Of a stretch of DNA of 24,932 nt, positions 1 through 24,932 are shown piece after piece. The DNA is from a virus. Below the pieces are notes generated by a model. That model was not told the DNA's origin. It saw nothing but the letters and a program-made list of their open reading frames with translations, and made no database searches. How positions within the stretch are numbered: position 1 is the first letter of the stretch; each line of letters begins with the position of its first letter. A program made the position numbers and the translations under genes. The DNA lies in the IMG/VR virus record IMGVR_UViG_3300033995_001967, positions 1-24,932 of that record. One strand, written 5' to 3'.

Positions 1-1325
1 GATTTGCCAACACGGCTTTTTCCGCAGACACGGCGCGCACTAACTTGGGTCTAGGGGCAACTTGGCTAACCAACGCGAATCTCACCAATTTTCGCACTGC
101 TATCGGTCTTGGCGTTACCGACTCCGTCACCTTCAGCAATACGGTTGTCGCCGGTTCGCTTTCGGTAAATTCACTTTCATCTGTTACGACCACTTCTAGT
201 GGTCCGACAACATTTGTACTTGCACTACCAGCCAATACTAATGTTCTCAGAATCACGGGCATTGCATACAACATTGAAAGGGTTTCGGGTGGTCGCCTTG
301 GAGCTTTTTACTACCTCATAAATGAAACTGGCTCGGATTTACTTATAAAGCACACCAATGGTATATCTATTCATGGGGGCGCGGATTTGACGCTTGGACC
401 AAATCAAGCGGCGACTCTAATTACGACCGGCGCCACCAATGCTTCTGTAGCATCGCGCGGCGGTCTTGGTCCCAATAACAATGTTACTTTCAGCAATATA
501 ACCGCGAGCGGCACCCTGACCTCTACGGGCAATGTGACTATGAGCGGTACGGCAAACACCGCTCCAAACCAGACGGCATTGAGCGGATCAAGTCTCATAA
601 CCAGAGATTTAATGTATTCTGCTCAAACCGATGATTCCTCGGGGGATTTGATCGGTGGAGCGGGCTCGGCTGGAACTAGTGGATTTGGTTCGGGGGCAGG
701 CAACTACAACGGATTTGGGGTTTTTGCTCAAGTTGGGTTCGTTACCAATTCCTACGGTGGAGCTTATTTTTTAGACGATTTATGGACCCACGCAAACTAC
801 AGCGGTGGTGTGATGCCCGCCAATAAAGTAATAGACGTTGCTTTTAAAGGGGTCATGTTTCGCGTTGAGACTAACCAAAACTGGGTACTAAGAGTAGTAG
901 CGGGAGTGGGGGCGCCAAATCGAGTTGTCCCAAAGCTCGGGGAAAATGCGCTGTCTGGTCTGGGTTGGGGCGTAAATTTTTTCTATGATGGTACGAACCA
1001 TGTTTATCAACCCTTTTGGTACACCACAAATTACAATGTTGGCCCTCAAACGGTAATCAGCAATTTATCTGCTTCTTCATGGCTTGGGCGCGTTTACTCC
1101 ATGAGGCTTCGCCAGGAGACGAACGGCGCTATAAAGTTCTGGATCAACAACGGGTTCGGTGAGCGACTCTCCTCGACGCCGTCTTGGCAAACAAATGTGG
1201 TGTGGGGCGCAAATAGTTTCGCGGGTAGGTTTATGGGGATTGAGTGCGCTACTGCCCCAAATGCCGCTCCAGTAACCGGTTCCCGGATTCACTTCCGGGC
1301 CGCATATGTCAAATACGAACCATGA
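1..1325 (+). CDS. Tail fibre/receptor-binding protein, C-terminal part (5' end outside window)
   Basis: The reading frame is open from the first complete codon (position 3), so this is the last ~441 residues of a longer protein; the TTG at 45 is internal. Seen: low-complexity Asn/Thr/Gly-rich segments such as RTNLGLGATWLTN and NFRTAIGLG, then NNVTFSNITASGTLTSTGN, the short beta-repeat style of trimeric phage fibres. They surround a domain at about 60-145 after the TTG, and a Trp/Tyr/Asn-rich globular domain fills the last ~230 residues, probably the receptor-binding tip. Base composition is more AT-rich than the neighbouring late genes, as is common for exchangeable host-range genes. The TGA stop overlaps the next start in ATGA. 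The fibre assignment rests on repeat style and position next to the lysis genes; the receptor and fold of the tip are unknown. Confidence 0.75.
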   Translation, partial: FANTAFSADTARTNLGLGATWLTNANLTNFRTAIGLGVTDSVTFSNTVVAGSLSVNSLSSVTTTSSGPTTFVLALPANTNVLRITGIAYNIERVSGGRLGAFYYLINETGSDLLIKHTNGISIHGGADLTLGPNQAATLITTGATNASVASRGGLGPNNNVTFSNITASGTLTSTGNVTMSGTANTAPNQTALSGSSLITRDLMYSAQTDDSSGDLIGGAGSAGTSGFGSGAGNYNGFGVFAQVGFVTNSYGGAYFLDDLWTHANYSGGVMPANKVIDVAFKGVMFRVETNQNWVLRVVAGVGAPNRVVPKLGENALSGLGWGVNFFYDGTNHVYQPFWYTTNYNVGPQTVISNLSASSWLGRVYSMRLRQETNGAIKFWINNGFGERLSSTPSWQTNVVWGANSFAGRFMGIECATAPNAAPVTGSRIHFRAAYVKYEP

Positions 1326-1729
1326 AACTCTTATTATCCAACAACCGGCTAACCCGCTTTAGCAACGAAGGAAACTACGCTACGGTAACCGACGTCCCGC
1401 TACAGGACGACATTGCTTTGGTCGCGCAAAACCTCTTGGCGTGGCTGAATTCTCAGCTTGGCGAAGCAGAGAGCGTGAACCAAGTATTCCTCGAGCCGGA
1501 TGGCCAAGCCGTCACGACTTATGAGACTCAGCTAGACCTTGAAGGCAACGAGATGGAAGTCCCTGCGGGATACCGACCGAGATTGAATGCATCAGTGACC
1601 GTTGATCATTCGTCCGGGTCGCGCACCTTTGCAGTATCTAGTGAAGCGTTGCCCTCTGAAATGCGCGACAGCATTCTGTCCGCGTGGGAGATGGTCCGCG
1701 AGTTTCGGGCTGAGGAGGGCACCACCTAG
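1322..1729 (+). CDS. Hypothetical 135-aa protein after the tail fibre
   Basis: Start chosen at ATG 1322 because it overlaps the fibre stop as ATGA; an upstream in-frame ATG at 1244 would lie deep in the fibre gene. The protein begins MKLLLSNNRLTRF and has a mixed, mildly acidic composition with no signal peptide, membrane segment or recognised motif. The middle (about 60-105) looks beta-rich and the C-terminus is helical and acidic. Coupling to the fibre gene suggests a fibre-associated or assembly role, but this is positional inference only. The family was not recognised. Confidence 0.7.
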   Translation: MKLLLSNNRLTRFSNEGNYATVTDVPLQDDIALVAQNLLAWLNSQLGEAESVNQVFLEPDGQAVTTYETQLDLEGNEMEVPAGYRPRLNASVTVDHSSGSRTFAVSSEALPSEMRDSILSAWEMVREFRAEEGTT

Positions 1730-1730
1730 C

Positions 1731-2423
1731 ATGAGTCTCAACCTTTTCACTCCTGTCTCCGAATGGGTTAAGTCATTCGTCAGTGCGCCCGCGGTTCCGG
1801 CTCCAGTGGCCGACGGCCCTCGCATTTCGGACAGAGCATTCGACCTTATTCTGAAATACGAGGTCAGCTCCCGAGTGTATTATGACCGGTACCTCTCCAA
1901 GCCGACGTGGCCGGGGCTGACTTCGGGCGTAACGATCGGCATCGGTTATGATCTTGGGTACAATACGTCGGCGCAATTTTCTCGCGATTGGCCCCGACAT
2001 CTCATGCCGGGCATCACGTTCAAGCGACTCGCTGCCGCCCTGTCGGTTAAGGGGGTCCGGGCTTCGGCGTTGATTAAAGGTTTCTCCGACATCCGAATCC
2101 CGTGGGATTCCGCGCTTCACGTTTTTCGTACCTCGACGCTGCCTCGGTTCCTCGACCTCACCCTACGGACGTATCCCGGAGCAGAAAGGCTCCATCCAGA
2201 CATCTTGGGGGCTTTGGTCTCCGTGGTTTTTAACCGGGGCGCGTCCTTGACGGGTTCCCGGCGCAAAGAAATGTCCATGCTTCGAGAGGCTGTGCGGGTC
2301 GGCGACCTGGCCCAGATCGAGATGCTGATCCGGCAAATGAAGCGCCTGTGGGTGGGGACCAAATTCCGGGGGTTAGTTCAACGCCGCAACGCTGAGGCAG
2401 ATCTTGTAAAGGCACACGTATGA
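1731..2423 (+). CDS. Endolysin, pesticin/T4-lysozyme-like muramidase
   Basis: A 230-aa protein predicted to cleave the N-acetylmuramic acid-N-acetylglucosamine bond of peptidoglycan during lysis. After a ~30-residue leader comes the signature Y-E-V-S-S (Glu44) followed by P-T-W-P-G and S-G-V-T-I-G-I-G-Y-D-L-G (Thr68, Asp74). The Glu, Thr, Asp order and spacing match the catalytic triad of the pesticin C-terminal lysozyme domain. F-N-R-G near 165 fits the family's helical lobe. ATG 1731 is preferred over an in-frame start at 1602, which lies inside the preceding gene; a GAGGAGGG at 1712-1719 is a somewhat distant Shine-Dalgarno. There is no clear signal peptide, so export probably needs the holin candidates just downstream. 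The stop overlaps the next start (ATGA). Confidence 0.88.
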   Translation: MSLNLFTPVSEWVKSFVSAPAVPAPVADGPRISDRAFDLILKYEVSSRVYYDRYLSKPTWPGLTSGVTIGIGYDLGYNTSAQFSRDWPRHLMPGITFKRLAAALSVKGVRASALIKGFSDIRIPWDSALHVFRTSTLPRFLDLTLRTYPGAERLHPDILGALVSVVFNRGASLTGSRRKEMSMLREAVRVGDLAQIEMLIRQMKRLWVGTKFRGLVQRRNAEADLVKAHV

Positions 2424-2668
2424 GCCCTCCCCATGATTCCCGCGTTTATGTGGGCGGTTCAGACCTCGAACGGCTGACGCGGCTCGAAACTAAGATCGAC
2501 CATGTGCTCGAAAACCTGGATTACTCCCGCCGCGTATTTGAGAGGCACGACGAACGCCTAAAACATCTGGAGAACACCAAGGCAGGAATGTATGGGATGG
2601 CCGGGGCGATAGGCGCCGTAGGGGCTTTTCTCATGGATTTTTTGAAAAATTCTCTAGTTCAGCGTTGA
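2420..2668 (+). CDS. XhlA-like coiled-coil membrane protein, putative holin component
   Basis: An 82-aa protein. Residues 14-52 are a heptad-like charged helix (LERLTRLETKIDHVLENLD onward), followed by one hydrophobic segment (about 57-76, MYGMAGAIGAVGAFLMDFL) and a short basic tail. This cytoplasmic coiled coil plus C-terminal membrane anchor resembles haemolysin XhlA and class III-like phage lysis proteins. It overlaps the endolysin stop by ATGA and is followed by two further membrane proteins, so a role in lysis timing or membrane permeabilisation is likely. A weak AAAGG precedes the start. It could also be a non-lytic structural membrane protein. Confidence 0.72.
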   Translation: MSPPHDSRVYVGGSDLERLTRLETKIDHVLENLDYSRRVFERHDERLKHLENTKAGMYGMAGAIGAVGAFLMDFLKNSLVQR

Positions 2669-2692
2669 CGCAGGGTTAATATACCACATACT
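2665..2692 (+). promoter_or_regulatory. Candidate promoter upstream of holin gene, motif copy A
   Basis: TTGACG at 2665-2670 and CATACT at 2687-2692 are 16 nt apart, a sigma70-compatible layout. TATACCAC lies between (2680-2687). The same TTGAC, short spacer, TATACC[A/G]C pattern recurs at 23637 (+) and 22985 (-). The predicted transcription start falls at about 2699-2701, directly at the ATG of the next gene, implying a leaderless or near-leaderless transcript. Confidence 0.5.
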
Positions 2693-2700
2693 TTTCATAC

Positions 2701-2991
2701 ATGCAAAAACTTCTCTCCCTCTTGTTTTCCATACCCTCGAAGGTGTGGACATTCTACGTCCCAATCCTGAAAAGTCTCGCCATCACGGGCGCGGCTTCGC
2801 TCCTGCCCCTTGCGTTGGAGATCGTCCAAACGCTGGCTCACTCTGATAAAACCGGGGCCCAGAAGCGCGAAGCGGCGTTTCGCGCCCTGCGAACTGCCGC
2901 GCTTGAGCGGGGAGTGGACGCGACCGAGAGCCTCCTTCGGTGGACTGTTGAAAGCGCCGTTCAGCGCATGAAAGCCGATGAGCAAATTTAA
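2701..2991 (+). CDS. Putative holin, LL-H (superfamily 6)-like
   Basis: A 96-aa protein. A hydrophobic stretch spans about residues 14-44 (VWTFYVPILKSLAITGAASLL region), followed by a soluble helical tail with T-G-A-Q-K-R-E-A-A and a closing E-S-A-V-Q-R-M-K. The order (N-terminal membrane segment, then GxxKRxAA, then an Ala/Val helix) resembles phage LL-H-type holins. It sits in the lysis block after the endolysin and has its own candidate promoter (2665-2692) with no Shine-Dalgarno. Its 3' end overlaps the next gene by 14 nt. Family assignment is by pattern only. Confidence 0.65.
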   Translation: MQKLLSLLFSIPSKVWTFYVPILKSLAITGAASLLPLALEIVQTLAHSDKTGAQKREAAFRALRTAALERGVDATESLLRWTVESAVQRMKADEQI

Positions 2992-3307
2992 ATTAACTAT
3001 TTTCCGGCTTCTGGTGTCCCGGTCTGGGGGGATTTTGACCCCAATCGTTGCGCTCCTAGTCGGTGCCGTTGTAGGAAAACTGGCGGGCTTTGACTCCCAT
3101 CTGGCCGACAGCGTGGATCAGGTAGCCGTGACCGGATTCGTCGTAGCCCTCTTACTGTCATGGGTTAACTACTTCACCAACGCCGTGCAGACGGACGGGG
3201 TAAAGCAGATTCAAGCTCTAGTTAACACGGATCAAGACGGTATCCCTGGGCCGGTCACCTACTCCGAAGTGCGGCGGGCGATCCCGTTAGAAGGAATGCC
3301 CCGATGA
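2978..3307 (+). CDS. Two-helix membrane protein with peptidoglycan-binding-like tail
   Basis: A 109-aa protein. Two hydrophobic segments are visible at about 18-39 (GGILTPIVALLVGAVVGKL) and 48-69 (VAVTGFVVALLLSW). After them, V-K-Q-I-Q-A-L-V-N, D-G-I-P-G-P-V-T and E-V-R-R-A-I resemble the second half of a PG_binding_1 domain (consensus near DGxxGPxT). It overlaps the holin candidate and is followed by a coupled ATGA start. No conventional spanin pair is recognised in the block, so this could be a wall-contacting lysis factor. Alternatively the tail is a degenerate motif and the protein is another holin or antiholin. Confidence 0.65.
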   Translation: MSKFKLTIFRLLVSRSGGILTPIVALLVGAVVGKLAGFDSHLADSVDQVAVTGFVVALLLSWVNYFTNAVQTDGVKQIQALVNTDQDGIPGPVTYSEVRRAIPLEGMPR

Positions 3308-3471
3308 CCGAGTCCGACCTGCAAAAACTTGTTTTTAGCAGGGCCGTTCGGGTCGATCGTCGGCCCTTTCTGGCCCGACTTTTGAGTTCCCTGCGGTTTC
3401 AGGTGGGGGCCAAGCGGTCCAAGGGCCGGGTGATCCCCCTCTTTCAAGTCAAGGGAGGCTGCGAATTTTAA
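3304..3471 (+). CDS. Small basic hypothetical protein (55 aa)
   Basis: ATG 3304 overlaps the previous stop (ATGA) and has an AAGGA Shine-Dalgarno 8 nt upstream. The translation begins MTESDLQKLVF and is Arg/Lys-rich (RVDRRPFLARLLSSLRFQ, AKRSKGRVIPLF), with no membrane segment or known motif. Translational coupling and the ribosome binding site support a real gene; its function is unknown. Confidence 0.55.
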   Translation: MTESDLQKLVFSRAVRVDRRPFLARLLSSLRFQVGAKRSKGRVIPLFQVKGGCEF

Positions 3472-3480
3472 ATCCCCCTC

Positions 3481-3642
3481 ATGTATAACCAGGACGCCCA
3501 TCTGTGTGTTATGTGCGACGATGAACCCGCGGTTTATCGGGGTATGTGCGCAACTTGTTTGTACGACTCGGAGCCGGAAGTTCCGTCCGATGACCTCCGC
3601 ATGAAATCGGCAGGTCGTCGCGATAATACTGAGGAGGACTAA
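3481..3642 (+). CDS. Small zinc-ribbon protein (53 aa)
   Basis: ATG 3481 opens a 53-aa acidic protein with two C-x-x-C knuckles, CVMC (Cys9, Cys12) and CATC (Cys23, Cys26), a probable single zinc-binding site, and an acidic tail (RRDNTEED). The end of the gene contains GAGGAGGA, which serves as the Shine-Dalgarno of the next gene. The two knuckles and tight packing make it credible despite its size. Its role (DNA, RNA or protein binding) is unknown. Confidence 0.6.
   Translation: MYNQDAHLCVMCDDEPAVYRGMCATCLYDSEPEVPSDDLRMKSAGRRDNTEED
3631..3638 (+). promoter_or_regulatory. Strong Shine-Dalgarno for the 739-aa gene
   Basis: GAGGAGGA ends 8 nt before ATG 3647. It is one of the few strong ribosome binding sites in the window and fixes this start; it suggests high translation of a structural protein. 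Confidence 0.75.
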
Positions 3643-3646
3643 CTCC

Positions 3647-5866
3647 ATGGCCGCTAAAAGAACTCCGGGCCCACGGACGCTTTCGCCTGAAATCCCGGTC
3701 GTCAGTTACCCGACGCCCAATCTTGAGGACCTGTTGGTCATTGAGGACGTAGACGCCCGGATTCCCGGTTACGCGCCCCTTGAATACGGGGATCTTCACC
3801 CGGACCAGGGCCTATACCCCGGCCTAAAACTTGTGTTTCAGTCTCCCCTGGACCAGGGCGCAAACCACATGTGGGTGCGGCGGGTCTACTCCAAAGACCG
3901 TCAAGACGAAGACGCCTACAACTTTGCCATCAAGTACTCGGACAACAACCCCGCGTACCCCATCTACGTCCGAACCTATACGATTTTACGCTCCGAGTAC
4001 GTGCCACTTGCCTCGGGGTCCCGCGATCCGGTTTTTGCTTCGGCTTACCTGATCTCCGAAGAGGTCGTTCGGTTCAAAGGTGACGCTGAAAACGACGCCC
4101 TGGATTCTTTGTACCTCAAAGTCTTGAGGGTGTTTGAGACGTTGCCGGGACCGCTTGTCAAACGCTACGAGACCAACGAAGCGGGCCAGACCGTCGAGGT
4201 AACCTCGCAGCGGAAGCTGTTCGGACCCAACTACGTTCCCCCTACGGCGAGCGCGGTCCTTTCTTTTGCTTCGGAGGTCGCCGAAGAAAACGTGATCACC
4301 GACAACGTGCGGAAGCTGCCTGAAGTGTTCGACGGCAAAGTTTTCTCCACCGAAGTGCCCGACCCGGCCCCGGTCAAGTTTCGCGTCGCGGTGCCCGCCA
4401 TCACGGAGGAGGAGACGGTAAAAGGAGAAGCTGAACGCCCGGCGCTTGCTACCGGGGAGCTTTCCAAATCAGAGCAGCAGGTTACCAAGTTTATCAAGCG
4501 CAAGCAGAAGACTTCCCGATCCACGTTGGGCCTGCCCAAGACTTTAAGTCAGACCTTGACCACTCGGGAAAAACAAAAGGCGACGGTTACCGAGACGCTT
4601 CAAGTTGGCAACACCTCCGAGTCCCCCAGCGCAACCGTTGATATCGAGAGCGAAGCGTTGGGCGACGGCACTTTTGTTGTGCGCAAAACGCAGGTGCCAA
4701 AAGTTTTTAACGCTAAATCGGAGGTGGTAACTAAGCCGGACGTTCTGCCCGAGAGATTCACCGCCAAAATACCGACGATAACACGTACTGAGACCAAAGA
4801 AGGGTTCGACGTAGACCCGAAGCTGGACACTGACACGTACCGTTCGGAACAGGAAAGGGTGAGTGAATTTGAAATCCGCAGCTCGGACGTTACGCGGAAC
4901 GACTCCCTTACTCCCCAGCTTCAGGGCAGAGAGTTGGAAGAGGCGTACAATGTCCAGGTACCCTACACCGAAAGGATTTCTAGCAGCCCCTTTGCTACAG
5001 GCTCTTCCGAGGTGGAGCCCCTTAGCGCTGACAAATATTTGATTAGGACTTACGATCCCAATCAGTTAAGCACGGTGCTAGGTGCGTTTGAAGTGTCCTT
5101 CCCGACCCGGATTTCGCTCGACCTCCCCCGCGTGCTGAAAAAGCTGGACGTCAAGTGGGGCAAAAAGCAGAGCTTTTCGGATTTTAACAACATCAACGCG
5201 ATGGTGGGCAGTTTCACCAGCCTCACCCAGGGAGACACCGGCTCTCTCGCGGTCAGTGGCACCCTGACCCCCGAGTTTAGTTTGGAGTATGAAGACGTGT
5301 GGGGCAGTAATCTGTCTGCTACACAGCAGATCTTTTTTCTTAAGGAGCCGACCAAGGACAAAATCCTCAGTAAACTAGGCTGCAAGGATTGGCCCGTGTT
5401 TAAGCCGCAAGGGGCGGTTATCACTGCTACGTCCAAGACTCTGACCAAGAAAGTCCAAGCCGCCGTTTCGAGGTATTTCGTGGGCGGGGATAGTGGTGCT
5501 GGGGGGACTTACTCCCAAAACGACACCATATCTGAGGAGAATGACGACAGCCCCGTCATTCTTAATATCCCCCCTTGTTTGCATCAGTCCCTTGCTATTA
5601 ACGAGAAGGAAAGCATCTCTCTGGAAAAAGACTTTGTTCTGAAGTATCCGGCCGTACCAACTTCTTTAGGGACTTTCCCGGCATTTGAAGTGAAGCGAAA
5701 ACTCTCTTTGAAGCTAGACAACCAAGTGGTCGATACTCTTCAGGCGACGATCCCCACGAAATTACCGACCAGCGGTAAATTTTTGACGGACTGTAGGGTC
5801 GAGTTCTTCAAGTATGGATGGTACGTCGTTCAAGCGACTGTTTTCGACGCCGCCGAATTAGCGTAA
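3647..5866 (+). CDS. 739-aa virion/appendage structural protein with internal repeats
   Basis: The start is fixed by GAGGAGGA at 3631-3638. The N-terminal ~200 residues form a separate domain (many Tyr/Pro/Asp, e.g. YAPLEYGDLHPDQG). Between about 220 and 500 a degenerate module repeats: LPEVFDGKVF...PVKFRVAVPAIT (223-253), VPKVFNAKSEV...PERFTAKIPTIT (350-379) and a weaker copy ending in FEVSFPTRISLDLP (481-494), separated by Ser/Thr/Glu-rich charged linkers. A C-terminal domain of ~230 residues follows. Repeated beta modules with charged spacers suggest an elongated tail appendage or head fibre. No enzyme motif was seen and the family was not recognised. Confidence 0.75.
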   Translation: MAAKRTPGPRTLSPEIPVVSYPTPNLEDLLVIEDVDARIPGYAPLEYGDLHPDQGLYPGLKLVFQSPLDQGANHMWVRRVYSKDRQDEDAYNFAIKYSDNNPAYPIYVRTYTILRSEYVPLASGSRDPVFASAYLISEEVVRFKGDAENDALDSLYLKVLRVFETLPGPLVKRYETNEAGQTVEVTSQRKLFGPNYVPPTASAVLSFASEVAEENVITDNVRKLPEVFDGKVFSTEVPDPAPVKFRVAVPAITEEETVKGEAERPALATGELSKSEQQVTKFIKRKQKTSRSTLGLPKTLSQTLTTREKQKATVTETLQVGNTSESPSATVDIESEALGDGTFVVRKTQVPKVFNAKSEVVTKPDVLPERFTAKIPTITRTETKEGFDVDPKLDTDTYRSEQERVSEFEIRSSDVTRNDSLTPQLQGRELEEAYNVQVPYTERISSSPFATGSSEVEPLSADKYLIRTYDPNQLSTVLGAFEVSFPTRISLDLPRVLKKLDVKWGKKQSFSDFNNINAMVGSFTSLTQGDTGSLAVSGTLTPEFSLEYEDVWGSNLSATQQIFFLKEPTKDKILSKLGCKDWPVFKPQGAVITATSKTLTKKVQAAVSRYFVGGDSGAGGTYSQNDTISEENDDSPVILNIPPCLHQSLAINEKESISLEKDFVLKYPAVPTSLGTFPAFEVKRKLSLKLDNQVVDTLQATIPTKLPTSGKFLTDCRVEFFKYGWYVVQATVFDAAELA

Positions 5867-5875
5867 CCCGCGACC

Positions 5876-6775
5876 ATGTCAAACACGCCCGGACTCGACG
5901 CGATGGCGGCTTCGCAGAATAAGCCTATTCAAGCGGACTCCTCTGGACTCGACGCGATGGCGGCTTCGCAGAATAAGCCTATTCAAGCGGACTCCTCTGG
6001 ACTCGACGCGATGAAGGCTTGGCAACAGTCCGGGACAACGCTCCTTGAAGACCAGGCGGCTAAAGAAAAAGCCAAAACCGCTTCGGCAGAAGCCCGCCGC
6101 GCGAACGATAAGGCTAAGGCAAAGGCTAACCGTGATTCTAGAAAACTGCAAAGGGGTCTCCGGCAAGCGGAGATTACCGGGAGGGTCAACCAATTTGTGC
6201 GGGATTGGGCCACTCAAAATGCGGCCCATGTCCGTGCGGTTAACTCGCGAGGTGAAACTGTAAACACCGCACAAATACCCAACGTCGGAACGCTAGATCT
6301 CGGGACCGGCAAAATAATCGACGGCCCTCTTTTCGACGCGCCCACTAGTTTCGCAAAGTCGGACTCAGCATCCTCCACAGCAGCCCTGTGCGTCGGGCTC
6401 GGGCTTTACACCAGAACGGTCGGCACGCCCCCGGTCGCCGAAGTGTGGGTTGGGGTGGGAACAGTAGCAGGCGATCTTCCTCCGGGCTTTGACCCAACTT
6501 TGGGGAAGCTCGTAGCCAGCGGAGGCACGGGGACTGTTTGGGCGGCGGTAACCATTAATGGGACCACAGGAGCTGTCGAGTCAGTTGCTGTAAACGGCGG
6601 GGGAGCAACGCCCAATGATACAAACACATCTTTCTACTACACGCTCGGCAGTTATGCGTATGTGAATGGATTCCCAACCATAGCCAACTACGGATGCGGA
6701 TCGCTTAGTGTTACTGTGTGTCGCAACTGGTTTACTGCCGAGCCCCCTTTTTTCGGCGTTACGATAACCAGATAG
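5876..6775 (+). CDS. Putative structural protein with N-terminal tandem repeats (299 aa)
   Basis: The N-terminus carries two exact 18-residue repeats (SGLDAMAASQNKPIQADS type) plus a third partial one. A Lys/Ala/Arg-rich helical region (about 55-105, AKEKAKTASAEARRANDKAK) is probably a coiled coil. The C-terminal ~190 residues are Gly/Thr/Val-rich and beta-like, ending in YGCGSLSVTVC and FFGVTITR. This anchor, coiled-coil, beta-domain plan resembles phage fibres or head decorations. It lies 9 nt after the 739-aa gene and 9 nt before the Cys-rich gene, so the three probably share a transcript. There is no Shine-Dalgarno. Its exact function is unknown. Confidence 0.75.
   Translation: MSNTPGLDAMAASQNKPIQADSSGLDAMAASQNKPIQADSSGLDAMKAWQQSGTTLLEDQAAKEKAKTASAEARRANDKAKAKANRDSRKLQRGLRQAEITGRVNQFVRDWATQNAAHVRAVNSRGETVNTAQIPNVGTLDLGTGKIIDGPLFDAPTSFAKSDSASSTAALCVGLGLYTRTVGTPPVAEVWVGVGTVAGDLPPGFDPTLGKLVASGGTGTVWAAVTINGTTGAVESVAVNGGGATPNDTNTSFYYTLGSYAYVNGFPTIANYGCGSLSVTVCRNWFTAEPPFFGVTITR
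5891..6013 (+). repeat. Perfect 54-bp direct tandem repeat (2 copies plus partial third)
   Basis: Copies at 5891-5944 and 5945-5998 are identical over all 54 bp, and a third partial copy (identical for 15 nt) starts at 5999. The unit is in frame (18 codons) at the N-terminus of the 299-aa protein, so copy-number changes would keep the frame. Confidence 0.95.
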
Positions 6776-6784
6776 TCCAAATAA

Positions 6785-8200
6785 ATGGCGATCAACCCTG
6801 CCTGCAATTGCTGTGAGGCCCCTCCAGTTGTGGCGGAGCCTAGTATTGAGTATATCTCCATATCTCAAGAATGCGCTAGGAATGTAAATTGTGGAGAACT
6901 TCCATGCTCGAGCGCAGAAGCTATTTATAACGAGGAGGGAGACTGCATTGTAGCAGCACAAATATGCTCGCCCAATTGGGAAAATTTAACTCCCGCTGAA
7001 AAATGTTTAGCACAAAAGTATTTAACGGTAACAGAAGTAGACAGAAGTGGGGGAGGCAATCATGGGCGTACCAAGATAAGACAATACGACATGGATGAAG
7101 AGGGAAACTGCACCCTGGACACAACCTGTTCGGGCACCAAAGTAACCACAACGGTAGAGACTGGAACGTATACCGGCCCAAGCGGCGGACCGTCACCGTC
7201 TTGTTCAAACTTAACTATTAATGGAGAATCGGAAGCAACAACAACGGTAACCGACACTTACGTTTCTCCGATAAATCCGAATGACGACTGCACTACCACC
7301 ACAGAGATAGATTGCAACGGATCTAGTAACTCTTTTATAAGCTGCCAGCCGCTTGGTGGTGGGGAAACATCTACCCAACAATGTAATTCAAACTTTGTAG
7401 AGGTTAACGGCGGGTGTCAATGGGACGGGGCTTATGATGGGAACGATGAATTTACCGACAACTGTCTAAATGCACCCGGCATTGGCGATCAATATGTTGA
7501 ACTGGTTTCAGAAACGACCGTCACACCCTCAAGCCTGTGCAGCATAACCACAACTTATACAAACCCTCTGTTAATCAGCAAGTGTACCCCAACGGAGTTT
7601 GCGGCGTACCCCGCGTTCATTACCCCAAGCTGCCAACAGTTGGAAGATGGTGAGTGGCCAACGCCAGAACTGCTTGTAGGGCAAAGTTACGGAGAGGAAG
7701 CGTACAGTTATGTAAATTTGCGAAAACCGGATGTCACCAGCACGCAAAAAATAAAGTACCGAGTAGTGCACGGTCCCACCCCAGGTTGTTATCTGAAAGT
7801 TTTTTTCCGCGCAAAAAGTCAGCCATGGAAGTACGAAGATTGCGAAACGGGATTTGCTGGTGACCCCCCGCGAACACCGGCTCTTACGGTGGACTGTGTT
7901 AATCCGAATTCTTATTGTACCTCGCGCTTTTCTACTGCGGGGGTACCCACATATAGCGAACTTCCGCCTTATGAGTGGAACGGCACCGGGGACCCCTGTT
8001 TTACCGATAACCAAGAACTCTTCTCCGCCTGCGAGAATAAGATTTACGGCGCGGCTTCGGATGAGTTAAGCGCCGCTCCCATGACCTCTGTGACACTTGA
8101 ATACAAGTACAGTTACGTGAAAAACTACGAGCCAAACTGGCCTGACGCCACCGGCAGTCAGGGGTGTAAACCCAACGGTTACCCCACCACAACTTGCTAA
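6785..8200 (+). CDS. Cysteine-rich 471-aa protein, probably extracellular/virion
   Basis: It contains 29 cysteines in 471 residues, spread from NPACNCCEAPP to the last residue (PTTTC). Thr/Ser/Asn-rich stretches (TTTVETGTYTGPSGG, TTTVTDTYVSP) surround short Cys spacers. No CxxC zinc-knuckle pattern dominates, so disulphides or a knotted fold look more likely than zinc. There is no signal peptide or membrane segment. Base composition is visibly more AT-rich and codon use differs from the flanking genes. It sits between the repeat protein and a zinc-ribbon protein in the late cluster, so it is probably a virion surface or tail appendage protein. The family was not recognised. The start has no Shine-Dalgarno. 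Confidence 0.75.
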   Translation: MAINPACNCCEAPPVVAEPSIEYISISQECARNVNCGELPCSSAEAIYNEEGDCIVAAQICSPNWENLTPAEKCLAQKYLTVTEVDRSGGGNHGRTKIRQYDMDEEGNCTLDTTCSGTKVTTTVETGTYTGPSGGPSPSCSNLTINGESEATTTVTDTYVSPINPNDDCTTTTEIDCNGSSNSFISCQPLGGGETSTQQCNSNFVEVNGGCQWDGAYDGNDEFTDNCLNAPGIGDQYVELVSETTVTPSSLCSITTTYTNPLLISKCTPTEFAAYPAFITPSCQQLEDGEWPTPELLVGQSYGEEAYSYVNLRKPDVTSTQKIKYRVVHGPTPGCYLKVFFRAKSQPWKYEDCETGFAGDPPRTPALTVDCVNPNSYCTSRFSTAGVPTYSELPPYEWNGTGDPCFTDNQELFSACENKIYGAASDELSAAPMTSVTLEYKYSYVKNYEPNWPDATGSQGCKPNGYPTTTC

Positions 8201-8203
8201 ACC

Positions 8204-8596
8204 ATGCTTCTGGAACTTCCACCCCCTATCGTCAATTCGCGAAAACAAACATGCCGCTGTGATTGCAAGATCGCTTTTGAGAGCCCATGCGCGTCCTGCC
8301 CCAAAAACCGTTGGGGCCCGCAGTTGTGCGAGCCCGCACTGGATGAGGGGGTAGAGCAACAGTTTCCCGATATTGGGTCTATGGCTACCAGTGCAATTTC
8401 TGCTGTCGGGTCGGAGATGAAAGCCATGCTTCAAAAGCAACCGGCCCTCAACGCCGAAGAGATACGGCAGCGATATACCCTCTGCGAAGGTTGCGAGTTT
8501 TTCCATGCGGCGTCAAAACGCTGTAAAAAATGCGGGTGCTTTATGAAATGGAAAACCGCTTGGCGTAGCCAAAAGTGCCCTGTCGGCAAGTGGTAG
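8204..8596 (+). CDS. Two-module zinc-ribbon phage protein (130 aa)
   Basis: There are two cysteine clusters. The N-terminal one has Cys17, 19, 21, 29, 32 and 42 (TCRCDCKIAF, CASCPKNRWGPQLC). The C-terminal one has Cys94, 97, 107, 110, 112 and 125 (CEGCEFF, CKKCGCFMKWKT, KCPVGKW). The C-terminal module matches a small zinc-ribbon frequent in phage genomes (C-x-x-C, CxxCGCFMxxK, CPxGKW) found beside structural genes. A linker with a mildly hydrophobic helix (about 59-77) joins them. ATG 8204 lies 3 nt after the Cys-rich gene's stop. Zinc binding is probable; the biological role is unknown. Confidence 0.8.
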   Translation: MLLELPPPIVNSRKQTCRCDCKIAFESPCASCPKNRWGPQLCEPALDEGVEQQFPDIGSMATSAISAVGSEMKAMLQKQPALNAEEIRQRYTLCEGCEFFHAASKRCKKCGCFMKWKTAWRSQKCPVGKW

Positions 8597-8598
8597 AG

Positions 8599-8611
8599 GG
8601 TATCACATACC
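8599..8611. repeat. Inverted repeat GGTAT-CAC-ATACC
   Basis: A perfect 5-bp inverted repeat with 3-nt centre. Its right arm plus CAC gives ATACCAC, the same core as in the candidate promoters at 2680 and 22972 (minus). It is a possible binding site for a dimeric regulator. Confidence 0.45.
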
Positions 8612-8624
8612 ACAAATAGGGCTT

Positions 8625-8655
8625 GACAATGGAACGCACATTGCGCCACATTGTC
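8625..8655. repeat. Inverted repeat GACAATG / CATTGTC
   Basis: Seven-base arms separated by 17 nt; the left arm overlaps TTGACA. It would form a modest RNA hairpin in the 5' leader of the adaptor-like gene or serve as an operator. Confidence 0.45.
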
Positions 8656-8706
8656 CCCGATAGCTTGGCTACAGGCTGGTGATGTCAGTGTTTCCACCTC
8701 TACCCG

Positions 8707-9693
8707 ATGCCTCTAACTCTATCCCAAGCTAGACAAAAGTTGTTCCGTTACGTCGGCCCCACGCCCGACGACGGGGCCGTCACGGACCGCATCAACTCGG
8801 CCCTGGAGCGGATCTACAACTCCGGCAAGTGGAAGGGCCTTCTGGCCTCGGTGTCCTTTAACCAATCGTCTGCCTCGGCTAACTGGTGGGCCCCCTCAAT
8901 TCCGCGGACCCTGACTCTTCCGCGCCGGTTTCAAGCTGTTTTGGGGGTCACTTTCGACCACTACCCCCGTCTGACCTACCCCCGGTGGCAGGAATATATC
9001 GCCGGGGGGAGCGGGGGCATCTCTGCGGGCTTGGGTATGCAAAAGATCGTGGATGCCGGGGACGGATTTGTCACTTGGTCGGACCCCACAACTTCTTTTT
9101 TCCCCCGCTTCGAGATCACGGATTTGAACGACGTGGGACAAACTGTCCACATTTCCGGTTTGGACTCGGCCGGGAACCAAATCTTCGACTCCTCTGGCAA
9201 CAACGGGATCTTGGTCGTTCTGACCCAGGCGGGGGTAACGCTAACCACTCAGTTCGCCAAGGTGGTTTCAATTCGCAAGCCCATCACGGAGGGTCCGGTC
9301 AACTTGTTGGCGGTAAACCCGACCGCAGCCGGACAGGTCAACCAAATCGCGTCTTACGAGCCGACGGAAACGGTGCCGAGCTACAAGCGCTACAAGCTGG
9401 CCTCTGCCGACTACACCCACACGATCGACTGTCTCTGCAAACGTCGGTTTGTGCCGCTCGTCAACGGCCCGGACGACGACGCCGCGCTTATCCCGGACAA
9501 CGAGGGCGCGGTTAAGATGACCCTCATGGCTCTCCAGTACGAGGACAAGAACGACCTCGAACGCGCTGAGACATATTTTCAGAAAGCCATCCAGCTTTTG
9601 AACTCCGAACTCAAAGAAGACATGGGAGCCCCCATCGTCACTTTGCAAATGAACCCGATCGCCGCAGCAATGCGGATACCCGCCCGGTACTAA
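8707..9693 (+). CDS. Head-tail adaptor/tail tubular A-like structural protein (328 aa)
   Basis: Begins MPLTLSQARQKLFRYVG...DRINSALERIYNSGKWKG, an N-terminal helical pair with Trp like that of connector proteins in podoviruses. A beta-rich middle follows (about 70-230; RRFQAVLGVTFDHYPRLTYP). The C-terminal helical part reads MALQYEDKNDLERAETYFQK and QLLNSELKEDMG, similar to the C-terminal helices of T7 gp11-like adaptors. The following genes are ejection-type proteins, which fits the podovirus order adaptor then internal proteins. Assignment is by overall pattern and position; it could be another neck protein. There is no Shine-Dalgarno; the 110-bp gap precedes it. Confidence 0.6.
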   Translation: MPLTLSQARQKLFRYVGPTPDDGAVTDRINSALERIYNSGKWKGLLASVSFNQSSASANWWAPSIPRTLTLPRRFQAVLGVTFDHYPRLTYPRWQEYIAGGSGGISAGLGMQKIVDAGDGFVTWSDPTTSFFPRFEITDLNDVGQTVHISGLDSAGNQIFDSSGNNGILVVLTQAGVTLTTQFAKVVSIRKPITEGPVNLLAVNPTAAGQVNQIASYEPTETVPSYKRYKLASADYTHTIDCLCKRRFVPLVNGPDDDAALIPDNEGAVKMTLMALQYEDKNDLERAETYFQKAIQLLNSELKEDMGAPIVTLQMNPIAAAMRIPARY

Positions 9694-9723
9694 CCCGCAA
9701 CCACAACCCCGCCCACCAACATT

Positions 9724-10812
9724 ATGGCCACAGAACAACAACCCCTCAACCTACGGCCCCTCAAGACCGCCGCAGAAATTGCAGCAGAAGCCGCTAATAA
9801 AACCCAAGTGCCGTCGGGCGCCCCACTTAGGACGGCGGCTCAGATCGCGCAGGCCGCTCCTAGCGGTGGGCCCATTGGCAGAGTCCCCACATCAATGGTG
9901 GGCGGTCCTATCGGACAAGTTCCTGTTTTGAGAATGGAGCAAATGGTCAACCCGAACCTAACGGGCTACACCCCCGGCCAATTTTCGCGAGGTTCGAGTG
10001 CGTTAGCCCTGCCCGCCCCCGCAGCCCCAGACCTGAACGCCGTTCGGCCCAGCGTAGTCGCCCCAACGGGATCGGCTCCCATGGCTTCGGCAGGCGGCGT
10101 CGGCTCTAGACTCATGGGCGCTGCGGGCATAGTAGGAAAAGCGGTGCCGTTCATCGGAGACGCCATTCAAGCAGCCGCGTACGGCATGGACCCAAACAGC
10201 AACGCTTCGACTATGGGACGAATTGGTCGTGGGGTAGCGGCGGGATTGGGTAGTTTCGGCGGAAGAGTCGGAGGCGGTATTGCCGGAACGGCGGTCGCGC
10301 CGGGGGTGGGAACGGCAGTTGGCTCAGTAGGAGGCTCTATTGCCGGTGCCGCGGGCGGCGCAGCTTTGTATGACTCGGTGTTCGGAGAGCCGGAAGTTGC
10401 ACCGCGAGACGAGGCAGCAGAGTTCCAAAAACGTATGGACATGCGGACTGGAGACAGCCCGGAAGCGAGAGCGGCGAGGGCGCAAGAAACTCCCGCGCAG
10501 CGGATTGAGAGAGGCGAAGTGGCCCGCCGGGAAACTAAGGCGAATTACCCGTCCCTATTTGCGGAAAAAGAAGCGGCTCCCGCCGCCACCAAGCCAGCGG
10601 CCCCCAAAGGTGAGTTCCAAGGGCCCTCCGATGAAGAGATGGCGCGTTTCCGCAAACAGACCGGCACCCCTTACGACCCCAAGAGTGTCACCGATAAGCT
10701 CAATCTTGAGCGGATGCGGGCAGGGGAGCAGACGTTCACCAGCAAACAGTCGCGAGAATTCCGGAAGTCCAACCCGACTTATCGTCCGGGGCAATACGTC
10801 AAACGCGGGTAA
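9724..10812 (+). CDS. Ala/Gly-rich putative internal virion protein (362 aa)
   Basis: The N-terminus carries two duplicated motifs, L[K/R]TAA[E/Q]IA (about 12 and 34) and GGPIG[R/Q]VP (about 49 and 61), within a disordered Ala/Pro-rich region. Residues ~165-215 form a glycine zipper (GSFGGRVGGGIAGTAV, VGGSIAGAAGGAAL) able to insert in membranes. The C-terminal third is charged (Arg/Glu/Lys) and ends PTYRPGQYVKRG. No enzyme motif. It is first of three adjacent Ala-rich proteins culminating in the giant protein, so it is probably packaged and ejected with DNA. There is no Shine-Dalgarno. Confidence 0.65.
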   Translation: MATEQQPLNLRPLKTAAEIAAEAANKTQVPSGAPLRTAAQIAQAAPSGGPIGRVPTSMVGGPIGQVPVLRMEQMVNPNLTGYTPGQFSRGSSALALPAPAAPDLNAVRPSVVAPTGSAPMASAGGVGSRLMGAAGIVGKAVPFIGDAIQAAAYGMDPNSNASTMGRIGRGVAAGLGSFGGRVGGGIAGTAVAPGVGTAVGSVGGSIAGAAGGAALYDSVFGEPEVAPRDEAAEFQKRMDMRTGDSPEARAARAQETPAQRIERGEVARRETKANYPSLFAEKEAAPAATKPAAPKGEFQGPSDEEMARFRKQTGTPYDPKSVTDKLNLERMRAGEQTFTSKQSREFRKSNPTYRPGQYVKRG

Positions 10813-10827
10813 CAAAAGAACTGCGCC

Positions 10828-12822
10828 ATGGCCAAGAAGAAGCTCACCCCCGAAGAGGAAGCGGCTAAAGCTGCTAAAGCGGCTGCAAAGCCAAAGCCGA
10901 CGAAACCTTCGGCCCAAGAAATGTCGGGTGGCGCAGTCAAGCCCGCTCCGAAAGCGGACGCCGTGGCTAAAGGTGCGGCGGCTATGGACAACTTTGTGAC
11001 GGGAACCAAAGCTCCCGATCAGACCGCCGCGCAGGCCAAAGAAGCATTCGCTTCGGCGAGGGAACGCCGTTTCACCATGCCCGGTGGTCCGGAAGTTCCA
11101 GCGGCCCCGCCCGCTGCCGCGCCTGCCGCCAACGCTGTAGAATCAAATACCGCCAAGATGTCGCAGGCAGCGGAAGCCGCGAAAGGTCCCGGTGTGTTTC
11201 GACGTTTCGTCGCTCCCTCTATTCTTCCGCTTGCGGCGGCTGGGGCGAACGAGTTGATCCCCCGCGCAGATGATTCCTCAAATGTCGGCTACGATCTCAA
11301 CACCGCACGCGACGCTGCGATGGGCGCGATAAATGACGGATCTATTGCAGCTATCGCTAAAAATGCACTTAAGCTCAGGAACCCCTATTTGGTGGGCGGG
11401 GCCGCTTTGTTGGGGGGCGGTAGGATGTTGTACAATCGGTTGACTGACTACAATGCAGCCAATCCGGAAGCCGCCAATCGGGACTACGAGTTGCCGAAGG
11501 CCGACGTAAATTTCTTTTCGCAGGCGCCCGCCGCTTTGTCTGACGCCGGGCGGGTCGCGTCCCAAATTCTGCGGGGCATTGGTGACGGGGTCTCCTACGT
11601 AAACACGTACAATCCCACCTGGAAAGCGGCCCAAATGGTGGGCGAGGGAGCAAAAGCCGTCGGCAACTACTTTACCCCACCTTCCATGAAGGGCGGGGCA
11701 CCAGAAACGCCAGTTGCTCCCCAAACAGAGGGCCCCGAATCAACGTCGGGTCCGTTGCCCGAAAACACCCAGCGATTGCCGGACGGGCAGTTCCAGCGGA
11801 CTTTGTACGGGCCAGACGGGACTCTTCGAGGAACCGCCACAGGTTCTATGGAACAAATGGACCGGGTTCCGCGGACCAAGGCCCAAGACGCGCAAAACGC
11901 GGCACGGCAACAAGTGATGGAGAACATCCGACGCCGCGAAGAGGAAGAGCGCGTGGCAAAAGAAAAAGAGTTTCGTGAGCGCACTTCCCCCGAGGCCGCG
12001 GAAAACTTCTTTGCCGGGGTTCGCGCCAAGCGAGAACTGGAGAGGGCCGCTAATCGAGGGGCAAGTAATGACCCGATCCGCACTGGGGATAGAGTTCAAG
12101 ATCTTTTGGGGGCCGTGTCTGAGAGCGCCCGCACCACGGGGCAATCCCCCGAACAAGTACTGTCCGAAATGGGTGGCGACAACCGGATCGTTCGGATCGC
12201 CCGAGGCGTTCTTTCAGAACAAGCGCAGACGGGTAGGCAACTAAGTGCGGCGGAGATCGCCGCGCGGGCGCTCAGTGGTAGCCCGAGTTCGACCATCAAC
12301 CCGTTTCAAGAGGCCTATGAAAGGGACGCGGCGTCAAAACTCGGAGCGGCGTTGCAGGACGAGAACCGGGGAGAGACCTTGGCGTTGCAAACAGAGAACG
12401 CCGAGCAGGCGGCTCAGGCCAGGGCGATTGACGATCAGCGGGCCCAAGAGGCACTTAAACTCCAGCAAGAGAACGCGCAAGCTCGCCAAGAGACCGACGC
12501 GGTTAAACTGATCTTGCAGGCGGAAAGAGATCTCAAGCGTCTGGTCGAGCGGTCTACCAGCCCAGACGCCGCCGCTAACCCTGCGGCGGGGGCTGCGCTC
12601 CAACGTGAAATTGCGCAAAGCCGCGCGGTTCTAGATGCGTTGAACGCTAGGGCGGCAGCTTTGGGTGTGGACATGGGAGACTCCGGCCAGGAGTCGGCAA
12701 CAGCCCCAACCCCGACCCCATCTGAGCCGCAAAGTTTTAACAGTATAGAGGAGGCGGACGCGGCTAATTTACCCCCAGGAACTTTGATAACCGTGGCCGG
12801 TAGGCCCGCTCGAATTGACTAG
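10828..12822 (+). CDS. Ala-rich putative internal/ejection protein with coiled coil (664 aa)
   Basis: The N-terminal 50 residues are Lys/Ala/Glu-rich (LTPEEEAAKAAKAAAKPKP). Residues ~125-290 hold hydrophobic Gly/Ala segments (ILPLAAAGANELIP, YLVGGAALLGGGRMLYN). A charged helix lies at ~355-400 and a long Gln/Ala/Glu coiled coil at ~512-574. The C-terminal ~28 residues (SIEEADAANLPPGTLITVAG) form a small motif (EADAAxLPxGTxIxVxGR) that I know from the ends of several phage virion proteins. It stands between the zipper protein and the giant ejection protein with 4 nt to the latter, suggesting co-expression and co-packaging. Function is inferred from composition and context. Confidence 0.65.
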   Translation: MAKKKLTPEEEAAKAAKAAAKPKPTKPSAQEMSGGAVKPAPKADAVAKGAAAMDNFVTGTKAPDQTAAQAKEAFASARERRFTMPGGPEVPAAPPAAAPAANAVESNTAKMSQAAEAAKGPGVFRRFVAPSILPLAAAGANELIPRADDSSNVGYDLNTARDAAMGAINDGSIAAIAKNALKLRNPYLVGGAALLGGGRMLYNRLTDYNAANPEAANRDYELPKADVNFFSQAPAALSDAGRVASQILRGIGDGVSYVNTYNPTWKAAQMVGEGAKAVGNYFTPPSMKGGAPETPVAPQTEGPESTSGPLPENTQRLPDGQFQRTLYGPDGTLRGTATGSMEQMDRVPRTKAQDAQNAARQQVMENIRRREEEERVAKEKEFRERTSPEAAENFFAGVRAKRELERAANRGASNDPIRTGDRVQDLLGAVSESARTTGQSPEQVLSEMGGDNRIVRIARGVLSEQAQTGRQLSAAEIAARALSGSPSSTINPFQEAYERDAASKLGAALQDENRGETLALQTENAEQAAQARAIDDQRAQEALKLQQENAQARQETDAVKLILQAERDLKRLVERSTSPDAAANPAAGAALQREIAQSRAVLDALNARAAALGVDMGDSGQESATAPTPTPSEPQSFNSIEEADAANLPPGTLITVAGRPARID

Positions 12823-12826
12823 GCTC

Positions 12827-15800
12827 ATGCCCGTTACCTTTCTAGACGAAGAGCAAAACGCAAATCCGACAAATCGCCCTGCGGGCAAGAGTCGGGTTAC
12901 GTTCTTGGACGAGGAGCCGGACGAGAAGCCCAGCTCGATCGGCGCGTTTGCGCGGGAAGCCGCTCGAAGTGTTGCTCCCGGCCTGGCGGGCACTTTGGCG
13001 GGCACGGCGGCGGCATCGCTGGCTGTGGCCAAGTCATCGCCGAGAGTTGCTATGGTTGCGGGGCCCATCGCGGCTATCACGGGCGGCATGGCGGCAGGTA
13101 TGGGCACTCGCGCTGCTCAAGACGCCGTAGCCGACAAGGTGGCCCCCGAGTCGATTATGGGCACCAAATCGGCTCAGGAGGACTACGAAGCCCGCCCTAT
13201 TTCTTCTTCGGTGGGCTCTCTTCTTGCGGCAGGAAAGCCAAGCATCTCAATGGTAAAAGGCACTTTGAGGGGTTTAGGAACGGCAGAAGGCCGGGCGGGC
13301 CTCACTCAAGTTGCCAAGTCTATGGTCAACAAAGACGCACGGACTGCCCTATCCCAAGCGGCCGAGGAAGTGGATTCCGTTACAGGACAGATGACCCCGA
13401 AGGCCGTGAGCACGCGTCAGTCCATGAACGACTTTGGAAACGTGATCGGTTCGGCGGCGGGCTTTGGAACCCAGGCCGGAATGGAAATAGCGCAGGGCCA
13501 AGATCCGCTCACAGCTACTGCTATGGGATTGGCGGGCACGGCAATTAGACCGTGGGTCGGGCCAGGCGGCGTATTTCTCAACGGGCAAAAAAGTCGGACA
13601 CCTTCTCTGCTACAAGATCCTGAGGTTCCGGTGGCCCCCGAAGATCTTCCTGCCGACACCCCGCCCACGGCCGAAGAGCAACAAACGATTGACGACGCTG
13701 TTCAAGGCAAAGTCCGCTCCGTCGAAGCCACCGAGAAAGCCGCCGCAGTCGCGGAGGCCACGGGCATCTTGCCACAAACCGCAGCGGCTCTTCGGCAACA
13801 GTCCCAACAAATTGCCAGGAAACCGGCGACCCCGCCCATTGATCCCGCGATTGAGGTAGCACCGGCACCGGCACCCGCGGGGCCTAAAATAACCGCCGCC
13901 GCCCAAGCTCTTGCCGACAAGTTTGGCGTAGACATTTCACAGGTTAAACCCAACGCGCAGAACAACGTAACTCAACAAGAAGTTAATAGGTGGAGAAAGG
14001 AGAATGTCTCGCAGGCACAGCCAGCCGCCAAGAACGACAACTTGGACCAGCGCAACTGGATGCTGGGCCGCTCGAAAGAGATCGCTCGCGAGAAAGACCA
14101 GCCGTTCACCAACCTTAGCGAGTGGGCCGCAGCTAACCCCGAAGACTTCAATCAGATGGCCGTCGAATGGCGGGCCATCAAAGAGGGAACTGACGTCGAA
14201 GCTCCCGCGCCCAAAGCTCCCGCACCCAAAGCCACCCTGGCGGCTTCAGAAACCGCGGCGCCCGCAGCGCGTCCCGTTCGTTCTGGCGACCCAACCCGAG
14301 TTCCTGACGAATTGTTGTTGGCGGGGGTTGAGCAGGCCAAGACCAAAGAAGAATTTGTAACGTGGGCCCGAGCGAATGGGTACGGAGAAACCATTCGCCC
14401 AGCGTCTGGAGGACAAATTGGGGCGGAAGCGTATTGGTCTATTAATCGGAGAACGGCTGCACCAGAAGCGGCGGCTCCAATTGTTGCCCCCAGAGCCGTC
14501 GCACCGGAAGTTGTCCCACCCGCACCGGAAGTCGCACCGGAAGCTCCCGCACCAGAAGTTCCTCTGGTCGCACCTGAAGTCGCACCGGAAGCTCCCGCAC
14601 CAGAAGTTATTGCCCCAGAAGTTGAGAGACCTGCGGTGTTGGAAGGAGAACCGACGCCGCTCGATGATCGGCCTCCGACCTCCGAAGAGGTGGACACAAG
14701 TTTAGAGGTGTTCCCGATGCAAGGAGACCGGCAATTTCCAGGTGTAGAGGTTCAACCGATTTCCAACGTGCCGATCGGCCTTGCCCTGACGCCCTACAAG
14801 CAGCGCCGTTTTTCGACTTCAGAAGAAGCGGAAAGCTCTCTAAAGGATTTCGACCGCGTCCAAGTAAAAGACTACTTCGACCGCGTTCATGAGTTGCTCG
14901 GGGCGGGAGTGGCCGATTCTGCCATGGCCCGCGCCAACACCCGCATCTCACTCTCCGACGCGTTGGTAAACCTACCGGATGGATTTGCCCCGCAGACTTT
15001 GTCGCGTTACAGCGGCGCATCGTCGATGAACTGGATGAGGACGATAGAGACGTTAAAGGCCCTAAAATCCAACAGCCCGACGGAAATTTTTAGACAGCGC
15101 TCCGGAGGGCCAGCAGTACTTTTAGAGATTACCACCGATAACCCAAAATTTGGCTACATCAACCTCAGGCTGCGCGAAGCGGGCATAAAGGGGGCGACCT
15201 TGATCCGGAACCCAGAAACTAATGGCGTTCAGGTCTACGTATTGGTAAAAAATCCTTCGCAGATTTCAACAGTCCGAACCGCACTGAAGCGGTTTTCATA
15301 CGAAAACAATTATGGAAAAATCAAATCCTATCGAGGCGACGCCGAATTCGTCGGAGCCGACAGAGAACAAGCAACCGCCTTCCTCCGGGAATCCCTGGGA
15401 CAATATCGAAGTGGAGGAGATGGAGATCCCACCGGAGGGCCCGATCGGGTTCGCGTTGCCCGCGAGCTTTGGGGACTCGCCCGAGAATCCGGAATAGATT
15501 TAGGCCCGCCTCCGCCCGAATACGTAGAGGCGCAGAGCAGGGCGACCAGCGAGTCGCAGTACGAAAAGGACTTGGCTACGCAGCAAGCTGCGGACGCCAA
15601 GATCCCCCCAGACAAAGAAGCGAAATACGCGGACTTACTGACCCGCGCCAGTTCCTTTTTAGATGAGGCCCTCGGTCTGCCCCGGATGCAGCTCATTGAG
15701 TTGGGCAGTTCTGGAGATCAGTCCGATGACGTTGTTTTCCAAAATTACGTAAAGGCTCTGCGCAAGAAGTTTGACGAGGGCGCGTTGGTTCCCGGCCTTG

Positions 15801-18800
15801 TTGATCGCCGAGACCTGCCGTCAGGCGTCTCGTCTACCGCCCGCGCAGGGGTAAAGTTTACCCAAAAAGCGCCGTTCGGCAGTTTTGCGGGGTACTACAA
15901 GTCCTTTGAAACTTTAAAGAACATCGTATTCGGCAAACTGCGAGAGCAACTGGGGAAACGTGTGGACGAAGCAAAACTTCCCGCACGCAAAACTAAAGAG
16001 AACCTCGCTAAAATTGAAGCTCTGGACAAAAAGATTGCGGCCCTGCGCAACACCAAAAAGAAACTCAGCCAGAGCCAAAAGAAAGAGTTAAAAAGTCTTG
16101 AGGAGCAAAAAGCCGAAGCACTGTTTCAAAAGAATCCGTGGTCCATGAGCAACGCGGACTACGAAGGGTATGTTGAAAATACTCTGAGGAACGCAATCAA
16201 AGGCGTAAAATTAGTTAAGACGAAAGGTGAGGCGGAAGGATTAAAAGTTGTTGAGGATACCGCTCCAGGGCCGGGGGACGACAAAGAACCTGTCTCACTG
16301 ATTGACAAACTGGCCGCAGAAGACGGAGAAGACGTCGCCGAGTCCCTTTCTCCTGAAGACAAACGAGCGGCGTACGGGGCAATTCGTGACCCCGAAACCC
16401 GCGTAGCCGACAAGGTGGCTTTGCTGAAAAAGTTGAGCGAGCGGGGCGTATTATCCAAACGAGAGCTGAAGTCTCTGGAACCGGACGTTGCGCGTATAAA
16501 CAAAGCTCTCCTTAAGCGAGAGAACGCCCCAAGAAACCCACTGCTCGACGGAATGACGCGGGTTTCTCTCCGCAAACAAGGTCTTTCCATCGCTGAAAAC
16601 TATACGCTGGAACAAATTCTTCGAGGCGAGCATCGCAATGCCGACGGCGGAGTCTTGTTGTCGCCCACGGGTGAAGGCTTGTCAGTCGGCCGCGACGCTC
16701 CCCCACAAGTGCTAGAGGAATTTACCGCACGAACTTACCTCAAGCAGTTGTTGGATTCCAAGAGTATCAGCAGCGAGGACTCGGCTCTGGTGCGTAAGCT
16801 CGTTAATGAGGCTAACTTGGATAATATACCGCTACGCGTTTATGACTATCTCGAAGGAGCTTACGGCAGATATGATCGCGGCACGGGCGAAGTGGCCGTC
16901 AATTTCGAGACCTCGTCTTCTGACCGAAATGTGGAAACGAGTTTGCACGAAGTCGGACACGCTTTGCTTGGATACTTCCTGAACCCGCGCAACGCCGCTT
17001 CGCTTAACGTCCGACAGAAGAAGCTGGTTGGCGATCTCAACAACTTCTTTAAGCAGACTACCGAGGCCGCGATTCGGGACGGGAAGTTTACCCAAGAGCA
17101 ACTCGATGCGGTGCGCAGCATGCAGGGGCGGGGGGATGTCAGACTCTCTTCCACCAGCGACCGGACTGCATATCGCTACAGCAACGTGGACGAGTGGACC
17201 GCCGCGATGATGTCGAATCCCGAGTTCCGAGACTACATGAAGACTCTCCGGACGCGGGACACCGTCACAGGGAAAATGCGCCAGGCCTGGGAGACTTTCA
17301 AAGACCTCGTTGCTCGACTCTTCGGGGTAGACCGCTCGGTTTACCGCAAGTCGTTCGACAAAATCATGGCGTTGACGGTTGACCCCGAGGCGGGCCGATT
17401 GCCGGGAGAGACTGATACCGGGAGAGCCCTAGACTTGTCCCCCATAGACGAAAGCTCTCCCCGCTTTACGTCCAAAGTTAGCACGGCTGAAGAGAATCAA
17501 CGGCTGGCCCCCGACGACAAGGTCTCCTTTAAGTCACAAGAGGTTCCTCAAGCTCGGCTTAAAGCCATGGAGTATAAGTCAAATGGGGGCACATTTGAAG
17601 CTCTGATGGATGGCACTGCGCCTCTGCTCGGCCCCGAAAAACTGCAAGCAGCGGCTCTTTTTCGCGACGAAGCGCAAACAGCAAAGGCCATTTTGGCCAA
17701 AAAGAGCAACCCCACGGCCAGCGAGATCCGCGCCCGGCAAGAGGCCGAAGACCGCGAAATCAAGGCCAACCAATTGTTGGTAGGAATGAAAAGTGCCGCC
17801 GGGCAAGTAATGGGCCACGGTCAACATTTAAAGAATGCTGTGGGGCTTAGTATCGACGACGTCATCGAGACTTTGAACGGCCGGACCTTGGAGCAGATGG
17901 CCGAAGGCAAAATTGATCTCCAGCGCATGATGTCCGGGATTCGGGACATCAAGGCCAAAGCGGCCGATATCACCATGTCGGCCATGAGCATAGAGCTAGA
18001 AAGGGTCGGTATCACCCGCGCCGAGGACCTCAAGATGTTGCAGGACACGCTGGCCCACACGAGCACGACCTTCAAAGACTTGCTAAACTCCTTGGCATCC
18101 CTGATGCCGGGCGGGAACCCCGTCCAGACTCGGGCCATGGCCGAGCGTATCTATCGACTTTACGCAACGGCGGGCAACTCAGTGTCCAAGAGAGAGTTGC
18201 CGACCATCGTGCGCGACACTTACAACGGCGAGTCCACTATTCCGGCAGGAGACAAGTTCCTCAATAAGTTGAACGAGTTCATCAAGATCGGGAAGTACAG
18301 CGAGGATGAAATCAACGCTACCCTTCTCGAATCTCTGGGTTTGAGTGGCTACGACAAGGCCTTCATCGCTGGAATCCGTAAGGATTTGGACAAAGTCGCC
18401 GCGATGCCCGAGGGCGATATGCGCAACGCCGCTTCGGTTGAGGTTCTGCAAAAAGTGCGTACTAAACTGTACAACAACGTGCTCAAGACCCCTCTTTTCT
18501 TTGGCGAAGATTCCAAGGCGGCGCGCAGTCACGTCATGGACATGGTCACTTCCGCGTGGCAGTCCGGCGTATTGAGTGGTCCGCCCACCGGCTTTGTCAA
18601 CTTATTGGCCTCCCACGCCAGCATCTGGACCGAGAGCTTGATGGAGTCTTTCGGCTACGCGCTGAAAACCGGAGATCCTCGATACGTGGGAGATGTTTTC
18701 AGCGGGTTCTTATCCGCGCTTTCAGGCAACAAAGCAACCGGTCGCGCTTCGGCCGCTACGGCGGAAGCGTATGCAGCCATGCTCGGGCGGGGCACTAAGT

Positions 18801-20518
18801 ACCGGAATGCGATGAGGGAAGAGATGCCGCATCTGGAAAATGTGGACACCACAGGCACCAACATTGCGGTCAAGATGATCGCGGGATACGCAAAAAATCT
18901 ACGTTGGGTCGGACGAACGATGACGGCGGTGGACGCCATCAACATGTCTTTGGCAGACGAAGCAAAGCAACGTCTGATCACCCGCTACTTCCTTTCCGAG
19001 ACCAAGGGGCACCGCGCTTCCGAAGTCACGGACCTGATGCACAAACTTTTTGACCCCGACATCGTGACTACTACCGACGCTCGCCGCCAAGCAGAAGCGG
19101 ACGTTAAAACGTACATGTCTGACAAAAGCGGTCGCGAGCAGCAGCGATGGATCACCCGCCGCACCCTTGAAATCCTAACCCAGAAACGGGAGGAACTGAT
19201 GCCTGGGGTCACGGAAGCCGGAAGAGGGGCCGCGGAGCGTTTCACCTACAACGAAACGGCCAAGGGAATGATGGGCAAATTCTTTGTTAACCTGTCAGCT
19301 CAGATCAACGAAAACATAAAGGCTGGGCGGTTTATCCTCTCCTTCATGAATACGTTGGCCAACATCGTGAATCAGACTTTGGACTACACTCCGTACGGTT
19401 TGCTCCGCGCCAAAAACTGGAGCGTAGGCCAGAGGACGATCGAGGCGGACAACAAGTATAGGCCGAGGCGCTACACTGAGGGTTCCCCGGAACAAATGGC
19501 CCAGATCGCTCGTGCCAATGTTGGCACGGTAGCGATCATGGCGCTCGGGTATTTGGCCTACAAGGGCTACGAGTCCGAGCAAAATGGGGAGATCCCGTAC
19601 TTCACAGTAACCGGAGCAGGGCCGAAAAATCCTTACGATCGTCAGCAACTTGTTGACTCCGGCGGTTGGAAACCCAACTCGGTCAAAATCGGGGATACTT
19701 GGTACCGCTACATAGACTTCCCGATCTTGGGGCCAACCCTTGGCGGGGTCGGCACCATGATCGACGCCGCGCGGTACAAGAAAGACGAGCAGTCTGACTC
19801 AGAAGTGGTCATGAACGCCGCGCTGGCGGCGGCGACTACCGTCATGGACAAGCAATTGCTCCAAGGCGTGAACAATTTCATGCAGATGCTACGGGGCGGA
19901 CAGCCAGGGCAGCAGGTTTTCAGCGCCAAGCGTTTGATCAGCGGTACGGTCGGCGGGTTTACCAACCCGTCCATGGCCCGCTGGATGCGCAACACGTTCT
20001 ACACGGACTCGGAGGGCATGGTTGATCGCTTGGACCAAAGCACGACTGCGGGATGGGTCGCCTCGATGATCCCGTTTTCAATCGGCTACAGCACGGCTGC
20101 GCTCAACACGTTGGGAGAGCCCATTCAGCAGCCTTGGTATTCGGCCACAACGTGGCGGTTTGCCGAGCTTAACAAAGCGAAGCCGCATCCGATCATTACC
20201 CCTCTGGTCAAGGCCGGATTGATGCTCCCGAACCCCAGCCCCGCGACTTCTTTTGAACTGCTGGACCCCGAGGAGGGACAGATCATCGTCACGAAACTGG
20301 GCAAATACCCCAAGGCTATGCGCCGGTTCGTCGAACTTCGTGGTCAGGCTTTGAAGCGGATACTGACCCCCGAGTATATCGCCAGTCTGCAAGCGTCAGC
20401 ACGGCAAAATCAAGAGGCAACCCAAGATCACCTTGACGGCGACATCAATAGTGCGGCTAGAGACTATGCGGTGGCCCAATTGCAACAGGAGATCCGCGAG
20501 GGCAAACTAAAAATCTAG
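12827..20518 (+). CDS. Giant polyvalent ejection-type protein with zincin motif (2563 aa)
   Basis: ATG 12827 is preferred over TTG 12815, which would overlap the previous stop. Order of parts: VTFLDEE duplicated at 3-9 and 24-30; a Gly/Ala hydrophobic region at ~45-105; a Pro/Ala linker, then an E3-binding-like motif at ~357-388 (ALADKFGVDISQV, VTQQEV); a PEVAPEAPAPEV-type Pro/Ala repeat at ~545-605; a mixed globular region at ~640-860; a Lys-rich coiled coil at ~1050-1100; a possible sigma-like region at ~970-1235; the zinc peptidase motif HEVGH at 1374-1378 with Glu1456 (VDEWTAAMMSNPEF) as candidate third ligand. A helical C-terminal half includes GFVNLLASH, FMNTLANIVN and a membrane-like segment at ~2229-2248. 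Large phage proteins of this polyvalent type are carried in the virion and enter the host with DNA. Ejection and proteolysis are inferred, not shown. Confidence 0.8.
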   Translation: MPVTFLDEEQNANPTNRPAGKSRVTFLDEEPDEKPSSIGAFAREAARSVAPGLAGTLAGTAAASLAVAKSSPRVAMVAGPIAAITGGMAAGMGTRAAQDAVADKVAPESIMGTKSAQEDYEARPISSSVGSLLAAGKPSISMVKGTLRGLGTAEGRAGLTQVAKSMVNKDARTALSQAAEEVDSVTGQMTPKAVSTRQSMNDFGNVIGSAAGFGTQAGMEIAQGQDPLTATAMGLAGTAIRPWVGPGGVFLNGQKSRTPSLLQDPEVPVAPEDLPADTPPTAEEQQTIDDAVQGKVRSVEATEKAAAVAEATGILPQTAAALRQQSQQIARKPATPPIDPAIEVAPAPAPAGPKITAAAQALADKFGVDISQVKPNAQNNVTQQEVNRWRKENVSQAQPAAKNDNLDQRNWMLGRSKEIAREKDQPFTNLSEWAAANPEDFNQMAVEWRAIKEGTDVEAPAPKAPAPKATLAASETAAPAARPVRSGDPTRVPDELLLAGVEQAKTKEEFVTWARANGYGETIRPASGGQIGAEAYWSINRRTAAPEAAAPIVAPRAVAPEVVPPAPEVAPEAPAPEVPLVAPEVAPEAPAPEVIAPEVERPAVLEGEPTPLDDRPPTSEEVDTSLEVFPMQGDRQFPGVEVQPISNVPIGLALTPYKQRRFSTSEEAESSLKDFDRVQVKDYFDRVHELLGAGVADSAMARANTRISLSDALVNLPDGFAPQTLSRYSGASSMNWMRTIETLKALKSNSPTEIFRQRSGGPAVLLEITTDNPKFGYINLRLREAGIKGATLIRNPETNGVQVYVLVKNPSQISTVRTALKRFSYENNYGKIKSYRGDAEFVGADREQATAFLRESLGQYRSGGDGDPTGGPDRVRVARELWGLARESGIDLGPPPPEYVEAQSRATSESQYEKDLATQQAADAKIPPDKEAKYADLLTRASSFLDEALGLPRMQLIELGSSGDQSDDVVFQNYVKALRKKFDEGALVPGLVDRRDLPSGVSSTARAGVKFTQKAPFGSFAGYYKSFETLKNIVFGKLREQLGKRVDEAKLPARKTKENLAKIEALDKKIAALRNTKKKLSQSQKKELKSLEEQKAEALFQKNPWSMSNADYEGYVENTLRNAIKGVKLVKTKGEAEGLKVVEDTAPGPGDDKEPVSLIDKLAAEDGEDVAESLSPEDKRAAYGAIRDPETRVADKVALLKKLSERGVLSKRELKSLEPDVARINKALLKRENAPRNPLLDGMTRVSLRKQGLSIAENYTLEQILRGEHRNADGGVLLSPTGEGLSVGRDAPPQVLEEFTARTYLKQLLDSKSISSEDSALVRKLVNEANLDNIPLRVYDYLEGAYGRYDRGTGEVAVNFETSSSDRNVETSLHEVGHALLGYFLNPRNAASLNVRQKKLVGDLNNFFKQTTEAAIRDGKFTQEQLDAVRSMQGRGDVRLSSTSDRTAYRYSNVDEWTAAMMSNPEFRDYMKTLRTRDTVTGKMRQAWETFKDLVARLFGVDRSVYRKSFDKIMALTVDPEAGRLPGETDTGRALDLSPIDESSPRFTSKVSTAEENQRLAPDDKVSFKSQEVPQARLKAMEYKSNGGTFEALMDGTAPLLGPEKLQAAALFRDEAQTAKAILAKKSNPTASEIRARQEAEDREIKANQLLVGMKSAAGQVMGHGQHLKNAVGLSIDDVIETLNGRTLEQMAEGKIDLQRMMSGIRDIKAKAADITMSAMSIELERVGITRAEDLKMLQDTLAHTSTTFKDLLNSLASLMPGGNPVQTRAMAERIYRLYATAGNSVSKRELPTIVRDTYNGESTIPAGDKFLNKLNEFIKIGKYSEDEINATLLESLGLSGYDKAFIAGIRKDLDKVAAMPEGDMRNAASVEVLQKVRTKLYNNVLKTPLFFGEDSKAARSHVMDMVTSAWQSGVLSGPPTGFVNLLASHASIWTESLMESFGYALKTGDPRYVGDVFSGFLSALSGNKATGRASAATAEAYAAMLGRGTKYRNAMREEMPHLENVDTTGTNIAVKMIAGYAKNLRWVGRTMTAVDAINMSLADEAKQRLITRYFLSETKGHRASEVTDLMHKLFDPDIVTTTDARRQAEADVKTYMSDKSGREQQRWITRRTLEILTQKREELMPGVTEAGRGAAERFTYNETAKGMMGKFFVNLSAQINENIKAGRFILSFMNTLANIVNQTLDYTPYGLLRAKNWSVGQRTIEADNKYRPRRYTEGSPEQMAQIARANVGTVAIMALGYLAYKGYESEQNGEIPYFTVTGAGPKNPYDRQQLVDSGGWKPNSVKIGDTWYRYIDFPILGPTLGGVGTMIDAARYKKDEQSDSEVVMNAALAAATTVMDKQLLQGVNNFMQMLRGGQPGQQVFSAKRLISGTVGGFTNPSMARWMRNTFYTDSEGMVDRLDQSTTAGWVASMIPFSIGYSTAALNTLGEPIQQPWYSATTWRFAELNKAKPHPIITPLVKAGLMLPNPSPATSFELLDPEEGQIIVTKLGKYPKAMRRFVELRGQALKRILTPEYIASLQASARQNQEATQDHLDGDINSAARDYAVAQLQQEIREGKLKI
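14480..14640 (+). repeat. Degenerate Pro/Ala/Glu-coding repeat in the giant gene
   Basis: Short units reading [V/A]-A-P-E-V and A-P-E-A-P-A-P-E-V recur, with near-identical DNA at 14526-14562 and 14574-14610 (gaagtcgcaccggaagctcc type). They encode an extended flexible linker at about residues 550-605. Confidence 0.8.
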
Positions 20519-20757
20519 AGAGAAACTTTAGGACTCCGAAAACGTGCCGAGTAGGCGTACCCCAAGCCCATAACCGCCAGCGGCACGGCAAGGGTCCAGA
20601 GTAAAAGCAGGGAAAGAGCAAATGCTACGGCAACAAAAGGAGCAATGATTACGGAGAAACCGGAGGCAAAGGTCCCCGACACCAAGCGCGACGGATTTTT
20701 GGGCACGTCGAGCGGTGCGTACTTTGCTGAAGACTTTTTACTGAAATAGACACTCAT
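20515..20757 (-). CDS. Small membrane protein (80 aa)
   Basis: Residues 1-30 are polar (MSVYFSKKSSAKYAPLDVP), followed by a strongly hydrophobic stretch at ~33-68 (IIAPFVAVAFALSLLLLW, LAVPLAVMGLGYAY), enough for one or two membrane helices, and a basic tail. Its stop codon shares the CTAG palindrome with the giant gene's stop. Its start shares CATG with the opposite-strand gene at 20756, so it has no private flanking DNA. Inner-membrane location is likely; its function is unknown. It could be an accessory holin-type or exclusion protein. Confidence 0.65.
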   Translation of the reverse strand: MSVYFSKKSSAKYAPLDVPKNPSRLVSGTFASGFSVIIAPFVAVAFALSLLLLWTLAVPLAVMGLGYAYSARFRSPKVSL

Positions 20758-21007
20758 GATGAAATATATGCTGAATAGTTTAGGAGTCGTGCCGCCGGGA
20801 GGTTGGAGATGGAAATGTCCACTTCACGGAACGGCGTTCAAGGCGGAAAATTTTCCGCAGTTATGGGAGAAGGTCGGGGGCTATCTAAGGGCCAACCGAA
20901 TGGAGGTACCCGAAGACCCTGTCGTCTGGTTGCAGGATTCTACCTGCCGCCAGAACGACTGGGGCCCGGAGACGTGTCACACCGTGGACGTTAGTCCAGC
21001 GGGATGA
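20756..21007 (+). CDS. Conserved-looking phage hypothetical protein (83 aa)
   Basis: Two consecutive ATGs open the gene. Features seen: P-P-G-G-W-R-W-K-C-P near residue 13, a central helix (FPQLWEKVGGYLRANRM), V-V-W-L-Q-D-S-T-C-R, then W-G-P-E-T-C-H. The plan PGGW...TG/TA...L..V..[H/L]RxANxxx...V..Q..C matches a small protein often seen in phage accessory regions, of unknown function. The cysteines (22, 64, 74) and His could bind metal. It is an isolated + strand gene among minus-strand neighbours and overlaps the convergent gene by 17 nt. There is no Shine-Dalgarno. Confidence 0.7.
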   Translation: MMKYMLNSLGVVPPGGWRWKCPLHGTAFKAENFPQLWEKVGGYLRANRMEVPEDPVVWLQDSTCRQNDWGPETCHTVDVSPAG

Positions 21008-21242
21008 TGAGGTTCCCAAAGCGGATGGTGCGAGGACTCCCGTCGCTAGGGATGGTTATGGAGTACTTGTCGTCACCATAAACTACTCCGGTGCGCCGGA
21101 CTCCCTGGGCGTCGGTCACCGCGTAAATCGGGGCGTAGTAAACGCCACGGCCAGCGGGGATAACCGGAACCGGTTCTCCGGAGTGCAGGGTTGCAGGGAT
21201 GCAGGGTAACAGCATGGCTAGGGCCAGGATGGTTGTTTTCAT
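20991..21242 (-). CDS. Secreted small protein with signal peptide (83 aa)
   Basis: The N-terminus MKTTILALAMLLPCIPATLHSG has a basic start, hydrophobic core and small residues before a likely cleavage near residue 18-22. LLPC resembles a lipobox but Pro at -1 argues against lipoprotein processing. The mature ~62 residues are beta-like (GVYYAPIYAVTDAQG, RTGVVYGDDKYSITIPSDG). A periplasmic role is implied in a Gram-negative host, for example envelope modification or superinfection control, but nothing identifies it. Its 3' end overlaps the convergent + strand gene by 17 nt. Confidence 0.65.
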   Translation of the reverse strand: MKTTILALAMLLPCIPATLHSGEPVPVIPAGRGVYYAPIYAVTDAQGVRRTGVVYGDDKYSITIPSDGSPRTIRFGNLIIPLD

Positions 21243-21251
21243 AGGTATGTA

Positions 21252-21443
21252 TTAGGGTTGTTGTTCGATGGGCCACTGTTTCAAGTGGCGAAAATCACGC
21301 GGTTCAGTCACCGCAGTTTGCTTAAAGCAGACGTCGCATTGTCCTTGGTGCCAAGTAGAGATAAGCCCCTCGGGCATACCCCTACCATGTTCGTCCCCAC
21401 AGGTCTGGCATATCCATTCCGGATACGGGGGGGATGAGGTCAT
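21252..21443 (-). CDS. Small zinc-finger protein (63 aa)
   Basis: Two C-x-x-C pairs, ICQTCG (Cys12, Cys15) and CDVCF (Cys36, Cys39), are separated by a GLISTWHQGQ segment and followed by TEPRDFRHL. The layout W-x-C-xx-C...TWHxGxCDVC...VTEPRDFxxL is one I recognise from small hypothetical phage proteins, with probable structural zinc. The start overlaps the upstream gene's stop (ATGA), and a strong GGAGGAG ends 5 nt before the ATG. Its partner is unknown; nucleic acid or protein binding are both possible. Confidence 0.8.
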   Translation of the reverse strand: MTSSPPYPEWICQTCGDEHGRGMPEGLISTWHQGQCDVCFKQTAVTEPRDFRHLKQWPIEQQP

Positions 21444-21718
21444 TTCGTCTCCTCCAGCACTTGTCGCGCCTTCGCCATGTCCGCCTCAAACTGGAGCACA
21501 GTTTCGCGGCGCTCCCAGTATTCGGGCTTCGGGTTCCAGTCCATGACGGTTTGGAGCGCTTCGCGGAGTTGGGTGCGCTGCGCCATCAAGTCTTTGATGT
21601 CGAGCTTAAGAGCGTCGCCCATAGTTATGAAGTCGCCGTTCGACCAAGCCGGACCAAAACCGATGTCCCCCACGATGTAAGGGCTATTCTTCATCATCTT
21701 CTCCGGAGTCTTTGCCAT
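21440..21718 (-). CDS. Hypothetical helical protein (92 aa)
   Basis: ATG 21718 (MAKTPEKMMKN) is chosen; a longer in-frame form from 21787 would overlap most of the 43-aa membrane protein gene. The C-terminal half is a charged helix (LMAQRTQLREALQTVMD, then RRETVLQFEADMAKARQVLEE), probably a coiled coil. The N-terminal half contains GDIGFGPAWSNGDFI. No motif known. Its stop overlaps the downstream zinc-finger gene's start (ATGA). Confidence 0.6.
   Translation of the reverse strand: MAKTPEKMMKNSPYIVGDIGFGPAWSNGDFITMGDALKLDIKDLMAQRTQLREALQTVMDWNPKPEYWERRETVLQFEADMAKARQVLEETK
21449..21455 (-). promoter_or_regulatory. Shine-Dalgarno of the 63-aa zinc-finger gene
   Basis: Reads GGAGGAG on the minus strand, 5 nt before ATG 21443 and inside the 3' end of the upstream gene. 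It is one of the few canonical ribosome binding sites here. Confidence 0.7.
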
Positions 21719-21815
21719 AACGAATGGCCCAAGCGAAGATAGCTCCGTAGGTAGACAGGCCCCCGAACAGGAGGCCCACCGCGACACCGACCATAAACAT
21801 GCCGAGCCCGCTCAT
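21684..21815 (-). CDS. Single-pass membrane peptide (43 aa), overlapping next gene
   Basis: ATG 21815 gives MSGLGMFMVGVAVGLLFGG followed by LSTYGAIFAWAIRYGKD and the acidic end SGEDDEE. One hydrophobic segment (about 4-31) is Gly-rich, with a short acidic cytoplasmic-type tail. The last 35 nt overlap the start of the 92-aa gene in another frame. The composition is that of a genuine small membrane protein and the gene follows a strong hairpin. There is no Shine-Dalgarno. Function is unknown; a holin-like or membrane-modulating peptide is possible. Confidence 0.5.
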   Translation of the reverse strand: MSGLGMFMVGVAVGLLFGGLSTYGAIFAWAIRYGKDSGEDDEE

Positions 21816-21838
21816 GTGCGTAGGTCTAATAAAGTAAT

Positions 21839-21868
21839 GGAGCGGCCGGACCCCAATCCGACCGCTCC
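21839..21868 (-). terminator. 12-bp stem / 6-nt loop hairpin, possible terminator or attenuator
   Basis: On the minus strand GGAGCGGTCGGA pairs with TCCGGCCGCTCC (one G-U pair) around the loop TTGGGG. It is followed by ATTACTTTATT, an imperfect U-rich run. It lies after the 127-aa gene's stop and before the 43-aa gene, so it could end or attenuate the minus-strand transcript. Confidence 0.55.
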
Positions 21869-21898
21869 GCGAAGGGGCAAACTGACAGCACGACGCCA

Positions 21899-21914
21899 GG
21901 AGTCCCCCGACTCC
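21899..21914. repeat. Small hairpin GGAGTC-CCCC-GACTCC
   Basis: A perfect 6-bp stem with a 4-nt loop, adjacent to the near-palindrome ATGAATATTTCAT at 21915-21927. It sits in the same 134-bp gap as the large hairpin. Confidence 0.5.
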
Positions 21915-21949
21915 ATGAATATTTCATGCCCGTTTGTGATCCCCATACG

Positions 21950-22333
21950 CTATTCTGGTTCTTCGTTGGGGGGAGACAGAGCGTAGACGCCAACTTGAAA
22001 ATGTCCGGTAGGGGGCAAGGTCGAGTCGCTGGCTTGCCGGTCTTCTTGGTAAGAGACTTGGAAGCCCAGCACTCCCAGTAGCTCAGACAAGTGATTGAGC
22101 TGGCGGGTCAACGCTTCTGCGTGTTCGACGCCGTTTTCGTGCGCCGGAAAAGTGTGACAGTCAAAGACGGGACATTGTTGGCCGATCAAGCGTCCGTCCT
22201 CTTCAGCCTTAAGGATTCTCCCGACGCAAGTAAACTGCACCTGTTGGTCCAGTTTAAGCGTGTCATCTTCGTATACGATTTGGAACGGAGGCGTGTCGGA
22301 AAGGGATTCGGCGGTTGTATCGGGATTTAGCAT
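21950..22333 (-). CDS. Hypothetical acidic protein (127 aa)
   Basis: The minus reading has good protein character: acidic, with VYEDDTLKLDQQVQFTCVG, a His-containing segment FDCHTFPAHENGVEH, then a helix (ALTRQLNHLSELLGVLG) and a Gln/Ser-rich end. No membrane segment or known motif was recognised. The two Cys and several His at about 36-70 could bind metal, but no standard pattern is present. It overlaps the upstream HNH gene by 7 nt on the same strand, supporting this strand over an opposite-frame ORF at 22091-22330. Confidence 0.6.
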   Translation of the reverse strand: MLNPDTTAESLSDTPPFQIVYEDDTLKLDQQVQFTCVGRILKAEEDGRLIGQQCPVFDCHTFPAHENGVEHAEALTRQLNHLSELLGVLGFQVSYQEDRQASDSTLPPTGHFQVGVYALSPPNEEPE

Positions 22334-22581
22334 AGTTTCTTTCTCATCATAGACTTGTCCCCGCGATTGGAGCTGACGGACCGGATGCGGAGATTCCCGA
22401 TAGCATTGGTGCCGCCTTTGGAAACGGGGCGTTTGTGATCGACGTCTTTGCCGCGCAAGGCGGCTTTCCCAACGACCTTCTCCATCGCTCTGCGCGCTTT
22501 GTTGCGGGCCGAGCGTTGGGCGATTGCCTTGGGTGAGCTTTGGTAAAGCGCGTATTCGCGCTTGTAGTTACGAGTTGCCAT
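22327..22581 (-). CDS. Small HNH-type endonuclease-like protein (84 aa)
   Basis: A basic protein with N-R-N-Y-K-R-E-Y at the start, ARNKARRAMEKVVGKA, then V-D-H-K-R-P (Asp48, His49), GGTNAIGNLR (Asn59, Asn63) and SVSSNRGDKS (Asn72). The order DH...GGxN...NLR...NR matches a compact HNH family common in small phage genomes. It lacks the zinc-binding cysteines of other HNH proteins. A probable DNA-nicking or cutting enzyme, with packaging, recombination or host DNA attack as options. It overlaps both neighbours (7 and 14 nt). Confidence 0.75.
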   Translation of the reverse strand: MATRNYKREYALYQSSPKAIAQRSARNKARRAMEKVVGKAALRGKDVDHKRPVSKGGTNAIGNLRIRSVSSNRGDKSMMRKKLC

Positions 22582-22939
22582 AGTGGGTAGTAGGGGTGAG
22601 TTGAGTTTCAGGAGAATTTGAGCATAACGGACAGTCGCAAAGGTTTAACTCGAGCCCGCAGGATTCGTACTCCGTGGCGTAGACCAAATCGGGAACGACC
22701 ATTATCTCGGGATCTTTCGCCATGATGTGAACGCGCCCGCAGTTTTTGGTGTCGTAAACCGCGTAGCGGGCGCTGCCCCGCAAGCTGCGATCCATGAAGC
22801 CGAGGATCTGGTCTTCGCCGGTCAGGTCGCCACAGTCGCCTTCGATAAAGCGGTCCACGAGGAGCAGCAGTTCGTCGTGGTCAACCCCGTGTTCGGCGAA
22901 CAACGCGTGTAAGGACAATTTGTAGGGCTTAGAAGTCAT
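22568..22939 (-). CDS. Hypothetical protein with Cys-rich tail (123 aa)
   Basis: ATG 22939 (MTSKPYKLSLHALF) is preferred over GTG 22957, which is 6 codons upstream and closer to the promoter motif. The middle reads DCGDLTGEDQILGFMDRSLRG then ARYAVYDTKNCGRVHIMAKD. The tail has CGLELNLCDCPLC, four cysteines that may bind zinc. No family was recognised. A TTGAC/TATACC promoter candidate lies 28-46 nt upstream, making this the probable first gene of the minus-strand cluster running to about 21950 or further. Confidence 0.65.
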   Translation of the reverse strand: MTSKPYKLSLHALFAEHGVDHDELLLLVDRFIEGDCGDLTGEDQILGFMDRSLRGSARYAVYDTKNCGRVHIMAKDPEIMVVPDLVYATEYESCGLELNLCDCPLCSNSPETQLTPTTHYGNS

Positions 22940-22966
22940 GGCCAAGCAGGGGCGCACAATAAGCGT

Positions 22967-22985
22967 GGTATATGATGCAAGTCAA
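22967..22985 (-). promoter_or_regulatory. Candidate promoter, motif copy C (minus strand)
   Basis: Reads TTGACT, 7 nt, TATACC, then ACGCTT on the minus strand, in the 54-nt gap between the stop at 22994 and ATG 22939. It matches copies A (2665) and B (23637). A recognisable -10 hexamer is weak, so the TATACCAC core itself may be the signal. Confidence 0.45.
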
Positions 22986-22993
22986 CATTTGTT

Positions 22994-23188
22994 TTAGGGG
23001 GTGGTGATTGTCTTGCCGAGACGCTGGGCCCGCAGGTAGTCGTCGATGACCCGCCTGAAGCGGATGTCCAAGTCCTCGAAGGCTTGGCCGGAAACGCGGG
23101 TAAACTTGGCTCCGGCTCCGGGGTTTACGATAACGATGCGATTAAGAAGGTGCCGCTTGAGGGCGGCGTTGTTGAATAGGTCACTCAT
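22994..23188 (-). CDS. Small protein, possible histone-fold-like DNA binder (64 aa)
   Basis: Begins MSDLFNNAALKRHLLNRIV, then F-T-R-V-S (about 29-33), one long helix (GQAFEDLDIRFRRVIDDYLRAQ) and G-K-T-I-T-T. The order short helix, loop with RVS, long central helix, loop with [R/K]KT[I/V] resembles the first two helices and second loop of archaeal-type histone folds, but a third helix is almost absent. The protein is basic. No Shine-Dalgarno precedes the start. Nucleoid or phage DNA binding is inference; it may be an unrelated helical protein. Confidence 0.55.
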   Translation of the reverse strand: MSDLFNNAALKRHLLNRIVIVNPGAGAKFTRVSGQAFEDLDIRFRRVIDDYLRAQRLGKTITTP

Positions 23189-23220
23189 GGTAGGTGTTTT
23201 TTAGGTTGTGGTTGTTGGGC

Positions 23221-23250
23221 GAGGGATGAGGCCCCGTGGCCCCATCCCTC
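23221..23250. terminator. GC-rich intergenic hairpin after the 79-aa gene
   Basis: GAGGGATG pairs with CATCCCTC, then one mismatch, then GGCC with GGCC around a 4-nt loop. It starts 7 nt beyond the minus-strand stop at 23258. No U-run follows on the minus strand, so it may be a transcript 3'-end stabiliser, processing site or weak terminator rather than a classical one. Confidence 0.45.
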
Positions 23251-23257
23251 TTTGAAG

Positions 23258-23497
23258 CTATTTAGATGCAGCTTTGTTCAAGGACTCGATGAATGCGGCG
23301 AACGCCGCGACTTTTTCGGGGTCCTCTTCGTCCTCTTCGTAGACCGCAAGGCTATCCTCGATAAACGAGAACAGCAGTTGTTCCGGGGCCTCCTCCTGGA
23401 CGGCGGCGACTTGGTGTAGTCTGGCGGTCAGCAGTTCGAGGGTTGCGGGGTCTAACAGTCCGATCAGATCGGACAGGGTGGGGTGCGTAGTCGACAT
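23258..23497 (-). CDS. Acidic hypothetical protein (79 aa)
   Basis: ATG 23497 (MSTTHPTLSDLIGLLD) is chosen; a longer form from 23590 would run through the divergent regulatory gap and has an unlikely N-terminus. The protein is helical and very acidic (EEAPEQLLFSFIEDSLAVYEEDEEDPEKV), ending in AAFAAFIESLNKAASK. No motif was recognised. Small acidic phage proteins are often inhibitors or DNA mimics, but nothing here proves that. It is divergent from the HNH gene at 23677 and has a weak AGGA 11 nt upstream. Confidence 0.6.
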   Translation of the reverse strand: MSTTHPTLSDLIGLLDPATLELLTARLHQVAAVQEEAPEQLLFSFIEDSLAVYEEDEEDPEKVAAFAAFIESLNKAASK

Positions 23498-23543
23498 GGT
23501 GCTTGTTTTCCTAAGTTGCTCTGTGTTAGCGCCCGAGATCCCG

Positions 23544-23561
23544 TGGGCCAATGTTGGCCCA
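23544..23561. repeat. 8-bp-arm palindrome TGGGCCAA-TG-TTGGCCCA
   Basis: Perfect arms with a 2-nt centre. The short centre favours a protein-binding dyad over an RNA hairpin. It lies 47 nt upstream of the minus-strand start at 23497. Confidence 0.55.
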
Positions 23562-23608
23562 ATAAACGGGTCGAGGGTCGCAGAGAGCAAAGGGGTGTTT
23601 GAAGGGGG

Positions 23609-23623
23609 GTTAAGGTATTTAAC
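23609..23623. repeat. Inverted repeat GTTAA-GGTAT-TTAAC
   Basis: Perfect 5-bp arms around GGTAT, whose complement ATACC is the core of the recurrent promoter-linked motif. A minus-strand reading gives TTAAATACC, similar to TTAATATACC at 2676. Confidence 0.45.
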
Positions 23624-23636
23624 GGTCGATACATTA

Positions 23637-23663
23637 TTGACTGTTCGTAATATACCGCATACT
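23637..23663 (+). promoter_or_regulatory. Candidate promoter, motif copy B
   Basis: TTGACT (23637-23642), TATACCGC (23651-23658) and CATACT (23658-23663; 15-nt spacer from TTGACT). TAATATACC[A/G]CATACTT is shared almost exactly with copy A at 2678. The expected start of transcription is only a few nt before ATG 23677. Confidence 0.5.
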
Positions 23664-23676
23664 TACTACGTTGCGC

Positions 23677-24087
23677 ATGACCCCCCTGCAAGAGAAAATT
23701 TTAGCGAAAAGACGGGAAGGCTGGACTTACCGAGCCATAGCCAAAGCGATACCGTGCTCTGCGTATGCGGTTTACTACGCTTGCTGCAAGGCCGATGCTG
23801 CCCCCAAATCGCTCCTGAGAAACAGTAGTCGGAGACGAAAAATGACCGCGCAATTGAAAGCGACTTTCGGGGCGCAGTGCGCGGTATGCGGTTACGACAA
23901 GTGTGCCGAAGCCCTGGAGTTCGACCATCTTTTTCCCAAACAAAAAGTCCAAGAAGTCAGCTCGTTGCGCGCCCGAAAAGAAGCCGAAAAAGAAGCGGAG
24001 AAATGCTTGCTGCTTTGCTGCCGCTGCCATCGGGAACGACATGCGGGACTCCTGGACATTGGGGCGTACTTGGCCCCCAACTTATGA
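23677..24087 (+). CDS. HNH endonuclease with N-terminal helix-turn-helix (136 aa)
   Basis: ATG 23677 is preferred over TTG 23671. Residues 7-36 form a helix-turn-helix (ILAKRREGWTYRAIAKAIP then CSAYAVYYA). The HNH domain follows: CAVCG (Cys68, Cys71), LEFDHL (Asp83, His84), and EKCLLLCCRCHRERH (Cys114, Cys117, His118, His122), close to the family pattern KCxLLCxNCHRExH with Arg at the usual Asn. A sequence-specific DNA endonuclease is likely, possibly homing-type, since it stands alone on the + strand with its own promoter candidate. The stop overlaps the next start (ATGA). Confidence 0.82.
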   Translation: MTPLQEKILAKRREGWTYRAIAKAIPCSAYAVYYACCKADAAPKSLLRNSSRRRKMTAQLKATFGAQCAVCGYDKCAEALEFDHLFPKQKVQEVSSLRARKEAEKEAEKCLLLCCRCHRERHAGLLDIGAYLAPNL

Positions 24088-24347
24088 TCTCCAAGAAGTT
24101 GCCCCGGCTGATCAAAGTGCGGGAAAGAAATTTGGGGCGTGAGAAGGCCGACGGACTTTCCTGGCAAGACGATGCGTTGGTTGAGATAGACCCTCGCCAG
24201 TCGGAGGAGGAGCGTCTGGACACGCTCATCCACGAGTCGCTCCACATTCTGCTCCCCCGGTTCAACGAGATGCAGATCCGGGGACTCTCGAAGCGATTGG
24301 CCCCACTCATCTGGAAAGACGGTTGGCGGCGGGTTCGGGGGCTGTAA
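24084..24347 (+). CDS. Small HExxH metallopeptidase-like protein (87 aa)
   Basis: The protein contains IDPRQSEEERLDTLIHESLH (zinc motif HESLH at 50-54) followed by a helix and IWKDGWRR. This resembles a family of compact phage proteins with pattern IDPR...LIHEALH...P...A..LW..GYR, usually annotated as putative metallopeptidases; a third zinc ligand is not certain. ATG 24084 overlaps the HNH gene stop by ATGA, so the two are translationally coupled. It ends 1 nt before the convergent gene's stop. Its substrate is unknown; host-protein cleavage is a guess. Confidence 0.72.
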   Translation: MISKKLPRLIKVRERNLGREKADGLSWQDDALVEIDPRQSEEERLDTLIHESLHILLPRFNEMQIRGLSKRLAPLIWKDGWRRVRGL

Positions 24348-24348
24348 T

Positions 24349-24603
24349 TTACTGAGTTAGACGTTGCGTGGCCTCAAGTAGCTGGACGTATTGCTCGCCG
24401 TAGCGTTTGAAGTATCGGTAGGCCAACGGGTGAACTTTGTAGCTGATGCTGGCGAAGTCCAACTCCGCGTAACCCAGTGGTTCCAGCACGGCGAGAAGCC
24501 GCGCCTCCAGAGGCGAGGGGTCGTCAGTGAGGGGTTTGTACGTAGGGATATCCAGCAACTTGTTGGCCGTGCGGTGAACCGCTTCGTGTAGTTTGGTGCT
24601 CAT
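24349..24603 (-). CDS. Tandem paralogue 3: 84-aa hypothetical protein
   Basis: Last member of a minus-strand tandem family. It shares with the next gene upstream the patterns AVxxTxNxxL, LExLGYAxxD, VHPxAxxYFxR and the C-terminal RLTQ. Small, helical, with no known motif and no membrane segment. Its start overlaps the upstream paralogue's stop (ATGA). The family was not recognised; duplication suggests a role where dosage or divergence matters, such as anti-host or anti-defence functions (inference). Confidence 0.68.
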   Translation of the reverse strand: MSTKLHEAVHRTANKLLDIPTYKPLTDDPSPLEARLLAVLEPLGYAELDFASISYKVHPLAYRYFKRYGEQYVQLLEATQRLTQ

Positions 24604-24875
24604 GAATTTTGGGTGAGTCGTTTTTTGGCTTCAAGAACTAGCGTCAAATGATCCGCGTAATCAGGATTGAAGCGGTAGAAGTAGTGCAAAGCCTCCGGAT
24701 GGACCGTGTGAAAATCGTACTTCCAATCGCATTTGGCGTATCCCAATGACTCCAAATCCCTCAAACACTGAGCCAATCCCCAACCCGAAATTGGGTTGCA
24801 GTGTTTTTCTATGAACGGTTCGTCTTTTAACGACCCGTTTACGGTATTGTAAACCGCGTCTTGTATTGAGTTCAT
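24600..24875 (-). CDS. Tandem paralogue 2: 91-aa hypothetical protein
   Basis: Homologous to the 84-aa gene downstream by shared LESLGYAKCDW, TVHPEALHYFYRF and EAKKRLTQNS. It is longer by an N-terminal insertion containing CNPISGWGLAQCL. It overlaps genes on both sides by ATGA. No enzymatic motif. The two conserved boxes (LGYAxxD and VHPxAxxYFxR) may form a small winged-helix-like or other alpha/beta fold, but this is a guess. Confidence 0.68.
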   Translation of the reverse strand: MNSIQDAVYNTVNGSLKDEPFIEKHCNPISGWGLAQCLRDLESLGYAKCDWKYDFHTVHPEALHYFYRFNPDYADHLTLVLEAKKRLTQNS

Positions 24876-24886
24876 GAATTTTGGGT
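24601..24886. repeat. Repeated 14-nt gene-junction sequence (two copies, 24601-24614 and 24873-24886)
   Basis: catgaattttgggt occurs identically at both paralogue junctions. On the minus strand it encodes the end TQNS, the TGA stop and the overlapping ATG. It marks the boundary of the duplicated unit (272 nt apart). Confidence 0.85.
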
Positions 24887-24932
24887 CAGTCGGACTTTGG
24901 CCATGGACATCGTGCGCTTCTGGATCGAGGTC
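24872..24932 (-). CDS. Tandem paralogue 1: C-terminal end of a further family member (partial)
   Basis: The last 19 codons before the window edge read through to TSIQKRTMSMAKVRLTQNS and TGA, which overlaps the start of the 91-aa gene. The terminal RLTQNS and junction DNA are identical in pattern to the next pair, so this is a third copy whose 5' part lies beyond the window. Confidence 0.6.
   Translation of the reverse strand, partial: TSIQKRTMSMAKVRLTQNS

Follow-up and report, generated by a model that had tools for sequence, protein, structure and literature searches.

Sequence comparison places the protein encoded at positions 6785-8200 of a metagenomic viral DNA in a recurring family of cysteine-rich phage proteins, whose members keep their richness in cysteine and whose genes are accompanied by two partner genes, are linked to tail genes and, in this virus, appear to have been swapped between lineages as part of a larger unit. 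The window, meaning the whole stretch of DNA analysed, is the entire IMG/VR record of 24,932 bases and is probably a genome fragment. Tail modules and disulphide-bearing virion proteins are of a kind already known; the family with its two partner genes is newly defined here, and its recurrence makes the tail modules of unannotated metagenomic phages recognisable. The overall reading takes the protein for a tail adsorption appendage whose stabilising disulphides form once the cell has lysed, and is judged to be about as probable as its opposite. The window features referred to below are the following:

3647..5866, + strand: conserved upstream protein, 739 aa (conservation among relatives)
5876..6775, + strand: knob protein, the upstream partner, 299 aa, 3 Cys (C-terminal profile; alignment)
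6785..8200, + strand: cysteine-rich protein gene, 471 aa, 29 Cys (ORF list; 22 further distinct family members)
6803..6814, + strand: N-terminal CxCC motif, residues 7-10 (C7 and C9 in 23/23 members, C10 in 20/23)
6818..6877, + strand: predicted N-terminal strand region, residues 12-31 (models; aligned with beta-sandwich structures jointly with the C-terminal part)
6878..7732, + strand: variable Cys-rich, Thr-rich insert, about residues 32-316 (mostly low model confidence)
7733..8143, + strand: predicted C-terminal beta-sandwich part, about residues 317-453 (invariant CYLKV with C335, Y396, C405; models)
8204..8596, + strand: small zinc-ribbon-like protein, the downstream partner, 130 aa, 12 Cys (phrog_13558, E 2e-13; DUF6171 below cut-off)
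8707..9693, + strand: conserved neighbour, 328 aa, the query used to fetch relatives (sequence matches in relatives)
12815..20518, + strand: internal virion (ejection) protein, 2567 aa (phrog_6651, E 1.2e-14)

The cysteine-rich protein and its family

The product of 6785-8200 contains 29 cysteines in 471 residues (6.16%), as initially annotated. The 12 other listed ORFs of the window have 0-1.9% cysteine, except for that at 8204-8596 (12 Cys in 130 aa, 9.2%), and when the window and the loci of the 22 relatives are listed mechanically for other ORFs with 150 aa or more, antisense ones included, one of 206 reaches 6.16% and 17 reach 3%. The gene had also been described as more AT-rich than its neighbours, which holds for most of them: its GC is 0.490 and its GC3 0.477, while the other listed ORFs lie at 0.53-0.62 and 0.57-0.75, respectively, with one exception. 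The cut, fibre-like ORF at 3-1325 is equally low (GC 0.499, GC3 0.478), and none of the nine other long ORFs of the window has a lower GC3 than the cysteine-rich gene. A composition artefact was considered as the source of the AT-richness; low GC3 is not constant within the family, being below the locus median in 16 of the 23 loci (window included) and not below it in seven. AT-richness is common in the family, yet it is no fixed property.

The protein is rich in Thr, Ser, Gly and Asn, has only 5.1% K+R and contains two His in 471 aa. Its single CxxC spans residues 7-10, within the CxCC motif, and each of the remaining 26 cysteines stands at least five residues after the preceding one, a spacing unlike that of zinc ribbons; two paired CxxC/CxxH knuckles are not present in a protein with one CxxC and two His. 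The total number of cysteines is odd. Measured by hydropathy, a clear N-terminal hydrophobic stretch is found in none of the 23 family members, the maximum 12-residue mean over the first 35 residues being 1.71 among all of them and 1.02 in the window protein, which agrees with the absence of a signal peptide noted at the outset. A reading as a lipoprotein or secreted protein was dropped on account of this N-terminus. No match was obtained for the window protein in Pfam and PHROGs at E <= 0.1 or in NCBIfam at E <= 1, so that the family was rightly called unknown; neither the family nor its cysteine density was found described in Pfam, PHROG, NCBIfam or the open-licence PMC papers searched.

Used alone as a query, the window protein retrieved no relative among viral contigs or phage records. 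The 328-aa neighbour protein (8707-9693) matched eight contigs, and the slot before the corresponding gene in L002 and L009 encodes cysteine-rich proteins (29 and 16 Cys, respectively) which have a C-terminal domain in common with the window protein. A profile of this domain matched 11 loci, two of them with a protein identical to another's (L013 and L019 were dropped, their proteins being identical to those of L012 and L018), and a profile built from two members of long-tailed phages added 11 further new contigs. Contigs that were the same as another or the window itself (L001, L021-L043, L046, L053, L057-L059) were left out of the counts, and L004 does not cover the slot of the gene. The metagenomic search suggested in the initial annotation thus recovered, in IMG/VR, 22 further distinct members, which makes 23 distinct proteins with that of the window. 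The family is surely larger than this since such scans miss much, as seen with the 739-aa neighbour protein, whose scan found nothing although relatives exist. Re-scans matched only contigs already known, bacterial and archaeal genomes scanned with the 8707 gene and with the family domain gave no relative, and none was found in phage records searched with the 8707 protein, the L014 and L017 domains and the L052 knob.

Homologues lacking the cysteines, which had been named as evidence against the initial annotation, were not seen: all 22 further members are cysteine-rich, and across the family there are 10-31 cysteines per protein (3.0-6.7%), with 0-3 CxxC in the members other than that of the window. 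The invariant alignment columns, in window numbering, are C7, C9, CYLKV 335-339, Y396, C405, S443 and P450; the window protein accordingly carries the N-terminal C-x-C, the CYLKV, the Y-x-W...C and the S...P of the C-terminal domain that are characteristic of the family. Every scan pattern included either C335 or the N-terminal CxCC (C7/C9/C10; C[DN]CC in one), so the invariance of these positions is partly built in, and that of the other cysteines is not. Close pairs hold most cysteine sites in common, the window protein sharing 27 of its 29 cysteines with L056 (46.9% identity, binomial P 1.6e-7), 23 with L055 (47.4%, P 4e-4) and 22 with L048 (37.3%, P 3e-5), where gaps take the place of both C353 and C378. 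Between L002 and L015 (50.2% identity) cysteine is the best conserved of all residues (0.89), and the unmatched ones are 294/302 and 392/395 in L002 and 47 and 194 in L015. In the distant pair L011 (17 Cys) and L014 (20 Cys) eight cysteine sites are common, and the conservation of His (0.50) exceeds that of Cys (0.43). The alignments show that cysteine richness is maintained and that single cysteine sites drift.

The only match of the 23 members in PHROGs and Pfam is a TPM domain (PF04536, best E 3e-13), which lies inside the cysteine-rich region of the members at L016:6435-8729 and L018:6480-8738, two contigs related to each other. Absence of the protein, also named beforehand as a point against it, does occur: the complete records of the related contigs L003, L005, L006, L007 and L008 were searched and yielded no family member, and the gene is therefore not universal. 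In two of them the same slot encodes short cysteine-rich proteins (L003:9115-9519, 134 aa, 8 Cys; L005:9117-9596, 159 aa, 12 Cys), which are treated as replacements because the family profile detected no homology in them.

AlphaFold gave a poor model for the window protein (mean pLDDT 47.9), with blocks 321-350, 381-400 and 421-460 at 73-88 and residues 111-271 below 50. That of the 300-aa L010 member, computed from 21 sequences, has a mean pLDDT of 70.9; its strands 16-27, 161-194, 211-226 and 262-272 are mostly above 80, its ten-residue blocks in 31-160 all at or below 71, and 67-107 below 50. Structure alignments take in the N-terminal strand together with the C-terminal region and involve a wide range of unrelated beta-sandwich proteins, with 5.6 and 5.2 as the best Z scores; Foldseek returned no match at E <= 0.001, the PDB and BFVD fold searches gave weak generic matches only, from which no fold can be discounted, and a three-member family profile had no sequence relative among solved chains. 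All that is taken from these models is a probable beta-sandwich core into which, behind its first strand, the cysteine-rich region would be inserted. Phage virion proteins bear domains of Ig-like and other beta-sandwich type, and the predicted core on a putative surface protein resembles them; unlike these domains, to which it has no detectable sequence relation and only these weak fold matches, it carries a large cysteine-rich insert.

Gene trio and tail context

The run of + strand genes in the window begins with the cut fibre-like ORF and a lysis-type region (weak endolysin match, E 0.035), continues with the 739-aa, 299-aa and cysteine-rich proteins, and is completed by the 130-aa cysteine-rich protein, the 328-aa protein, two Cys-free proteins and the 2567-aa protein, which has weak matches in several phage records. 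It is from this gene context that we infer the placement in a virion cluster proposed at the beginning. The 328-aa protein, for which no PHROG and no credible PDB match was found, is presumably tail-adaptor-like. In the family at large a knob gene precedes the cysteine-rich gene and a zinc-ribbon-like gene follows it, and the window shows the same order. A knob gene is located upstream in 22 of the 23 loci (L054 lacks it), immediately so save in L048, L055 and L056, where it is one gene further; since its profile was built from 19 family-positive loci, these last three are the only independent matches. The zinc-type gene, with a profile built from 15 loci, follows the cysteine-rich gene with a score of more than 60 bits in 20 of the 23 loci; L017 is weak, and in L045 and L047 the downstream gene resembles, by eye, the N-terminal part of the other members. 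The zinc-ribbon part is also present without the cysteine-rich gene, in L003-L007, whereas the knob profile has no match in the six loci without the family (L003-L008). With L004 left out, the knob accompanies the family in 22 of 23 loci and is found in 0 of 5 without it (P 6e-5, the loci not being independent).

The name knob is used here for the upstream protein on account of its conserved C-terminal domain. The window knob protein ends in CGS-x5-CRNWF followed by about 12 residues, and its profile has no credible relative among solved structures. The first two conserved cysteines of the knob are both present in 15 of 19 aligned sequences, including L009 with its Cys one alignment column off, and both absent in the other 4; in sequences which are related rather than independent, this paired presence and absence would be the pattern of a disulphide. 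The last cysteine is invariant (18/18 aligned).

A tape-measure gene lies upstream of the trio in six long-tailed contigs (L020, L044, L049, L050, L051, L052), separated from the knob gene by 1-3 ORFs, and that of L020 also matches Pfam TMP_3. L047 has a gene of tape-measure-like size with no match, and L017 a virion structural gene (phrog_1731). The trio lies between the 739-type and 8707-type proteins in the window, L016 and L018. A short way downstream, L020 has a large gene whose product contains a carbohydrate-binding domain and matches tail fibres. The trio is thus found in short-tailed phages, the type of the window, as well as in long-tailed ones; its use with two or more types of tail speaks for an adsorption part and not for a tail-tube or ejection part.

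Several other genes of these neighbourhoods were recorded. DUF3431 genes occur just upstream of the knob gene (L002:5828-6427 and L055:3067-4382, E 4e-9 to 2e-13), with BLAST relatives also in L048 and L006. The structural cluster of L006 includes sugar genes between its zinc-type and 8707-type genes (L006:7592-9892), namely a glycosyltransferase (PF13439, E 4e-15) and a dTDP-sugar epimerase (PF00908, E 3e-39). Fibre-like or unassigned genes near the module (L018:60-2534, L044:10229-11227, L050:9726-10445, L052:9633-10349) have, by eye, signal-peptide-like starts, which are odd in a phage assembled in the cytoplasm.

Exchange between lineages

The genes around the cysteine-rich gene differ in their nearest relatives. 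The 8707-9693 protein is nearest to L002 (79%) and L009 (76%, a half-length gene at the contig end), the home lineage. Residues 1-165 of the knob protein likewise have good matches in this lineage alone, namely L009 (40% over 123 aa, E 3e-25) and L002 (54% over 39 aa), with L055 at E 0.08; the whole knob protein, too, has its best bit score with L009 (218), a point against an exchange. Residues 166-299 are nearest to L012 (66%), L056 (64%) and L055 (61%), followed by L009 (55%) and L002 (44%). The cysteine-rich protein is nearest to L056 (42%) and L055 (39%) and has no match to L002 and L009 at 1e-4, that of L002 being itself nearest to L015 (43%); the zinc gene is nearest to L055 and L056 (55%), with L002 at 34% and L009 at 31%. 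In the available stretches of L055 and L056, both fragments, none of the 739-aa, 328-aa and internal virion proteins has a match (the L056 stretch begins inside the knob gene), and two small lysis-region genes are common to them and the window at 52-62%.

Since the N-terminal half of the knob differs in nearest lineage from its distal half, the cysteine-rich gene and the zinc gene, the sequences indicate that the window knob protein is a hybrid, with an N-terminal half from the home lineage and a C-terminal half from another, and that distal knob, cysteine-rich protein and zinc-type protein make up the swapped unit, whose junction falls within the knob gene. The separate origin that had been proposed from composition is thereby supported, and it extends to both neighbours; the lower GC of the gene is compatible with exchange, although for seven of the 23 genes GC3 does not fall below the median of the locus. 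Tail-fibre tips get swapped while the anchor stays, and the junction within the knob resembles such an exchange.

Gene distances are correlated between cysteine-rich and zinc genes (r 0.51, 20 loci), knob and zinc genes (0.71, 19 loci) and cysteine-rich and knob genes (0.33, 22 loci), all with permutation P < 0.001, the last correlation being modest. In the small set of seven loci with a 739-type gene picked, the values are 0.87 for cysteine-rich and knob genes, 0.43 for cysteine-rich and 739-type genes and 0.47 for knob and 739-type genes; selection of the 739-type gene relied on a text filter, which yielded one in only eight of the 23 loci.

Proposed role and competing explanations

As to function, we infer a tail-associated structural protein, the middle one of a three-gene adsorption module, most likely placed on or beside the distal knob of the upstream-encoded protein, whose N-terminal half would anchor to the tail. 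The large, fast-changing cysteine-rich insert would be displayed at the surface and touch the host cell or its matrix. The protein is made without a signal peptide and its thiols are therefore presumably reduced in the cytoplasm; the lack of an N-terminal hydrophobic stretch implies oxidation after lysis or by some route not seen here, and after lysis the thiols would oxidise, the resulting disulphides stiffening the insert. By way of the N-terminal CxCC and of the invariant knob cysteine they perhaps also cross-link the appendage, and the zinc-ribbon-like downstream protein is likely an assembly helper. Cysteines present or absent in pairs, the Thr/Ser/Gly/Asn-rich composition and the low K+R would suit an extracellular disulphide protein. 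The disulphide-stabilised appendage of the initial annotation is favored by homologues that keep their cysteines, by the conserved tail module and by the pairing of some cysteines; the five related contigs without the gene count against it.

A known case of this kind is Agrobacterium phage Milano, a tailed phage whose virion contains disulphides, including those joining receptor-binding proteins to the baseplate (PMC10491603, PMC10811340). The view of the protein as exceptional for a phage has accordingly to be tempered, given that the family recurs and that the Milano virion is disulphide-linked. The Milano proteins to which it may be likened, as structural proteins, are the collar gp13, the linking proteins, the sheath, the baseplate and the fibres; in that system cysteines form disulphides in the mature particle, with inter-chain bonds via N-terminal cysteines, whereas those of the window protein are predicted from sequence. 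The predicted structural proteins of Milano average 2.4% cysteine in the same description, as opposed to one protein with 6.2% in a cluster most of which has almost none. By analogy, the protein could be a structural stapler and not a receptor binder, its disulphides cross-linking tail or collar subunits for robustness. Milano, where structural cysteines are mostly in disulphides, linking proteins use N-terminal cysteines and reduction lowers stability (PMC10491603, PMC10811340), would fit this, as would the invariance of C7, C9 and the last knob cysteine (18/18) and the odd cysteine count of the window protein. It is nevertheless considered rather unlikely: the other proteins of the cluster, the zinc-type one apart, have 0-3 cysteines each and offer few cross-link partners, and a fast-diverging insert which moves with the distal knob better suits a part in contact with the host.

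Metal binding, with zinc, iron or an iron-sulphur cluster bound by the cysteines in the manner of the lambda gpL tail tip, would be in keeping with the zinc-ribbon-like neighbour gene and with C7, C9, C335 and C405, which could make one site. Lambda gpL and RcGTA gp13 are described as carrying iron-sulphur clusters in tail tips (PMC10721106), and they are cysteine-containing tail-tip proteins whose gene lies slightly behind the tape measure, much as the cysteine-rich gene of the long-tailed relatives is about the third to fifth after it. A difference is seen in the cysteines, four in the gpL cluster (PMC10721106) and 10-31 scattered ones here, far above the need of one cluster, and, unlike gpL and gp13, the family also occurs in short-tailed phages. 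C335 and C405 are the only invariant cysteines of the C-terminal domain, the part in which gpL-type proteins have four conserved ones. The cysteine spacing and the scarcity of His (a single CxxC at 7-10 and two His in 471 aa, with 0-3 CxxC in other members), as well as the gain or loss of some cysteines in pairs, make metal loading less likely than a disulphide appendage and, on its own terms, unlikely.

Tail-fibre chaperones are often encoded next to fibres, and a cytoplasmic helper co-expressed with the tail genes, acting in assembly, folding or host takeover and absent from the virion, would likewise have no signal peptide, as hydropathy indicates here. A Thr/Ser/Gly/Asn-rich protein with 5.1% K+R and predicted beta structure does not look like one, dense cysteines would be disadvantageous under the reducing conditions of the cytoplasm, and the variable region takes up whole domains (the TPM domain of L016 and L018), all of which renders this very unlikely.

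The adsorption appendage may be extended to a self-contained, horizontally exchanged cassette common to phages with short and with long tails. There the disulphide-rich protein would become covalently attached to a knob fibre only after lysis, a dedicated zinc-ribbon helper would keep it reduced until then, and a hypervariable, disulphide-scaffolded insert would bind the host, altogether a redox-armed host-binding device; in this full form it is quite unlikely. If the cysteines are disulphides, the family would add a further example, of quite another sort, of a virion part built with disulphides, and disulphide formation without secretion in phages, together with reduction-triggered events at the host surface, would become testable.

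Repeats were also noted at the N-termini of virion proteins. In the window, that of the knob contains a 54-base tandem repeat in 2.5 copies (5891-6024), and the 2567-aa protein has TFLDEE twice near its start (12833-12919); in L004, L005, L007 and L008 a short peptide is repeated, by eye, 2-3 times at such N-termini. The repeated peptides are possibly a common docking signal.
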